64,000 bases of DNA, from contig NZ_CAMYMK010000008.1 in the NCBI RefSeq assembly GCF_947259545.1, positions 310,001 to 374,000 on the forward strand, written 5' to 3'. Origin of the DNA: an uncultured Marinobacter sp. (lineage in GTDB: Bacteria; Pseudomonadota; Gammaproteobacteria; Pseudomonadales; Oleiphilaceae). Positions 1 to 64,000 of the stretch are shown piece after piece. Positions within the stretch are counted from its first letter, which is position 1; every line of letters begins with the position of its first letter. The notes under the pieces were generated by a model. It was not told where the DNA came from, did not search any database, and saw only the letters and a program-made list of their open reading frames with translations. The position numbers and the translations under genes are program-made.

Positions 1-603
1 ACGCTTCCCGCGATTCTAGTATCAGCCGTTGTCCTGACAGCCTGTGGTGGCGGCGGCAGCAGTTCTCCCGAAAGTGACCACTCCTCCGCAGTGGCCAACA
101 GCGCTGAAGTGTCTTCGCAAGGTCAGGTAGAGGAAGAGAGCGCTGATACTGCTGATACTATTGTGATCGCCGGATGCGAGGTAGAACAGTATCAGGCAGA
201 CATGCTCAGAAAAGTGAATGCTGCCCGTGCCTCTGCACGAAGCTGTGGCTCCGAGCAGTTTGCACCTGCTGAGCCGTTAACATACAACTGCCCGATAGAA
301 GGTGCCGCTGAACACCACAGCAATGACATGGCCTCCAATAACTTTTTCAGTCACACAGGTTCCAACGGCTTGCGCGTGGGAGCTCGGGTGACGGCCACTG
401 GCTACGAATGGTCCGTTGTGGGCGAGAACATTGCGGCCGGTTACGATGATGTGGATACGGTGGTTCAGGCGTGGCTGGACAGCCCCGGACATTGTCGCAA
501 CATCATGGAGCCCAAGTTCTCCCAGTTTGCTGTAAGGCGGGTGGATACCAATAGGGCTGACTACGAAAACTACTGGACACAGGTGTTTGCCACACCGGAG
601 TAA
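1..603 (+). CDS. CAP/SCP-domain lipoprotein (5' end outside the window)
   Basis: The frame is open from base 1. Its first codons read as the end of a lipoprotein signal peptide (hydrophobic run ending LTAC) followed by a Gly/Ser linker, so the true start lies upstream and the GTG at 91 is not the start. The body is a CAP (cysteine-rich secretory / PR-1) domain: EHHSNDMA, FFSHTGSNG, GENIAAGY and AWLDSPGHCRNIM carry the usual His/Glu/His pattern. Bacterial CAP proteins are secreted or membrane-anchored, and most have no proven function. A hairpin terminator follows directly. Confidence 0.85.
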   Translation, partial: TLPAILVSAVVLTACGGGGSSSPESDHSSAVANSAEVSSQGQVEEESADTADTIVIAGCEVEQYQADMLRKVNAARASARSCGSEQFAPAEPLTYNCPIEGAAEHHSNDMASNNFFSHTGSNGLRVGARVTATGYEWSVVGENIAAGYDDVDTVVQAWLDSPGHCRNIMEPKFSQFAVRRVDTNRADYENYWTQVFATPE

Positions 604-615
604 CATCAGTGCGAT

Positions 616-654
616 AAAAAAGCCCCGCTGCTCCATTGAGTAGCGGGGCTTTTT
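616..654. terminator. Bidirectional rho-independent terminator
   Basis: A GC-rich stem (AGCCCCGCT pairing with AGCGGGGCT) has an A-tract on the left and a T-tract on the right. It can serve both the CAP gene on + and the converging YebC-family gene on -. Confidence 0.85.
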
Positions 655-668
655 GTTTGAAGCTGCGT

Positions 669-1391
669 TTACTCGGACAGCTCCGCGTTGTGGAAAACGT
701 TTTGCACATCGTCCAGTTCATTGAGCATGTCGAGGAATTTCTCGAACATAGCCACGTCATCGCCTTCCACCGGGGTGGAAGTCTTGGGCAGGAACTGGAT
801 TTCGTCCACTTCGAAATCGATACCTTCGATCGCATCCACGAGCGCCTGCCTGGCCTTGGCATACTCGGTGTTTGGCGTGAATACGGTGATCAGGCCGTTT
901 TCATTTTCAATATCCGTGACGTCCACATCCGCTTCCATCAGGGCTTCCAGCACCGCTTCCTCATCGTCACCGCTGAAAACGAAGATGGCGCAGTGATCAA
1001 ACATGTGGGCAACGGCGCCGGGAGTGCCGATTTTGCATTTGGTCTTGGTGAACGCCAGGCGGACATCACCGAAGGTCCGATTCGGGTTATCGGTGAGGCA
1101 ATCGACAATAACCATGCAGTTACCTGGGCCGTAACCTTCATAACGGGCTGGTGAGTAGTCTTCGCCGGCGCCGCCCTTTGCCTTCTCAAGGGCTTTGTCA
1201 ATGACGTGGGCAGGCACCTGGTCCTTCTTTGCCCGGTCGATCAGTCCTCGCAGAGAGAGGTTGCCGTCAGGGTCGGTGCCTCCGGACTTGGCGCACATGT
1301 AAATCTCGCGCCCATATTTACTGTAGACCTTGGTTTTTGCCGCAGCCGTTTTGGCCATGGACTCTTTACGGTTCTGATAGGCTCTGCCCAT
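669..1391 (-). CDS. YebC/PmpR-family protein, YeeN-like branch
   Basis: This 240-residue protein belongs to the TACO1/YebC family, described as DNA-binding regulators and, more recently, as translation factors that help ribosomes through difficult sequences. The start at MGRAYQ is chosen over a longer frame because AGAGG lies just upstream and family members are about 240 residues long. Family blocks seen: [50 protein letters not shown] and NRTFGDVR. The N-terminus ([15 protein letters not shown]) fits the YeeN paralogue group better than YebC proper, which usually begins MAGHSKW and sits beside ruvC. Not linked to ruvABC here. Confidence 0.9.
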
Positions 1392-1606
1392 TGCGCTGCC
1401 TCTTTGATCGTTCGGAAAGAGCCGGATTTTACTCAACAAGCTGGCTCGGTTACAGACTTTCTTGTCAGTTCTTCAGGAAGTGCATACCAATTCTGCCGTT
1501 TTCCTGTATCCGACCAACAGAGTAGGATTTCGGCACTTTCGGGTCAGTGACCGGATCTGAGTGCGTTGATAACGTCGGTATGACATGCCAGAGACGGGTG
1601 GTCGCA

Positions 1607-2197
1607 ATGCTCAGGAACGTAAGGCAGTACCGGTCAAGGCTTGCCGATTTGCAACGGTTTTTCGCTATTGTCTGTGTCGGGTTATTCATGATGCCGGGAT
1701 CTGTCCGGGCGTATGGAGACGATGAGCAGCTGGGTGTGGCCCGCGAGATGATTGGTGTTTTGAACGCCTATGCCGTCTACAAGATGGGGCGGTACGACGA
1801 AGCGTTTGAGCAATACAGGATTCTCGCTGAGAAAGGCAGTCGCCAGGCCATGCTGAATGTCGCCAATATGTATTCGCAGGGACTCGGCACGGAACAGAGT
1901 GATTCATTGGCTTTTCGCTGGTATCTGGAAGCCGCGAAAGCGGAGGACGCCATTGGTATGATGGAGGCAGCCAGGGCATACGAGCAGGGGCGTGGCATGG
2001 ACAAAGATGCTGCGCTGGCCGAGCACTGGTATCTGGAGTCCGCCAAAGCCGGTAATGCTGAAGCCCAGTGGATCATTGGCAAACGATTGTTTGACAGCGG
2101 TGAGTATGAGGCCGGACTTGAGTGGATCAGGCTGGCGGCAAACGAGGAAATGGCAGCCAGACAGTTCCTGTCGAAGCTTGAAAGGTCTGAAGAATAG
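1607..2197 (+). CDS. Sel1-repeat (TPR-like) exported protein
   Basis: An N-terminal hydrophobic stretch (FFAIVCVGLFMMPGSVRA) looks like a signal peptide ending in A-x-A-like sequence, so the protein is probably periplasmic. About four Sel1-like repeats follow: YDEAFEQYRILAEKGSRQAM, AFRWYLEAAKAEDAIGMM, AEHWYLESAKAGNAEAQW and AGLEWIRLAANEEMAARQF. Sel1 proteins form alpha-solenoids for protein contacts. The start is uncertain: ATG 1607 gives the tidiest signal peptide, and ATG 1580 or GTG 1547 are alternatives in the same frame. No partner is obvious from its neighbours. Confidence 0.8.
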   Translation: MLRNVRQYRSRLADLQRFFAIVCVGLFMMPGSVRAYGDDEQLGVAREMIGVLNAYAVYKMGRYDEAFEQYRILAEKGSRQAMLNVANMYSQGLGTEQSDSLAFRWYLEAAKAEDAIGMMEAARAYEQGRGMDKDAALAEHWYLESAKAGNAEAQWIIGKRLFDSGEYEAGLEWIRLAANEEMAARQFLSKLERSEE

Positions 2198-2225
2198 CGA
2201 AGCGAGGATTCAAGGGGGTGGATCT

Positions 2226-2257
2226 AAGGTGGACAGCAGCAGGCTGCTGTCCACCTT
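2226..2257. terminator. Strong hairpin between converging genes
   Basis: A perfect 14-bp inverted repeat (AAGGTGGACAGCAG pairing with CTGCTGTCCACCTT) encloses a 4-base loop, followed by CTT. It lies between the stops of the Sel1 gene (+) and the unknown gene at 2274 (-). Confidence 0.7.
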
Positions 2258-2273
2258 CTTATGCCAGCCGGAC

Positions 2274-2642
2274 TTATGCCTCGGCGGCTTCACTCCGGTT
2301 GCAGTTCTCGCGGCCCCGGCTGAGCAACTGCTTTTCAATGGTCTGTGCCAGTTCGGCGCCATCGACGATGTAAGCGGGGTCGTCTGTCATTCCGAGAACC
2401 CTTCTGATCCACGGAGTTTCAGTTACATTCACCCGGAATGTCAGCTTGGGGACGAACTGATAAGTGACGTCGTCTTTTTTCCAGGTCACTACCGGAGCCC
2501 TGTGAAGGTGTCCGGCCGGGTCCCGCTGTTCCTGCTGGCTGTACTCATTCTGCCAGCCAACGTGAAGGTCCGTGACTCCGGTGTTGATTTCCATTGCCCG
2601 TTCCTGGGTAAGACCAATCAGTCGATTTGTAGTGATGCTCAT
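2274..2642 (-). CDS. Hypothetical protein, 122 residues
   Basis: I do not recognise this protein. It is soluble, with no signal peptide or membrane segment, and is rich in charged residues. It contains GWQNEYSQQEQRDPAGHLHR and a beta-like stretch TYQFVPKLTFRVNVTETPW. A strong ribosome binding site (AAGGAGG, 7 bases before ATG) and flanking hairpins support it as a real single gene. The 205-base gap upstream holds a hairpin at 2814-2838 and presumably its promoter. Confidence 0.6.
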   Translation of the reverse strand: MSITTNRLIGLTQERAMEINTGVTDLHVGWQNEYSQQEQRDPAGHLHRAPVVTWKKDDVTYQFVPKLTFRVNVTETPWIRRVLGMTDDPAYIVDGAELAQTIEKQLLSRGRENCNRSEAAEA

Positions 2643-2813
2643 ATCAGAGCCTCCTTTTAAGAGAAAGAAACAAAAACAAAACCCTATGGCTGCTTTTTGT
2701 TGTCAGGAGCCTTCCTGGCCCCGCTCTATTGTGTGAACAACTGTACACAGGTATTGGAGGAAAAGAATAGTCGAAATAGATGTGGAGGCCTGATATGACA
2801 ATGCGGATGCTAC

Positions 2814-2838
2814 TTATGGCCGGAAAGCCCGGCCATAA
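2814..2838 (-). terminator. Terminator-like hairpin after the SRPBCC gene
   Basis: A perfect 10-bp stem (TTATGGCCGG pairing with CCGGCCATAA) has a 5-base loop and lies 10 bases past the stop of the gene at 2848. No long T-tract follows, so it may be weak. Confidence 0.55.
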
Positions 2839-2847
2839 ATCAACGGC

Positions 2848-3276
2848 TTACGCCATCTTTGGGACGCGCTTGATGCCTTTGCGAATACCCTGTTCGAGTG
2901 CGGCACTTACTACCTTGCCGGTATAAGGAACGATGTCCTCGAAGGTGATGGTGTAGTTCATCCGGGTGCCGCCTTCACCGGCATCCTCAAAGCGGATGCG
3001 GCCCATGTGGTTGCGGATCGGGCTCATGCTGGTGATGGTGTACTCGATCAGGGAGTCCGGTTCGAAGCCGATGACGGTTTCTTCCAGACTCAGTGGCCCG
3101 ATGCCGATTTTTCGTACTGAGCCGATGCCGTTTGGGTCTGCCTGGTCACTGTCCTGAATGCGTTTGACCGGTGCGCCCAGCAGTTTGCCAAAGCGTCCGT
3201 GATCGGCGAACAGGGCAAATACCCTGTCACGGGGTACATCGAAGGTTTCATCTATTTCAATGGTATACATGGCCAT
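2848..3276 (-). CDS. SRPBCC-family (START/polyketide cyclase-like) protein
   Basis: This 142-residue protein has the helix-grip pattern: an N-terminal strand IEIDETFDVPRDRVFALFADHG, a Gly-rich turn GIGSVRKIGIGPLSLEET, and a long C-terminal amphipathic helix VVSAALEQGIRKGIKRVPKMA. The family binds hydrophobic ligands in a deep pocket; individual substrates vary and cannot be read from sequence. The gene stands alone, on the same strand as the AraC gene upstream at 3419-4291 but with about 140 bases between, so co-transcription is possible but not shown. Confidence 0.8.
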   Translation of the reverse strand: MAMYTIEIDETFDVPRDRVFALFADHGRFGKLLGAPVKRIQDSDQADPNGIGSVRKIGIGPLSLEETVIGFEPDSLIEYTITSMSPIRNHMGRIRFEDAGEGGTRMNYTITFEDIVPYTGKVVSAALEQGIRKGIKRVPKMA

Positions 3277-3418
3277 GGGTTCTCTCTTGATGTGTAAGAA
3301 ACCTGAAGATCAGGAATGCTGATGACACTAGCCTATCGCTCTGCAGGCTACAACGAAAGTCGTAGTTGCAGGCGGGCCGAACCTTGGCCTGAATCGCACG
3401 GCGTTGAGGTTTCATCCG

Positions 3419-4291
3419 TCAATGACGACTGGTGTGTCGGTAGTCCCTGGGGGACTGTCCCATGACTTTCTTGAACAGTCTTGAGAAATAGTAGGAATCG
3501 TCATATCCCAGGCGTCGGCTGATATCGGCAAAACTCAGGCTGGTGGTGTCCAGCATCTGGCAGGCCCTCTCCACTTTCAGGTGCAGGAAATGCTGGATAG
3601 GAGAGGTGCCGGTCTGTTCCCGATACCGGGTGGCAAAGTGGGCCGGAGACAGACCTGCCAGGTCTGCCAGCTGCTCCAGTGATACCCGTTCGTCCAGGTG
3701 TTCCCTCATATAGTTGTGAATCGTGTCCAGTTCCGTCTTGCGCTCGTGGCTGGTTTCGTCGGCGTTCAATGGTACGGCTGCCAGCAACTGGCGGAGTCGG
3801 TTGGCGGCGTGGATCAGGCCCCGGGTGCGGAACCCCGTTTGCCTTACAGACAGCAAGCCGTTGAAGTCCACCAGTAAGCGCGGCTGGCGACCGAGATGTC
3901 TTATACGGGTGTCGTCAAAGCCCATGTAGTGACGGAAATCCTCTGCAAGCGGCCCCGTGTAGTGCACCCAGTGAATAGTCCAGGGATTGTCCGGGTCAGC
4001 GGTGTACCGGTGGGATGCGCCTGCGGGCAGTAACAGCAGGTCACCGGCCTCCACGGTGTAGGGTTCTCCCTCGACGTTCAGGAAAGCTTTGCCCTCGGTG
4101 CAGTAAATCAAAAGATTGTCATGGTGGTGTTCCCGGTGCATGTGGTGCCCCGTGGCCCGGCGGTAGTGGCCAAACGCCAATGGGTACAGGTCCCGGGTCA
4201 GGGGATAGGTAGACAATAGTCGTATGATTGGCGCTGGAACCACATAGCGAATGCTGTCAGCCGGTACAGGCCACTGGGAGGTCTGTGTCAT
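3419..4291 (-). CDS. mmsR: AraC-family regulator, probable MmsR (valine catabolism activator)
   Basis: An N-terminal cupin-type ligand domain (residues about 40-150, [34 protein letters not shown]) is followed by an AraC/XylS double helix-turn-helix ([40 protein letters not shown], then GQSPRDYR). It is transcribed away from mmsA across a 160-base gap. In Pseudomonas aeruginosa the AraC-type activator MmsR is likewise divergent from mmsAB, so the name rests on family plus context. The likely inducer is a valine catabolite such as 3-hydroxyisobutyrate. I found no convincing operator repeat in the gap. Confidence 0.8.
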
Positions 4292-4450
4292 GGATATGCC
4301 AATTTACTTGTGTGTAATCAAAAGATAATCCATCACGAACGAAATTTAGTCAATCGGTGCGGTCTGAATTCCTGTGCTAGCATCAATTCAAACATGGTCG
4401 TCCACCCGCAGATCGGGCGGCTCCCCCGTACAACAACAAGCAGGGAATTA

Positions 4451-5950
4451 ATGATGAAGAACGTACCTCTGTATCTTGCCGGTGAATTTGTTCAGAGCCA
4501 GGCCAGCGACTGGATCGAAGTCACCGATCCCGCCACCAACGAAGTGATTGCCAAGGCCCCGTGCACCACCGATGCGGAAATGCGCAAGGCCATCGACAGC
4601 GCCAGCGAGATGTTCAAGAGCTGGAAAGAAACGCCGGTTTCCGAGCGTGCCCGGGTGATGCTGCGCTACCAGGCGCTGCTGAAAGAGCACCATGATGAGA
4701 TCGCCGAAATTCTGTCCCAGGAAACCGGCAAGACCTTTGACGATGCCAAGGGGGATGTCTGGCGTGGCATTGAAGTGGTCGAGCACGCCGCCAATGTGGC
4801 GTCGCTGATGATGGGCGAAACGGTCGAGAATGTGGCGCGGGAGGTGGATACCCATTCCTGGACCCAACCGCTGGGCGTGTGCGCCGGTATTACCCCGTTC
4901 AATTTCCCGGCCATGATCCCCCTGTGGATGTTCCCCATGGCCATTGCCTGCGGTAACACCTTCATCCTCAAGCCCTCCGAGCAGGATCCGCTGACGCCGA
5001 TGCGTCTGGCTGAGCTGTTTGAGGAAGCCGGCGCGCCCAAGGGCGTTCTGCAGGTGGTTCATGGTGGCAAGGAGCAGGTTGATGTACTGCTGACCGATCC
5101 GGCCATCCGGGCGGTGTCCTTCGTGGGTTCTGTTCCTGTCGGTCGTTACATTTACGAAACCGGTACCCGCAACATGAAGCGTGTACAAAGCTTTGCCGGT
5201 GCCAAGAACCATATGGTGATCCTGCCGGATGCCGACAAGCAGCAGGTGATTAATGCCCTGGTAGGCGCCTCTGTTGGCGCGGCGGGGCAGCGTTGCATGG
5301 CTATCTCGGTTGCGGTGTTCGTGGGCGAAGCGCAGCAGTGGATTCCGGAACTGAAGGAAGCCATGGCAAAGGTTCGTCCGGGTGCCTGGAACGATTCCGG
5401 TGCCAGCTACGGCCCGATCATCAGTGCCAAGGCCAAGGACCGGGTGGAATCCCTGATTGCTACCGGTGAAGCGCAAGGCGCCAATCTTCTGCTGGATGGT
5501 CGCGGCTGCACTGTCGATGGTTTGCCAGATGGGAACTGGGTGGGCCCGACACTGTTCTCCGGTGTCACTACCGAGATGGATATCTACAACGAGGAAATCT
5601 TTGGTCCTGTCCTTTCCTGTATGGAAACGAACAGCCTGGGTGAGGCCATTGAGCTGATCAACAAGAGCCCGTACGGCAATGGTGTTTCCATCTTCACCAA
5701 TTCCGGTGGCTGTGCCCGTCGCTTCCAGCACGAGATTGACGTGGGCCAGGTGGGTATAAATGTTCCCATTCCGGTGCCCCTGCCGTTCTTCTCTTTCACC
5801 GGCTGGAAAGGCTCTTTCTACGGTGACCAGCATGCCTACGGCAAGCAGGCGGTCCGTTTCTACACCGAAACCAAAACCGTGACCTCTCGCTGGTTCTCAA
5901 AAGAGGCGACAGCGACGTCCGGAGCGAACTTCTCGATCCAGCTGCGTTAA
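4451..5950 (+). CDS. mmsA: CoA-acylating methylmalonate-semialdehyde dehydrogenase
   Basis: This enzyme oxidises methylmalonate semialdehyde (and malonate semialdehyde) with NAD+ and CoA to propionyl-CoA or acetyl-CoA plus CO2, late in valine degradation. The 499 residues match the family length. Seen: N151 in [14 protein letters not shown], the nucleophile C282 in [11 protein letters not shown], and [13 protein letters not shown] with Asn where ordinary aldehyde dehydrogenases have the general-base Glu, a trait of this CoA-dependent subfamily. The start is the ATG at 4451 after CAGGGAATTA; a longer frame back to 4310 lacks family similarity. First gene of the mms operon, divergent from mmsR. 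Confidence 0.95.
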
Positions 5951-6053
5951 CAGCGTTGAAGGTGGGTGTTTGGGCCGGAACCTGTTTCCGGCCCTGTAGT
6001 GGCACAGAAAGTTTCTCCCACTGACAACAGGCCTCTCAGACTGGAGTTTAACG

Positions 6054-7220
6054 ATGGACTTTAACCTGACTGAAGACCAGCTGGCGTTTCGTGAGGCAGC
6101 CCGGGCGTTCGCGGAGAAATCCATGGCGCCCCACGCTGCCCAATGGGACGACGAGCATATCTTTCCGAAAGATGTACTGAAAGAAGCTGGCGAGATGGGC
6201 TTTATGGGCATGTATACCCCGGAAGCCCTGGGCGGGATGGGCCTTTCACGGCTGGACACCTCAGTGATCGTGGAAGAGCTGGCCGCGGCCTGCCCATCCA
6301 CTGCAGCCTTTATCACCATCCATAATATGGCCACCTGGATGGTGGCGAGTTTTGCCTCGGACGACCTTAAACAGGAAATTGTGCCGAAACTCGCCAGTGG
6401 CGAGTGGTTGGCTTCCTATTGCCTGACTGAACCCGGTGCAGGCTCCGATGCGGCCAGCCTGCGGACCAAGGCTGTCCGGGATGGCGACAGCTACGTGATC
6501 AATGGTAGCAAGGTGTTTATCTCCGGTGCTGGCGACACTGATATTCTGGTGCTGATGGCCCGTACCGGTGACCCGGATTCCGGTTCCAAAGGCATATCGA
6601 CCTTTGTTATTCCCGCCGATGCCGATGGCATTTCCTACGGTAAGAATGAAGAGAAAATGGGCTGGCACAGCCAGCCAACCCGCATGGTCAGCCTTGAGAA
6701 CGTTCGCATTCCCGCCAGTAACCGGGTGGGCAATGAAGGTGATGGATTTGCCATTGCCATGAAAGGTCTTGACGGTGGTCGCCTGAACATTGCCACGTGC
6801 TCCCTTGGCGGGGCCCAGGCGGCCTTGCTGCGGGCACGCAACTACATGCACGAGCGCGAGCAGTTCGGCAAACCCCTGGCCGCTTTCCAGGCGTTGCAGT
6901 TCAAGCTGGCCGACATGGCCACCAACCTGGTGGCGGCGCGGCAGATGGTGCGCCTGGGGGCGTTCAAGCTGGATAGTGGTGATCCAGAAGCCACACTGCA
7001 CTGTGCCATGGCCAAGCGATTCGCGACCGACGCCTGCTTTGACGTGGTGAACGATGCCCTGCAACTGCACGGTGGCTACGGCTATATCCGTGAGTATCCG
7101 CTGGAACGTTACCTGCGAGACCTGCGTGTGCACCAGATTCTGGAAGGCACTAACGAAATCATGCGCCTGATTGTCGCCCGTCGCCTGCTCGACGACGGTG
7201 TGGCGGAAGCTATTCAATAA
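6054..7220 (+). CDS. Acyl-CoA dehydrogenase, probably isobutyryl-CoA dehydrogenase
   Basis: This 388-residue FAD flavoenzyme would convert isobutyryl-CoA to methacrylyl-CoA with electrons passing to ETF. It has the full acyl-CoA dehydrogenase layout: an N-terminal helical domain (MDFNLTEDQLAFREAARAFA), the middle FAD-binding motif YCLTEPGAGSDAASL, and a C-terminal domain with LHGGYGYIREYPLERYLRD and the catalytic-base motif EGTNEIMR (Glu at about 364). Position between mmsA and the hydratase and its similarity to ACAD8-type enzymes point to isobutyryl-CoA. GGAG precedes the ATG. Confidence 0.9.
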   Translation: MDFNLTEDQLAFREAARAFAEKSMAPHAAQWDDEHIFPKDVLKEAGEMGFMGMYTPEALGGMGLSRLDTSVIVEELAAACPSTAAFITIHNMATWMVASFASDDLKQEIVPKLASGEWLASYCLTEPGAGSDAASLRTKAVRDGDSYVINGSKVFISGAGDTDILVLMARTGDPDSGSKGISTFVIPADADGISYGKNEEKMGWHSQPTRMVSLENVRIPASNRVGNEGDGFAIAMKGLDGGRLNIATCSLGGAQAALLRARNYMHEREQFGKPLAAFQALQFKLADMATNLVAARQMVRLGAFKLDSGDPEATLHCAMAKRFATDACFDVVNDALQLHGGYGYIREYPLERYLRDLRVHQILEGTNEIMRLIVARRLLDDGVAEAIQ

Positions 7221-7248
7221 AAACCGCAAGAACAACGGGAGAAACAAC

Positions 7249-8028
7249 ATGAGCGATCTGATTCAGCTCGAGAAACGCGGCCACATTGCGGTACTGACCA
7301 TCAACAACCCGCCGGCTAATACCTGGACCGGGGAGTCCCTTGCTGCGTTGACGGCGACGATCCGTGAACTGAACGAAGACCGTGACATTTTTGCCCTGGT
7401 GGTGACCGGCCAGGGAGAGAAATTCTTCTCCGCCGGTGCCGACCTGAAGTCCTTCGCCGACGGTGACATAGCCCGTGCCAACGAAATGGCCCAGGCATTC
7501 GGTGAAGCTTTTGCCGCATTGTCCGGATTCCGCGGCGTATCCATTGCCGCGGTGAACGGTTATGCCATGGGCGGCGGCCTGGAATGTGCCATGGCCTGTG
7601 ACATTCGTATTGCCGAAGAGCATGCCCAGATGGCGCTGCCGGAAGCCGGCGTTGGCCTGTTGCCCTGCGCCGGCGGTACCCAGAACCTGCCCTGGCTGGT
7701 AGGTGAGGGCTGGGCCAAGCGGATGATTCTGTGTGGCGAGCGGGTCAAGGCGGACAAGGCCCTGCAGATCGGGCTGGTTGAAGAGGTGGTTCCCACCGGC
7801 CAGGGGCTGGAAAAAGCTCTGGAACTGGGGGAAATGGCCTGTAAACAGAGCCCGTCGTCCACCGCCCGTTGTAAGACGCTGGTGATGAGCGCCCGTGATG
7901 GCCGCAGCCATGACGATGGCTGGCGCATGGAACGGGAACTGTTCATCGAGCTGTTCTCCACCGAGGACCAGAAAGAAGGCGTGAACGCTTTTCTGGACAA
8001 GCGCAAACCGGAATGGAAGAACCGTTGA
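7249..8028 (+). CDS. Enoyl-CoA hydratase (methacrylyl-CoA hydratase role)
   Basis: A 259-residue crotonase-fold protein. The CoA-binding and oxyanion-hole motifs are FSAGADLKSFADGD and AAVNGYAMGGGLECAMACDIRIA, followed by LPEAGVGLLPCAGGTQNLPWLVG, which carries the second catalytic acid region. In this operon it most likely hydrates methacrylyl-CoA to 3-hydroxyisobutyryl-CoA. The start at MSDLIQ (ATG 7249) follows CGGGAGAAACAAC. Only 28 bases separate it from the dehydrogenase stop, and the next gene follows within 1 base. Confidence 0.9.
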   Translation: MSDLIQLEKRGHIAVLTINNPPANTWTGESLAALTATIRELNEDRDIFALVVTGQGEKFFSAGADLKSFADGDIARANEMAQAFGEAFAALSGFRGVSIAAVNGYAMGGGLECAMACDIRIAEEHAQMALPEAGVGLLPCAGGTQNLPWLVGEGWAKRMILCGERVKADKALQIGLVEEVVPTGQGLEKALELGEMACKQSPSSTARCKTLVMSARDGRSHDDGWRMERELFIELFSTEDQKEGVNAFLDKRKPEWKNR

Positions 8029-8029
8029 T

Positions 8030-9103
8030 ATGACTGGTCAACCGATGGTTTTCGAAGAGTGGTCCACGGCCGACGGTCGTCACATTGCCGTGGCCAGGCT
8101 GAACATGCCGAAGGCGCTCAACTCCCTCTCGCTGGAAATGATCCGGCTGCTGACGCCGCAGCTCAAGCGCTGGGCAGAGGACAGCAGTATCTGTGCGGTC
8201 TGGCTGGAAGCCGAGGGCGACAAGGCATTCTGCGCCGGTGGTGACATCGTGGCCTTGTACCGCAGCATGACCGAACCCGAGGGAGCCAGTGAGGGCGCGG
8301 CCTTTTTCGAGGAAGAGTATGAACTGGATTACCTCATCCATACCTTCCCCAAGCCCATTGTGTGCTGGGGCCATGGCATTGTCATGGGTGGTGGTATGGG
8401 GATTATGGCCGGCGCGTCCCATCGGGTAGTCACCGAGGGTTCGAAACTGGCCATGCCCGAAAGCAGCATTGGTCTGTATCCAGATGTGGCAGCAGGCTGG
8501 TTTCTGAATCGGGCGCCGGGCCGAACCGGGTTGTTCCTGGGACTGACCGGTGCTCGAATGAATGGCGCGGATGCGCTGTTTGTCGGGCTGGCGGACCGCT
8601 TTATCCGGCATGATCTCAAGGCCGGGGTGGTCGACGCCCTGAAGCAGCGAGACTGGCAGGAACAGGACAGTGACGCCGTAGTCAGCAGCGTGCTGAGGCA
8701 GTTTGAGCAGCAAAGCGCCGATGCGCAACCGGAGTCACCGGTACGTTCGCACTTTGATGACATTAACCGGGTCACCGATGCCGACAGCCTGGAAGAGATT
8801 ATCGCCCAATTGAACGAGCTGTCAGGTGGCGATGGCTGGCTGGCCAAGGCAACCAGATCGCTGGCGACCGCCTCGCCCACCTCTCTGGCCCTGTGCTGGC
8901 GACACCTCAGTAATGTGCGTCAAGACAGCCTGAAGGAGGTCCTGGACAAAGAACTGACGCTGTCCCGTAACTGTCTGACAAAAGGCGAATTTGCCGAAGG
9001 TATCCGCGCGCTGTTGATCGACAAGGATCAACAGCCCCGCTGGCGTTATGCGTCGCTGGCGGAAATGGACAGTTCCTGGATTGACGACTTTTTCACCCGA
9101 TAA
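8030..9103 (+). CDS. 3-hydroxyisobutyryl-CoA hydrolase
   Basis: This 357-residue crotonase-superfamily member is about 100 residues longer than a hydratase, as expected for the HIBCH branch. It releases CoA from 3-hydroxyisobutyryl-CoA, yielding 3-hydroxyisobutyrate. Seen: KAFCAGGDIVALYR, GHGIVMGGGMGIMAGASHRVV, and AMPESSIGLYPDVAAGWFLNR, where the Glu and Asp correspond to the catalytic acids of the family. The C-terminal extension (SLKEVLDKELTLSRNC, GEFAEGIRALLIDKD) is typical of HIBCH. It starts one base after the hydratase stop, so the two are probably translationally coupled. Confidence 0.92.
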   Translation: MTGQPMVFEEWSTADGRHIAVARLNMPKALNSLSLEMIRLLTPQLKRWAEDSSICAVWLEAEGDKAFCAGGDIVALYRSMTEPEGASEGAAFFEEEYELDYLIHTFPKPIVCWGHGIVMGGGMGIMAGASHRVVTEGSKLAMPESSIGLYPDVAAGWFLNRAPGRTGLFLGLTGARMNGADALFVGLADRFIRHDLKAGVVDALKQRDWQEQDSDAVVSSVLRQFEQQSADAQPESPVRSHFDDINRVTDADSLEEIIAQLNELSGGDGWLAKATRSLATASPTSLALCWRHLSNVRQDSLKEVLDKELTLSRNCLTKGEFAEGIRALLIDKDQQPRWRYASLAEMDSSWIDDFFTR

Positions 9104-9166
9104 CCAACCGGTGCCGGCTGACAACACCGGTCCGTTCAGCCGAATACAACAATAAGGGGAAGAGAT

Positions 9167-10060
9167 ATGGCAACGATTACTTTCATCGGCCTGGGCAACA
9201 TGGGTGGCCCCATGGCGAGCAACCTGGTCAAGGCCGGACACGACGTCACCGTATTTGATCTTTCAAAGGACGCCGTCGCGGCATTGGTTTCCGAAGGCGC
9301 AAAAACGGCCGAGACCGCCCACGAAGCGGCCAGGGGAGCGGAGTGCGTCATCACCATGCTCCCGGCTGGTCAGCATGTGGAAGCGGTGTACCTGGGGGAT
9401 GACGGCCTGCTGGCCAATCTCCCAGCTGGTACCCTGGTGATTGATTCGTCCACCATTGCACCGGAAACCGCCCGTGGTGTCGCCGAAGAAGCCAAAGCCC
9501 GCGACATTCCGTTTATCGATGCCCCGGTGTCCGGTGGTGTTGGTGGCGCCAAGGCCGGCACCCTGACGTTCATCTGCGGCGGCGCGGAAGAGACCTTCAG
9601 CAAGGCCAAACCGATTCTCGAGGGTATGGGCAAGAACATTTTCCATGCCGGAGAACACGGTTCCGGCCAGGTGGCCAAGATCTGCAACAACATGATGCTG
9701 GCGATTCTGATGGCGGGCACCAGCGAGGCCCTGGCGCTGGGTGTGAAAAACGGCCTGGATCCGGCTGTGCTCTCTGAAATCATGAAGCAGAGCTCCGGCG
9801 GCAACTGGGCGCTGAACGTCTACAACCCCTGGCCGGGGGTGATGGAGGGAGTTCCCGCTTCCCGCGGCTACGAGGGTGGTTTCCTGGTGAACCTGATGAA
9901 CAAGGATCTGGGGCTGGCTTTTGACAACGCCGTGAAAAATCACGCTGCCATTCCCATGGGGTCCCTGGCTCGTAATCTGTTCGAGCTGCATGCAGGGCAG
10001 GGCAATGGAGCGCTGGATTTCTCCAGCATCCAGCGGTTGTATCGCCCGGAAGACAAGTGA
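9167..10060 (+). CDS. mmsB: 3-hydroxyisobutyrate dehydrogenase
   Basis: This enzyme oxidises 3-hydroxyisobutyrate to methylmalonate semialdehyde with NAD+, feeding MmsA at the head of the operon. The 297 residues show the N-terminal Rossmann motif FIGLGNMGGPMASNL (residues 7-20), the substrate-binding DAPVSGGVGGAKAGTL, and the catalytic lysine K171 in GSGQVAKICNNMML. AGGGGAAGAG precedes the ATG. Last gene of the valine block, closed by a hairpin terminator. Confidence 0.95.
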   Translation: MATITFIGLGNMGGPMASNLVKAGHDVTVFDLSKDAVAALVSEGAKTAETAHEAARGAECVITMLPAGQHVEAVYLGDDGLLANLPAGTLVIDSSTIAPETARGVAEEAKARDIPFIDAPVSGGVGGAKAGTLTFICGGAEETFSKAKPILEGMGKNIFHAGEHGSGQVAKICNNMMLAILMAGTSEALALGVKNGLDPAVLSEIMKQSSGGNWALNVYNPWPGVMEGVPASRGYEGGFLVNLMNKDLGLAFDNAVKNHAAIPMGSLARNLFELHAGQGNGALDFSSIQRLYRPEDK

Positions 10061-10065
10061 AGGGT

Positions 10066-10100
10066 AACCGCCCCCCGGACTCTATGTTCCGGGGGCGGTT
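10066..10100 (+). terminator. Terminator after mmsB
   Basis: AACCGCCCCC pairs with GGGGGCGGTT around a short loop, right after the mmsB stop. The stem is GC-rich, with no clear T-tract. Confidence 0.6.
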
Positions 10101-10191
10101 AATGATCAGAAAGGTCCCCTGACACACCTGGGAATCTAACCTATCCTGACTGAATACCCGACATTCAGCAGCCAGGGAGGATTGTCTGCCC

Positions 10192-11334
10192 ATGATCCCG
10201 AATACCATGAAAGCCATGGTGCTTACCGGTCACGGTGATATCGATAAACTCGAATATCAGGACGTCACTACCCCGAAGCCTGGCAAGGGAGAAGTGCTGG
10301 TTCAGGTCACTGCAACGGCCAAGAACAACACCGACCGTAAGGCCCGGGAAGGGCTCTATCCCACCAGGAAGGGTGAGATGAAGTCTTTCCAGATGGGCGG
10401 CAAACCCACGCTGGTTTTTCCCAGAATTCAGGGGGCGGATATTGCTGGCCGTATTGTTGCTGTGGGGGAAGGTGTTGAGGAGGGTAGAATCGGTGAGCGG
10501 GGACTGCTGGATTTCAATATCTACGCCACCGATCGCAGGGATATCAACCTGACGCCGGATTATTATGGCCACGGAGCCGATGGCGGTTATGCAGAATATG
10601 TAGCCGTGCCTTCGGGCCAGTTCTACTCTATTCCCAATCCGGGACTGGCGGATGCCGAAGTGGCGTCCATGGGCATGTGTTCCTACCAGACCGCTATGCA
10701 CATGCTGACCTCCGCCAACATCAGGGCAGGGGAGCGGGTACTGGTCACTGGCGCCAGCGGCGGTGTGGGCACCGCACTGATCCAGTTGTGCCGCATTATG
10801 GGAGCGATCCCCTATGCGCTCAGCCAGCAGGATAAGGCTGATTCACTGCTCACCCTTGGAGCGGAAGCGGTACTGGACCGTTCCGATATGGACAGCTTTG
10901 AGGAGAGGGTGAAGGCGGAAACCGGAGGTAAGCCCATCGATGCGGTGATGGATCTGGTCGGCGGTGAGATGACCGATCTGTTCATAGACACCATGATCTT
11001 CGACATGAATGCCCGCGATACCTACCCGCGCCTCAGCATCGCCGGTGCCAGTGGCGGCAACATCAGCGAGATCCTGTGGACCCGTATCTACCTGTACCAG
11101 GTACAGATATTCGGCGTTTCCCACGGCACACGGGAGGAAGCTGGTCAACTCGTGGCCTGGATTCGAAACGGACAGCTCAGGCCGGTCCTGCACGGGGCTT
11201 TCAGGCTCTCGGAACTTCATCAGGCCGAGCGCTATTTTGTTAACCGGGGAAGTAATTATCTCGGCAAGATCGTCATTGTCCCTGACTCTCAGTGGGAAGA
11301 GCACGGTAAACACTGGTCCCTGGAGAGCGCCTGA
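10192..11334 (+). CDS. Zinc-less MDR oxidoreductase (quinone reductase-like)
   Basis: A 380-residue medium-chain dehydrogenase/reductase. The N-terminal GroES-like domain has EYQDVTTPKPGKGEVLVQV and GADIAGRIVAVGEGV. The Rossmann part has the nucleotide motif VTGASGGVGTALIQLCR. The zinc-ligand pattern of classical alcohol dehydrogenases is not visible, so an NADPH:quinone or enone reductase role is likelier; the substrate is unknown. The stop shares one base with the ATG of the proline-racemase-family gene, so the two are co-translated. A second ATG at 10207 is a possible start. Confidence 0.8.
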   Translation: MIPNTMKAMVLTGHGDIDKLEYQDVTTPKPGKGEVLVQVTATAKNNTDRKAREGLYPTRKGEMKSFQMGGKPTLVFPRIQGADIAGRIVAVGEGVEEGRIGERGLLDFNIYATDRRDINLTPDYYGHGADGGYAEYVAVPSGQFYSIPNPGLADAEVASMGMCSYQTAMHMLTSANIRAGERVLVTGASGGVGTALIQLCRIMGAIPYALSQQDKADSLLTLGAEAVLDRSDMDSFEERVKAETGGKPIDAVMDLVGGEMTDLFIDTMIFDMNARDTYPRLSIAGASGGNISEILWTRIYLYQVQIFGVSHGTREEAGQLVAWIRNGQLRPVLHGAFRLSELHQAERYFVNRGSNYLGKIVIVPDSQWEEHGKHWSLESA

Positions 11335-12377
11335 TGAAGCCTGAGCTGACGATCCAACTGATGGACACCCATGCCGGTGGCGATGTCAGCCGCATTGTGA
11401 CTGGCGGCATTGATTCGTTACCCGGTGACACGGTCCGGGCGCAGATGGAATACCTGCGGGACGATGCCGACGGGCTGCGGAAACTGTTGCTGGAAGAACC
11501 CTACGGGATTCCTGAGATGTCCGTGGATCTGCTGGTTCCGGCAACTGATCCTGAAGCGGCTGTCGGGTACATCATCATGGAAGTGATGGGGTATCCGATC
11601 TATTCCGGCTCCAACACCATCTGCACAGCCACAGCGGTACTGGAAAGTGGCATTGTTACCAAGAAAGAGGGCCGGCAGAGTTTTATTCTTGAGTCGCCGG
11701 CCGGGTTGGTACATATCGACGCCGTCGTGGAAAACGGTGTCGTAGAAGCCATCACTTGTGAAGGCCTGCCCAGTTACATTGACACTTACCAGGCCACCAT
11801 TGATGTGCCGTCTGTTGGCCGGGTGAATTACAGTGTGGCGTACAGCGGAGGCTTCTATGCGCTAGTGGATGCCACGGAGCTGGGATTCGACCTGACCCTG
11901 GACGAAGAGCGCAAACTTGCCGATACCGCTCACGCCATTGTCGAGGCCATTCAGGCTGAACGGGGATTCTCACATTACACTCTTGGTGATGTTGGCCCAC
12001 TGCCGTTCCTGCACTTCATGGGGCCGGTGGAGCATGTGGCAGAAGGGTATTACCGTTCACGTTCAGCTACCTACGTTCATCCGGGAGTGATCTGCCGCAG
12101 TACCACCGGCACCGGCACGTCTGCCCGTCTGGCGCTGATGAATCACCAGGGCCGCATCAAGCCCGGGGACCGTCTGGAAACGGTATCGCTGCGCGAGACA
12201 GGGTTTATTGGAGAATTCACCGCCGTCAGGCAGGAAGGCGATCATCAGGTGGTGGAGAACAACATCACCGGCAAGGGTTATGTGATTGCCCGTTCAGACA
12301 TTGTAGTGAACTGTGAGGACCCCATGGTGGAGTGCGACGGCCTGCACCACATACTGACCAGCGGCCACCCTTCCTGA
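11334..12377 (+). CDS. Proline racemase-family protein with both active-site cysteines replaced
   Basis: This 347-residue protein has the overall fold signature of proline racemases, hydroxyproline epimerases and trans-3-hydroxyproline dehydratases (DTHAGGDVSRIVTGG, FIGEFTAV, GKGYVIARSDIVV). Active enzymes carry a first catalytic Cys in an MCGH-like motif and a second Cys, or Thr in the dehydratase, in a SPCGTGTSA-like motif. Here they read YSGSNTIC (Ser at 91) and CRSTTGTGTSAR (Thr at 258), with Cys254 where Asp is usual. The reaction therefore cannot be assigned. The preceding MDR gene overlaps by one base. Confidence 0.8.
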   Translation: MKPELTIQLMDTHAGGDVSRIVTGGIDSLPGDTVRAQMEYLRDDADGLRKLLLEEPYGIPEMSVDLLVPATDPEAAVGYIIMEVMGYPIYSGSNTICTATAVLESGIVTKKEGRQSFILESPAGLVHIDAVVENGVVEAITCEGLPSYIDTYQATIDVPSVGRVNYSVAYSGGFYALVDATELGFDLTLDEERKLADTAHAIVEAIQAERGFSHYTLGDVGPLPFLHFMGPVEHVAEGYYRSRSATYVHPGVICRSTTGTGTSARLALMNHQGRIKPGDRLETVSLRETGFIGEFTAVRQEGDHQVVENNITGKGYVIARSDIVVNCEDPMVECDGLHHILTSGHPS

Positions 12378-12419
12378 TCGCTTCCAAGCCGCCTTTTCTA
12401 CCTGTGGTATTAGCCTAAA

Positions 12420-12437
12420 GTTTACCTTTACGTAAAC
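12420..12437. promoter_or_regulatory. Candidate operator GTTTACCTTTACGTAAAC
   Basis: An 18-bp site with inverted GTTTAC/GTAAAC ends lies 60 bases before the acyl-CoA ligase start. Its core matches the site at 15370-15392 (TTKACSTTTACGTAWAC). From memory, the pattern resembles operators ascribed to the MerR-family regulator LiuR; the regulator is not encoded in this window. Confidence 0.5.
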
Positions 12438-12496
12438 AGGACCCTGTGCTAAATCTGAATGTCAGCAGTCAACGATAAGAACAACAGGAGTTGAGA

Positions 12497-14146
12497 ATGA
12501 GCCTCCCGGAATACAAAACGGTTTATAACAATTTTGATGCCGCAGCCCTGGAAGCGGAGATCCTGGATGGACGTCTGGAGTCCGGGCTGAATGTATGCCA
12601 CGAAATCTGTGACAAATGGGCAGCGGACCCACAGAGAGTGGCGCTTTATTATGAGAAAGAGGGCGGTGGTGATGGCACTCTGACCTTTGCAGAGCTGAAA
12701 GAAAAATCCGCCCGCTTTGCCAATTACCTGAAATCCCGCGGTATCGGTGAGGGCGACCGGGTAGCAGGTCTGCTGCCGCGCAGCCCCGAGTTGTTAGTGG
12801 TCATTGCCGGTGCTCTGCGGGCGGGCGCTGTATACCAGCCCCTGTTTACCGCCTTTGGCTCCGGGGCTATCGAGTATCGTCTGGAGCGTGCGGACACCAA
12901 ACTGGTGGTGACCGATCCGGTGAACTATCCAAAACTGAACGATGTGAACAACTGCCCGCCGGTGTTGTGCCTGGAAGCGGAGCAGGCAGGCTCTGAGGTT
13001 CCCGATTTCGAGCAGACCCTGGAAGAACAGTCCGCCGAGTTTGAGCCAGTAATGATCAAGGGCACGGACCCGTTCCTGCAGATGTTTACCTCCGGCACCG
13101 TCGGCAAGGCCAAGGGCGTGGCTGTTCCGGCGCGGGCGCTGATGGCTTTCTACGTTTACATGAAATATGCCATTGACCTGCGTGACGACGACAAATACTG
13201 GAACGTGGCCGATCCAGGTTGGGCCTATGGCCTGTATTACGCGGTGGTTGGGCCGCTGCTGATGGGGCATGCGACCCATTTCAATCCGGGGGCCTTCACG
13301 CCGGAATCCACCTACGACATGATTCGCAAATACAAGATCACCAACCTGGCGGCGGCACCCACGGCGTATCGCTTGCTCAAGGCCAATGATCATGTGTTGC
13401 CGGAAGGCGAGAACCTCGGCCTGCGGGTGGCCAGCAGCGCCGGCGAGCCACTGAATCCGGAAGTGGTTAACTGGATCAAGAACCGTCACTACTGTCCGGT
13501 CAAGGATCATTATGGCCAGACCGAAACCGGTATGACCTGCTGCAATTTCCACGGCCTTGAGCATCCGGTACGCCAGGGTTCCATGGGGTATTCGTCCCCC
13601 GGTCATAAAGTAGTGGCCCTGAACGAGAAGAATGAAGAAGTCGGTGAAGGCGAGATCGGTCAGCTGGCGGTGGATGTAAAAGCTTCGCCACTGTTCCATT
13701 TCGACGGCTATACCTGGGGTGAGAAAGACCCGTTTGTGAACGGTTATTACCTGACTGGCGATATGGTGCTCTGCCATGGCGACGGCGGTTTCTCATTCAG
13801 TGGTCGTGATGACGATATCATTACCACAGCCGGCTATCGCGTCGGCCCCGCAGACGTTGAAAGCACTCTTCTGGAGCATGTGGCGGTTGCTGAATCCGGT
13901 GTCGTTGGCAAGCCTGATGAGAAGCGTGGATCCATCATCAAGGCCTATGTGGTGATCAAGAGTGGCCAGGAACCGGCTGAAGATCAGGCGCTGAAAGACG
14001 AGCTTCAGGAACTGGTTCGCCGCCGGCTCTCCACGCATGCCTATCCCCGTGAAATCGAATTCGTGGATGAACTGCCAAAGACCCCCAGCGGCAAGATTCA
14101 GCGGTTTGTTTTGCGTAACCGCGCGAAGGATGAAGCAGACGCATGA
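12497..14146 (+). CDS. AMP-dependent acyl-CoA synthetase/ligase
   Basis: A 549-residue ANL-superfamily ligase that activates a carboxylate to acyl-AMP and then acyl-CoA. The phosphate-binding loop is FTSGTVGKAKGV. Other blocks are DHYGQTETGMTCCN (A5), GYYLTGDMVLCHGDGGFSFSGRDDD (A7/A8) and the C-terminal lysine motif PKTPSGKIQR. The overall style is close to acetyl/propionyl or medium-chain acyl-CoA synthetases, and the acid is not known. The start is ATG 12497, 7 bases after AGGAG; the TTG six bases upstream is less likely. It overlaps the thioesterase gene by 4 bases. Confidence 0.88.
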   Translation: MSLPEYKTVYNNFDAAALEAEILDGRLESGLNVCHEICDKWAADPQRVALYYEKEGGGDGTLTFAELKEKSARFANYLKSRGIGEGDRVAGLLPRSPELLVVIAGALRAGAVYQPLFTAFGSGAIEYRLERADTKLVVTDPVNYPKLNDVNNCPPVLCLEAEQAGSEVPDFEQTLEEQSAEFEPVMIKGTDPFLQMFTSGTVGKAKGVAVPARALMAFYVYMKYAIDLRDDDKYWNVADPGWAYGLYYAVVGPLLMGHATHFNPGAFTPESTYDMIRKYKITNLAAAPTAYRLLKANDHVLPEGENLGLRVASSAGEPLNPEVVNWIKNRHYCPVKDHYGQTETGMTCCNFHGLEHPVRQGSMGYSSPGHKVVALNEKNEEVGEGEIGQLAVDVKASPLFHFDGYTWGEKDPFVNGYYLTGDMVLCHGDGGFSFSGRDDDIITTAGYRVGPADVESTLLEHVAVAESGVVGKPDEKRGSIIKAYVVIKSGQEPAEDQALKDELQELVRRRLSTHAYPREIEFVDELPKTPSGKIQRFVLRNRAKDEADA

Positions 14147-14559
14147 TCATCACGTTCGAAGAGCTACAGGCCTTCCTCGATGAGCAGTTTCCGCAGGGAG
14201 CCGCTTACGGCTCCCTGCAGAAACTTGGCGATGGCTGGGCCGAGATGAAACTGGAAGTGGATGAAGGGCACCTGCGCCCGGGTGGAACCGTGTCGGGCCC
14301 TGCCATGATGGGTCTGGCGGACCTCGCGCTTTATGCCGCACTGCTTAGCAAGATCGGCCTGGTGCCGCTGGCGGTGACGACGAATCTCAATATCAACTTC
14401 CTGCGCAAGCCGGTTGCCCATGCCCCGATATGGGCCAGGGCAACCATGTTGAAGGTGGGGCGCACCATGGGTGTTGGCGAGGTCTTCGTCTACTCAGACG
14501 GTGCTGAGGAGCCGGTGGCTCATTCCACGATGACCTACTCCATACCTCCCAATCGGTAA
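14143..14559 (+). CDS. PaaI-family hotdog thioesterase
   Basis: A 138-residue single hotdog domain. HLRPGGTVSGPAMMGLADLALYAAL contains the central helix with the Asp seen in PaaI-type acyl-CoA thioesterases, followed by TTNLNINFLRKPV and GEVFVYSDGAEEPVAHSTMTY. It likely hydrolyses an acyl-CoA made or accumulated by the ligase next door. It starts inside the ligase stop (ATGA overlap) and ends 4 bases before the hydrolase ATG, forming one tight operon. Confidence 0.85.
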   Translation: MIITFEELQAFLDEQFPQGAAYGSLQKLGDGWAEMKLEVDEGHLRPGGTVSGPAMMGLADLALYAALLSKIGLVPLAVTTNLNINFLRKPVAHAPIWARATMLKVGRTMGVGEVFVYSDGAEEPVAHSTMTYSIPPNR

Positions 14560-14563
14560 TGCC

Positions 14564-15358
14564 ATGCAGATTCGTGATATGTCGGTGCCATTAGGGGAGG
14601 GTGTGGCGCTTCAGGTCCGGCGAATCCGCCACGAAGTCAGCGCTGGCCCAACGCTGGTATTCCTGCACGAATCCCTCGGCAATATTGCCCTGTGGCGGAA
14701 GTTTCCAGAGCGTTTGGCCAAGGCCTCAGGACTGGATGCTCTGATCTACGAGCGCCGGGGTTATGGCCTGTCCACGGATGAAGTACTGCCGCGCCCTTAC
14801 TCTTACCAGGAAGAAGAAGGCGCTGTCTGGTTGCCGCGGCTGCTGGATGCGCTTGAGTTGCCGGATGTCATCCTGATTGGTCACAGCGACGGTGGGTCTA
14901 TCGCGCTGATTGCGGCTGGTGCGCTGGGTGACCGGGTGAAAGGGCTGATCACCATGGCGGCTCATACCTGGGCGGATCATCTGACCGTCTCCGGCATCCG
15001 GGAGATGCAGAGCCGCTATCGGGAAGAGGGGCTGCGCGAGAAACTGCTGCGCCACCATGGCGAACGCACCGATGACATTTTCAATGCCTGGCACACCATC
15101 TGGCTGGATAAGGGATTTCAGAATCACATGAATTTCAGCCAATGGCTGGACGCCATCCAGTGCCCGTCTATGATCATTCAGGGGGAGGATGATGAGTACG
15201 GGGTTCCCGAGCAGGTGACAGCGATTGTCGAGGGAATCGGTGAATCGGCCACACCGGTTTTCCTGCCGGAAGCCGGGCACTCACCACACCTGGAGCATCC
15301 TGAGGAGTTGGTGCATCTGGTGTGTGAGTTCCTGGACGGTTTGAAGGTTAAAAAATAA
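14564..15358 (+). CDS. Alpha/beta-hydrolase
   Basis: A 264-residue alpha/beta-hydrolase with an intact triad: nucleophile S108 in LIGHSDGGS, acid D209 or D210 in IIQGEDDEYG, and H239 in PEAGHSPHLEH. The oxyanion region is FLHESLGN. The cap insert is short. The substrate is unknown; from its place behind the ligase and thioesterase it may act on an ester or ring-cleavage product that yields the acid to be activated. Third gene of the 12.5 kb operon. Confidence 0.85.
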   Translation: MQIRDMSVPLGEGVALQVRRIRHEVSAGPTLVFLHESLGNIALWRKFPERLAKASGLDALIYERRGYGLSTDEVLPRPYSYQEEEGAVWLPRLLDALELPDVILIGHSDGGSIALIAAGALGDRVKGLITMAAHTWADHLTVSGIREMQSRYREEGLREKLLRHHGERTDDIFNAWHTIWLDKGFQNHMNFSQWLDAIQCPSMIIQGEDDEYGVPEQVTAIVEGIGESATPVFLPEAGHSPHLEHPEELVHLVCEFLDGLKVKK

Positions 15359-15369
15359 GCAGATTAATA

Positions 15370-15392
15370 TTGACGTTTACGTATACGTTAAC
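15370..15392. promoter_or_regulatory. Candidate operator before the Liv-type importer
   Basis: TTGACGTTTACGTATACG plus GTTAAC form overlapping imperfect inverted repeats 56 bases before the LivG-type gene. 14 of 18 bases match the site at 12420-12437 when aligned on TTTACGTA. The shared motif suggests that one regulator controls both operons. Confidence 0.5.
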
Positions 15393-15447
15393 CTAGTCTG
15401 TCAATAACGTTTTCATGTACAACAATAACAAAAGGTGAGATGGCACC

Positions 15448-16221
15448 ATGAGTGACCAGTTCGTACTTGAGACCCGGGGCCTTGTAAAAGAGTTTAAAGG
15501 CTTTGTCGCAGTAGACGACGTGAACCTCAAGGTTCAGCGTGGTCATATCCATGCCCTGATCGGGCCCAACGGTGCGGGTAAGACAACCGTCTTCAACCTG
15601 TTAACCAAGTTTCTCCCTCCCACTCGTGGCAAGATCCTTTTCAACGGCAAAGACATCACGCCGCTTAAATCTGCGGCGATTGCACGCAGGGGTGTGGTCC
15701 GCTCCTTCCAGATTTCGGCGGTTTTTCCCCACATGACAGCACTCGAGAATATCCGGGTGGCGCTTCAAAGCTTTGAGGGCAACAGCTTTCAATTCTGGAA
15801 ATCCGGTCACAGCCTGAACAAGCTGAATGAACGCTGTATGGAGCTCCTCGACTCCGTAGGCCTCACCGAATTTGCCAATACCACCACCGTTGAACTCGCC
15901 TATGGCCGCAAGCGCGCCCTTGAGCTGGCTACCACACTCGCTATGGAGCCCCAATTATTGCTGCTCGACGAGCCGACCCAGGGCATGGGGGGCGAAGACG
16001 TGGAGCGGGTGGTGGAGCTGGTGCGCAAGGCCGCCGAAGGACGGACCGTGCTGATGGTTGAGCATAACCTCGGGGTGGTCAGTAAGTTGTGCGACCGGAT
16101 TACCGTGCTGGCCCAGGGTTCAGTGCTGACAGAGGGGGAATATAAGGAAGTCTCCGAGGATCCCCGTGTACGGGAAGTCTACATGGGCAGTGCCAACACC
16201 ACTCAGGAGGCAGCCGAATGA
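15448..16221 (+). CDS. livG: Liv-type ABC transporter ATP-binding protein (LivG-like)
   Basis: This 257-residue ATPase powers a branched-chain amino acid/amide-type importer. It has a normal Walker A (GPNGAGKT, residues 39-46), the signature region in ELAYGRKRALELA (a loose LSGGQ as usual for LivG), Walker B LLLLDEPTQGM and the H-loop MVEHNL. AAAGGTGAG precedes the ATG. It overlaps the LivF-like gene by 4 bases. The transported substrate cannot be told from the ATPase; the neighbours suggest a small organic acid or amino acid. Confidence 0.9.
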   Translation: MSDQFVLETRGLVKEFKGFVAVDDVNLKVQRGHIHALIGPNGAGKTTVFNLLTKFLPPTRGKILFNGKDITPLKSAAIARRGVVRSFQISAVFPHMTALENIRVALQSFEGNSFQFWKSGHSLNKLNERCMELLDSVGLTEFANTTTVELAYGRKRALELATTLAMEPQLLLLDEPTQGMGGEDVERVVELVRKAAEGRTVLMVEHNLGVVSKLCDRITVLAQGSVLTEGEYKEVSEDPRVREVYMGSANTTQEAAE

Positions 16222-16940
16222 GCCAGGGGGCGGACAAGGAATACGAACAGCTTAGGGTTTCCGGGCTTCATGCCTTCTATGGAGAATCCCACATACTCCA
16301 CGGTATCGACATGGTGGTGCACCGGGGTGAGCTGGTGACGTTGCTCGGGCGCAACGGGGCAGGGCGGAGTACAACGCTGAAGGCGATCATGAATATGGTG
16401 GGGCGCCGCACCGGCTCGATCATGATCAATGGCAATGAAACCATGACCTGCCAGCCTCACCACATTGCCAGGCTGGGTGTCGGGTATTGCCCCGAACACC
16501 GGGGCATTTTTTCCGCACTCAACGTCCAGGAAAACCTGACCCTGCCCCCTGTGGTACGCAGTGGTGGCATGAGCCTGGAAGAAATCTACAGCATGTTCCC
16601 GAATCTCTACGAGCGACGCTTCAGCCAGGGCACCAAGCTTTCCGGCGGTGAGCAGCAGATGCTGGCCATGGCGCGGATTCTCAGGACCGGCGCGAATATG
16701 CTGCTGCTGGATGAGATCACCGAGGGCCTGGCTCCGGTGATTGTCGAGAAACTGGGGGAGGTGCTGGTCAAGCTCAAGAACAAGGGCCTGACCATCGTCC
16801 TCGTAGAACAGAATTTTCATTTCGCCGCACCGCTGGCGGACCGTCATTACGTGATGGAACACGGCCAGATTGTGGAGGAAATCAGTGCCGACGAGCTTGA
16901 GGCCAAGCAGTCGGTACTGGATAGCTATCTGGGCGTTTAA
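16218..16940 (+). CDS. livF: Liv-type ABC transporter ATP-binding protein (LivF-like), Arg in Walker A
   Basis: The second ATPase of the importer, 240 residues. Blocks seen: Walker A GRNGAGRST (residues 44-52), signature LSGGEQQMLAMAR, Walker B MLLLDEITEGL and the H-loop region VLVEQNFHFA. The invariant Walker A lysine is arginine (R50, codon CGG), whereas the LivG partner keeps lysine. Arg at this position may weaken hydrolysis at one of the two sites. The remaining motifs are intact, so the gene is not decayed. Confidence 0.9.
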   Translation: MSQGADKEYEQLRVSGLHAFYGESHILHGIDMVVHRGELVTLLGRNGAGRSTTLKAIMNMVGRRTGSIMINGNETMTCQPHHIARLGVGYCPEHRGIFSALNVQENLTLPPVVRSGGMSLEEIYSMFPNLYERRFSQGTKLSGGEQQMLAMARILRTGANMLLLDEITEGLAPVIVEKLGEVLVKLKNKGLTIVLVEQNFHFAAPLADRHYVMEHGQIVEEISADELEAKQSVLDSYLGV

Positions 16941-17023
16941 GGCCCGGAGAACAAGAGAGCAAATCAACAACCAAAACCCGATACAACCAACGCAACGACA
17001 ACAACAGTAGCGGAGACACAACA

Positions 17024-18238
17024 ATGACAATTATGAAAAAGCTCCTCACAACAGCGATTGCTTCAGCCATGATGGTCGGGAGCGCCCAGGCTGACATTTC
17101 TGACGACACCGTAAAAATCGGTTACCTGGCAGACATGTCGGGCACCTACCGTGATCTGGCCGGTCCCAATGGCCTGAAGGCCCTTGAGATGGCCATCGCT
17201 GATTTCGGCGGTAAAGTAAACGGCGCGAAGATCGAGGTGGTCAGTGCTGATGACCGCAACAGCCCGGATGCTGCCTCCAGCACGGTACGCCGCTGGCTGG
17301 AGAATGAGAACGTGGATCTGGTTGCCGGTATGGTTGCTTCCTCCGTCACTATCGCAGTGACCAAACTGCTGGAAGAGAACGACAGCCTGGGTATTGTCTC
17401 GGGTTCCGCTGCCTCCAGCATTACCAACGAGCACTGCACCCCGAACCATATTCACTATGTCTACGATACTTACCCGCTCGCTAACGGCACCGCAAAAGCC
17501 GTTGTCCAGGAGGGTGGCAAGGAATGGTTCATCCTGACGGCGGACTATGCCTTTGGTCACGCCCTGGAAGGGGACGTCACCCGGGTTGTTGAAGAGAACG
17601 GTGGAAAGGTGATCAAAACGGCCCGTCATCCATTCCCGACATCGGATTTCTCCTCCTATATTCTGCAGGCACAGTCTTCCGGTGCGGATGTAGTTGCCCT
17701 GGCGAACGCCGGCTCCGATACCACCAACGCCATTAACACCGCCGGTGAATTTGGCCTGACCCAGTCCGGTCAGACTTTGGCGGCGTTGCTTCTCTTCCTC
17801 ACGGACGTACATGCACTGGGTGTGAATGCCGCTCAGGGAATCCAGCTGACTACCGGCTGGTACTGGGACATGAATGAAGAAGCCCGTAAGTGGGCCGACC
17901 GCTTTATGGAAGAAACTGGCGTACGTCCGACCATGGTGCACGCGGGTATATACTCCAGCACCATGCAATACCTGAATGCCGTGAAGGCAACCGGCTCGGA
18001 TGATACCCAGACGGTACGCAAGCAAATGATGGACACGCCCATCAACGACATGTTCGCCACCAACGGTCGGATCCGTGAAGACGGCCGCATGGTTCATGAC
18101 ATGTACCTGGCGCAAGTGAAAACTCCGGAAGAGTCCGAAAACGAGTGGGACCTCTACAAGATTGTCCGCACTATCCCGGGAGACGAGGCCTACCGTCCGC
18201 TTTCCGAGAGCAAGTGCTCACTCGTTTCCAAGAACTGA
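17024..18238 (+). CDS. Periplasmic substrate-binding protein of the Liv-type importer
   Basis: A 404-residue type I periplasmic binding protein (LivJ/Peripla_BP_6). The signal peptide MKKLLTTAIASAMMVGSAQA is probably cleaved before DISDD. Family marks: VKIGYLADMSGTYRDLAGPNG, DDRNSPDAASSTVRRWLE, and VVALANAGSDTTNAINTAGEFGL. It captures the ligand for the two permeases downstream. This SBP group is often linked to aromatic or amide compounds rather than leucine, but the ligand is not readable here. ATG 17024 and ATG 17033 are both possible starts. A hairpin follows the stop. Confidence 0.9.
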   Translation: MTIMKKLLTTAIASAMMVGSAQADISDDTVKIGYLADMSGTYRDLAGPNGLKALEMAIADFGGKVNGAKIEVVSADDRNSPDAASSTVRRWLENENVDLVAGMVASSVTIAVTKLLEENDSLGIVSGSAASSITNEHCTPNHIHYVYDTYPLANGTAKAVVQEGGKEWFILTADYAFGHALEGDVTRVVEENGGKVIKTARHPFPTSDFSSYILQAQSSGADVVALANAGSDTTNAINTAGEFGLTQSGQTLAALLLFLTDVHALGVNAAQGIQLTTGWYWDMNEEARKWADRFMEETGVRPTMVHAGIYSSTMQYLNAVKATGSDDTQTVRKQMMDTPINDMFATNGRIREDGRMVHDMYLAQVKTPEESENEWDLYKIVRTIPGDEAYRPLSESKCSLVSKN

Positions 18239-18252
18239 GGTATTGACCAACG

Positions 18253-18281
18253 GTTCGCCCCGCAACCCCGGCGGGGCGAAC
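18253..18281 (+). promoter_or_regulatory. Intercistronic hairpin without T-tract
   Basis: A perfect 10-bp stem (GTTCGCCCCG pairing with CGGGGCGAAC) with a 9-base loop sits between the binding-protein gene and the permease genes. No U-run follows, so it is more likely a 3' stabilising or partial attenuation element, giving more binding protein than permease. Confidence 0.55.
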
Positions 18282-18342
18282 TCTGGAACCTGCAGAATTG
18301 CAGACCGGTCCTGAGGTCTGCGCTGCTTTTGGAGTTTGCAAC

Positions 18343-19230
18343 ATGTCCATGATTCTGGGAGTTCCCGTTGCTGTGCTGTTCGGTCAGCTACTGCTCGGGA
18401 TAATCAACGGTGCTTTCTATGCCCTGTTGAGCCTTGGGCTGGCGGTGATCTTCGGCCTGCTCAAAATAATCAACTTTGCCCATGGCGCCATGTATATGCT
18501 GGGCGCCATGGTCACCGTCATCATGTTTGATGCCATGGGCATCAACTACTGGGTGGCGCTGTTCCTGGCCCCTTTGGTGGTTGGCTGCTTCGGTGTGCTG
18601 CTCGAGTATTTCCTGTTGCGCCGCATTGCAGGCCAGGATCATATCTACAGCCTGCTGTTGACCTTCGGTGTGGCCCTGATGATCCAGGGCATTCTGACCA
18701 ATATTTTCGGGGTATCCGGCATGCGTTACTCAATGCCGGACATCTTCCAGGGAGGGTTCAAGCTCGATTTCATGTTCCTGCCGTATTATCGGGCGTGGGT
18801 TATCTTCATGGCGTTACTGGTGTGTTTTGGCACCTGGTTCATGATTGAAAAAACCAAGCTTGGTTCTTACCTGAGGGCCGGTACTGAAGACGCCCAATTG
18901 ATGCAGGGGTTTGGTATCAACGTGCCGTTGCTGATCAGTCTGACCTATGGTTTCGGGGTCATGATCGCAGCGTTTGCCGGTGTCCTGGCGGCCCCGATCT
19001 ATTCCGTCACGCCGGTCATGGGGTCCAACATTCTGATTGTGGTGTTTGCCGTTGTCGTTATCGGCGGCATGGGCTCCATAGCGGGGGCCATTATTACCGG
19101 TTTGCTGATGGGTGTTATCGAAGGCTTTACCAAGGTTTTCTACCCCGAGTTCGCCTCAGCCGTTATCTTTCTGGTTATGGTGGTCGTGTTGTTGATTCGC
19201 CCGTCGGGCCTGTTTGGTAAGGAGGCGTAA
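18343..19230 (+). CDS. livH: Branched-chain amino acid-type ABC permease (LivH-like)
   Basis: A 295-residue inner-membrane permease with about eight membrane segments. Family marks: GIINGAFYALLSLGLAVIFGLLKIINFAHGA near the N-terminus, the tract YSVTPVMGSNILIVVFAVVVIGGMGSIAGAI before the last helices, and GLFGKEA at the end. The start is ATG 18343 (MSMILG) after GGAG, not the longer frame from 18298. It pairs with the LivM-like gene 2 bases downstream. Confidence 0.9.
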   Translation: MSMILGVPVAVLFGQLLLGIINGAFYALLSLGLAVIFGLLKIINFAHGAMYMLGAMVTVIMFDAMGINYWVALFLAPLVVGCFGVLLEYFLLRRIAGQDHIYSLLLTFGVALMIQGILTNIFGVSGMRYSMPDIFQGGFKLDFMFLPYYRAWVIFMALLVCFGTWFMIEKTKLGSYLRAGTEDAQLMQGFGINVPLLISLTYGFGVMIAAFAGVLAAPIYSVTPVMGSNILIVVFAVVVIGGMGSIAGAIITGLLMGVIEGFTKVFYPEFASAVIFLVMVVVLLIRPSGLFGKEA

Positions 19231-19232
19231 TC

Positions 19233-20228
19233 ATGGACCACCCCGTAAACCAGCCGGACATCCAGCAGGCCATGCTGGATCAGCAAAAGTCGGATCAACG
19301 CCGGAAACACATACTGAATCTGGTGTTACTGGCGCTGCTGCTGATTGCGCCGGCGGTGATTTATCCGGTCTTCCTGATGAAGATTCTGTGTTTTTCGCTT
19401 TTTGCCGTCGCGTTCAATCTGCTACTGGGTTTCACCGGTTTGCTGTCCTTCGGGCACGCCGCGTTTCTGGCGACCGGGAGTTATACCACCGGCTACCTGT
19501 TGTCCAACTATTCCGGCCTGACCACAGAGATGGGAATCATCGTGGGCACTGCCGCTGCCACTGTATTGGGTGTGCTTTTTGCGGTGGTTGCGATCCGGCG
19601 TCAGGGCATCTATTTCGCAATGATCACTCTGGCACTGGCCCAATTGGTGTACTTCATGTTCGTGCAGGCGCCGTTCACCGGCGGTGAAGACGGTATGCAC
19701 GGCGTGCCTCGCGGGCATCTCTTTGGGTTCATTGACCTGGAAAATAACCTGGCGATGTATTATTTCGTGCTTGCTGTGTTCCTGGGAGGCTATCTGTTGG
19801 TGCAGCGAGTGGTCGGGTCGCCCTTTGGTCAGGTCCTGAAAGCCATCAAGCAGAACGAACCGCGCGCCATCTCACTGGGCTATAACGTGAATCAGTACAA
19901 GGTGCTGGCCTTTGTGATGTCCGCCGGGCTGGCCGGGCTGGCCGGATCGGTTAAAACCGTGGTGTTCCAGCTGGCGTCACTGAACGATGCCCACTGGCAC
20001 ATGTCCGGTGAGGTGATTCTGATGACACTGCTGGGCGGTACCGGGACACTGCTGGGGCCGGTTGTAGGCGCCACTTTTGTTGTGAACCTGGAGTACCAGC
20101 TGTCCCAGGGGCCCTTGGGTGACTGGGTGGACCCGATACTCGGTGCGATCTTTGTGCTCACAGTGATTGCCTTCCGGTCCGGCATTGTCGGTGAGATACA
20201 GAAATTTGTACGGAAAAACATGGGATAA
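19233..20228 (+). CDS. livM: Branched-chain amino acid-type ABC permease (LivM-like)
   Basis: A 331-residue permease with a short cytoplasmic N-tail (about 25 residues) and then about ten hydrophobic segments. Marks: NLLLGFTGLLSFGHAAFLATGSY, QGIYFAMITLALAQLVYF, the EAA-like loop VLKAIKQNEPRAISLGYNV that contacts the ATPases, and GGTGTLLGPVVGA. AAGGAGG overlaps the end of livH and gives a strong start. Last gene of the importer operon, followed by a long hairpin. Confidence 0.9.
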   Translation: MDHPVNQPDIQQAMLDQQKSDQRRKHILNLVLLALLLIAPAVIYPVFLMKILCFSLFAVAFNLLLGFTGLLSFGHAAFLATGSYTTGYLLSNYSGLTTEMGIIVGTAAATVLGVLFAVVAIRRQGIYFAMITLALAQLVYFMFVQAPFTGGEDGMHGVPRGHLFGFIDLENNLAMYYFVLAVFLGGYLLVQRVVGSPFGQVLKAIKQNEPRAISLGYNVNQYKVLAFVMSAGLAGLAGSVKTVVFQLASLNDAHWHMSGEVILMTLLGGTGTLLGPVVGATFVVNLEYQLSQGPLGDWVDPILGAIFVLTVIAFRSGIVGEIQKFVRKNMG

Positions 20229-20250
20229 AACCGGCCATAAATGATCGATT

Positions 20251-20292
20251 GAACAAATAAGGGCGGCTCTCAAGAGCGGCCCTTATTTGTTC
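20251..20292 (+). terminator. Terminator after the importer operon
   Basis: A 20-base arm (GAACAAATAAGGGCGGCTCT) pairs with its near-perfect reverse complement across a very short loop, ending in TTATTTGTTC. It lies 23 bases past the LivM stop. Confidence 0.8.
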
Positions 20293-20476
20293 AAATTTCA
20301 AACATTGTTAAATCTTATGTCGGCGTTCTTGACATGACTGTGTGTGTTACCTATCTATGAGAGGCGCGTCACAAAAATATTAAAAAACGTACATGTTGTT
20401 CCCTCCAGGTCCGAAAGGAGCTGGTGACTCAACAGGGAAGGCAACCCAGAATAATCAGGAAGAAGGGGTTGTAGAA

Positions 20477-21319
20477 ATGGAAAAATCTACCGTTGTGCTG
20501 GTAGATGCCACACAGTATGGGGCAGATCCAGCGGTTGTCAGGGTCATTGAGCGGCGTTTCCCGCTTGTGGTTGTGACAAAACAGGACGATCTTGGCGCGG
20601 TGTACGAGGCCCAGGAGCCCGGAAATCGCGTGATTACCTGTTTCGAGTTTGATTTTCCGGATATCGGCAGCCTTTCTATGCTTAGCGAGGCCAAGCGGGA
20701 GTTTGCTTCCGTACCGATGCTGATGTTTACCGAGCAACATTCCGAGGCACTGGCTGTCTGGGCCTTGCGGACCCGGGTATGGGATTATTTTGTAAAACCA
20801 GTGGTTGAGGATACGGTGGCGGAGTCCCTGAACCGCTTGAACCGACTTCTAACAGAATCTTCAAATCGCGATCGCCGCGCGACCATTCACCAGAAACAGC
20901 CCCTTCCTGATGATGCCCGTTTCCAGAAGCATCGTGGTGAGGACAAAGTCGTAGAGACTGCGGCAGCCTTTATTGATCAGCACCTTGCCGACAAGTTGAT
21001 GCAGGCAGACATTGCTGAACTGTGTGGCACGAACAGCTACCAGTTGAGCCGCGCGTTCAAGCGGGTGTATGGCATTACCTTCCAGGAATACATCGTGCGC
21101 CGTCGTATCGAAAAAGCAATCGCGCTGCTGCACAACAACAGCGCCTCGGTCATTGATGTGTGCTGGGCGGTCGGTTTCCACGACGCGTCTCATTTCACCA
21201 AAATGTTTCAACGCCACACCGGTATGACCCCATCCCAGTACCGCAGTAAATGGCTGACTGCCCGCAATGAGGCCGCCATTCCATTCCAGCTTTCTGCAAG
21301 CGGCCCGGTCAGTATCTGA
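20477..21319 (+). CDS. AraC-type transcriptional regulator with receiver-like domain
   Basis: 280 residues. Residues 1-125 look like a response-regulator receiver (VVLVDAT; PMLMFTEQ with the conserved Thr; YFVKP with the conserved Lys). However, the acceptor strand CFEFDFPD puts Glu, not Asp, four residues before the Pro, and only one N-terminal acidic residue is seen. Residues 165-265 form an AraC double HTH (ADIAELCGTNSYQLSRAFKR, VIDVCWAVGFHDASHFTKMF, MTPSQYR). The start is ATG 20477 behind GAAGAAGGGG. It directly precedes the Tad locus and probably controls it, perhaps independently of phosphorylation. Confidence 0.85.
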   Translation: MEKSTVVLVDATQYGADPAVVRVIERRFPLVVVTKQDDLGAVYEAQEPGNRVITCFEFDFPDIGSLSMLSEAKREFASVPMLMFTEQHSEALAVWALRTRVWDYFVKPVVEDTVAESLNRLNRLLTESSNRDRRATIHQKQPLPDDARFQKHRGEDKVVETAAAFIDQHLADKLMQADIAELCGTNSYQLSRAFKRVYGITFQEYIVRRRIEKAIALLHNNSASVIDVCWAVGFHDASHFTKMFQRHTGMTPSQYRSKWLTARNEAAIPFQLSASGPVSI

Positions 21320-21327
21320 CTGCCGCT

Positions 21328-21387
21328 TGCAAGATCCTCCTAGTTTTTCGCAAGAATTCTCCTAACGGTTAATTTCCCCTCCTCCTA
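21328..21387. promoter_or_regulatory. Phased direct repeats upstream of flp
   Basis: CTCCTA occurs at 21337, 21359 and 21382 (spacing 22 and 23), and GCAAGA at 21329 and 21350 (spacing 21). Spacing of about two helical turns is typical of AraC-type operators. The nearest candidate binder is the regulator encoded at 20477. Confidence 0.5.
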
Positions 21388-21462
21388 TCCTCGTTGATAC
21401 AGCGCACGGAACTGTCGCTGTTTAACCATGGAAGCTCGTCTAACGACTGCAGGAGTGACGAA

Positions 21463-21651
21463 ATGAAAAACTTCAAGGAAAAAATGGTTCAGTTTCTTCG
21501 TGATGAGGAAGGTCTGGAGCTGTCTGAGTACGCGGTGGCTGGGTCTTTGATTGTGTTGGGCACAGTGGCCGCATTTCAAGCCTTGGGCGGCGATATAACT
21601 ACTGGAATCGGCAGAATTTCCTGCGCAGTGCAGGGGAATTCTGGTTGCTAA
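21463..21651 (+). CDS. flp: Flp-type type IVb pilin
   Basis: A 62-residue prepilin. After a short leader (MKNFKEKMVQFLRDEEG) comes the processing site G|LELSEY with Glu at +5 and Tyr at +6, the hallmark of Flp pilins, then a hydrophobic stretch AVAGSLIVLGTVAAFQAL and a short tail with two cysteines (C55 and the last residue) that could form a disulfide. It is the major subunit of the Tad pilus used for tight surface adherence. AGGAG precedes the ATG. Confidence 0.92.
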   Translation: MKNFKEKMVQFLRDEEGLELSEYAVAGSLIVLGTVAAFQALGGDITTGIGRISCAVQGNSGC

Positions 21652-21744
21652 AGGCACCTACTACAAGTAGGTGCTATTTCAAGAGAAGGGGGGATGGCAC
21701 TCCCCCTTTTTCTGGTCAGGTTGCTTGAGTAGCAAGAGGTTTTT

Positions 21745-22257
21745 ATGGACCTGAGTGGATGGGCAGTAGCGACCCTTACCGTAGGCTTATTCATTGCGGT
21801 TCTCAGTGATTTATCCGTCCGCAAAATCCCAAATGCGGTTAGTTTCGGCATGGTGACTATAGCCTTGGTTTTTCATGCTTGGTTTGGGCAATGGGAGGGG
21901 CTGATGTTTTCTCTGGTCGGGCTGATTGCTGGGTTGCTCTGCTTCTTGCCGCTTTACCTTTTTGCTGCCATGGGCGCAGGTGATGTGAAGTTACTGGCTG
22001 CAATTGGAGCTGTTGTGGGTGCCAAAGTTGTGCTTATGGCTGCTCTGATGACTGTTATTGCGGGCGGCGTGCTAGCCCTTGGATATATCACCGCGAGAGG
22101 TGGGTTGCCAGCCATGGCTAGACGTTATGTCTCCATGTTCTGGCTGCTGCTGGCTCGGCAGCCGGAGTACATTCCTCCGGCTCCCGGGGAGGCAGCAGGT
22201 TTACGTTTTCCTTATGCACTTGCAATCGCTTGCGGAACAGCCCTGGCGGTTATTTAG
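21745..22257 (+). CDS. tadV: Flp prepilin peptidase (TadV/CpaA, A24 family)
   Basis: A 170-residue membrane aspartyl peptidase that cleaves the Flp and TadE/F-type leaders. The two catalytic aspartates sit in SDLSVRKIPN and in MGAGDVKLLAAIG, the latter being the conserved GxGD motif. About five hydrophobic segments are seen. It lacks the N-terminal methylase domain of PilD, as usual for TadV. AAGAGG precedes the ATG. The local base composition is a little more AT-rich than the flanks. Confidence 0.92.
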   Translation: MDLSGWAVATLTVGLFIAVLSDLSVRKIPNAVSFGMVTIALVFHAWFGQWEGLMFSLVGLIAGLLCFLPLYLFAAMGAGDVKLLAAIGAVVGAKVVLMAALMTVIAGGVLALGYITARGGLPAMARRYVSMFWLLLARQPEYIPPAPGEAAGLRFPYALAIACGTALAVI

Positions 22258-22289
22258 CGAAATATTTCCCATAGTTCGTGGAGTAAGCA

Positions 22290-23612
22290 ATGGAAGCCGA
22301 ACTCTTGATCACAGAAAATTGGGAAGCCCCTCCAGCAGCGGTCGAGCTCATTTCCAGACCACATACGTTGGATGAAACGGGCCTTGACCATTTCTTTGTT
22401 GCTGATCTGCTGCAGAAGCATCTTAACCTGGTCAGCAATCAGACTCTGCAGCAGTTGTCTCGTCACATGGCATTACCGGGCGCAGTGCTCGAGCCTGTAC
22501 TACACCTGTTGCGCCGGGAGGCCAAGGTCGAGAGCCGTGGCGCAGACCTCTCGGGAAGCGGACTTCGTTATGCACTTACGGATCGCGGGCGTGCTGCAGC
22601 TCTGGATGCATTGTCCCGGGACGGATATTGCGGCCCGGCTCCTGTTCTACTGGCAGACTATGAGTTGTTAGTCCGGCGTCAGTCAGTGTCCAGATGCGTT
22701 GTTACTGAAGAGGGTATACACCGGCTGTTCCGCAATACCGTGGTCGAGGAGAGCTTGTTGAATCAACTCGGTCCTGCGGTGCATTCCGGTCGTGCCATGT
22801 TTATCTACGGCCCGGCAGGGAGTGGAAAGAGCTATATATCCCGCCAACTGGTCAAGTTGCTTGCGGGGCCAGTCTACGTTCCTTATTCCATCTTGGTAGG
22901 CGATACCGTTATCAGCTTGTTTGATCCAGAGTTTCACCACCCGGTTCATGGTGAGGAACAGGACCCGGTTCATCTCACCAACGGTCATGATCCCCGATAC
23001 ACCCTGTGCCACCGCCCGGAAGTAACCACCGGCGGTGAGTTGACCCTGGATATGCTGGACCTGAAGTTCGATGAGCAACGCAAGCAATACCAGGCCCCCA
23101 TTCAACTCAAGGCCAGCAACGGCATGTTGCTGATTGATGACCTGGGCAGGCAGCGGGTATCCCACATGGATCTGCTGAACCGCTGGATCGTGCCCATGGA
23201 AGAGAAACGGGACTTCCTCAACCTCCGGGCAGGGCAACACTTTGCTGTTCCGTTCGACATGTTGCTCATCTTCTCCACCAACCTCAATCCGCTCGAACTG
23301 GCAGACGAAGCGTTCCTGCGTCGGATCGGACACAAGATCGGTTTTAAAACCCTGGAGCCGGAGCCGTATCTGCGGCTTTGGCAACAGGTTTGCCAGGAAA
23401 TGGAGATCGAAGACGATCCCGAGGTCACCCGGCTCATGATGACCGAGCTCTACCCGAGCCAGGACAACATCCTGTTGCCCTGTCATCCCCGTGACTTGCT
23501 CGGACTGGTCAGAGATTACTGCAGGTACCGTGGGGTACCACCCAGGCTCAGCGAGGAATCCATCCGCTGGGCCTGGAAAAACTACTTCGTACACATGGAT
23601 AACGTGGGGTGA
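22290..23612 (+). CDS. AAA ATPase of the Tad locus, uncharacterised
   Basis: 440 residues. The first 150 are helical with a winged-helix-like stretch (LVSNQTLQQLSRHMALPGAV, then RYALTDRGRAAALDAL). An AAA core follows: Walker A GPAGSGKS (174-181), Walker B MLLIDD (279-284), a sensor STN at 329-331 and FLRRIGHKIGF (342-352) with a candidate arginine finger. It is not TadA, which is encoded separately at 29631. It sits between the prepilin peptidase and rcpC, and its stop overlaps the rcpC region, so it probably belongs to the pilus operon. No role has been assigned that I know of; remodelling of a pilus or regulatory component is a guess. Confidence 0.8.
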   Translation: MEAELLITENWEAPPAAVELISRPHTLDETGLDHFFVADLLQKHLNLVSNQTLQQLSRHMALPGAVLEPVLHLLRREAKVESRGADLSGSGLRYALTDRGRAAALDALSRDGYCGPAPVLLADYELLVRRQSVSRCVVTEEGIHRLFRNTVVEESLLNQLGPAVHSGRAMFIYGPAGSGKSYISRQLVKLLAGPVYVPYSILVGDTVISLFDPEFHHPVHGEEQDPVHLTNGHDPRYTLCHRPEVTTGGELTLDMLDLKFDEQRKQYQAPIQLKASNGMLLIDDLGRQRVSHMDLLNRWIVPMEEKRDFLNLRAGQHFAVPFDMLLIFSTNLNPLELADEAFLRRIGHKIGFKTLEPEPYLRLWQQVCQEMEIEDDPEVTRLMMTELYPSQDNILLPCHPRDLLGLVRDYCRYRGVPPRLSEESIRWAWKNYFVHMDNVG

Positions 23613-23617
23613 CCGCT

Positions 23618-24412
23618 ATGTTCAAGTCAAGAACAGTTCTCATGCTTACTTTTGCGCTGCTGATGGGGCTTGGCGCTGCTTATCTGGCAAAAGGCTGGGC
23701 GGTGGATCGTTTTGCCTCACCATCAACGGAAGATGGCGTCCCTGTGGTGGTGGCGTCACTGCAGATTCCTTTTGGCAAGAAGGTGGAAGCCAGCGACCTG
23801 AAGGTGGCCACCATGCCCAAATCCATGGTGCCTTCCGGAGCCTATCAAGAGATAGGTGAGATAGAGGAATTTGTTGCGATGACGACGATTTATCCGGGCG
23901 AAGTCATTCTCAGAGATAAGGTGGCAGCCTTCAGCGGTGGCAGTGCTCTGTCGGCCGTGATTTCTTCCAATAAACGGGCTGTTACCGTCCGTGTGAACGA
24001 TGTTATCGGCGTGGCGGGTTTCCTGATGCCAGGTAACCGCGTGGACGTTGTTTCCGCAATCCCCATGGGTAACCGTCGCTATGAATCACGAACCTTGCTG
24101 GAAAACGTCAAGGTTCTGGCTGTGGATCAGACGGCTTCCCCGGAAAAAGACAAGCCTGTCATTGTCCGTGCGGTCACACTGGAGTTGACCTCGGACGAAG
24201 CGGAAGAATTGATCAAAGCGACCCAGGAAGGTGTGGTCCAGTTGGCATTGAGGAATCCGCTGGATGACAGCATGCGCCCTGAGCCGGTCAAGGAAGAAGT
24301 GGTTGAAGCCCCGCCGGAGCCGAAGCCCAAACCACGTCGGGTTGTCGCTACTTCATCAAGAGTCACTGTTATTCGTGGCACGGATGTCAGTACATCGAAG
24401 GTATCCATGTAA
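23618..24412 (+). CDS. rcpC: Flp pilus assembly protein RcpC/CpaB
   Basis: A 264-residue protein with an N-terminal membrane anchor (VLMLTFALLMGLGAAYLA) and a SAF domain (VVVASLQIPFGKKVEASDLKV, GEVILRDKV) followed by RAVTVRVNDVIGVAGFLMPGNRVDVV, the standard CpaB pattern. It is thought to act in the periplasm with the RcpA secretin. The C-terminus is Pro/Glu/Arg-rich (EAPPEPKPKPRR). ATG 23618 is preferred; a GTG at 23609 overlaps the preceding stop. Confidence 0.9.
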   Translation: MFKSRTVLMLTFALLMGLGAAYLAKGWAVDRFASPSTEDGVPVVVASLQIPFGKKVEASDLKVATMPKSMVPSGAYQEIGEIEEFVAMTTIYPGEVILRDKVAAFSGGSALSAVISSNKRAVTVRVNDVIGVAGFLMPGNRVDVVSAIPMGNRRYESRTLLENVKVLAVDQTASPEKDKPVIVRAVTLELTSDEAEELIKATQEGVVQLALRNPLDDSMRPEPVKEEVVEAPPEPKPKPRRVVATSSRVTVIRGTDVSTSKVSM

Positions 24413-24433
24413 GTAAAACAAGGGAGAGTGACC

Positions 24434-25927
24434 ATGATCATGAAAACGCGAAATCTATCGCTTGGGGGTTGTTTGATTGGCCTGGCTTTGATGTGCGTGC
24501 TGGTGTTCCCCAGCGGTACACGAGCACAAATCATGCTCGCGGATGGAATGGACAAACAGGTTGTAGAAGTCGCACTCAACCAGTCCCAGACTCTCTATCT
24601 GGAACAGCCGGTCGCGAAAATCTCCGTCGGTAATCCGGATATTGCCGATATCCTGATCCTGCGCTCTCGGCAACTCTATGTGGTTGGCAAACAACTGGGG
24701 ACGACGAATGTCACCTTGTGGGACAGCGACAATCAGGTGGTCAGTGCGGTTGGCATCGAGGTCACTCACGATCTGGAAAGCCTGAAATCCAAGCTTCACC
24801 AGATCCTGCCCGATGAAGAGATTGAAGTCCGCTCCTCGCAGGATGCCATTATCCTGAGCGGGGAGGTCAGCAGTGCCGCGCGCATGACATCGGCACTGGA
24901 CCTGGCCCGTAGTTATCAGGGCGGTGAGGACGGAAAGGTTCTCAACATGATGCAGGTCGGGGGTGCGCAGCAGGTCATGCTGGAAGTTCAGGTGGCCGAA
25001 GTTTCAAGGGACTTTCTCAAGCGCATTGGTGCCAAGTTTGAGGCGATCAATGCCAATTCCCTTCTGACAATTGGTGCCGGTAACAACGGGACGGCGCTGG
25101 CACCTTCTGGCGCGTTTGTTCCCGGGGGTGGGTTTGACACCATAACGGGCGGTTTGCCGGCGACCCAGATCCTGCGTGAACCTATGTCGTTCGAGAGCAC
25201 CGGCCTGTTCGCTAGCTTCCTGGATGGTGACACCCTGTTTGATCTGGTGATCGACGCAGCCCAGGAGAACAACCTTGCCAAGGTTCTGGCCGAGCCCACA
25301 TTGACCACACTCACAGGACAGGAAGCCACCTTCCATGCTGGCGGTGAGTTCCCGATCCCCGTTGGCAGTGGTCAGGATGACGGTATCACAATCGAGTTCA
25401 AGGAATTTGGCGTCAGTCTCGGATTCCTGCCCACGGTGCTGGATTCCAACATGATCAGCCTCAAGCTCAACATCAAGGTCAGCGAGCTGAGTAATCAGAA
25501 TTCGATCACCCTTGATGTTCCTGATAGCTCTGCCACTTTTTTCATCAATGGGCTTACCAGCCGCAGTGCTTCGTCCACGGTGGAACTGGCCAATGGCCAG
25601 ACCATTGGGGTGGCCGGCCTGATCAACGAAACCCTGAGGGAGCGGGTTGATAAGTTCCCGGGGCTTGGTGACCTGCCGATACTGGGCAACCTGTTTCGCA
25701 GCCAGGAGTTTATCAAGGGCAAGACAGAGTTGGTCATCCTGGTTACCCCCCATTTCGCCCGGCCGGTTGAGCGGAATCAATTCACCCTGCCCACGGATTA
25801 TTTCGTGGAACCGTCCGACCTGGAGTTTTACCTACTGGGGTATACGGAAGGCAGACGTGAGCCCGGAACTGGCACCAAAACGGTCCAGCAGGGCAGTGTA
25901 AAGGGACAATTCGGACATGAACTCTGA
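24434..25927 (+). CDS. rcpA: Tad secretin RcpA/CpaC
   Basis: This protein forms the outer-membrane channel for the Flp pilus. It has a signal peptide (about residues 1-30), the N-terminal secretin-associated domain (NQSQTLYLEQPVAKISVGNPDIADI), a BON-like region (LKSKLHQILPDEEIEVRS), then the secretin core (VMLEVQVAEVSRDFLKRIG, AEPTLTTLTGQEATFHAGGEFPIPV, GLINETLRERVDKFPGLGDLPILGNLF, ELVILVTPHFARPV). About 498 residues, the usual size. AGGGAGAG precedes the ATG. The stop overlaps the region of the next small lipoprotein gene. Confidence 0.93.
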   Translation: MIMKTRNLSLGGCLIGLALMCVLVFPSGTRAQIMLADGMDKQVVEVALNQSQTLYLEQPVAKISVGNPDIADILILRSRQLYVVGKQLGTTNVTLWDSDNQVVSAVGIEVTHDLESLKSKLHQILPDEEIEVRSSQDAIILSGEVSSAARMTSALDLARSYQGGEDGKVLNMMQVGGAQQVMLEVQVAEVSRDFLKRIGAKFEAINANSLLTIGAGNNGTALAPSGAFVPGGGFDTITGGLPATQILREPMSFESTGLFASFLDGDTLFDLVIDAAQENNLAKVLAEPTLTTLTGQEATFHAGGEFPIPVGSGQDDGITIEFKEFGVSLGFLPTVLDSNMISLKLNIKVSELSNQNSITLDVPDSSATFFINGLTSRSASSTVELANGQTIGVAGLINETLRERVDKFPGLGDLPILGNLFRSQEFIKGKTELVILVTPHFARPVERNQFTLPTDYFVEPSDLEFYLLGYTEGRREPGTGTKTVQQGSVKGQFGHEL

Positions 25928-25937
25928 GGTGAACGTC

Positions 25938-26225
25938 ATGGATGCATACAAACGCAATTTCAAGACAGTGGTGACAGGATTGACTGCTGCTCTGTTGATC
26001 GCCGGGTGTGCTTCACCCAGCTCCGAGGATCAGTTCGGTAACTCGGTACGCCAGATGATTGCTGCCCAGAAGTATGTCTCGCCGGATCAGGAAGCACGTG
26101 AGCTTCCGGTAATCGACGGTCGCAAAGCGGAAGCTGGCTACAACAGCTATCGCAAGGAGACCGGCAATCCTGCGCGAATGACTCCGGATATGAGTGGCAG
26201 CGCTGGCCTTGGGCTTTCGCGCTGA
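25938..26225 (+). CDS. Small Tad-locus lipoprotein
   Basis: A 95-residue protein with a lipoprotein signal (TGLTAALLIAGC, lipobox LIAGC) and a body with QFGNSVRQMIAAQKY and LPVIDGRKAEAGYNSYRKETGNP. Small proteins of this FGxxVRxMI...DGxxA...YR type recur in Tad loci after the secretin gene, where they may assist secretin assembly; that role is an inference. The start at ATG 25938 follows GAGGTGA, which overlaps the rcpA stop. Confidence 0.75.
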   Translation: MDAYKRNFKTVVTGLTAALLIAGCASPSSEDQFGNSVRQMIAAQKYVSPDQEARELPVIDGRKAEAGYNSYRKETGNPARMTPDMSGSAGLGLSR

Positions 26226-26241
26226 GCAGGGAGGACTGATC

Positions 26242-27447
26242 ATGGTATCAGTTATGAAAGGTCACAAGGTTCAGGGCGGTGCGATCCTGCCTCTGGCCGC
26301 AATTTCTCTGGTGGCTATTCTGGGGATGGCTGCGCTTGCTCTCGATATAAGTAATGCCCACCTGGAAAAGACGCGTCTCCAGAACGCCCTGGATGCAGCA
26401 GCGCTCAGTGCCGCCAAGGTTCTGGATCAGACCGGTAGCACCGCGCTGGCTGACAGCGCCGGCCATACCACGTTTGCTGCTAACCTGGCGGCACCGGGTA
26501 ATGCCGGGCTTGGCGCCGCCGCCAACGACGGTGACCTTACCCTGGCACTGGAATATTCCTCCACACTGAATCCCTTTGTAGCAGGCACGACGCCTGCTAA
26601 CTATGTAAGGGCGAAGGTGGCGAACTATGACGTGGCCGAATGGTTTGCCCCAGTGCTCGGTTTTGATGACCTGGCCATAGCCGGAACTGCAGTTGCCGGC
26701 CCGAGTCCATCTGTCAAAAAGGCATGCGATATTGCGCCGCTGATGGCGTGCGGTACGCCTCAGGAGGAGAGCCCTCCCGACACTACGTTCGGTTATTCCC
26801 GCGGGCAGGTGGAGCAACTGAAAATCGGTTCGGGCGATTCATCCGAGGTGGGTAACGGTAACTTCTATCTGATCCGGCTCGATGGCAGTCAGGGTGGCGC
26901 CGATGTGCGGGACGCGGCGGCTGGAGAGTATGATGCCTGCCTTTCCTCTGATGGCGACAGTGATATCGAGACCGAACCCGGTAACACCGTTGGTCCGTTC
27001 GCCCAGGGTATCAACACCCGGCTGGGAATCTACCACGGACCGGTCAACCCGACCGATCACCCCCCTGATTGGTTTGCCAACCACGAAACCTATACCGAAG
27101 CGGATTATCTGAATCAGGAAATGCCTGCCTACGACCTGGACTGGTACGAGTCGCAATACGAAACCGTCAGCCCGGACCAACCACCGGCTGGTGCACCTGG
27201 TCGACGTATCCTGACTATGCCGGTCGGGAACTGTGACGGACTGGCCAACGGTCAGGATAGTGTGGAGCTGCTTGGATTCGCCTGTTTCTACATGGTGGAC
27301 GAGATGGACCACCAGGGCCAGGCCGTGTTTTACGGTCAGTTCAAGGACGATTGCGGCAGCAATGGCGTGCCGGGGCCAAATCCTGGTGCCGGCCCTGGGC
27401 CGCATATTATCCAGCTCTACAAGGATCCGGATACTTTCGACAGCTGA
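26242..27447 (+). CDS. tadG: TadG-like pilus assembly protein
   Basis: A 401-residue protein whose N-terminus (GGAILPLAAISLVAILGMAALALDIS, quoted in part) is the single membrane helix of the TadG N-terminal family, followed by the amphipathic KTRLQNALDAAALSAAKVL. The large remainder is acidic, extracytoplasmic and rich in Asp, Gly and Pro. No von Willebrand A motif is evident, unlike longer TadG proteins. It has six or more cysteines in the C-terminal half (for example VGNCDG, GFACFYM, DDCGS) that could form disulfides. AGGGAGGA precedes the ATG. Confidence 0.82.
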   Translation: MVSVMKGHKVQGGAILPLAAISLVAILGMAALALDISNAHLEKTRLQNALDAAALSAAKVLDQTGSTALADSAGHTTFAANLAAPGNAGLGAAANDGDLTLALEYSSTLNPFVAGTTPANYVRAKVANYDVAEWFAPVLGFDDLAIAGTAVAGPSPSVKKACDIAPLMACGTPQEESPPDTTFGYSRGQVEQLKIGSGDSSEVGNGNFYLIRLDGSQGGADVRDAAAGEYDACLSSDGDSDIETEPGNTVGPFAQGINTRLGIYHGPVNPTDHPPDWFANHETYTEADYLNQEMPAYDLDWYESQYETVSPDQPPAGAPGRRILTMPVGNCDGLANGQDSVELLGFACFYMVDEMDHQGQAVFYGQFKDDCGSNGVPGPNPGAGPGPHIIQLYKDPDTFDS

Positions 27448-27476
27448 AAGCTGCGGGATAAGTGGGGGCAGAGGTT

Positions 27477-27938
27477 ATGGACGCAATTCGTAAGTCAGGG
27501 AAGCAACAGCAAGGCGTCGCTGTACTGGAATTCATGTTGACTGCCCCGTTGCTGATATTGGTGGTGTTTGCGGTCAGCGAACTGGGCTGGGCCTTTCATC
27601 AGTACCACACCATGACCCGGGCGACGCAGGACGGAGCGAGGCACGCGGCGTCCCATGCCCTGAATGGCAGTCTGGGGCTGATCCTGCTTGATGGCGCACT
27701 GGTGCAAGAGACCAGCAATTTGGTGGTGTACGGCAACACTGTGGGAGCGGGCGAGCCTTTGCTGCCGGGGTGGTCGACAGGTGATATCAGCGTGTCCAGT
27801 CCCGACGCCAGTCACGTTGAGGTCAGAGCCATATACGACTATGTGCCAATCGTTGGAAGAATCCCTGCGTTTTACGGCGGAGACCCTATCGAATTGGCCT
27901 TTGAAATGAAGGGCACTGTGCAGATGAGGGCGCTATGA
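27477..27938 (+). CDS. tadE: TadE-like pseudopilin
   Basis: A 153-residue protein with a prepilin-type processing site (QQQG|VAVLEF) and a following hydrophobic helix (MLTAPLLILVVFAVSELGWAF). This G/xxxxEF pattern is the TadE/TadF hallmark; these minor pseudopilins are cleaved by TadV and needed for pilus biogenesis. The C-terminal part is extracytoplasmic. It overlaps the next pseudopilin gene by 4 bases. A GTG at 27462 is an alternative start. Confidence 0.87.
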   Translation: MDAIRKSGKQQQGVAVLEFMLTAPLLILVVFAVSELGWAFHQYHTMTRATQDGARHAASHALNGSLGLILLDGALVQETSNLVVYGNTVGAGEPLLPGWSTGDISVSSPDASHVEVRAIYDYVPIVGRIPAFYGGDPIELAFEMKGTVQMRAL

Positions 27939-28420
27939 ATATTCGATCTCAGTCCGGTTTGCATACTGTGGAGTTCGCCCTGGTCGGGGCGATGTTTTTC
28001 ATCCTGTTGTTTGCCGCTATCGAATTCGGTCGCCTGCTGTTTGTCTGGAACACGCTGGATGAAACCAGTCGCCGCGCTGCACGGGTCGCCGTAGTTTGTC
28101 CCGTTGAGCATAGCGCTATCCGACGCGTGGCCATGTTTGACGAACCAACATCCTCGGGGAACAGCCCAATATTGAGAGACCTGCACGAAGGCCTGATCGA
28201 TCTGGACTATCTGGACGGGACCGGCAGTGAGGTTTCTGATCCGGCCACCAACTACCTGGATATTGCCTTTGTGCGGAGTGAGGTCAGCGGATTTCGGCAC
28301 CAGCTGATCATTCCATTCTTTTTCCAGGAATTTGAGTTGCCGCCATTTATTACCGTACTGCCACGGGAGAGCCTGGGTGTTTCTCCGGAAGGCACCGGCT
28401 GTTTCGGAACAGTGAGTTGA
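27935..28420 (+). CDS. tadF: TadF/TadE-like pseudopilin
   Basis: A 161-residue protein beginning MNIRSQSG|LHTVEFALVGA, again with the G/xxxxEF cleavage pattern, then a hydrophobic helix (MFFILLFAAIEFGRLLFVW) and an extracytoplasmic domain with two cysteines (VVCPVEH and GTGCFG). It starts within the stop of the tadE-like gene (ATGA), indicating translational coupling. TadE and TadF cannot be firmly told apart by sequence alone. Confidence 0.85.
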   Translation: MNIRSQSGLHTVEFALVGAMFFILLFAAIEFGRLLFVWNTLDETSRRAARVAVVCPVEHSAIRRVAMFDEPTSSGNSPILRDLHEGLIDLDYLDGTGSEVSDPATNYLDIAFVRSEVSGFRHQLIIPFFFQEFELPPFITVLPRESLGVSPEGTGCFGTVS

Positions 28421-28441
28421 GCGAGCAAGGAAGGAAAAGCC

Positions 28442-29620
28442 ATGAAAGCAAAGATGACGGTTTTGATTGCAGGGCGTAACGCCCAGGAGCTGGAAGAGCT
28501 CGAACAGATGCTTGCCAACGAGCCAGGCTTGTCAATCAGCAAGCGCTTGATTACCAACGGGCATTCCGATCCGCTCCACAATATAACGGATCTGCCCGAT
28601 GCACTGGTGTTCTGTACTACGGTTGCCTGGGAAGACGAGCTGAAGTCGCTTGATGAGCGTCCTGCTTCCGGGCGTGTACCGACGCTGGTAACAGGCCCGG
28701 AAAATACCACCGTCATGCGCACCGCCATGCAGGTCGGAGCCCGGGACTATTTCATTTTCCCGGTTCAGAAACAGGAACTGCTGGAAGCCCTTTGGCGCAT
28801 TGAACGGGAACTTCAGCCATCCGGTAAGCAGGAAGGCGACCTGTTTGCGGTGATCAACGCCAAGGGTGGTTCTGGTGCCAGCACCATTGCAGGCGTATTG
28901 GCTCACAGTCTCGTTGAAAGAATTGAGGAGAGGGTCGCTCTGCTGGACATGGATTTGCAGTTTGGCCACCTGGCGTCGGCTTTCGACCTGAAAGAGAGCG
29001 GTGGCCTGATCGATGCCATCCTGCGTGCTGACAATATGGACCTGTTAGCACTCGAGGGACACATGGTTAAGCACAAAAGCGGGTTGCACCTTCTGGGCAA
29101 CGGCACCGACCAGTTAGTTGTACCAGGCGATATTGATGAGAGCCAGCTGCAAAAGCTACTGATACTCCTGCGTTCCGGCTATGACCATACGGTGGTTGAC
29201 CTGCCACGGCAGATTGATGGCGTGACCGGCGGAGTATTGGAATCTGCCGACAGGGTACTGGTGGTGATGCAGCAGACCATAGCTCACATTCAGGATGCCC
29301 GCCGACTACTCCACTACCTTACCCGCTATATGGGAATACCCACGGATCGAATCGGGGTGGTTGTTAACCGCTGGAACAAGCGCCTTACCCTGACCACCGC
29401 AGATATTGAAAAGGCGTTGGGGATCGGGGATCTCACCTGTATTCCCAATGACTATGCCAAGGTCGCGGAAAGCGCGAATCTGGGGGTGCCGTTACTGGAA
29501 GCAGCGCCATCCTCAATGGTGAGCCGCAGCATGGTGCAGATGGCGGAAACCCTGAGTGGCAAGAAAGTGGTACCACAGTCCGGTCTTGGTCGGGTCTGGC
29601 GGAAACTGGCAGGAGCCTGA
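28442..29620 (+). CDS. tadZ: Tad pilus localisation ATPase TadZ/CpaE
   Basis: 392 residues: a degenerate receiver-like domain (1-120, [30 protein letters not shown]) followed by a MinD/ParA-type P-loop domain. The deviant Walker A reads KGGSGAST (141-148), with Ala146 in place of the usual second lysine; this is common in TadZ/CpaE and not a defect peculiar to this copy. [15 protein letters not shown] is the Walker A' region. The family marks the polar site for pilus assembly and recruits TadA. Confidence 0.9.
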
Positions 29621-29630
29621 GGAGGGTGTT

Positions 29631-30998
29631 ATGGAACTCAGCAAACTGAACGACGCAGGTAAGAGCGAACTTGAACCGCCGCTGGTGACATCAGCGAATG
29701 GAATGGATTCGGCCCGCCGCTCCGAAGAAGAGCAGGAGAGAATCTGGAAGCAGAAGATTCACCAGAAATTGATGAAGGTGCTGGATCTGTCCTTACTGGG
29801 AACGCTGGGGCGCGAAGAAGCCGAGCGCCAGCTGCAGGATATTGGTCAACGGCTGATGTCGGAGGAGTCGATACCTCTCTCGCTGGCAGCTCGCCAACGT
29901 ATTCTCCGGCAGATACAGGATGACATTCTTGGTTTTGGTCCTCTCGAACCTTTATTGGCCGACAAGTCCATATCAGACATCTTGGTCAACGGTTATAACT
30001 GCATCTATGTGGAGCGCAATGGCAAGCTGGAGCGGGAGAATATCAGCTTCCAAAGCGACACTCATTTGTTGAATACCATTGACCGTATTGTGTCCAGTGT
30101 GGGGCGGAGGATCGATGAGTCTTCCCCAATGGTGGACGCACGGCTGAAAGACGGCTCCCGGGTAAACGCCATTATCCCCCCGTTGGCGGTAGACGGGCCA
30201 TTACTGTCTATTCGTCGCTTTTCCATCGGTCGGTTGTCGATGGAGGCCTTGATAGAGAAAGGCACCCTGACAGCTCCTATTGCCAACCTTCTGGAGGGCA
30301 TCGTCCGGGGCCGGCTTAACGTGCTGATCTCCGGCGGTACCGGTTCCGGTAAAACCACCCTCCTGAACGTGTTGTCCGGGTTTGTGCCCCACGATGAGCG
30401 GATCGTCACTATTGAGGATTCCGCGGAGCTGCAACTGCAGCAGCCCCATGTGGCGAGACTGGAAACCCGTCCTCCGAACATTGAGAACAAGGGCGAAGTT
30501 ACCCAGCGGGACCTGGTGCGCAACAGCCTGAGGATGCGGCCAGACCGTATCATCGTTGGCGAGGTGCGGGGTACGGAAGCTCTGGATATGTTGCAGGCGA
30601 TGAACACTGGCCACGATGGCTCCATGACGACACTCCACGCCAACGCCCCCAGGGATGCGCTGACCCGGATCGAGAACATGGTATCGATGACGGGCACCAC
30701 CATGCCGACCAAGGCCGTCCGTTCCCAGATTGCCTCAGCCATTGAGGTTGTCCTGCAGGTCGAACGTCAGGAGGACGGAACCCGTCGGCTGGTGAGCGTG
30801 CAGGAAATTAACGGTATGGAAGGCGATGTGATCACCATGTCCGAGATCTTTACCTTCCGCCGGTTAGGGCGGGATGAACAGGGTAGGGTGCTTGGCAATT
30901 ACCGGGCAACCGGCATTGTTCCCCGCTTCCAGGAACATCTTCAGCAGCGGGGCATTGCGTTACCGCTGTCACTCTATGATCCGGACTTCGAGGGCTGA
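29631..30998 (+). CDS. tadA: Tad secretion ATPase TadA/CpaF
   Basis: This 455-residue hexameric ATPase drives Flp pilus extension and probably retraction. Seen: the N-terminal segment [18 protein letters not shown], Walker [11 protein letters not shown] (about 234-243), the Asp box [19 protein letters not shown], Walker [18 protein letters not shown] and the His box [19 protein letters not shown]. All motifs are intact. The start is ATG 29631 after GAGGAGG; the frame extends further upstream only as an overlap with tadZ. Confidence 0.95.
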
Positions 30999-31001
30999 GC
31001 C

Positions 31002-31985
31002 ATGGACGTATTGGGCGATAAACTTTGGATATTCCTGGCACTCGTCTTTGTGGCGGTGTTCCTGTTGTCTCAGGGTATGGTGATTCCGGTATTCGGCGAG
31101 AGTCGAGGTGCACGGAAACGGCTAAGCCGGCGGATGAATAACCTGACTATGAAGGATGGCTCGAAGGAGCGCGTTTCCCTCATACGGGAGCAATACCTGA
31201 AGGACTTGTCGCCCTTGGAGAAGCGACTTGAAACCCTTTCCCTGTTGCAGCCCCTGGTAACTTTGGTTGCCCAGAGTGGGTATCGTACCCGGGCCTACCG
31301 GGTGCTGCTGTTGGCGGGGTTGTTGGCGGTGATAACTGGATTTGTCGGCTATTCCATAAGCGGTGCCTGGTGGTCGCCGCTGGTCATTGCGCCGTTTGGT
31401 GCACTCATTCCATTCATCTACCTGCGAAAAAAACGCGCTGAACGTATTGCGAAGATTGAAGAGCAGTTACCGGACGTGGTGGATGTGATTATTCGCGCCT
31501 TGCGGGCAGGCCACCCGTTTATTGAAGCGATTCGCCTGGTATCCACTGAAATGCCGAGTCCGGTAAAGGAAGAGTTTCAGACGACCTTCAACGAAATTAA
31601 TTACGGGGGAGATGTTCGTTCAGCTCTGTTCGGGTTGCTGCAGCGTGTACCCAGTGTACTGATTATGGCCCTGATTACCGCTGTGCTGGTTCAGCGGGAG
31701 TCGGGCGGTAACCTTGCCGAGGTATTGGAGAAAATTGCAGCCGTAATTCGTGGCCGTTTCCGCTTCCAGCGCCGGGTCCGGACCCTTTCGGCGGAGGGGC
31801 GGATTTCCGCTTGGGTGCTCACCATGACTCCGTTTGTCCTGTTTGTGCTGATTACGCTGGTGAATCCGGACTACATGCCGATGCTTACCGAAAGTTCGCG
31901 GGGTAGTGACATTGTCCTCATTGCTCTGGTGCTGATTGTAATAGGGGTTTTCTGGATCAAGAAAATTCTTAACCTCAAGGTATAG
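31002..31985 (+). CDS. tadB: Tad inner-membrane platform protein TadB
   Basis: A 327-residue type II secretion F-like protein. An N-terminal membrane segment (IFLALVFVAVFLLSQG), a second near residues 105-140, the cytoplasmic T2SSF domain (LPDVVDVIIRALRAGHPFIEAIRLV, SGGNLAEVLEKIAAVIRGRF) and two C-terminal helices (WVLTMTPFVLFVLITLV, IVLIALVLIVIGVFWI) are visible. With TadC it forms the base on which TadA acts. It begins 3 bases after tadA. Confidence 0.92.
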   Translation: MDVLGDKLWIFLALVFVAVFLLSQGMVIPVFGESRGARKRLSRRMNNLTMKDGSKERVSLIREQYLKDLSPLEKRLETLSLLQPLVTLVAQSGYRTRAYRVLLLAGLLAVITGFVGYSISGAWWSPLVIAPFGALIPFIYLRKKRAERIAKIEEQLPDVVDVIIRALRAGHPFIEAIRLVSTEMPSPVKEEFQTTFNEINYGGDVRSALFGLLQRVPSVLIMALITAVLVQRESGGNLAEVLEKIAAVIRGRFRFQRRVRTLSAEGRISAWVLTMTPFVLFVLITLVNPDYMPMLTESSRGSDIVLIALVLIVIGVFWIKKILNLKV

Positions 31986-31996
31986 GGAGAAGAGCC

Positions 31997-32953
31997 ATGG
32001 ATTACCTGATCGGAATGCTCGATAGCATCCTCAAGGATCGGCAGATGACACAGCTGGCTTTTGTGATGCTGATGGCAGTGGCGGTCTTTTGTCTCGCCCT
32101 CGCTGGTATGTTTCTGATGTCAACCCTGTTTCATCCGGTACGGAGCCGTCTGCACAACGTGGTGGCACCGGAGATTGGCGAAGGGGCCGGTCGAAGCCCA
32201 TTTACACCATTGCTCAAGTCTATTGCTCCTTATGTGCTGCCAAGGAAAGAGAAAGAACGTAGTCGGACTGCGCAGCGGCTGATCCATGCCGGCTTTCGCA
32301 ATGACAATGCCCTGTCCAATTTTTATGCCATAAAAACCCTGTTGATTGTGGGCTTGCCTCTGGCAGTGTTTTTCGGGTTGCAATGGGTTCCTGGACTGAC
32401 CAATCTGGCGGTAGTACAAGCGGCGGCTGCAGCCATGCTTCTGGGAGCGCTTGGGCCCAACTATGTGCTGAATAAGCTGATCCTGCGGCGCAAGCGCAAA
32501 CTTTACAATGGCTTCCCGGATGCTCTTGATTTGTTGGTAGTTTGTACTGAGGCTGGATATGGCTTGAAGCCCGCGATACAGCGAGTGTCTGATGAGCTGG
32601 AAGTTGGTCACCCGGAGTTGGCTGAGGAGCTTGCCTTGGTAAATAGCGAGATGCGGGCTGGTGTGGATCGGGTTGATGCTCTTAAAAACCTTGCTGACCG
32701 CACTGGGCTGGAGGAGATCGGTGGTCTAGTGGCGCTGCTTAGCCAGAGCCTCCGGTTTGGCACCAGTACTGCCGAATCCCTGCGTATCTATTCGGAGGAG
32801 TTCCGGGATAAACGTATGCAGCGTGCGGAAGAGGCGGCCGCCACCATTTCCACAAAAATGGTGTTCCCGTTGGTGCTGTGCATGTTTCCCGCATTCTTTG
32901 TAGTGGCGATTGGCCCAGCTATCGTTGGGCTTCTGGATCATTTCAAGGGGTAA
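31997..32953 (+). CDS. tadC: Tad inner-membrane platform protein TadC
   Basis: A 318-residue second T2SSF-family platform protein. It has an N-terminal helix (LAFVMLMAVAVFCLALAGMF), a middle hydrophobic pair, the T2SSF core (FPDALDLLVVCTEAGYGLKPAI, TGLEEIGGLVALLSQSLRFG, AAATISTKMVFPLVLCMFPAFF) and a C-terminal helix. GGGAGAAGAG precedes the ATG, 11 bases after tadB. The order tadZABCD matches most Tad loci. Confidence 0.92.
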   Translation: MDYLIGMLDSILKDRQMTQLAFVMLMAVAVFCLALAGMFLMSTLFHPVRSRLHNVVAPEIGEGAGRSPFTPLLKSIAPYVLPRKEKERSRTAQRLIHAGFRNDNALSNFYAIKTLLIVGLPLAVFFGLQWVPGLTNLAVVQAAAAAMLLGALGPNYVLNKLILRRKRKLYNGFPDALDLLVVCTEAGYGLKPAIQRVSDELEVGHPELAEELALVNSEMRAGVDRVDALKNLADRTGLEEIGGLVALLSQSLRFGTSTAESLRIYSEEFRDKRMQRAEEAAATISTKMVFPLVLCMFPAFFVVAIGPAIVGLLDHFKG

Positions 32954-32985
32954 TCATATCCACAACAATAATTCGAGGATTGACC

Positions 32986-33960
32986 ATGACGGCACATCAG
33001 CATACAAAGGAATTGCATCAGGGTAGTCGAGTCGCCGGCTGGCATTGCTTGTGGAAACGGGGGAGAGTGGGTGTCATCCTTACTGCGCTCTTCCTTGCCG
33101 GTTGCGCCGCCAACCCGGCCGTTAAATCCGGCAACAACTACACGGAACTCTACGAGGGTGCGTCAGAACTGACCTTCTCCACACTGATGCCCGTGGAATC
33201 GGCAGAGGAGGCGATCGCCAGGGGCGATGCCGCGTACCGGCGGGGCAAGGTGGACGAAGCCGTGTTCGAATACATCCGCTCACTGGAACTGGACCCGGAC
33301 AATGCCGACACCTTCTACAAGATTGGCGCCATCAACCTGCACAAAGAAGCCAATAACAAGGCTGCCTCTGCTTTTCGTCTGGCTCTTGAGAAGGATGCTT
33401 CTCACCCCGGTGCCCTTGAGGGCCTGGGTTTGATGATGATGAAACAGCGGGAATACGACCAGGCCCGGACCATGCTGGAACAGGCGGTTGAGGCCGACAG
33501 TAACCGCTGGCAGGCATTGAATGCTCTGGGCATTATGGCGGACTTGCGTGGCGACTTTACCGACGCCCGGAATTATTACGACAGGGCGCTCCTGCTGGCT
33601 CCCCGAAACGTCAAGCTCCACAATAATCTGGGCTATTCCTATTATCTTATTGGTCACTGGGATCGGGCCGAAAGCCAGTACCAGACAGCACTTGGCCTTG
33701 CCCCCGGACACGAGCGTACCTGGCGAAATCTTGGGCAGCTCTATACCCGTCTGGAGCGCTATGACGAAGCGCAGGAGGCATTCGCGAAGGTAATGAGTGA
33801 GGCGGACGCGTTGAATACCATGGGCTATATCCGTATGGCCGAAGAAGATTATCGACAGGCTGAGGCATTCTTCCAGAAAGCCGCCAAAGCGTCTCCCAGT
33901 TACCACGTCACATCCAACGAGAATCTCGAGCAGGTACGGCGCCTGATTGCGCGTGAGTAG
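32986..33960 (+). CDS. tadD: Tad lipoprotein TadD (TPR pilotin-like)
   Basis: 324 residues. A long basic leader of about 40 residues ends in VILTALFLAGC, a lipobox, so the mature protein is lipid-anchored. At least five TPR units follow (AIARGDAAYRRGKVDEAVFE, DTFYKIGAINLHKEANNKAA, GLGLMMMKQREYDQARTMLE, KLHNNLGYSYYLIGHWDRAE, TWRNLGQLYTRLERYDEAQE). TadD is needed for secretin stability in other Tad systems. The start is ATG 32986; a longer frame overlaps tadC only. Last recognised tad gene. Confidence 0.9.
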   Translation: MTAHQHTKELHQGSRVAGWHCLWKRGRVGVILTALFLAGCAANPAVKSGNNYTELYEGASELTFSTLMPVESAEEAIARGDAAYRRGKVDEAVFEYIRSLELDPDNADTFYKIGAINLHKEANNKAASAFRLALEKDASHPGALEGLGLMMMKQREYDQARTMLEQAVEADSNRWQALNALGIMADLRGDFTDARNYYDRALLLAPRNVKLHNNLGYSYYLIGHWDRAESQYQTALGLAPGHERTWRNLGQLYTRLERYDEAQEAFAKVMSEADALNTMGYIRMAEEDYRQAEAFFQKAAKASPSYHVTSNENLEQVRRLIARE

Positions 33961-34213
33961 TCGGATTAGCGTGAAATTTCGCTGTTTGAATTTGTAATAC
34001 AGGGGCAGGGGGATTCGATCTTTCCCTCCTGTCCCGCTCTCGATCCTCCCTCCGAACTTTCTGAAATCCCTTTGAAAACAAAGTGTTAACGTCGACCATT
34101 TGACCCGTTGTCGCGTTACAGTCGATGTCATTCTGTCTTTTAGTGTAAGTGCCAACTTCTTGACGAAATGGCCGTGACAAACAGGGAACCAGAGCGCAAA
34201 TAACCGAAAAATC

Positions 34214-34271
34214 CCGCGATATGATTTGCTCGAATAGTCAATAAATTGGTGCAAAATATGTCATATCGCGG
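34214..34271 (+). promoter_or_regulatory. Inverted repeat spanning the FN3 lipoprotein start
   Basis: CCGCGATATGA (34214-34224) and its exact reverse complement TCATATCGCGG (34261-34271) flank 36 bases containing the ATG at 34258, followed by an A-run. It could fold in mRNA and hide the start, or bind a dimeric protein. The rest of the gap from 33961 shows nothing I can name. Confidence 0.4.
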
Positions 34272-35610
34272 CAAAAAAATATCGATGCAAGGACTGCTGT
34301 TTATCCCTGTAGTGGCCCTCCTTGCAGGCTGCGGTTCAGGCAGTGAGAGTGAAGCGACTGCGCAGTCAGATGGCGGCACCCATTCCGGTGACCCCGTGGT
34401 GAAAGTTGCGGGGGCGGCCGTCAAAGGCATTATTAAACAGGGGATGGTTACGGCTAATCGCCTGATTGCGGACAAAGACGGTAACTACTCTCTGGACCGG
34501 CTGGCCGCCAAGACCGTCAGAACCAATGAAGACGGTAGTTATGAACTTCAGTTGCGGGGCAAGGCCGACGGCTGGGCACTGGTTGAGTTAAGTACCGACC
34601 ATCATACCCGCATGGTCTGCGATGTCCTCCCCGGCTGTGATCAGGCTGACGGAAGCACCGTCGTATTTGGCCAGAGCCTGAGTCTCGACAGTGACTTCAG
34701 CCTGCGTGGCGCAGGCGATTTGATCTCCGAGACTGTCTATCTGACACCACTGACCCATCTGGCGGTGTCGCTCGCGGAGCGAAACGATCAGGGCTTGTCG
34801 CCTGACGCGCTGGCGGGTGCGTACACGACGGTTGAAAACTGGTTCGGCCTTACTGCCGGTGCCTTACACCTTGCACCGCCTGATCTGACCCGGTTGGATC
34901 AGCTCAGTGATGTATCCGCCGATGCCCTTCAGGTGGCCATTGCCAATGCGGCTTTTCTGGCACTGGTAAACGACAACCCCCAGTGGACCACCATCTCCCA
35001 GGTTCTGAATGACATGACGACCCAGGTAGCTGCCACCGGGCAGATTCAGATCCTGGGGGATGGTGACAGTCTTGCCTTGTCAGACCTGGTAGCGGCCTCT
35101 GCATTACAGGCGTCGGAGCTTCAAATTACAGTGGACTCGGCTACGATCAGTCAGCAACTGGCGGTGGTTGAGCATCGCAATGTGCAGCGGTTCGAGACTA
35201 TTGCTGATGTATACGACGAGTCCGATACCAGTCTCGCTGACTCTGGAGATACAACCTCCGGAACTGATGGCACCAGTGACAGTGGCGGTGAGACCAGCAC
35301 ATCAGGTGACACGACAGATTCCGGTAGCACAGGCACTGCCATCCCCGCAGATGCTGCGTTATTGAGCTGGACCGCGCCGCTGACCCGGGAAAATGGAGAC
35401 AGTCTCAGCATGGGTGAAATCGCGGGTTATGAAGTGGTCTATGGCACCTCTGTTGACACGATGGATCAGACCCTGGCCATTGGCGACGCCTCCGTTGACG
35501 AACTGTTGGTTGATCAACTGAGTGAAGGTACCTGGTACTTCGCCATGCGGACCCTCGATACCGACGGCAATCGAAGTGCGCTGTCTGAGGTGGCTTACAA
35601 ACAGATCTGA
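34258..35610 (+). CDS. Lipoprotein with C-terminal fibronectin type III domain
   Basis: About 450 residues. The N-terminus MSYRGKKISMQGLLFIPVVALLAGC is a lipoprotein signal (lipobox LAGC). A region of about 300 residues with no family I recognise follows, including a carboxypeptidase-regulatory-like start (VKGIIKQGMVTANRLIADKDGNY) and mostly acidic helices. Then comes a Ser/Thr/Asp/Gly linker and a single FN3-like domain (ALLSWTAPLTRENGDSL, IAGYEVVYGTS, LSEGTWYFAMRTLDTDGNRS). It is probably surface exposed. It lies 300 bases after tadD, so a role in adhesion or pilus function is only suggested. ATG 34285 is an alternative start. Confidence 0.72.
   Translation: MSYRGKKISMQGLLFIPVVALLAGCGSGSESEATAQSDGGTHSGDPVVKVAGAAVKGIIKQGMVTANRLIADKDGNYSLDRLAAKTVRTNEDGSYELQLRGKADGWALVELSTDHHTRMVCDVLPGCDQADGSTVVFGQSLSLDSDFSLRGAGDLISETVYLTPLTHLAVSLAERNDQGLSPDALAGAYTTVENWFGLTAGALHLAPPDLTRLDQLSDVSADALQVAIANAAFLALVNDNPQWTTISQVLNDMTTQVAATGQIQILGDGDSLALSDLVAASALQASELQITVDSATISQQLAVVEHRNVQRFETIADVYDESDTSLADSGDTTSGTDGTSDSGGETSTSGDTTDSGSTGTAIPADAALLSWTAPLTRENGDSLSMGEIAGYEVVYGTSVDTMDQTLAIGDASVDELLVDQLSEGTWYFAMRTLDTDGNRSALSEVAYKQI
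35370..35391 (+). repeat. 22-bp direct repeat, copy 1 (inside the FN3 domain)
   Basis: GACCGCGCCGCTGACCCGGG followed by AA is identical to 36279-36300. This copy encodes part of the TAPLTRE stretch of the FN3 domain. Confidence 0.75.
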
Positions 35611-35616
35611 TAGCAG

Positions 35617-35648
35617 CATCAGGCGCCCAGGGAAGGGCTGGCCTGATG
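35617..35648. terminator. Hairpin between converging genes
   Basis: CATCAGGC pairs with GCCTGATG, and inside it GCCC pairs with GGGC, with a two-base bulge. It lies between the FN3 lipoprotein stop (+) and the lipoprotein gene stop at 35662 (-). Confidence 0.6.
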
Positions 35649-35661
35649 GTGGTGCGTCGGA

Positions 35662-36189
35662 TTACAAAGCCCGGGCAGGGCTTCCAATGTAGAGATAAAC
35701 AGACCTGCGCCAGCGATCCTCGACATTGTGTACGGAAACGACAGGCGTTTTGGCATCCTGAGATCTGAAGCGGGTAGCCACCCCGGCAGCCTCGCCGTCC
35801 CTCTCGCGGGCCACTTCCGACGATACCCACGTCGGTCCCAGGCAACTTGCTACCTGTTCCACCGCCTGATTGTAGCGCGTGACAGCGACCTCAGGATCCG
35901 GAGCACCGACGGTGCATACGTAGGCAGAGTCAGCGTTGCCCCAGGCCCATACTTCACAGTGTCCCCTGATCAGTTCCTCCTTCGCCCGGTAAATCGTCAC
36001 CGCACTGAAATCCGACCCGCCTTTCCGGTACGAAGCGAACCCCGTTGGGTAATCCGCCACCATGTTTTTCAGGGAGGCACACGGATTTTTGGTGCCGCTC
36101 TTCAGGGTTTCCTGAAAGGCGCAGCCAGTTAGTGAGAATGCCAGGCAGACCAATGGAGCGGTCAGTCGAGTTATCATCGTTTTATCCAT
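35662..36189 (-). CDS. Hypothetical lipoprotein, 175 residues
   Basis: The signal MITRLTAPLVCLAFSLTGC carries a lipobox (LTGC). The mature part has cysteines in NPCASLKN, IRGHCEVWAWG, AYVCTVG and ASCLGPTW, suggesting disulfides in the periplasm, and a conserved-looking SDFSAVTIYRAKEELIRG. I do not recognise the family. The ATG at 36189 is preferred to a TTG three bases before it. The gene stands alone, converging on the FN3 lipoprotein gene. Confidence 0.65.
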   Translation of the reverse strand: MDKTMITRLTAPLVCLAFSLTGCAFQETLKSGTKNPCASLKNMVADYPTGFASYRKGGSDFSAVTIYRAKEELIRGHCEVWAWGNADSAYVCTVGAPDPEVAVTRYNQAVEQVASCLGPTWVSSEVARERDGEAAGVATRFRSQDAKTPVVSVHNVEDRWRRSVYLYIGSPARAL

Positions 36190-36278
36190 CAAACGTGGGT
36201 GATCGGAAGTCAGTTTCCTGTCATGTCGCTAAATTACCATGCGGATGGGTTGCGGACAAAAATGGTACCTGCTCGTTA

Positions 36279-36300
36279 GACCGCGCCGCTGACCCGGGAA
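36279..36300 (+). repeat. 22-bp direct repeat, copy 2 (intergenic)
   Basis: Identical to 35370-35391 and placed between the lipoprotein gene and the methyltransferase gene. The flanking bases do not match copy 1. It may be a remnant of a duplicated FN3-coding segment. Confidence 0.7.
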
Positions 36301-36414
36301 CAAATTGCCCAACCAACACGTCCTTGCTGCACCAACATGGAATGGCCTGGTGTTACTGGCATTTGTCGGAGGGCCGATTCCCGTGGAGAACGAGATATTA
36401 CAAGGGAGGATACC

Positions 36415-37302
36415 ATGAGCGAGGTTGCCACCAAACTGACTGAACCCACTGAATATGTGCAGTTCTGGAACGACACCCTGGCCGACAAATTCGACCGGTT
36501 CCGGCACATTCTGATGGAAGGCCTTAGCTATCACAGCCGGGTGCCTCTGGAACGCCTGACCGTGACTCCGGGCAGCCGGATTCTTGATGTGGGGTGTGGC
36601 TGGGGAGATACCGCCATCCAACTGGCCCGCAAGACCGGGCCCGATGGCCATGTGCTGGGTGTTGACTGCGTGGAGCAGTTTCTGGCCAAGGCCCGGGACG
36701 ATGGCCGTAGGGCGGGGCTGGACAACATCCGGTTCATTACCGAAGACGTCGAGCGTTACCCCTTTGATGGTAGTTTCGACCTGTGCTTTTCACGCTTCGG
36801 CATGATGTTCTTCGAAAACCCGGTACTGGCGATGAAAAATATCCGGCGTGCCCTGAGTCCGGGAGGTGAGCTGATCTTCATTGTCTGGCGCAGCAGCGAC
36901 TATAACCCCTGGCTGGGCATGGCGAAGGAGGTGGTCCTGCGTTATCTGCCGGAGCCCGGCGAGGGCGCCCGGTCCTGTGGCCCTGGGCCCTTCTCCATGG
37001 CCTGTACCGACGTGGTATCCAAGCAGCTGGAGATTGCCGGATTCCGTGATGTAAATTTCGAACAGCTCGATGGCCCGGTTACCGTGGGGAACTCGGTCCA
37101 GGATGCCATCAATTTCCAGTTGGCCATCGGGCCAGCCGGCGAAGTTTTTCGGGAAGCCGGAGAGCAGGCGGAGCGACAGCGCCCGGAAATAGAGGAAGCG
37201 TTGAGAGAGGCTCTTGCTCCCTTTCAGGATAATTCCGGGAGTATTGTCATGCCATCCAGCTCCTGGTGTATCAGAGCCCTTAATCCCGAAGTCGGCCACT
37301 GA
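36415..37302 (+). CDS. Class I SAM-dependent methyltransferase
   Basis: A 295-residue protein with the Rossmann methyltransferase motifs: motif I ILDVGCGWGDTAIQLA, the acidic end of strand 2 in HVLGVDC, motif II IRFITEDVERYPFDGSFD, and LSPGGELIFIVWR. It resembles UbiE/COQ5-like and small-molecule methyltransferases. C-terminal residues 190-280 probably form the acceptor site, and the substrate is unknown. The start at ATG 36415 follows AAGGGAGGA. Upstream DNA (36193-36414) is non-coding and holds one copy of a 22-bp repeat. Confidence 0.85.
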   Translation: MSEVATKLTEPTEYVQFWNDTLADKFDRFRHILMEGLSYHSRVPLERLTVTPGSRILDVGCGWGDTAIQLARKTGPDGHVLGVDCVEQFLAKARDDGRRAGLDNIRFITEDVERYPFDGSFDLCFSRFGMMFFENPVLAMKNIRRALSPGGELIFIVWRSSDYNPWLGMAKEVVLRYLPEPGEGARSCGPGPFSMACTDVVSKQLEIAGFRDVNFEQLDGPVTVGNSVQDAINFQLAIGPAGEVFREAGEQAERQRPEIEEALREALAPFQDNSGSIVMPSSSWCIRALNPEVGH

Positions 37303-37331
37303 ACACCAGCTACTGCCTGGCCCAGCGGGCC

Positions 37332-37369
37332 CCTGGCCTGCCCCTGTCGTTGATCGGGGCAAGGCCAGG
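37332..37369. terminator. Hairpin between converging genes
   Basis: CCTGGCCTGCCCC pairs with GGGGCAAGGCCAGG with one bulged base, between the methyltransferase (+) and GST (-) stops. Confidence 0.6.
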
Positions 37370-37377
37370 TAAGCCTG

Positions 37378-38013
37378 TCAGGCCATGGCGACGTTCATCT
37401 GCTCGGCCAGAGCATCGTCCAGTTTATTGGCACGTTGGGCTGCTGGCCGGCTTTCCGTACGCTGGATGTAGTCCTGGAAGACCTCGTTTGGCGGGATGTT
37501 CTTCTGCATCGTTTCCCACCAGAGGTAACTGCTAACCAGCACATCCGCTGCGGTGAACTGATCGCCGCAGATATACGGAGTTCGGCCTAATACTTGTTCC
37601 AGCGTATTGATGCTGTCTTCCACCCGGCCGCAGCCGACGGCCTGCGCGTTGCTGCTATCGATTCTCCAGCCGTAGGCCAGCGCACTGGTGGCCATTTCGA
37701 AGGGCCCCGCCATGAAGAACAACCAGCGGTAATACGCGCCTCGCTCAGGGGATTGCTGCGGTGGTGCCAGTTTGTTATCCGGAAACTGATCCGCCAGGTA
37801 AGCGCAGATGGCCGCCACCTCGGTCACGATCGTGTTGCCGTGCTTGATGGCCGGCACCTTGCCCATAGGGTTGATGGCCAGGTACTCCGGGGACTTCATG
37901 TCCGGTCCGAATTCCATCGTCTCTACCGAGTAGCGAATACCGACTTCTTCCAGCATCCAGCGTACAACGCGTCCGCGAGACATAGGATGAGTGTAAAAGG
38001 TGAGTTCTGACAT
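37378..38013 (-). CDS. Glutathione S-transferase family protein
   Basis: 211 residues. The N-terminal thioredoxin-like domain has FYTHPMSRGRVVRWMLEEVG with a Ser in the usual catalytic region, NPMGKVPAIKHGNTIVTEVAAI (cis-Pro and the E-S/T glutathione-binding pair), and the C-terminal helical domain has PYICGDQFTAADVLVSSYLWW. It conjugates glutathione or acts as a stress-related reductase; the substrate is unknown. The start is ATG 38013 after GGAG. It is divergent from the WYL regulator gene at 38164, which may control it. Confidence 0.88.
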   Translation of the reverse strand: MSELTFYTHPMSRGRVVRWMLEEVGIRYSVETMEFGPDMKSPEYLAINPMGKVPAIKHGNTIVTEVAAICAYLADQFPDNKLAPPQQSPERGAYYRWLFFMAGPFEMATSALAYGWRIDSSNAQAVGCGRVEDSINTLEQVLGRTPYICGDQFTAADVLVSSYLWWETMQKNIPPNEVFQDYIQRTESRPAAQRANKLDDALAEQMNVAMA

Positions 38014-38163
38014 GTCGATCTCCATTTCCTGTCAGTTTTTTAAGGGAGTGATGTACTGCGAGATCAGATTAGTTTGTAAATAGGTAAGAATCTGTCCTAA
38101 ATAAATCGGACAATAGAATTTTTATGAGAATCATCGCAAATCGACGCCAGGAGGAAGGCGATT

Positions 38164-39120
38164 ATGTCTGGTCCTACAACCCGCGTGCTTACCGTGCTTG
38201 AGTTATTACAGGCCCACGGCCAGATCGGTGGAGGGGAACTGGCGGAACGGTTGGGCGTGGACCGGCGGACGATCCGGCGTTACATCACGGTGCTTGAGGA
38301 CCTGGGCATCCCGGTGATGACGGAACAGGGGCGCTACGGTGGTTACCGATTGGTGGCGGGTTTCAAATTACCGCCAATGATGTTTACCGATGAAGAAACT
38401 CTGGCGGTTTCCCTGGGGTTGCTGGCGGCCCGGCAACTCGGGCTGGCGGATGCGGCGCCGGCGATTGCCAGCGTGCAGGCGAAACTGGAACGGGTGATGC
38501 CGGTCAACCTGAAAAGGCGGGTGCGCGGTGTCAGCGATACCACCCGGGTGATCCTTCCCCGGGGTGAACCCAGCCTGGACGACCGTGCCCTGCAAACACT
38601 GACTGTCGCCACCGAAGCGTCGCGGACCGTGGGGTTTACCTATCACTCCCCGGACCGTGGCAGCATGGACCGTAGTGTTGATCCCTACGGATTGGTGTTC
38701 CGCCAGGGACGCTGGTATCTCACCGGCTTCTGCCATCTCAGGGAGGCCATGCGGTCGTTCCGGCTGGATCGTATCAGCGGCGTCCACCTGATGGCAGATA
38801 CCTTCCGGCGACCGCCAGGCTTTGATGCGGCGGAGTTCCTGAACGAGAGCTTTTTGTCCTGGGGGCGAACTCATGAGGTATCACTCTTGCTTCACACCGA
38901 CCGTGAGTCCGCCGCAACTGTGTTTGATTTCCACTCATCCTGTGCGGATCAGCTTGAACAACGGGATGACGGATTACTTCTGACCACCCGCACCGACAGC
39001 TTCGAGTGGTTTGCCTGGTGGCTGGTACAGCTCCCTTTCCCGTTCACCGTCGTGAAGCCAGAGGGTCTGAAGAATGCCATACGGGAACACGCCACGCGGC
39101 TTATGGCCTGTTGTGAGTAA
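38164..39120 (+). CDS. WYL-domain transcriptional regulator (YafY family)
   Basis: 318 residues: an N-terminal winged HTH (ELLQAHGQIGGGELAERLGVDRRTIRRYI, quoted in part), a central WYL domain (TVGFTYHSPDRGSMDRSV, PYGLVFRQGRWYLTGFCH, FRLDRISGVHL) and a C-terminal WCX extension. WYL domains sense nucleic acid or small ligands. GGAGGAAGG precedes the ATG. It is divergent from the GST gene across 150 AT-rich bases, the most likely place for its operator. Confidence 0.88.
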   Translation: MSGPTTRVLTVLELLQAHGQIGGGELAERLGVDRRTIRRYITVLEDLGIPVMTEQGRYGGYRLVAGFKLPPMMFTDEETLAVSLGLLAARQLGLADAAPAIASVQAKLERVMPVNLKRRVRGVSDTTRVILPRGEPSLDDRALQTLTVATEASRTVGFTYHSPDRGSMDRSVDPYGLVFRQGRWYLTGFCHLREAMRSFRLDRISGVHLMADTFRRPPGFDAAEFLNESFLSWGRTHEVSLLLHTDRESAATVFDFHSSCADQLEQRDDGLLLTTRTDSFEWFAWWLVQLPFPFTVVKPEGLKNAIREHATRLMACCE

Positions 39121-39150
39121 GCGCAGCGCAACCGCTTCGAATGCCTGGTG

Positions 39151-40113
39151 TTAAGACACCGGTGACACGAATCCTCTGGGTTTGATCGCGAGTACGGAAC
39201 AGCTTAGCTGGGAAAGGATGAGCTCGGCGGTGTTGCCAATAATGATGCCGGAAATACCGGTACGGGCAACGGTTCCCATCACTACCAGGTCCGCTTTGAC
39301 TTTTTTGGCCATTTTCGGAATCTCGCGACCCGGAACCCCCTGGACAAGGTGGGAGCGGAGAGACAGGTAGTTATAGGACTCGGTTCCCAGTTTGTGCTTC
39401 AATTCTTCAAGCAATTCGTCCATTTTGCGAGCTCTCAGGCAATATTCCGACGCCAGCAGCTCCCTTTCGACCTTGTCAGGCTGGTCTGTCCACAGGCTTA
39501 TAAAGCCGGCCTCGGGCACGTCATAGGCGTTCACCACGTCGAGCGATGTGAAGTCTGCCAGAGCCAGTGAGCTTGCCAGCTCCATGATCACTGAGTTCAG
39601 CTCATCGTTTCCTGAGTCCTCATCAGCGTTGTCGAAATCCACGGCTGCCATGATATGTTCGTAATCCGCTTTCTCGTCTTTCTTCATCAGCCAGACCGGG
39701 CAGGGGCATTTGCGCAACAGGTGCATGTCGTCGCTGCCGAAGAAACGGTCAAGCCAGTCAATCGCATCCGCTTCCTTGACCACTAAATCGAAGTCATTGG
39801 CCTGCACAGCGCGAATGCTCTCGAGGTATCGTTTTCCAACCCGAATCCCGGTCTTGATGGTCAGGTTCTGGTCCAGCAACGAGTGCAGTCGATCCAGGGC
39901 GGCCTGCTCATGTGCAAGGATCCTGCTTTGCAGTTCCTGGCCGCTGATACCGGCCTGTTTCGAATATGACGATAAGGAAAGTTTTGGGAGCACATACAAC
40001 AGCGTCAAATCCGCCTGATTGTTCTTAGCCAGGGAAACGGCTCGAATCAACGACGCTGAGGGTTCACCGATGGGTTCATTCAGCACATACAGAATGTTTT
40101 TAAACCTGTTCAT
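39151..40113 (-). CDS. Tandem universal stress protein (UspE-like)
   Basis: About 320 residues with two USP domains. The first begins MNRFKNILYVLNEPIG, and the second (about residue 150 on, YEHIMAAVDFDNADEDSG) ends with the ATP-binding signature VVMGTVARTGISGIIIGNTAE. The tandem layout resembles UspE. The start overlaps the end of the antiporter gene by 14 bases at ATG 40113; ATG 40137 is an alternative with a slightly better ribosome site. Translational coupling suggests that the stress protein modulates or accompanies the antiporter. Confidence 0.85.
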   Translation of the reverse strand: MNRFKNILYVLNEPIGEPSASLIRAVSLAKNNQADLTLLYVLPKLSLSSYSKQAGISGQELQSRILAHEQAALDRLHSLLDQNLTIKTGIRVGKRYLESIRAVQANDFDLVVKEADAIDWLDRFFGSDDMHLLRKCPCPVWLMKKDEKADYEHIMAAVDFDNADEDSGNDELNSVIMELASSLALADFTSLDVVNAYDVPEAGFISLWTDQPDKVERELLASEYCLRARKMDELLEELKHKLGTESYNYLSLRSHLVQGVPGREIPKMAKKVKADLVVMGTVARTGISGIIIGNTAELILSQLSCSVLAIKPRGFVSPVS

Positions 40114-41821
40114 GGTTTGGTTCTCTGTTTGCGTCATGTGGACCTGACTGGACATCAAGACCTTCAAGCAGTAACTCGCAGGCTCGATCAGCCGCATCCT
40201 GGAAGGGTTCCAGGACAAGATCTACGCCTTGCAGTCTCAACTCTTCCGATTCGATCTTGCTTTGGGATACCGTCGCCAATTGGCCGGCGAACCCCGCTGC
40301 CCGGGTCAATTGAATGATTGTTTTCCGCATATCTTCGGAGGAGAGCCCGGTTTGGTGATGTGGAATGGCGGACACAACCCACTTGGCGTGCCTGAGTGGT
40401 AACTCGGCCACAAACTCTGCATCCGTGACATCTCCGTATTCGGTATCCAATCCCAAATGCCGCCAGTATTTGATGGCAACGGGATTAAAATCCAGTCCCA
40501 GAACCTTGATGCCTTGTGCTTTGAGGCGAGTGGCGATGGCTGTGCCCAGGCGGCCCAAGCCAAAAATGATCACCTGATAATGATCACCAACGTGCTGTTC
40601 GGCAGACTGTTCACGGGGAGTGCCTGGCCGTTCAAATATCCCCAGCAAAGGCTCAAACAGCCTGTAAAGTTGATGGGAATAGGTGATCATGTAAGTCGAT
40701 GCCGCGATGGTCACAATGCCGACCAGGGTGACCAGTCCGAGAACATCCTGTTGCATATGGCCCAGACTGATGCCCATGGTAACGAAAATGAGTGAAAACT
40801 CACTGATTTGGGCAACGGTCAGGCCGGCCAGGAAGCTGGTCCTTTTCCGGTACCCCATGGCTCCCATAATGACTATTACAATTAGTGGGTTACCGATAAG
40901 AACAAACAGCGAGAAGATGATGGCGCCAGAGATGTGAGAGCCCAGCAGCGACAAATCCAGTTGCGCCCCCAGTGCGATGAAGAAGAACAGCAGCAAGAAA
41001 TCGCGTAACGGTGCCAGTCTGGCCGCGATACTTTCACGATAGGGCGTGGAGGCGAGTGCCACACCCGCCAATAAGCCGCCCACTTCCTTGCCCAGACCCA
41101 CCAAATCGCCAATCGCCGCGAATAATGCCGTTTGAGCGAGGGCGTAAACAACCAACAATTCAGTTGCTTTCGCGAGTTTCTCGGTGAGCGGATCGGCGAT
41201 GTACCGGACAAAAAGGATGACAAATAACAGCAAGCCAATGCCGGAGATGGCTACTTGCCAGACCGACGAATTACTGGCTGGGGCGTGCCCGCTTCCTATG
41301 CCGATTGCCGCCAGCACAATCATTGCCATGACAACGACAAGATCCTGGACGATCAGGAACCCCAGGGCGATCTGACCGTGCAATGAGTCGATTTCTCTCT
41401 TATCCGAGAGCAGCTTGACGATGATAATGGTGGACGAAAAGGTGAGGGCGACCGCAACGTAAATGCTGGTTACATGGTTCAGGCCAATCGCCAGCCCGAT
41501 GAAGTAGCCAAAGATGGATGTGAAAGCCACCTGACCCAGTCCCGTGAGCAAGGAGACTCCGCCAATAGAACGGATCAGCTTCACATCCAGCTTAATACCC
41601 ACAAGGAACAGAAGGACGGCGATACCTAACTCGGAAAGAAGCTCAATCTGTTCCCGGGAATGAACAATATCCAGAACTGATGGCCCTGCGATCAGGCCAA
41701 CAGCGATAAAGCTCACGATGAGCGGCTGCCTCAGTAATATGCCGATGAACCCGATGATGGCCGCCAATACGAGAAGGGCTGCAACCTCTGTGAAAGAGGA
41801 TTGCACCACAAAATCAAGCAA
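40100..41821 (-). CDS. Monovalent cation:proton antiporter-2 (KefB/CPA2) with RCK domain
   Basis: 573 residues. About twelve membrane segments (1-385) form a Na+/H+ exchanger-type domain (FLVGIKLDVKLIRSIGG, GGLLAGVALASTPY), followed by a TrkA-N/RCK domain (VIIFGLGRLGTAIATRLK, VLGLDFNPVAIKYW) that binds NAD(H). It probably effluxes K+ or Na+ in exchange for protons. The start codon is TTG at 41821, 8 bases after AGGAG; the GTG pair 12-15 bases on is the alternative. Co-transcribed with the stress protein. Confidence 0.88.
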   Translation of the reverse strand: MLDFVVQSSFTEVAALLVLAAIIGFIGILLRQPLIVSFIAVGLIAGPSVLDIVHSREQIELLSELGIAVLLFLVGIKLDVKLIRSIGGVSLLTGLGQVAFTSIFGYFIGLAIGLNHVTSIYVAVALTFSSTIIIVKLLSDKREIDSLHGQIALGFLIVQDLVVVMAMIVLAAIGIGSGHAPASNSSVWQVAISGIGLLLFVILFVRYIADPLTEKLAKATELLVVYALAQTALFAAIGDLVGLGKEVGGLLAGVALASTPYRESIAARLAPLRDFLLLFFFIALGAQLDLSLLGSHISGAIIFSLFVLIGNPLIVIVIMGAMGYRKRTSFLAGLTVAQISEFSLIFVTMGISLGHMQQDVLGLVTLVGIVTIAASTYMITYSHQLYRLFEPLLGIFERPGTPREQSAEQHVGDHYQVIIFGLGRLGTAIATRLKAQGIKVLGLDFNPVAIKYWRHLGLDTEYGDVTDAEFVAELPLRHAKWVVSAIPHHQTGLSSEDMRKTIIQLTRAAGFAGQLATVSQSKIESEELRLQGVDLVLEPFQDAADRACELLLEGLDVQSGPHDANREPNHEQV

Positions 41822-41856
41822 CGTTTATTCTCCTTGACTTACGTTCTCCCTTGGCT

Positions 41857-43482
41857 CTAACCCACAAACATCCTCTTTGCCAGCGGCAATCCCTTGAGGC
41901 CGCTGACGGCCACGGTCGTGAGTAAGCCGCCAATCATTGCTCCGGCCACACCGCAGGTCATCACATCCTGGCCAGTGAGGTAAAGGCCGGGGATACGGGT
42001 TTTGGGTTTCAGCCAGTCCTGCTCGAAACGGTCCGGCGTGTGATTCAGGCCGTAGATTTCACCTTTACTGTAGCGGCAGAAATAGTCCGTGGAAAGCGGT
42101 GTGGACAGCTCATAATAATCCACCTTCCCTTCCAGGTGCGGGAACTTCTCGTACAGCTTCGTCAGCAGCCGCTGGGCGTAGGCTTCCTTCTTCGCTTCGT
42201 ACTCGTCGCCACGCTTGCCCCAGGTTTTATCGGCCCAGTTTTCGTACCAGTCGTAAGGCCCGGGAGCGACAATCTCGATGGTGGCGCGACCGGGGTAGCG
42301 CTCGGCAAAGCTCGGATCCTTGGCGGAAGGAAAGGAAATGTACGTGAGCGGAATGTCGGTCTCTTCCGGCGCAGCTATAAAATCACTGATCTGCTTTTCG
42401 TAATTCGCGCCCGGGTAGATCCAGTAGTTGGTTTTCGGCAGCTGCAGGTTCTCGGCGGTATCCTTCAGGCCGATGTACAGGCAGTTGCTGGCCATGGAGC
42501 GTTCCACGGTTTTCAGCTTTTGCTGGTAATAGTCCCGGTGGGGCGCGGACTCCGGCAACAGCTTGTCAAAAGTGTTGAACACGCCGGCGTTGCTGATCAC
42601 CAACGGGGCACGGACTTCTTCGCCGTCGGCCATGCGGACGCCGACCGCTTTGCCTTTTTCGATCAGGATTTCCTTCACATCGGCGTAGGTAAACACCTCG
42701 CCGCCGCCCTGCTGGATGACCGGGATGATGGTTTTGGCCATTTCCGAGGCACCGCCGATAGGGTAGTAGCCGCCGTAGAGATAATGGCGCGCAATCAGGG
42801 CGTGGATGATAAAGCTGGACTCCGCTGGTGGCAGACCGTTGTCCCCCCACTGGCCGGTGAGCACGGCAATCAGTTCCTGGTTGCCGGTCAGGCCTTCCAG
42901 AACCTCGCGAGTAGGCCGATTCAGGAATGAGGGTGCGGTGCGGTTGACCAGCTTGCGCAGGGGGCCCGCGGCCAGATCGGGTAGTACTTTTCCGATCACC
43001 AGCCCGGGCATGGCTTTAGCCACCTGCTTCAGGTACTCCAGGTAGGTATCGATAGCCTGTTCTTCACCTGGGAAGGCCTTCTTCAATTCTGCTTTGAAGT
43101 TGTCAGGACCGGCCACCAGATCCACATGGCGGTCGCCGATAAAGATGCGATCAAAATGGCTGTCCATGGGTGCCCACTTCAGCTGGCCATCGGTAATGTG
43201 GTCGAACAGGCGCTTGGTCAGGGTGTGGTCCGCGCCCACGTCACCGATGTAGTGAACGCCCACGTCCCACTCGTAGCCGTTTCGGTCGTAGCTATGGGTA
43301 AAACCGCCGGCCGTGTAATGCTGCTCGAACACCACCACCTTCTTGCCCAGTTTGCTCATGCAGGCGGCGGCGGTCAGCCCGCCGATACCGGAGCCGATGA
43401 CGATGGCGTCGTAAGGACCGTCCAGGCGATTGGCGCGGTAACGACGGCCGACACGAATGGTACTTGGTTTGGGGCTGCTCAT
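41857..43482 (-). CDS. FAD-dependent oxidoreductase, retinol saturase/phytoene desaturase-like
   Basis: 541 residues. The N-terminal dinucleotide-binding motif is AIVIGSGIGGLTAAACMSKLG with VVVFEQHYTAGGF, and the C-terminal FAD-closing motif is IPGLYLTGQDVMTCGVAGAMIGG. The body (EWDVGVHYIGDVG, YYPIGGASEMAKTIIPVI) matches the retinol 13,14-saturase branch that reduces or isomerises polyene or lipid double bonds. The bacterial substrate is unknown; fatty acid or carotenoid-like lipids are plausible. It starts in the stop of the TetR gene (ATGA), so it is probably regulated by it. Confidence 0.87.
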   Translation of the reverse strand: MSSPKPSTIRVGRRYRANRLDGPYDAIVIGSGIGGLTAAACMSKLGKKVVVFEQHYTAGGFTHSYDRNGYEWDVGVHYIGDVGADHTLTKRLFDHITDGQLKWAPMDSHFDRIFIGDRHVDLVAGPDNFKAELKKAFPGEEQAIDTYLEYLKQVAKAMPGLVIGKVLPDLAAGPLRKLVNRTAPSFLNRPTREVLEGLTGNQELIAVLTGQWGDNGLPPAESSFIIHALIARHYLYGGYYPIGGASEMAKTIIPVIQQGGGEVFTYADVKEILIEKGKAVGVRMADGEEVRAPLVISNAGVFNTFDKLLPESAPHRDYYQQKLKTVERSMASNCLYIGLKDTAENLQLPKTNYWIYPGANYEKQISDFIAAPEETDIPLTYISFPSAKDPSFAERYPGRATIEIVAPGPYDWYENWADKTWGKRGDEYEAKKEAYAQRLLTKLYEKFPHLEGKVDYYELSTPLSTDYFCRYSKGEIYGLNHTPDRFEQDWLKPKTRIPGLYLTGQDVMTCGVAGAMIGGLLTTVAVSGLKGLPLAKRMFVG

Positions 43483-44117
43483 GATGTGGTGTCCTTGTGT
43501 CGTTGTTCATTATCAGCGAGCGATCCGTCCAGCAGAAGGGTGACGACGCCTTCCGTCAGCTGGGGTTCCGCATCGGCACTGGGTAAATGCCCGTCGATGG
43601 TCAGTTGTGAAAGTCCATGCACCAGCGACCAGGCGGCAGCGGTCATCAGCGCCAGCGGCATGGGTTTGATGTAGCCTGCCTGCTGGGCCCGGGCAATGGT
43701 GTCTTCAAGCACCTGAAACGCACCTTTGCCTGCGGAGTCCAGGCGCGGGTGAACGCCCTTGGGCAATACCCGCCCGCCAAACATCAGCCGGTACAGGTTG
43801 GGTTCGTCCTGTGCAAAAGATACGTACACCAGGCCAATTTCAATCAACGCCCGCCGAGGTTTACTTTGATCCACCGCCAACAGCCGTTCCCGTAGTTCCT
43901 CAAACCCTGTCACGGCCAGCTCTGCGAGCAGACTTTCCCGGTCAATGAAATGGCGGTATAGCGCGGGGGCGCTGACCCCGATCTGCTTGGCCAGCGCCCG
44001 CAGACTGATAGCGGCATCGCCATGCTCCTGCAGGATCTCCAGGGCCAACTGGTGCGCCTGTTGGGGTAGGTCGCCGTGGTGGTAGGAGGTTTTGGGAGGT
44101 TTGACGTCGTCAGGCAT
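43479..44117 (-). CDS. TetR/AcrR-family regulator
   Basis: 212 residues. The N-terminal HTH reads HGDLPQQAHQLALEILQEHG, ISLRALAKQIGVSAPALYRHF, and the C-terminal ligand domain carries the pattern of the TetR_C_33/WHG-type group (EPNLYRLMFGGRV, AWSLVHGLSQLTIDG). A perfect palindrome begins 3 bases upstream of the ATG, with no Shine-Dalgarno between, so the gene is very likely autoregulated and its mRNA may be leaderless. The 4-base overlap with the oxidoreductase gene makes that gene its probable target. Confidence 0.9.
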   Translation of the reverse strand: MPDDVKPPKTSYHHGDLPQQAHQLALEILQEHGDAAISLRALAKQIGVSAPALYRHFIDRESLLAELAVTGFEELRERLLAVDQSKPRRALIEIGLVYVSFAQDEPNLYRLMFGGRVLPKGVHPRLDSAGKGAFQVLEDTIARAQQAGYIKPMPLALMTAAAWSLVHGLSQLTIDGHLPSADAEPQLTEGVVTLLLDGSLADNEQRHKDTTS

Positions 44118-44119
44118 AA

Positions 44120-44152
44120 GTTATCACTAGTAACATTGTTACTAGTGATAAC
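44120..44152. promoter_or_regulatory. Perfect 33-bp palindrome, probable TetR operator
   Basis: GTTATCACTAGTAAC (44120-44134) and its exact reverse complement GTTACTAGTGATAAC (44138-44152) are separated by ATT. It ends 3 bases before the TetR start codon. It could also act as a hairpin for the upstream AraC transcript, whose stop is 2 bases away. Confidence 0.8.
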
Positions 44153-44153
44153 A

Positions 44154-45173
44154 TCATCTTCGGGAGGTGGTTGTCAACTGCTTGCGCCACCGCACCGGCG
44201 GTAAGCCTGTCCAGCGCCTGAACGCACGATAGAACGTACTCACCTCGGCGAACCCCAGTGATTCGGCAATCTCGGGCAAAGGAGTAGTTGTTTCCGCCAC
44301 AGCCTGAAGCGCTCTCTGGCGACGCACCTCATCCAGCAGGTTGTCGAAAGTCTGCCCCTGGTCCCGTAGCCTCCGCGCCAGTGTGCGTTCGCTGATGCCC
44401 AATGCCTCCGCAGCTTCGGCACGCCGGGGGAGAACCGGGCCCAGCCTGGCAGCCAGCCATCGTTGCAACTCCGGAACAGAGGCACTGTTCATGGAAAGGG
44501 CCGCCAGGCGTGCCGTTGTGTAGCGCGTATGTACCTGGGCAAGCTGGGGATCGGCCTGGGGCAGGGGCTGATCCAGTATTTCATTATCCACGAGCACGCC
44601 GCTGAAGGCCTGCTCGAAGTCCACGGGGCTGTGGAAGGCCGTTTCGTATCCCTGAGGCGGCCCAAGCCGGGGCTGGCTGAACTGCACCCGCAGGGGCTTC
44701 ATTCGGGCTCCTGTCACCCAGCTGGCGAAGCCGACTACAGCAGCGAGAACGGCTTCAATCTGGTGAGGGCTGAATGCCAGCTTCCCCTGCCGGGGATGAT
44801 AGACCAACCAGGTAGCGGTGCTGCCGGCCAACACCTGGAACCGACCGCCATCAGAGATCAATCGCTGAAACCGCTGAGCCATCGCAACGGCTTCACGCAG
44901 GGTGGCGGCAGACTGCAACGCAAACCCGACCCCACTGATACTCCTCGGAGTAAATTCGGCCCCCACCTTCAGACCAACGCCCGGATCACCGGTGCAACGT
45001 TCTGCCGCATGCCAGAGCCTTGTAATGTCATCTATAGGCCAGCGCTCCAGCTCGCTCGCAGCGGAGGGAATGCCAGCCGTTGCCAGCAGGGTGTCTTTGT
45101 CGACGGAAAGGCGTTGCGCCGCCGCAATAACGGTATTTACCCAGCCAATGGAAACCGTGGCCTCTAGCGTCAA
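44154..45173 (-). CDS. AraC-family regulator (OruR/ArgR-like layout)
   Basis: 339 residues. The N-terminal 'arabinose-binding of AraC' type domain (about 20-200, RCTGDPGVGLKVGAEF, AMAQRFQRLISDGGRF) is followed by a C-terminal AraC HTH (AAEALGISERTLARRLRDQG, PLPEIAESLGFAEVSTFYRAF, WTGLPPVRWRK). The frame starts at a TTG at 45173, preceded at 9 bases by AGAGG; no ATG gives a full N-terminus. It is divergent from the FAD dehydrogenase and ThDP enzyme genes, its likely targets. The direct repeats at 45169-45200 cover its start region. Confidence 0.85.
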   Translation of the reverse strand: MTLEATVSIGWVNTVIAAAQRLSVDKDTLLATAGIPSAASELERWPIDDITRLWHAAERCTGDPGVGLKVGAEFTPRSISGVGFALQSAATLREAVAMAQRFQRLISDGGRFQVLAGSTATWLVYHPRQGKLAFSPHQIEAVLAAVVGFASWVTGARMKPLRVQFSQPRLGPPQGYETAFHSPVDFEQAFSGVLVDNEILDQPLPQADPQLAQVHTRYTTARLAALSMNSASVPELQRWLAARLGPVLPRRAEAAEALGISERTLARRLRDQGQTFDNLLDEVRRQRALQAVAETTTPLPEIAESLGFAEVSTFYRAFRRWTGLPPVRWRKQLTTTSRR

Positions 45174-45200
45174 TTTTGCTGACCTCTGAAGTCAATTTTT
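45169..45200. promoter_or_regulatory. Direct repeats GTCAATTTT with 22-bp period
   Basis: GTCAATTTT occurs at 45169 and 45191, two helical turns apart, in the 90-base divergent gap between the AraC gene and the FAD dehydrogenase gene. The first copy overlaps the AraC start codon, suggesting autoregulation together with control of the divergent operon. Confidence 0.55.
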
Positions 45201-45263
45201 AAACCATAGTACCGGTATATCTTGGAATCAGACAACTCGTTGCAATCAAGTCGGATGCGTATC

Positions 45264-46877
45264 ATGGCCAAAGTAATTGCTTCAGATGTTCTGGTGGTCG
45301 GAGGAGGGCTGGCTGGTATTGTCACGGCACTCGAAGCCCTACGGGCCGGGAAGAGTGTCACCCTTGCGGACAGGGATACCGCTGAGCGCATGGGTGGCCT
45401 GGCATTGTGGGCCTTTGGCGGGATGATGCTGGTGGGCACACCTCTGCAAAAACGGATGAAAATTGCCGATTCCCCGGAGGTTGCCCTCGGTGACTGGCTG
45501 AGTTTCGGTGAGCTGGATCCGAATGACCAATGGGTCCTGCAATGGGCACGCTATTACGTCGAACACTCCCGTTCGGAAGTATATGACTGGCTACGCAACG
45601 AAGGCATCCGATTTCTGCCCGCGGTTAACTGGGTGGAGCGTGGTCGCTTCGGTGATGGTAACCGTGTGCCCCGCTATCACGTAATCTGGGGGACAGCGCG
45701 TGAGCTGGTGCGTTGCCTGGTGGAGGCACTGCATCGTGAAAACAGCGCCGGGAAACTCACCTTGCTGCACCAGCATCGTATCACCAGACTGGACCACGCT
45801 GCCGGCAAAGTCTGCGGCGCCTTGGCGATTAATGAGACAAGCGGTGAAGAAGTCCGGCTGACAGCATCGGCCGTGGTGCTGGCCACCGGCGGCATCAACG
45901 GTAGCCACAAGGAATGCCGCGCCAATTGGCCCAGCGACCGCCGGCAGCCTGCCAGTATGCTGAACGGCGCAAACCCCAATGCGGACGGTCAAATGCACCA
46001 CTGGGTTGCTGACAGCCTGGGTGGCCGGATTACCCACGCCGGGGAGATGTGGAATTACGCGGCTGGTTTCCCGCATCCGTACCCGCAGTTTCCCGGCCAT
46101 GGACTTTCCACCATCCCCTGCAAATCCGCCCTGTGGCTGAACCATCGGGGCGAGCGTATCGGCCCCGAGCCCCTGGTGACCGGATTCGACACTCACTGGC
46201 TGTGCCAACGGGTGGCAGAACAGGAAAAACCCTGGACCTGGCACCTGCTCAACTGGCGCATTGCCGCCAAAGAATTCGCCATCTCCGGGGCAGAGCACAA
46301 TGCCCGTATACGGGACAAACAGTTCCCCCTGTTCGTGAAAGAGCTGCTGCTGGGTAATCACGCACTGGTTCGTCAAATGCAGCGGGAAAGCCGCGATTTT
46401 CTGGTGGCAGAGAGCCTGGCTGAACTGGCCGGCAGAATGAACGCCCTGACGTGCTCCCATGACATTGACCCCGTTACCCTGCAGGCTACGGCGGACGATT
46501 TCGACGCCAACTTCACTGCCGGTACCCGATTACACAATGATCCCCAGATCCGTCTGATCCAGCATGCCCGGGAATGGAGACCGGACCGACTGCGCACCTG
46601 CAAACCGTCGCCCCTGCAGAAGCCCGGTGCCGGTCCGTACATTGCCATCCGAATGCAGCTGATCACTCGTAAAAGTCTGGGTGGTCTGCAAACGGACCTG
46701 CAAAGCCGCGTGCTCAACCGTGCGGGTGCTCCCGTGGACGGCCTGTACTGCGTGGGAGAAGCGGCCGGCTTTGGCGGCGGTGGCGCCAGCGGCAAACGTT
46801 CCCTTGAAGGCACCTTTCTGCCCGGCTGCATCATGACCGCCCGCGCCGCCGTGCGGTCTATTGTGGCCGGAGGCTGA
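45264..46877 (+). CDS. FAD-binding dehydrogenase (fumarate reductase/KstD-like flavoprotein)
   Basis: About 537 residues. The N-terminal FAD motif is VLVVGGGLAGIVTALEAL with VTLADRD, the internal ATGGINGSHKE belongs to the FAD site, and the C-terminal LYCVGEAAGFGGGGASGKRSL closes the cofactor site. The fold group includes fumarate reductases and 3-ketosteroid dehydrogenases. No signal peptide, so it is cytoplasmic. The substrate is unknown. ATG 45264 is used; ATG 45255 and TTG 45222 are in frame upstream. It probably forms an operon with the ThDP enzyme 84 bases on. Confidence 0.82.
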   Translation: MAKVIASDVLVVGGGLAGIVTALEALRAGKSVTLADRDTAERMGGLALWAFGGMMLVGTPLQKRMKIADSPEVALGDWLSFGELDPNDQWVLQWARYYVEHSRSEVYDWLRNEGIRFLPAVNWVERGRFGDGNRVPRYHVIWGTARELVRCLVEALHRENSAGKLTLLHQHRITRLDHAAGKVCGALAINETSGEEVRLTASAVVLATGGINGSHKECRANWPSDRRQPASMLNGANPNADGQMHHWVADSLGGRITHAGEMWNYAAGFPHPYPQFPGHGLSTIPCKSALWLNHRGERIGPEPLVTGFDTHWLCQRVAEQEKPWTWHLLNWRIAAKEFAISGAEHNARIRDKQFPLFVKELLLGNHALVRQMQRESRDFLVAESLAELAGRMNALTCSHDIDPVTLQATADDFDANFTAGTRLHNDPQIRLIQHAREWRPDRLRTCKPSPLQKPGAGPYIAIRMQLITRKSLGGLQTDLQSRVLNRAGAPVDGLYCVGEAAGFGGGGASGKRSLEGTFLPGCIMTARAAVRSIVAGG

Positions 46878-46961
46878 TGTCCAGTAGCCTTGGATCGGCA
46901 TAGTTGGCATGATTCCAGAGCCGCGATATAAACAAGAACTCTGAAAGCGTGGAGAAAAACA

Positions 46962-48620
46962 ATGACAAACGGCGCACAAGCCCTGATGAAAACCCTGGTG
47001 GATGCTGATGTTGAAGTCTGCTTCAGCAACCCCGGCACCAGTGAGATGCATTTTGTGGCGGCACTGGATGATGAGCCCGGAATGCGTGCCGTCCTTGCCC
47101 TGTTCGAAGGTGTTGCCACTGGCGCGGCGGACGGTTATGCCCGCATGGCCGACAAGCCGGCTGCCACGCTGCTGCACCTGGGCTGTGGACTGGGGAACGG
47201 GCTGGCCAATCTGCACAACGCCCGTAAGGGCAAGGTACCGGTGCTGAATATCGTTGGCGATCATGCAATCTACCACGTGAAGTACGATGCCCAGTTGCAG
47301 TCCGATATTGAAACCGTAGCCCGCAACGTATCGCCGGGTTTTGTCCGCACCGCCAAGAGCACGGAAACCCTTTGCCAGGATGCCGCCGAGGCCATTGCGG
47401 CCGCACGCAGCGCCCCAGGCCAGGTAGCCACACTGATCCTGCCGGCGGACGTTTCCTGGGGGGAAGGAGGAGTGCCCTGCGCGCCTCTCGCTCCACCCAA
47501 ACCGGCACCGGCGGATGCTGCCACCGTTGATGCCATCGCCGCAGCCATTCGTTCCGGCAAGAAAACGGCCCTGCTGATGGGCGGGCATGCGTTACGGGAG
47601 CCCAGCCTGCTGGCGGCGGCAAAGCTTGCTGCGCACAGCGGCGTCATGCTGCTGGCGGAAACCTTCCCGACCCGCATGGAGCGGGGCGCCGGCCTGCCCC
47701 CGGTAGAGCGCCTGGCTTACCTAGCAGAACTGGCCACGGTACAACTGACAGATATTGATCACCTGATCCTGGTGGATGCCAAGGCTCCCGTCTCTTTCTT
47801 CGCCTATCCGGGCAAGCAGAGTTACCTGGTGCCGGATACCTGCAAAGTTCACACCCTTGCGGCGCCGGACCAGGACATCACCGGGAGTCTGAACAAACTC
47901 AACGAAGCCCTCGGTGCCAGCCAGGCAGAACCGAAACTTCAGGCCAGCCAACGACCGGGCCGGCCGAGGGGCAAGCTCACGGCCGAAAAAGTTTGCAAGG
48001 CGGTGGGTCACCTTATGCCCGATAACGCCATCATTGTGGACGAAGGCATTACCTCCAGCCTGATGCTGTCGGTGATGACCGCTGGCGCGCCCAGGCATGA
48101 TCTGCTTACTCTCACCGGTGGCGCCATAGGCCAGGGCCTGCCGAATGCTGTTGGTGCCGCTGTTGCCTGCCCGGATCGGCCGGTACTGGCCTTGATCGGC
48201 GATGGCACCGCCATGTACACCATCCAGGCCTTGTGGACCATGGCCCGTGAACAGCTCAACGTCACCACCATCATCTTCAATAACGCCTCCTACTCTGTGC
48301 TGAATATTGAGCTGGAGCGGGTGGGGGCAGAGCAGGCCGGTACGAAGGCAAAGTCTCAACTGGACCTGCGCGGCCCCGTGCTCAACTTTGCCGAGATGGC
48401 ACAGGGCATGGGAGTGCACGGGGTGAGGGTAGATACAGCCGAGGATATGGCCAAGGCCATGGAATACGCCCTGAGCATGCCCGGGCCACACCTGATCGAA
48501 GTCATGATTCCGGAGTCACTGAGCGGCGTGAAGCGCCGGATACTGCCGTGGATGCTGCGCGCGTTGCCGAGCCTGCCGTTGTCGGTAACCAAAGCGCTGA
48601 AGAAGAAGTTGGCACCGTGA
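46962..48620 (+). CDS. ThDP-dependent enzyme, acetolactate synthase/benzoylformate decarboxylase-like
   Basis: 552 residues with the three-domain ThDP layout. The N-terminal pyrimidine domain contains the cofactor-activating Glu in LALFEGVATGAADGYARM, and the C-terminal diphosphate domain has the GDG...NN motif (LIGDGTAMYTIQALW to IIFNN). It is annotated in relatives as an acetolactate synthase large subunit, but no regulatory small-subunit gene is nearby, so a catabolic 2-keto acid decarboxylase or lyase is at least as likely. It is paired with the FAD dehydrogenase under a divergent AraC regulator. A strong hairpin ends the unit. Confidence 0.85.
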   Translation: MTNGAQALMKTLVDADVEVCFSNPGTSEMHFVAALDDEPGMRAVLALFEGVATGAADGYARMADKPAATLLHLGCGLGNGLANLHNARKGKVPVLNIVGDHAIYHVKYDAQLQSDIETVARNVSPGFVRTAKSTETLCQDAAEAIAAARSAPGQVATLILPADVSWGEGGVPCAPLAPPKPAPADAATVDAIAAAIRSGKKTALLMGGHALREPSLLAAAKLAAHSGVMLLAETFPTRMERGAGLPPVERLAYLAELATVQLTDIDHLILVDAKAPVSFFAYPGKQSYLVPDTCKVHTLAAPDQDITGSLNKLNEALGASQAEPKLQASQRPGRPRGKLTAEKVCKAVGHLMPDNAIIVDEGITSSLMLSVMTAGAPRHDLLTLTGGAIGQGLPNAVGAAVACPDRPVLALIGDGTAMYTIQALWTMAREQLNVTTIIFNNASYSVLNIELERVGAEQAGTKAKSQLDLRGPVLNFAEMAQGMGVHGVRVDTAEDMAKAMEYALSMPGPHLIEVMIPESLSGVKRRILPWMLRALPSLPLSVTKALKKKLAP

Positions 48621-48622
48621 AC

Positions 48623-48661
48623 ATTAGCCAGTCCGGGAGTGGGATTCCCGGACTGGCTAAT
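48623..48661. terminator. Hairpin terminator between converging genes
   Basis: A perfect 16-bp stem (ATTAGCCAGTCCGGGA pairing with TCCCGGACTGGCTAAT) with a 7-base loop separates the ThDP gene (+) from the VOC gene stop at 48663 (-). Confidence 0.8.
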
Positions 48662-48662
48662 G

Positions 48663-49160
48663 TCAGCGAGGTGGCGTACCCTGACGCGCCGCTTCAATGG
48701 TCGCTATGTCGATCTTTCCCATCGTCATCATGGCCTCGAAGGCGCGCTTGGCCGCAGCAGGATCGGGATCGGCGATCGCTTCTGTCAAAGCCACCGGCGT
48801 AATCTGCCAGCACAGCCCCCATTTATCTCTGCACCAGCCGCATGCGCTCTCTTCGCCGCCGTTGCCGACAATCGCATTCCAGTAACGATCGGTTTCCTCT
48901 TGGTCATAGGTGGCAACCTGAAACGAGAATGCTTCGCTGTGCTTGAAGGCTGGGCCGCCATTGAGGCCCAGGCAGGGAATGCCCAGGACAGTGAATTTTA
49001 CCGTCAGCACATCTCCCTTCGATCCGGTTGGATAGTCTCCCGGTGCGTAAAGGACGGTACCAACCGATGAGTCGGGGAAGGTTTCCGCGTAGAAGTTTGC
49101 TGCCTCCTCGGCATCACCGTCGAACCAGAGGCAAATGGTGTTCTTTGCGTGTTCCGTCAT
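48663..49160 (-). CDS. VOC-family protein (PhnB-like)
   Basis: 165 residues of the vicinal-oxygen-chelate/PhnB group: NTICLWFDGDAEEAANFYAETFPDSSVG, LTVKFTVLGIPCLGLNGGP (each quoted in part), then SFQVATYDQEETDRYWNAIV and CGWCRDKWGLCWQITP. Such proteins are often annotated as 3-demethylubiquinone methyltransferase-like, but they lack methyltransferase motifs. The role is unknown. AGGAG lies 7 bases before the ATG. It lies 21 bases downstream of the YCII-VOC fusion gene, so the two are probably one operon. Confidence 0.85.
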   Translation of the reverse strand: MTEHAKNTICLWFDGDAEEAANFYAETFPDSSVGTVLYAPGDYPTGSKGDVLTVKFTVLGIPCLGLNGGPAFKHSEAFSFQVATYDQEETDRYWNAIVGNGGEESACGWCRDKWGLCWQITPVALTEAIADPDPAAAKRAFEAMMTMGKIDIATIEAARQGTPPR

Positions 49161-49181
49161 GCTATTGCTCCTTGTTGTGTC

Positions 49182-50003
49182 TTACTGGCAATGTTCAATC
49201 TGGCTACTGATCATCCATTGAACGCCAAAGCGATCCTTGGCCATTCCGAAACGGTGCGCCCAGAAAGTCTTTTCAAACGGCATAATGACCGCACCCCCGT
49301 CTGAAAGCCTTCGGAAAACCTGTTCAGCCTGCTCAGGATCATCGTATTCAAGATGGACCTGGGCGCCCTGTGGTGGCTGGTAGCAATCTCCCGACATATC
49401 CGCGCCCATTAGCCGGCGGCCCCTGAGATTAAGGGACGCATGGATGACACGATCATGCATGTCCGGGGCGACATCCTCTGCCGCCGGCGTTTCCCCGTAG
49501 GTGATCACGGCCTCCAGGTTGCCGCCTGTCACCTCCGCATAAAATTCCATGGCCTCCCGGCAGTGACCGGCAAACGCTACATGCACATTCATCTCCCGGG
49601 GTAGCTGTCCCAGAGAGCGGTGTTGCTCAAGTGCAGGGCTGGGCTTGAAATCTTCAAGCGTAAAATACCGGCGTAATTCAAGGGTAACATTGCCATCGGC
49701 GTCTTCCGGGGGCCATTGTTTTGCCCAGGCGATGGCGTCTTCAAGGGAATCCACCTCAAGCACGCTGTAGCCAGCCAGCTGCTCGCTGGTTTGCTCGAAT
49801 GGACCGTGCGCAACGGTCGGCTCGCCGTTGCGGAACTGAATGCGACAACCTTCGCGGGTTGGCCTCAGTCCGTTGCCATCGACGAACACCCCGGCCTGGG
49901 TCATACGGTCATTGTAGTCGGCCATTGCCTGCAGGATTTCTTCCGTGGGTAATACGGCGTTCTCGGTGTCGGCATCGGCTTTGCGCATCAACATGTATTT
50001 CAT
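49182..50003 (-). CDS. YCII-VOC fusion protein
   Basis: 273 residues in two parts. Residues 1-130 are a YCII-related domain (MKYMLMRKADADTENAV, AHGPFEQTSEQLAGYSVLEV, DAIAWAKQWP). Residues 140-270 are a PhnB-type VOC domain (NVHVAFAGHCREAMEFYAE, VIHASLNLRGRRLMGADM, RFGMAKDRFGVQWMIS). Stand-alone YCII proteins of this type are often encoded beside ECF sigma factors; none is seen here. The start at ATG 50003 follows GGAGG; a longer frame reaching 50144 is not supported. The function is unknown. Confidence 0.85.
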   Translation of the reverse strand: MKYMLMRKADADTENAVLPTEEILQAMADYNDRMTQAGVFVDGNGLRPTREGCRIQFRNGEPTVAHGPFEQTSEQLAGYSVLEVDSLEDAIAWAKQWPPEDADGNVTLELRRYFTLEDFKPSPALEQHRSLGQLPREMNVHVAFAGHCREAMEFYAEVTGGNLEAVITYGETPAAEDVAPDMHDRVIHASLNLRGRRLMGADMSGDCYQPPQGAQVHLEYDDPEQAEQVFRRLSDGGAVIMPFEKTFWAHRFGMAKDRFGVQWMISSQIEHCQ

Positions 50004-50091
50004 ACTGTCGTCCTCCAGTGATTGTTGGTTGTGTTCACTGGTAAGTCGGACAGTGCGGGTGGAAATCGACACCCCATCAAAATTCGCTTGT

Positions 50092-50643
50092 TTACGCCGC
50101 CTTTCGACCGCTTCTGACGCCCAGTACTGCACAGCCGAGCCCAATCAGTAGCAGGACCAAAAGCACCCAACCGGGCACGTAGAATGTGGTGTACACATTC
50201 CAGCCCAGGGCGCCGAGTATCTTGGAGAACGCGGTGGGCGCACCGGCGAGATGGCCGCCCAGCGTGCCAGTGATGGCAAACAGGACGCCTCCCAACAGCG
50301 CCAGGAAAACCAGCGCCCAGCGCCGGGCACCGGTAAACGCGGCTGCGCCAGCGCGCCAGACCAGGACAGCCACCATGGCCCAGACGCCCAGGGACCAGAG
50401 TGACATCAGGATGTGATTGCGGGCGAGGGGGCTGTACAGGTTGGCTTGCCAGGGCCATACCAGGAAACCAGTGACAATGGCGGCCATCGCGCCAAGAAGG
50501 CTCAGGATCAATAGCGGCAGCAGTGCGGCCTGGGCAATCTCCGCCGGGCGTCCCCGGCCCAGGGCTCCAACCAGAACCAGCAATGCTGCGAGGGCCCAGA
50601 AGCCCACGGGAATGTGCACAAGCATGTGGTGTATGCCGGTCAT
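50092..50643 (-). CDS. DUF2231-like membrane protein
   Basis: 183 residues with four or five hydrophobic helices. The N-terminus MTGIHHMLVHIPVGFWALAA has the H-x-x-x-VH-x-P pattern of DUF2231 membrane proteins, whose histidines are candidate heme ligands. The start overlaps the stop of the heme-protein gene by 4 bases (ATGA), so the two are co-translated and may form an electron-transfer pair in the inner membrane. A long upstream extension of this frame is only an overlap with the neighbour. Confidence 0.78.
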   Translation of the reverse strand: MTGIHHMLVHIPVGFWALAALLVLVGALGRGRPAEIAQAALLPLLILSLLGAMAAIVTGFLVWPWQANLYSPLARNHILMSLWSLGVWAMVAVLVWRAGAAAFTGARRWALVFLALLGGVLFAITGTLGGHLAGAPTAFSKILGALGWNVYTTFYVPGWVLLVLLLIGLGCAVLGVRSGRKAA

Positions 50644-52070
50644 GGGCGGTCTCCTTGGCGGGTTGGTGAAAAGCTGAACCAGAGTCCAACCAGGACACCG
50701 GCCAGCAAGAACAGACCGGCGGCCAGGGTCAGCCACCACTGCCGGATGATGGCCTCGTTGAACTCCATTTCCACCCCGTAGTGAGCGAGTTGCTCTTCGC
50801 TGTGGCGGGGGTGGACCGGCTTCCCTTCGGCGATATCCGCGCTGCCGGCGTGGGCGCGGCTGATCAGCAGCGGCCAATTCACCTGGCCGGGGTAGAACAG
50901 GGTGGTCTCAAACCAGGCCTGGGACCAGTCCGGCTCACTTCCCTCGAAGGCGACAGCCTGGATGTCGGCGTCGCGGCCCAGCCCCAGGCTGTAGGGGTGG
51001 GATACATAGTGCCAACGGCTGCCGGTGGCGTTGCGGTGGACGGCAAACCCCAGGGTATAACTCCCCTGATCCCGGAACATCTTGTCATCCAGCGGCTTGC
51101 CGGTATCGCGACTGCGGACCAGGGTTACGTCCCAGTATCCGTCGCGCCAACGGGCGTCTCCATGCACCCGGATATCTCCCCGCGAGCCAGCCCCTTCACG
51201 CAACAGACGGCGGGGAATCACGTCGCCGTTTTGCCAGTTGCGGGTGGCATCGAAGGGAATGGCGAAAGTCTCGGCCAGGTAATAGATAGCGTCAAAATCG
51301 ACCCGGTTGGCCTGGATATCTTCCCATCGCAGGGCGTGGATTCCGGTGGCTTCCGGATCGAACATCCAGAGCGGCTGTTTGGCGTCGCTGTCCCAGTTGG
51401 TGGTGTAAGGTCCCTGGCCGGCGTCACCGTGGCGGTGCTCGCCGATCCACTGATCGTCAGACATACCAACGGGGTTCGAGCGGCCCGCGCGCCAGTGCCA
51501 GAGATCCAGGAAATACCCCACCTCCCGTTGTGCCTGAAGCGCGTCGGCATCCACCACGGTACGCCAGTCACTGATATCCTGGCGGGTATCGGGCAAGTGT
51601 TTGCGGACATCGCTCTGCCCCAGGGTTTTGCCCAGGTGAGGGTGGGCGGTCACGTCAGCCGGGGTGGCGGAGTCGGTAAAGAAGCGGGCGTTGGCGCCGA
51701 CGGTGATATAGCCACCGTAACGGGCGAACTCCGGTACACCGCCGTCATCCACCAGCATAGTGACCCGGTCTTCGTAAGTGTTGTCTGGATCCGGACCGGC
51801 GCGGGAATTGCCGTGGCGAATCCACTCGCCGTCCGCGAAACGCAGCATGTCGTGATAGACGTAGGCCTGATCCGCTGGCCAGCGGTAGCGAAAGAAGATC
51901 TGCTCGGGATTGTAGGCTACCTTGACCTGCAACGGCATGGTCAGTTGGCCTGGAATGTAGATATTGCGTTCGGGATCGTTGTGGATGACGCCGGTTCCCT
52001 GGGTTATCCAGGCAAGGCCCATGGCGAGCACCAGGCCGCCGAGGATGGTTGGAATCCGCCAATCGTGCAT
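50640..52070 (-). CDS. Ethylbenzene dehydrogenase-related heme-binding protein
   Basis: 476 residues: an N-terminal hydrophobic anchor (TILGGLVLAMGLAWI), a large extracytoplasmic domain of the EB_dh type (heme-b subunit of ethylbenzene/DMSO-type dehydrogenases; YNPEQIFFRYRWPADQAY, FADGEWIRHG, WRDGYWDVTLVRSRDTG, YTLGFAVHRNATGSRWHYVS) and a C-terminal helix (WWLTLAAGLFLLAGVLVGLW). With both ends in the membrane it probably presents heme to the periplasm. No molybdopterin subunit is encoded nearby. An FNR/DNR-like box lies 60 bases upstream. Confidence 0.85.
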   Translation of the reverse strand: MHDWRIPTILGGLVLAMGLAWITQGTGVIHNDPERNIYIPGQLTMPLQVKVAYNPEQIFFRYRWPADQAYVYHDMLRFADGEWIRHGNSRAGPDPDNTYEDRVTMLVDDGGVPEFARYGGYITVGANARFFTDSATPADVTAHPHLGKTLGQSDVRKHLPDTRQDISDWRTVVDADALQAQREVGYFLDLWHWRAGRSNPVGMSDDQWIGEHRHGDAGQGPYTTNWDSDAKQPLWMFDPEATGIHALRWEDIQANRVDFDAIYYLAETFAIPFDATRNWQNGDVIPRRLLREGAGSRGDIRVHGDARWRDGYWDVTLVRSRDTGKPLDDKMFRDQGSYTLGFAVHRNATGSRWHYVSHPYSLGLGRDADIQAVAFEGSEPDWSQAWFETTLFYPGQVNWPLLISRAHAGSADIAEGKPVHPRHSEEQLAHYGVEMEFNEAIIRQWWLTLAAGLFLLAGVLVGLWFSFSPTRQGDRP

Positions 52071-52129
52071 GTCCGTTGCCCTCAGGGTGTTGTTTTGACA
52101 AGTCTGGAATGGATCACGGGAGCGCTACC

Positions 52130-52143
52130 TTGACTTGCGTCAA
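52130..52143. promoter_or_regulatory. FNR/DNR-type box TTGACTTGCGTCAA
   Basis: A perfect 5-4-5 inverted repeat close to the FNR/DNR consensus TTGAT-N4-ATCAA, centred about 66 bases before the heme-protein start and 110 before the divergent prenyltransferase. A class II position for the heme gene would put the transcript start near 52095. It suggests control by oxygen limitation or nitric oxide. Confidence 0.65.
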
Positions 52144-52246
52144 CCGCCGTTCTTAATAGTAGCGGGATATCCCTCGTTTTATCTTATCTTCCTTGGTAGA
52201 GAGATTAGCAGGCTGACAATTACAGGCAATCCGCGGAGGAGAGCAT

Positions 52247-53134
52247 ATGTCTAGTGTAGCGGTACTGAGGGCGAGCCGCCCGAATTTCCTGGTGCTTGCA
52301 CCCTTGTGTGTGGCGCTGGGCATTGTTTTGACCTGGCGGCAGATGGCGGTACTGGATGGAATGCATGTGCTGTTGGTCCTGGTGGGGGCACTGCTGGCCC
52401 ATGCGGCGGTCAACCTGCTGAATGAATATCAGGACTTCCGCTCGGGCCTTGACCTGGCCACCACCCGCACCCCGTTTTCCGGTGGCAGCGGCGCCTTACC
52501 GGACAGGCCTGAAGCAGCCCCCAAGGTTCTCGTTGCGGCGTTGGTGACAATGGCCGCGATGGCGGCTATCGGCCTCTATTTCCTGTGGTTACGGGGGCTG
52601 CCCATGCTGTTGCTCGGGGTGGGCGGGCTTGTCCTGATCATTGGCTACACCCAATGGATCACCCGTTCCCCCTGGCTATGCCTGCTCGCCCCCGGCCTGG
52701 GCTTCGGGCCGGTGATGATATGGGGCACGCAGGTGGCCCTGGGCGGCCAGCCGGATGCGAGTGCTGCCCTGGTGGCCGTGATGGTGATGCTGTGGGTCAT
52801 CGAGTTGCTGCTGATCAACCAGATCCCCGACGTTGCGGCGGATCGCCAGGCCGGCCGTCGCCATCTGCCGATAGTGCTCGGCCTGAAGGTGGCTGCAGCG
52901 GTGGTGGCGGTGTTGTTGCTGGGAAGTTATCTGCTGCTGGCCACTGCCCTGTTAGTCGGAGCGCTACCCGTGGCCAGCGGGCTGGCAATGTTCACGTTAC
53001 CGGCCGCGCTCTGGGTGGCCTGGCGGTTGCCCCATGCGCTGGATGACAACAGCAAGTTGTCCCCGGTGCTGGGGGTGAACGTTGCCGCACTGCTGACCAC
53101 GTTGGCGTTATTGGGGGTAGGGTTGTGGCCGTGA
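52247..53134 (+). CDS. UbiA-family prenyltransferase (MenA-like)
   Basis: 295 residues with about nine membrane helices. The first Asp-rich motif is NLLNEYQDFRSGLD, the second is NQIPDVAADRQAGRRHLP, and the N-terminus SRPNFLVLAPLCVALG is typical of 1,4-dihydroxy-2-naphthoate-type prenyltransferases. It would transfer a prenyl chain to an aromatic acceptor. No other menaquinone genes are in the window, so the acceptor is open. GGAGGAGAG precedes the ATG. It shares the divergent region with the FNR-like box. Confidence 0.85.
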   Translation: MSSVAVLRASRPNFLVLAPLCVALGIVLTWRQMAVLDGMHVLLVLVGALLAHAAVNLLNEYQDFRSGLDLATTRTPFSGGSGALPDRPEAAPKVLVAALVTMAAMAAIGLYFLWLRGLPMLLLGVGGLVLIIGYTQWITRSPWLCLLAPGLGFGPVMIWGTQVALGGQPDASAALVAVMVMLWVIELLLINQIPDVAADRQAGRRHLPIVLGLKVAAAVVAVLLLGSYLLLATALLVGALPVASGLAMFTLPAALWVAWRLPHALDDNSKLSPVLGVNVAALLTTLALLGVGLWP

Positions 53135-53168
53135 TACCGCCCGGGGCATCAGGGGCTGAAGTGGCTGT

Positions 53169-53369
53169 TCAACCGGGGGCCTCCCGGTAGGACACCATTC
53201 GCTGTTTATCTTCATCCCAAAGGGCATACCGGAAGCAGTCTGCAATATCGCCGAGCACCCACACCACTACGATCAACCCGAAAATAATAGGGTAGCTCAA
53301 CAGCACAACCAGGGGATTGCGCTGGGCGCGATAGGTAAAGCGCTGCCACGGCGTTGCGTCCCGCCACAT
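53169..53369 (-). CDS. Small membrane protein, possible desaturase fragment
   Basis: A 66-residue frame with one hydrophobic helix (PLVVLLSYPIIFGLIVVVWVLG) preceded by FTYRAQRNP. The RNP-plus-helix pattern faintly recalls membrane fatty-acid desaturases, which are about 350 residues long, but no His boxes are present. A stop lies three codons before the ATG. An adjacent frame carries sequence (YLPKDLICPYV) that could have been continuous with it before a frameshift. It may be a remnant or a genuine small protein; I cannot decide. Confidence 0.35.
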   Translation of the reverse strand: MWRDATPWQRFTYRAQRNPLVVLLSYPIIFGLIVVVWVLGDIADCFRYALWDEDKQRMVSYREAPG

Positions 53370-53451
53370 ACGGGCAAATTAGATCTTTGGGCAGGTAATT
53401 GCCAACGCTCGGGCTATCCAACTCTACCTTTTGCAGAAAAGTCCGCCATGT

Positions 53452-54885
53452 TCAGGGATGAGGCATCGATCCGGTGTAGAACGTTTCGCAGTCGCCACCT
53501 GTAATCGCCCGCACCCCGCGTTTGACGAGGTCGAGCATCGGTCCGGTCACCGCGACCAGAACGTTGGGCCGCTCGATCTCGGGTTCGTGGAACGGGCCGG
53601 TAATTCGTTGTTCAACAACCGCACAGCCATCGGAGTCAATTACTGCTACCTGCATGTCCTGGAAGCGGTAATTGACGAAGTCCAGCGCCCCGGTCAGGGC
53701 CAGGCGGTTTTGTGGAGTTCGGAAGGCCACGTCACGCGCCTGCGCCACACCCCCTTCAATAACCCATTCAGAGATCATCTGATCAATGGTTGTGCTCCCC
53801 CCGCTGCCCTGAAGCACACCGGTAAACGCATAACCGCGCGTAACCACAAGACCTACCGGCCCGGCAATGAATACCGCACCAACATCAATCAGATTGAAGT
53901 TCTGGGTTTTGGTGTAATCCGCCAGCTCGTCATCCAGGTCATACCCATCAATGGTCAGTTCCCCCGAGCTCAAGCTGAGCATGCCGGTTGCGCTGTTACG
54001 GAGCTCCTGCCAGGTGTTGCCCTGCGCATTGAGAGACAACTCAAGATCGACGTTGCCGGTGGCGGCCTGATCCGGGTTCAGCTTGCCCATGAAGGCCCCG
54101 AAATCAAATTCAGCAAGCCCGTATTCAAGCCTGAGAGCGGGTGTTCGGGACGAAAGGTCCGCCTCAATCCATCCCGAGGCTTCTCCCTCGAAAGCAGTTG
54201 CCTTGACGGGCTTCAGTGTGAAGACGCCGCTATCGCCGCGGACCTTCATCGAGAAATCGGAAGCCTTGAACCGGCTCTGGCTAAGCGTATCGCATTGCAA
54301 GTCGCCTTCGGCGGCAAGAGATGCAAGCGCCTGGTCCGGCATGCCACCGTTATGGTGGATATTGCGCAGCTCCAGATCGCAATGCTCAAACAGCCATCCC
54401 ATCTCCGAGGTCTGATCAATATAGGTAAACCGTGCATCGGACACCCGCAACCGCCTCAGCGACAGTGCGTCGAGTTCCTCGGGATCGGTCCCGTCAATGT
54501 TGAACACACCCGGGCTGGAGCGCTTGATCACCAGTTCCGGCTGTTTTATATGGAGATCAATTGGGTGCACGTTACCGGTCAGCAGGCTGAAGGTGGCAAG
54601 CCCCACACTGACACTTTCAGCTGTGGCCACTACCTGCCCCTGTCTGCTTAGCTCGAGTTCTGCAATTGTGACGCTTGGTCCCTGCAGCAGGCCGAAGCGC
54701 AGGGGCTGACCGATCTGCACGTCCATGTTCGTGATGTCGCTGAGCCCGGCCTCAATCCGTTTTTTGACCTGATCAGTATCAACCAGCAACCAGGCTACCA
54801 GGACGGCTGCGATGAGCAGGGCGGCCAGCACCGAGACAATCACAATCGCCATTCGTATTCGAGTTGCCATCATTCCACCGACCAT
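53452..54885 (-). CDS. AsmA-family protein
   Basis: 477 residues. An N-terminal membrane helix (IVIVSVLAALLIAAVLVAWLL) leads into an AsmA domain (DTDQVKKRIEAGLSDITNMD, LSLRRLRVSDARFTYID) and a C-terminal AsmA repeat (LEYGLAEFDFGAFMGKLNPD, FRTPQNRLALTGALDFVN). AsmA-like proteins are bridge-type lipid-transfer or envelope-integrity proteins spanning the periplasm; this one is shorter than the 600-700 residues common in the family. It is transcribed 26 bases behind the papain-like protein gene. The exact start (54885, 54873 or 54870) is uncertain. Confidence 0.85.
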   Translation of the reverse strand: MVGGMMATRIRMAIVIVSVLAALLIAAVLVAWLLVDTDQVKKRIEAGLSDITNMDVQIGQPLRFGLLQGPSVTIAELELSRQGQVVATAESVSVGLATFSLLTGNVHPIDLHIKQPELVIKRSSPGVFNIDGTDPEELDALSLRRLRVSDARFTYIDQTSEMGWLFEHCDLELRNIHHNGGMPDQALASLAAEGDLQCDTLSQSRFKASDFSMKVRGDSGVFTLKPVKATAFEGEASGWIEADLSSRTPALRLEYGLAEFDFGAFMGKLNPDQAATGNVDLELSLNAQGNTWQELRNSATGMLSLSSGELTIDGYDLDDELADYTKTQNFNLIDVGAVFIAGPVGLVVTRGYAFTGVLQGSGGSTTIDQMISEWVIEGGVAQARDVAFRTPQNRLALTGALDFVNYRFQDMQVAVIDSDGCAVVEQRITGPFHEPEIERPNVLVAVTGPMLDLVKRGVRAITGGDCETFYTGSMPHP

Positions 54886-54911
54886 CTTGTTCAGGCCCAG
54901 CCTGGTGAGCT

Positions 54912-56882
54912 CTAAGGCGATGCTGCCCAGCTAGTGTAGCCAAGCTTCATAATACGGGCGACTTCGTCTTCCGGTATTGCTGACAGGTCTCCCAACTCCA
55001 GGTGGTCAAAATGGAATGCGTAAAGGCGGGAGGTAAATTCGGCAATGGGCAGGGAGGCTTCGCCGCGATACTCGCCGTGGCCCCGGGTGGAGCAGGTGAT
55101 GCCCTGGCCCCAGTCCTGGCCGCTGTCGTTGTTGGGGTTGAAGAAGTAGACCCGTATCTCGTCCTGGGGGCTGAGCCCGACTCTCAGGATGTTGATGGCG
55201 TGACGGCCCACGAAGCGCGAGGCGCTGTCCGTGACGGCAATGCCCGCCGGCTGGGCGTGGATGACTGGCATGTTCCCGTTGTAAAAAGGGTGGTAGCTGG
55301 CATAGAAGTGGCGAATGAAGCCGTCGTAGTCGTGCACCTTGCCGGTGTGGATATCGGCCACCACACGGAATCCCTGGCTGACCCACCAGCCATAGAATTC
55401 CGGGTTGATCCAGCGATGGGCATCGTCATCCCGGTTTTCACAACGGCGCCACATCTCCCCATAGATGCGATCCAGGTGGGGGATTAGGATCAGCGATACC
55501 GGGTCCACATCGACTGGTGTTCCCTCGACCAATCCGGGCTTAAGATCTCTGGAAGAGACGTTCTGGCCTTCGAACCGGCTCAGCACTTCGTTGTCCCGGG
55601 CCGCCCAGGCCAATACCTGGAGCAGGTAATCGGCTTCGTTGGCGGACCACATCGACAGACCGATGGCAGACTGGCAGGTGGGGTTGTTGCCCTGGCCCAC
55701 TCCCAGCGGCTGCCCCAAAAGATTGATGACACCGGCCAGCAGGAACACCCGGGGCGGCCGGGCATCGCCATAGACCCCTTGAAGAGTGTGTGCTGTCTCT
55801 GCTGACAGGCGGAGTTTGATTTGCCGCCACAAGGCCTGGGCCACGGAAGGCGTAAACAGCGAACCCCGTTCCAGCATTAAGGTGAGTCCGTAAACGGCCT
55901 GGCAGGTTTCCGGGTAGATGGCTTCGTCGATCAGGGCATGGACCAGTTCCGTGTAACAGTAGAGATCATCCAGACCGGTCATGGTCAGTCCCAGTGCGTC
56001 GGGTATCAGATCGTCCTGCTCACTGTTGCGCAGGAACCTCAGCATAACCGCATGATAAGGGGAGGCCAGACCGGTGTTGTGCATGCTGCGGGCAAAGCTC
56101 GTGGCTTCCGACGAGAGTGCTTCGTCGTCCATCTCCGTCAGCCGCTGCTCATAGATCTCCAGGCCCGGGTCTTCGGCGCTGCCCGGTGTGGGCGCAAACA
56201 GCGCGTTGACCAGACGGGTGGCGGCACCGTTGCCGGTGGTTTTTATCTTGGGGTCATAGAGGCACTTGGCGATCTGATCGATCATCTCGCAGATGCTGTT
56301 AACCTGTACTGGCCCCTGGTCCAGCAAACGCCAGACTTCCTCCACCAGACTGTCCAGCAGGCTCTCATAGCCAAGATGGGAAATCAGGTATCGGTAGAGT
56401 TCCTGGACAATCAGCCCGAGCTGTTTCGGGCGCTCCCGGTCGGCTTCCGTAAGTTGGCCTGACAGCAGATCCAGGTTCAGCGCCATCACCTGGGTCAGAA
56501 AATGCCGTGCCTGTTCCGCTGAAATGCCGGGGTGGAAGTAGTCACCCAGGGTGACGGCAAGCATTCTTAGCTCGCTGATGGCTTCTACGATGGTGGTAAC
56601 GGCCCCGGCCTCGCGCAGGGAGTGTTTGACCAGTGCCGGCTGCAGTATCGCCGGTTGAGCCCAGTCGCTGGCACCGAAGATGCCGGCGGATTCCAGCGAT
56701 CGGACCCGCCGGTACAGGACATCAAAGCCGCCCGGCATTGTCATCAGGATTCGGGCACGCTCCAACAGTCCAAGGCTGGAGGCGTTGGGGTTGATGTGAC
56801 GGGCTCGAGCGAACTCAGCCAGTGCTCCATCAAACTGCTTCGACGCCTGCTCGAGGGCAGGGTCGGCGTTTGGGCGTTCCAT
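54912..56882 (-). CDS. Large uncharacterised protein with papain/calpain-like Q-C-H-N tetrad
   Basis: 656 residues, no signal peptide or membrane helix. Residues 1-360 are helical and unfamiliar. From about 375 a cysteine-peptidase-like pattern appears: Q397 six residues before C403 in VGQGNNPTCQSAIGLSMWS (papain has Q19 and C25), H561 in GRHAINILRVGL, and N582 in VYFFNPNNDSGQDWGQ, 21 residues later, as in the calpain-style NP-x-x...W segment. The tetrad is my reading of the sequence and not a database match. The start is ATG 56882 after AGGGAA. Probably in an operon with the asmA-like gene; the substrate is unknown. Confidence 0.7.
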   Translation of the reverse strand: MERPNADPALEQASKQFDGALAEFARARHINPNASSLGLLERARILMTMPGGFDVLYRRVRSLESAGIFGASDWAQPAILQPALVKHSLREAGAVTTIVEAISELRMLAVTLGDYFHPGISAEQARHFLTQVMALNLDLLSGQLTEADRERPKQLGLIVQELYRYLISHLGYESLLDSLVEEVWRLLDQGPVQVNSICEMIDQIAKCLYDPKIKTTGNGAATRLVNALFAPTPGSAEDPGLEIYEQRLTEMDDEALSSEATSFARSMHNTGLASPYHAVMLRFLRNSEQDDLIPDALGLTMTGLDDLYCYTELVHALIDEAIYPETCQAVYGLTLMLERGSLFTPSVAQALWRQIKLRLSAETAHTLQGVYGDARPPRVFLLAGVINLLGQPLGVGQGNNPTCQSAIGLSMWSANEADYLLQVLAWAARDNEVLSRFEGQNVSSRDLKPGLVEGTPVDVDPVSLILIPHLDRIYGEMWRRCENRDDDAHRWINPEFYGWWVSQGFRVVADIHTGKVHDYDGFIRHFYASYHPFYNGNMPVIHAQPAGIAVTDSASRFVGRHAINILRVGLSPQDEIRVYFFNPNNDSGQDWGQGITCSTRGHGEYRGEASLPIAEFTSRLYAFHFDHLELGDLSAIPEDEVARIMKLGYTSWAASP

Positions 56883-57103
56883 AGCTTCGATTCCCTGTTG
56901 TGTTCGGGGCCGGTGCAAGTGTTACCTTCCCAGCCGACGCTCTGAATGTAGTCGTCTTCGACCCTGGTGGCCAGAGCGGCGCTGCGTGTTCAGTCACCGT
57001 GATCTCTGATACAAGTCTGGCTCGTGGTTTCGTTGCCGTCTACGCTGATTACAATCAGCAACGACAAGGCCCCAATTCTCGACGCTTGTCTGGCGGAGGT
57101 GGA

Positions 57104-58399
57104 ATGAAGTTTCCCTCAAGCACAGCTTTTGCCCTCTTGGGAGCAGCACTGATTGCGATCAGCTACGGGCTTGCGCGTTTTGCCTTCGGGCTGTTTGTGC
57201 CCCCAATCCGCGCAGAGCTGGAGCTGACGCCGGACGTGATCGGCATCATCGGCGCTCTGCCACTCATCAGTTTCGTATTTGCCACGATGGTCGCACCATT
57301 ATCCGCTGACCGTCTTGGTGCCCGCAATACGGCGATGCTTTCCGGTGGTTTCGGTACTGTCGGTCTGGCGCTGATCAGCCAGGCTTCCGGAGCTTTATCC
57401 CTTGGCGTGGGTGTATTCGCCTGTGGCATCTGCACCGGTCTGATGATGCCGGCACTGACCGCGGCCATGCAGGCGCTGGTGAAACGCTCCCTCCATGGGC
57501 GGGTCAGCTCGGTTATGAACGCTGGCACCAGCATTGGTGTAGTCATTGCTGTACCGACGATTCTATTCCTGGCCGGTGCCTGGCGTTATGCGTACGCGTC
57601 CTTTGCTGTTCTGGCGGTCATCGGGATGCTTGCCACGTGGATCTTCATTCCTTCCGTGTCGCGAGTCATGCCGTCGAACGCGGCGCCACCACCTTCGATC
57701 AGCGCCCTGCAGTGGTGGCGTCTGTTCAGGCTTTCACTGTTTGCTTTCATGATGGGCTTTGTCTCCGCGGCGTACTGGATCTTCGCGCCCGACCTGGTCG
57801 TCAACCTTGGCGCCCTGCCGCCCGATGCGACCGGGTGGCTATGGCTGGCGGTTGGTATTGCCGGTCTCGGAGGTGCCGTGGTGGCGGATCTGGCCGATCG
57901 CAACAACCCGCCAATCACCCAGGCACTCATGCTGATGATGCTTTCCGCGAGCCTGGCATTGCTCGCCGCCAGTCCCGATAACCTGGCGATTGCGGCATTC
58001 TCCGCACTGGTCTTCGGCCTGGCTTATATGAGTCTGACGGGCCTGTACCTGATGACCGGCATCCGCCTGTTGCCGGGCCGATTATCGATGGGTCCCGTAT
58101 TGCCTTTTATGGCTGTGTCGCTTGGACAGGCAACCGGGTCGCCTCTTGTAGGCTTGTTGGTGAATGAGTTCGGTTACTCAGATGCGTTTGCCATGTTTTC
58201 GGTGGTTGGCATTCTGGTGGCCATACTGTCTCCCCTGTATCCGCGCTACATTGAGCCGGAGCACGAGGAGGAGCGCGAAGAAGAGACTGGCCTCCAGGCG
58301 GCCTACGACTACCAGCTTCAGAATGAGGAGGGTGAGCCGTTCAGGTATGGAGCTCCCGAACGGCCTGGGCAAACAGCCCGGCAACCGGAAGGGTCGTGA
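57104..58399 (+). CDS. Major facilitator superfamily transporter
   Basis: 431 residues with about twelve membrane segments (FALLGAALIAISYGLARFAFG, IIGALPLISFVFATMVAPLSADRLGARNTA in part, carrying the loop 2-3 D-R-x-G motif). The group is related to YbfB/CynX-like transporters. The substrate is unknown. The C-terminal 45 residues are hydrophilic and Glu-rich. The start is ATG 57104 after GGAGGTGGA; the longer frame from 56900 overlaps the divergent gene. Its last 59 bases overlap the end of the PRPP-synthetase gene on the other strand. Confidence 0.85.
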   Translation: MKFPSSTAFALLGAALIAISYGLARFAFGLFVPPIRAELELTPDVIGIIGALPLISFVFATMVAPLSADRLGARNTAMLSGGFGTVGLALISQASGALSLGVGVFACGICTGLMMPALTAAMQALVKRSLHGRVSSVMNAGTSIGVVIAVPTILFLAGAWRYAYASFAVLAVIGMLATWIFIPSVSRVMPSNAAPPPSISALQWWRLFRLSLFAFMMGFVSAAYWIFAPDLVVNLGALPPDATGWLWLAVGIAGLGGAVVADLADRNNPPITQALMLMMLSASLALLAASPDNLAIAAFSALVFGLAYMSLTGLYLMTGIRLLPGRLSMGPVLPFMAVSLGQATGSPLVGLLVNEFGYSDAFAMFSVVGILVAILSPLYPRYIEPEHEEEREEETGLQAAYDYQLQNEEGEPFRYGAPERPGQTARQPEGS

Positions 58400-59288
58400 C
58401 CCGGCCCTGAACCTCTGGTTTCTGCTGCGGTGTAACGCTGTCGGTAATGAAAAGCTGATCCATGGACACGGCACGGTAAAGTTGCTCCGAACCCGGCCCG
58501 AACAGGCCATGGGTGATGACCCCGAACACCCTCGTGGCGCCCTTGTCTTTGCAAGCGTCGGCGGCGCGCAACAGGGTGGTGCCGCTCGCCACCATATCGT
58601 CAACGATGATGGCAACCTTGCCTGTCATGTCCCCGATCACGGCATCGCCGGTTACTTTGCCATCGCTTCGTCGTTTCTCCAGGAAGGCGGTGGGTGGCTG
58701 TTCGCCAGTGGCATCCGCCCAGGCGTCGCGAAACCGGTCCACGCGTTTGGTGCCCCCGGCGTCGGGGGAAACAATAACGACCGGCTCGTCACCTACACGG
58801 TCTATAAGTGCGTTGACGAACAGACTGTGGGCTTCCAGATGCACCGTCTGGCAGCGGAAGGCGTTGTCGAATGCGCCCCGGTTGTGAACTTCCAGCGCCA
58901 CCACGCAGTCCACCGCCATGGCTTCGAACAGTTGCGCCACGTAGCGTGTGGTGACCGGGTCTTGCTCCTTGGCGCGACGATCCTTGCGCGCATAAGCCAG
59001 ATACGGCACCAGCGCGGTGACGCGTTTCGCGCCGGCATCTTTAACGGTGGCGATGAAAAACAGCAGCCGTAGCAACTTGTCGTTAACGCTTAAGGCTTGC
59101 TCGCCAAAGAGGGTATGGAGAACGTAAACGTCCCGGCCCCGTACACTCTGTAGTGGCCGGGACTTGTGTTCGCCATCGTCAAAGGCGCGATCTTCATGGG
59201 GGGCCAGGCTGATGCCGAGCTGTGCGGCAACGGAACGACCAAACTCATGGCTACCTTCCAGGGCAAACAAAACCGGCTCGCTGTTCAT
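58341..59288 (-). CDS. Ribose-phosphate pyrophosphokinase paralogue
   Basis: 315 residues with the Prs layout: FDDGEHKSRPLQSVRGRDVYVL (ATP site, quoted in full as 22 residues would exceed the limit, so key residues are FDDGE and VRGRDV), YARKDRR, the PRPP-synthetase region VVIVSPDAGGTKR, a catalytic loop EKRRSDG, and the PRPP-binding loop IIVDDMVASGTTLL. It would make PRPP from ribose 5-phosphate and ATP. The essential prs gene of gammaproteobacteria normally sits beside ispE and lolB, which are absent here, so this is probably a second, specialised copy. AAGGAC precedes the ATG. Confidence 0.85.
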   Translation of the reverse strand: MNSEPVLFALEGSHEFGRSVAAQLGISLAPHEDRAFDDGEHKSRPLQSVRGRDVYVLHTLFGEQALSVNDKLLRLLFFIATVKDAGAKRVTALVPYLAYARKDRRAKEQDPVTTRYVAQLFEAMAVDCVVALEVHNRGAFDNAFRCQTVHLEAHSLFVNALIDRVGDEPVVIVSPDAGGTKRVDRFRDAWADATGEQPPTAFLEKRRSDGKVTGDAVIGDMTGKVAIIVDDMVASGTTLLRAADACKDKGATRVFGVITHGLFGPGSEQLYRAVSMDQLFITDSVTPQQKPEVQGRVTTLPVAGLFAQAVRELHT

Positions 59289-59334
59289 ATCATGTCCTTG
59301 ACGGTATGTGTTCGGTGCCCGCTCGCGGCAGGCG

Positions 59335-60021
59335 CTATCCGCCTTCGCGGAATCTCCGGATAAAGGCTTCGGACTCGTCGATCGATTGTTCCATATTGCG
59401 AATCAACTCATCCACGTCCTGACGGATACTCACCAGCTCGTTCTCCAGGGAACCGATCGCCTGGGCGTTCAGGTTATGCTTAAGATATAGCACCTGATCC
59501 TGAAAGGCCTGCAATACTGGCTCCATGCGATCTTCGGCCACGTGCATACGGCGGATCAGTTGGCTGTACTGAGCCCGGGTCTCATCAAGCTGCTGTTCGC
59601 TGTTGCGTCGCAGAGAGGCGCTTTCGTATAGGTCCAGTTCATCCTCCCATTCATCGAACAGATCTTCTGCAACTTCTTCCACCTTGTCGATGCGATCGCG
59701 GACATCTTCCGCGCTGGACTTACTGTCTTCATAGGCATCGCTGATCTCGGCGTACCGATCCTTGAGCTCGGTATCCGGTGTATCCACAACGCTCTGGAAG
59801 CGCTCCAGAGAGGAACGAAAGGTTTCCTGGGCGTCGTTCTGGCTGTCTCGCGCGTTTTCCACCCGGTCCACGAGGATATCGCGCTTTTCATACCCGAATT
59901 TTTCCATGGTGTTGTAGTACAGCGAGGAACACCCGCCCAGAAACAAGACACTGAGCAGCAACAGCCACAACTGACGGGCACCTTGTGGCCTTAATGAACT
60001 GACAGTGACAGGGTTGGACAT
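59335..60021 (-). CDS. DUF2959-family lipoprotein
   Basis: 228 residues. The signal LWLLLLSVLFLGGC has a lipobox, followed by SSLYYNTMEKFGYEKRDILV, the DUF2959 opening. The mature part is almost wholly acidic coiled coil (ERFQSVVDTPDTELKDRY, DRIDKVEEVAEDLFDEWEDE, LENELVSIRQDVDELIRNME). The function is unknown; it is likely periplasmic and elongated. The start at ATG 60021 follows GGAGA; a longer frame to 60126 is not supported. It trails the PRPP-synthetase paralogue in the same direction, though transcribed first. Confidence 0.85.
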   Translation of the reverse strand: MSNPVTVSSLRPQGARQLWLLLLSVLFLGGCSSLYYNTMEKFGYEKRDILVDRVENARDSQNDAQETFRSSLERFQSVVDTPDTELKDRYAEISDAYEDSKSSAEDVRDRIDKVEEVAEDLFDEWEDELDLYESASLRRNSEQQLDETRAQYSQLIRRMHVAEDRMEPVLQAFQDQVLYLKHNLNAQAIGSLENELVSIRQDVDELIRNMEQSIDESEAFIRRFREGG

Positions 60022-60272
60022 AAAGCGGTCTCCGGTTGGGGGTGTGGGTACGAGTCCGGAAAGTGAAGCATGGCGGCCGCTTGCTGACAAGTAGTCACTG
60101 TTGGGCCTCGCCATTCGTTCGACCATTTCGGCGTAGCCCTTGTCACCGTCTGTGCGGTGTCTGCTGAAAATGACGGCGAATTAAGGGGGGAGGCTTATCT
60201 GAACCAGGAGTCCACCTCATCGTGTGACGCCAGTGTTAATGGGCGCCAACGCCGTAGCCGCGACTGGCATGG

Positions 60273-60707
60273 TTAGTCACTTGTATCTCTGACTCGGGAC
60301 TCACTAGTAGGCCAGCTGTCGAACTGTGGCAGCAAGTCTGTGATTTGATGCCAGCTTGCCTTTGAACCCGTAAAAATATGGGCCTCGGGCTCATCATCAA
60401 TGTCACCTTCCAGACCACCAAGTGGGACGCCGATAACTTCCGGACGATCTTTATAGGTACTGATTAAAGGCGAACCACACGTCTTGCAAAAGTACTTGGT
60501 GACGTTCTCGGACGAAGCATACGGAGTGAGATTGTGCTCTCCGGACAGCCACCGAAACTGGTCATTACGAATCGAGGCACGAGTGCGGAAAGCAGCGCCG
60601 TGCCAACGCCGGCACTTGGAGCAATGACAATTGAAAATCGGGCCGAGTCGCCCTTCAATTTCATAGCTCACCGTTTCGCACAAACACTTCCCTGTAAGGT
60701 TGCTCAA
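60273..60707 (-). CDS. GFA-family zinc protein (glutathione-dependent formaldehyde-activating fold)
   Basis: 144 residues. The zinc cysteines are complete: C8 and C10 (GKCLCETV), C27, C29 and C32 (FNCHCSKCRRWHG), and C74 and C77 (KYFCKTCGSP). The fold binds two zinc ions; most bacterial members have no proven substrate, and true Gfa (formaldehyde-glutathione adduct formation) is a minority. The start codon appears to be TTG at 60707, 8 bases after AGGGAG. The 250-base gap on its downstream side up to 60022 holds nothing I can name. Confidence 0.87.
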   Translation of the reverse strand: MSNLTGKCLCETVSYEIEGRLGPIFNCHCSKCRRWHGAAFRTRASIRNDQFRWLSGEHNLTPYASSENVTKYFCKTCGSPLISTYKDRPEVIGVPLGGLEGDIDDEPEAHIFTGSKASWHQITDLLPQFDSWPTSESRVRDTSD

Positions 60708-60885
60708 AGGTCCGTCTCCCTGAATGCAGCAATTGGATAGCGGTCACACCGACTACAGCAACGTGACCGCTGAATTATTACGCTTTTGTGTTCAAACGAA
60801 TTTACAAAATAGTGGAAAAATCAAAGGCCTGCTATGCCGATCGGTAATATTTTGTCATATCACCACGTAATTACGAAGCGCAAAG

Positions 60886-60911
60886 AAAAAACCCCGACAA
60901 ATAGCCGGGGT
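60886..60911 (-). terminator. Terminator after the acyl-CoA synthetase gene
   Basis: Read on the minus strand, a GC-rich stem (ACCCCGG pairing with CGGGGT) is followed by a run of T residues, 33 bases past the stop at 60944. Confidence 0.8.
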
Positions 60912-60943
60912 CTGAAAGTGGGGAACAGAGCAGGGGGAGTGGC

Positions 60944-62632
60944 TTACTGCTTCAACCCCATCTCCTCAATAGAAATCTCCCGCATTTTGAACTTCTGGAT
61001 CTTCCCGGTGACGGTCATCGGGAATTCATCCACGAACTTGTAGTTCCTGGGGATCTTGAAGTGGGCGATTTTGCCCTTGCAGAATTCCCGCAGTTCGTCG
61101 CCTGTCACCGGGTCCGCGTCCGGCTTCAGTTTTACCCAGGCGATCAGCTCTTCACCGTACTTGTCATCGGGGATGCCGGTGACCTGCACTTCCTCGATGG
61201 CCGGGTGGGTGTAGAGGAATTCCTCGATTTCTTTCGGGTAGATGTTCTCGCCGCCGCGGATGACCATATCTTTGATGCGGCCAACGATCTGGATGTAGCC
61301 GTCTTCGTCCATGGTGGCCAGGTCACCGGTGTGCATCCAGCCGGCGCCGTCGATGGCTTCGCGGGTTTTTTCTTCGTTGTTCCAGTACTTCAGCATCACG
61401 CTGTAGCCTCGGGTGCACAGCTCGCCGATCTCACCGCGGGGGACCACGTTGCCGGTGCCCGGGTCGACGATTTTGGTTTCCAGGTGCGGCTGAGTGCGGC
61501 CCACGGTAGTGACCTGCTTTTCGAACGGGTCGAGGGAGCTGGTCTGTGTGGATACCGGGCTGGTTTCGGTCATGCCGTAGGCGATCTGAACTTCTTTCAT
61601 GTTCATCTTGCCGTTGACCTTTTTCATCACCTCTGCCGGGCAGATGGAGCCGGCCATGATGCCTGTGCGCAGGGTGGAGAGGTCGTAGCTTTCAAACTCC
61701 GGCTCGGCAAGTTCGGCAATGAACATGGTGGGCACGCCGTAGAGGGCGGTGGCCTTCTCCTGGTGCACGGCCTGCAGCACGGACTTGGGCTCGAAACCTT
61801 CACCCGGGTAGATCATGGTGGAGCCGTGGGTAATGCAGCCCAGGTTGCCCATCACCATGCCGAAACAGTGGTACAGGGGCACGGGAATGACCAGGCGGTC
61901 TTTTTCGGTAAAGCGCTGGCTCTCCGCCACAAAGTAGCCGTTGTTGAGGATGTTGTGGTGGGTGAGGGTGGCGCCTTTGGGGTTGCCGGTGGTGCCGGAG
62001 GTGAACTGGATGTTGATCGGGTCATCGAACTGCAGCTGGCCCTGTACCTTGTCCAGCTCTTCCTGGCTGACATCGCTGGCAAAGCCCACGAACTGGTCCC
62101 AGGTCCACATGCCGTCGTGCTTGTCTTTGTCCAGATTGACCACGGCGCGTAACTCCGGCACTTGCTGGGCCTTGAGTTGGCCCGGGGTGCTGGCCTTCAG
62201 TTCCGGGGCCAGCTGGTAGACCATCTTGCGGTAATCGGAGGCCTTGAAGCTGTCCGCCGTGACCAGCACGGAAATACCGGCCAGGTTCAGGGCGTAGTCC
62301 AGTTCGTGTACGCCGTAGGCCGGGTTGATGTTCACCAGGATGGCACCGACCTTGGCGGTGGCGAACTGGGTAACGGTCCACTCATAGCGGTTCGGGGACC
62401 AGATGCCAACGCGGTCGCCCGGTTTTACGCCGATGGCCATAAAGGCGCGAGCTGCTTCGTTTACTTTTTCGACAAACTCTTTGTAAGTCCAGCGGATGTC
62501 CTGGTGCAGGCACACCAGGGCTTCGGTGTCCGGGTATTGCTCGGCGGTACGGTCGAGCATTTCGCCGATGGTCATGCCTAGCAGTGGTGTCTCTGAGGTG
62601 CCACTGGTATAGCTTGGAAGAGTCGTGCTCAT
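60944..62632 (-). CDS. Acyl-CoA synthetase (AMP-binding), leucine-operon associated
   Basis: 562 residues. ANL motifs: [18 protein letters not shown] (phosphate loop), [51 protein letters not shown] and the C-terminal lysine in [11 protein letters not shown]. It activates a fatty or keto acid to its CoA ester. It is the last gene after HMG-CoA lyase and the AhpD-like gene; similar ligases follow liu clusters in other gammaproteobacteria, where a role on acetoacetate or branched acids has been suggested. The start at ATG 62632 follows GGAGG. Confidence 0.9.
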
Positions 62633-62683
62633 TGTCTCTGCCTCCATTGTTTTTGTAGTCAAGGGCGAGCAGTGTCGAACCTG

Positions 62684-63262
62684 CTAGCGAGTCTGGCTGT
62701 GATACTCCGGGTTTGGCTGCATATCGCTGGCGATGGCCACGCGATTGGACATGTTGTAGAAACCGATCAGGTTGCTCAGGTCCCAGATGGCACGGTCGCT
62801 GAGACCGACGTCCCGCAGGGCCTGAATGTGTTCTTCGGTGACGGTGGCCGGTGAACGGGTGAGGTGGGATGCAAAATCCAGCATGGCTCGCTGGCGTTTG
62901 TCGAGTCTGGCGCTGCGGTAGTTCATCACCATGTGTTCACCCAACTGGGGATCGCCGCTCAGCAGGCGAACGGCAGCGCCGTGGGCCACCAGGCAGTAGT
63001 AGCACTTGTTCTCGGACGAGACCACCACGGCCACCATTTCCCGCTCCAGCTTGCTCAGCTCGCCTTCGCCCAGCATCAGTTCGTTGTACAGGCGGGTGAA
63101 GCCTTCGAGCTGTTTCAGGTTCTGGCTGTAGGCGGTCAGAACATTGGGGATCATGCCCAGTTTTTCCTGGCAAATCTGGAAGTACTTCTGGGTGTCTTCC
63201 GGCATGTCGCGGATCTCGGGGATCGGCAGGTCCAGGGCCACCACGTTCTTGTTCTGGTTCAT
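62684..63262 (-). CDS. AhpD-like/carboxymuconolactone decarboxylase-family peroxidase-related protein
   Basis: 192 residues. The redox motif is [18 protein letters not shown] with C87, C90 and H94, in the pattern of AhpD-type peroxidase-related proteins, after [22 protein letters not shown] and before [13 protein letters not shown]. It may reduce peroxides formed by acyl-CoA oxidation. ATG 63262 is chosen because it overlaps the HMG-CoA lyase stop as ATGA and sits 9 bases after GGAGG; ATG 63268 is the alternative. Confidence 0.87.
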
Positions 63263-64000
63263 GCGCATTGTCCTCCAAGTGCCTGACCAACTTTGGAACC
63301 GTTATGGCGCCTGAGCTGGCGGCTGATCCAGTCGCCGGTGGCGACCAGTTTGTCCAGGTCCACGCCGGTTTCGATGCCCAGGCCGTTCAGAAGGTATAGC
63401 ACGTCCTCGGTGGCAACATTGCCGGAAGCGCCCTTGGCGTAGGGGCAGCCGCCAAGGCCGGCGACGGACGCATCAATCACCGCTACGCCTTCTTCCAGTA
63501 CCGCGTAGAGGTTACCCAGGGCCTGACCATAGGTGTCGTGGAAGTGGGCGGCCAGTTTCTCGACTGGCACCTGCGCGGCCACGGCTTCGAGCATGCGCTT
63601 GGCTTTCAGCGGTGTGCCCACGCCGATGGTGTCGCCCAGGGAGATTTCGTAGCAGCCCATATCCGCCAGGGCTTTGGCGACTTTGGCCACCTGTTCGGGC
63701 GCGATGTCGCCTTCGTAGGGGCAGCCCAGCACGGTGGAGACATAGCCCCGCACCGGGATGCCGGCTTTATTGGCAGCCTCCATCACCGGTGCAAAGCGGT
63801 CGAGGCTTTCGGCGATGGAGCAGTTGATGTTTTTCTGGCTGAAGGATTCGGATGCGGCACCAAAGACGGCCACTTCGTCCACCCCCGCTGCCAGGGCATT
63901 CTCGAAGCCCTTGAGGTTGGGGGTGAGTACGGAGTAACGAACGCCCGGTTTGCGGTTGATGCCGGCCATGACCTCGGCGGCATCACCCATTTGCGGCACC
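63259..64000 (-). CDS. liuE: Hydroxymethylglutaryl-CoA lyase (N-terminal part outside the window)
   Basis: The C-terminal 246 residues of an enzyme that splits HMG-CoA into acetyl-CoA and acetoacetate, the last step of leucine degradation. Seen: [12 protein letters not shown], the metal-binding [14 protein letters not shown], and the active-site loop [20 protein letters not shown] with its catalytic Cys. The gene runs off the window edge at 64000. It probably ends a liu-type operon that starts outside; the AhpD-like and acyl-CoA synthetase genes continue it. Confidence 0.93.

Follow-up and report, generated by a model that had tools for sequence, protein, structure and literature searches.

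A 64,000-nucleotide stretch of an uncultured Marinobacter genome, referred to here as the window, carries an unannotated gene for a 656-residue protein, P0001 (54912..56882, minus strand; read by translation to the stop codon and supported by homologue searches). The locus raises the question of whether this protein is a cysteine enzyme of papain type and, if so, with which partner it works. The initial annotation proposed a hidden papain- or calpain-like catalytic domain in an undescribed family and a pairing with the adjacent AsmA-like envelope protein. The domain, its four catalytic residues and the lack of annotation have stood up to analysis; the pairing has not.

Catalytic residues and their conservation

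Translation and a pattern check place the tetrad at Q397-x5-C403 (QGNNPTC), H561 (RHAINIL) and N582 (FFNPNNDSGQDWG), as first read. The proposed roles are oxyanion-hole residue for Q397 (codon 55692..55694), nucleophile for C403 (55674..55676), general base for H561 (55200..55202) and third catalytic residue for N582 (55137..55139), all on the minus strand. On its own the motif carries little weight: a relaxed search pattern (Q-x5-C ... H ... N) is matched by 7 of the 98 window ORFs of at least 150 aa, one of them P0001, and by 318 of 2000 shuffled versions of P0001. The tetrad is taken as real because it is conserved.

Database searches return 2279 proteins matching P0001 at E≤0.001, and the closest named relatives among the best 120 of these are from Marinobacter (92 and 88% identical). 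A distant member used as query has 516 matches. Conservation was read from 341 rows, comprising 241 database proteins (P0001 included; drawn from the best 120 of the 2279 and the best 120 of the 516 matches), 80 ORFs from 78 related loci and 20 rows taken from alignment A1. Some of these rows are duplicates, and many are closely related to one another. No row substitutes any of the four residues. Q397 and C403 are identical in all 341 rows, H561 in 340 and N582 in 339; the single gap at H561 belongs to a 500-aa partial protein (P0150), and the two gaps at N582 to the same protein and to an ORF that ends early (locus L071). All four residues are likewise invariant in alignment A3, whose 101 rows span 37-92% identity to P0001. 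N584 is conserved equally with N582, and the choice of N582 as third residue therefore rests on the structure model.

Conservation extends beyond the tetrad. Further invariant polar residues include E438, D460, H469, D471, H489, H531, Q544, Q589, E604 and E608, and their number suggests a defined pocket. Across 157 distant rows split at residue 360, mean identity to P0001 is 51% in the C-terminal part versus 39% in the N-terminal part. Two distant relatives, P0221 and P0234, are labelled as Myxococcota and Thermoanaerobaculia metagenome-assembled genomes; provided that these bins are clean, the family may reach beyond Pseudomonadota.

Predicted fold and relation to known enzymes

The AlphaFold2 model divides the protein into a helical N-terminal half (residues 1-361; 55800..56882, minus strand) and, in agreement with VIA-align comparisons, a papain-like catalytic domain (residues 362-656; 54915..55799, minus strand). 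Helix 403-415 starts with C403, strand 557-570 contains H561, and N582 directly follows strand 576-581. With the whole-protein model as query, the first 21 VIA-align rows are papain-fold structures (calpains, staphopains and a papain-like toxin); with the domain model the first 35 rows are, the matches including Lpg2622 and UfSP1, both proteins of this fold. Foldseek matches for both models have E>0.001, and a structure search of a viral structure library gave no match under E 0.001 (best 0.0025). The C-terminal domain is predicted to have a papain-like fold of clan CA, and the proposal of a papain- or calpain-like domain built around this tetrad is upheld by the structures that lead VIA-align and by the absence of substitutions.

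Sequence profiles do not reach this relationship. P0001 has no match in NCBIfam or among PDB sequences, and the domain profile has no match at E≤10 to PDB sequences. Its sole Pfam match is to PriC (E 0.29; 11.4 bits versus a cut-off of 23.3). A full-text search of the published literature, as far as its texts were accessible, found no treatment of the family or of the ligase pairing described below. The family looks like an undescribed and uncharacterised group of papain-fold cysteine enzymes from marine and salt-loving bacteria.

Comparison with known families brings out both likeness and difference. Calpain cores (MEROPS C2, PF00648) are the best structural matches, but the P0001 family has NPNN in place of the NPWG motif, places a helical half in front of the domain and lacks a PF00648 match (none in 46 members searched with the domain at E≤10, nor in whole P0001 at E≤1). 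A genome search with PF00648 found no match anywhere, controls included (0/114 and 0/14), and is hence uninformative. With eight papain C1 sequences (PF00112) the domain has in common the predicted fold and the order Q-x5-C, G-x-H-A, N ... W-G; hhalign against them aligns 32 columns without significance (E 0.3), and none of the 46 members matches PF00112 at E≤10. Staphopain (C47), bleomycin hydrolase and cathepsin B differ in domain make-up and share at most 11-15% identity in the aligned rows. The Pfam family of C39 leader peptidases has no match in the 46 members, and there is no exporter within the P0001 chain. The initial suggestion of a transglutaminase finds no backing in Pfam: no transglutaminase Pfam family matches any of the 46 members at E≤10 or whole P0001 at E≤1. 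The third catalytic residue of transglutaminases is Asp; the proposed third residue of this family, a model-based assignment, is Asn in every row without a gap.

An ATP-grasp ligase as conserved partner

The AsmA-like gene (53452..54885, minus strand; PF05170, E 7.2e-18) starts only 26 bp downstream of the P0001 gene, yet the proximity is not conserved. A blastp comparison of this gene with the ORFs of 80 related loci finds nothing at E≤1e-20. Nor does it have a match in three of three congeneric genomes that hold a P0001 orthologue, and genome G314 has one weak match. The proposed AsmA partnership is rejected on this absence at related loci and in congeners, and the gene is judged an incidental neighbour.

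The conserved partner of the family is instead an ATP-grasp carboxylate-amine ligase. Of the best 80 related loci, 78 carry a long family ORF. Clustering of the ORFs within 5 kb yields, besides its antisense frames, a single recurrent neighbour, an ATP-grasp protein found at 43 loci; a search of the full flanks finds the ligase adjoining the family gene in 45 of the 78, the gap between ORF ends always being under 1 kb; the ligase ORF of L080 is a fragment of 136 aa. One representative (L093:11968-13530) matches PF13535 (ATP-grasp_4) with E 5.5e-6 and 26.5 bits, just below the cut-off of 27, and its close relatives bear the names ATP-grasp or carboxylate-amine ligase, most of them with a precomputed PF13535 assignment. 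By sequence, the nearest solved relatives are L-amino acid ligases, at weak E values of 0.00086 and 0.0089.

A FastTree phylogeny (85 rows, long branches flagged) places 25 rows in one supported clade in which the ligase gene precedes the family gene on the same strand; the ligase lies downstream of the family gene in 12 rows (8 from Halomonas) and divergent from it in 11 rows (9 from Marinobacter). The 15-row clade of the window copy has no ligase within the DNA examined, up to 10 kb per side, and its partner ligase would therefore lie elsewhere in the genome.

The genome of origin (4.08 Mb in 11 contigs) holds three family copies: P0001, a copy on contig C7 (62% identical) and a copy on contig C2 (54%), which belongs to the clade with an upstream ligase and is directly preceded by a whole ligase ORF (L003:77-1393). 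Divergent from the C7 copy is a 244-aa ORF (L002:867-1601) that matches the ligase query (520 residues) over residues 59-187; the ligase at this type of position is whole in relatives, and the ORF is probably a decayed partner gene.

Two loci carry two tandem family genes beside one ligase gene (L046:6068-11944 and L051:9986-15662), possibly encoding two subunits. In six Halomonas loci, a gene of a second ATP-grasp type (CPSase_L_D2) and a gene for an S15-type peptidase lie upstream of the family gene (L086:5895-7445, L092:5777-8176).

Co-occurrence across genomes

The pairing extends to genomes in which the two genes lie apart. Among 274 genomes of the class, the family is present in 8, and those 8 alone have the ligase at E below 1e-200; weak ligase matches (8e-19 or worse) occur in 18 others. 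Among 249 genomes of the phylum, family and ligase again occur in the same 8, with weak ligase matches (6e-5 or worse) in 3 others. Taken together, and with the genome of origin counted in both samples, 15 genomes have both proteins and none has one alone at that level. Of the 35 loci without an adjacent ligase, 25, representing 24 genomes, were put to a whole-genome search, which recovered the ligase elsewhere in all 24 (E 8e-139 or better); two of these genomes have it in pieces, and G522, whose match coordinates coincide with those of G334, probably duplicates that genome. Because the genomes are related, these co-occurrences are not independent events.

Whole ligases share 73-92% identity with the query, while in one comparison set the cysteine enzymes are 42-64% identical to P0001. 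Retention of the ligase at its level between genera suggests that it makes one fixed product.

Proposed function and alternatives

The invariant residues, the predicted fold, the co-occurrence and the frequent adjacency point to P0001 as a papain-fold cysteine enzyme, be it amidase, peptidase or acyltransferase, that probably shares one pathway with the ATP-grasp ligase of the same genome and acts on the amide bond which that ligase makes. The established chemistry of papain, together with the presence of the ligase in every family genome tested, suggests that both enzymes act on one amide bond. We infer from these results catalysis, a common substrate and a direction of reaction: the ligase would spend ATP to form the amide bond, and the cysteine enzyme, probably in the cytosol, would cut, exchange or mature it. 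C403, aided by H561 and N582, would attack the amide (or thioester) carbonyl while Q397 steadies the oxyanion, and the acyl group would then pass to water, as in an amidase or peptidase, or to an amine, as in an acyltransferase or transpeptidase. The window copy, one of three paralogues, would act with a ligase encoded elsewhere.

A known parallel is glutathionylspermidine synthetase/amidase, in which a papain-like amidase cuts the amide bond that an ATP-dependent ligase forms. In that enzyme the two activities are fused in one chain, whereas here there are two genes. A wider picture is put forward tentatively, as possible rather than probable: an undescribed two-gene amide-bond cycle, mainly of marine and halophilic bacteria, in which the ligase produces either a peptide tag or a metabolite resembling a peptide, perhaps a compatible solute, and the papain-like family, with its helical half as receptor, cuts or transfers it, several paralogues being tuned to different conditions.

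Alternatively, P0001 may be an intracellular papain-like protease of calpain-like action, its helical half serving in recognition or control and the ligase being linked otherwise, for example through a product that controls the protease. Calpain cores as best structural matches favor such an enzyme, and the long helical half could bind proteins. However, the ligase is present in every family genome tested, the many invariant polar residues beyond the tetrad suggest a narrow substrate, and calpain Pfam matches are absent from the 46 members. A protease of this kind appears unlikely.

A narrower form of the shared-pathway explanation casts both proteins as synthetic: P0001 would transfer an ATP-grasp-activated acyl group to an amine, with no degradation. 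BtrH is a papain-like acyltransferase of butirosin biosynthesis (PMC10318531, PMC2922099), and the same pathway includes the ATP-grasp enzyme BtrJ (for BtrJ-like enzymes, see PMC4431377). The P0001 family differs from BtrH in lacking a PF14399 match (0 of 46 at E≤10) and a visible carrier protein, and in pairing two genes of other families. More broadly, acyltransferase Pfam families give no match at E≤10 in the 46 members, and no carrier-protein gene is found among the conserved neighbors or the 15 largest clusters of small ORFs. We consider this purely synthetic role quite unlikely. A non-catalytic papain-fold scaffold that controls or binds the ligase is highly improbable: a common fold shows no function and catalysis is only predicted, but a dead scaffold would have no need of four catalytic positions kept without substitution in 341 rows.

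The shared-pathway explanation, if correct, would extend the papain-like superfamily by a family beyond the reach of sequence profiles. It also names a concrete partner in the ATP-grasp ligase, whose distribution over the sampled genomes is identical to that of the family. Once found, the product of this ligase would identify the pathway and show which reaction the cysteine enzyme carries out.

Other leads at the locus

Several other contexts were considered for the family and rejected. Phage or plasmid cargo is one: among viral contigs one scan produced 165 pattern matches, and no relative is encoded at any of them, while of 72,556 plasmid records a single one matches, a Halomonas replicon of 1.83 Mb. 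PADLOC, a search for anti-phage defense, has no match for P0001, the ligase or P0188; the UniRef name of P0188 is 'Zorya protein ZorC EH domain-containing' and that of P0059 is 'HDOD domain-containing'. A small precursor peptide near the pair is not apparent: 14 of the 15 largest small-ORF clusters are found in Marinobacter only, and the remaining one comprises three Marinobacter and two Billgrantia loci.

Genes for mechanosensitive channels or glycine-betaine uptake occur at 16 of the 80 family loci (L027, L028, L039, L041, L042, L044, L068, L075, L079, L080, L085, L093, L095, L097, L104 and L106) versus 3 of 60 control stretches. An osmotic role is a weak lead only, because the query genes were picked from family loci post hoc and the loci are related. 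Elsewhere in the window, a 315-aa ORF (58341-59288, minus strand) resembles, by eye, a protein of ribose-phosphate pyrophosphokinase type.
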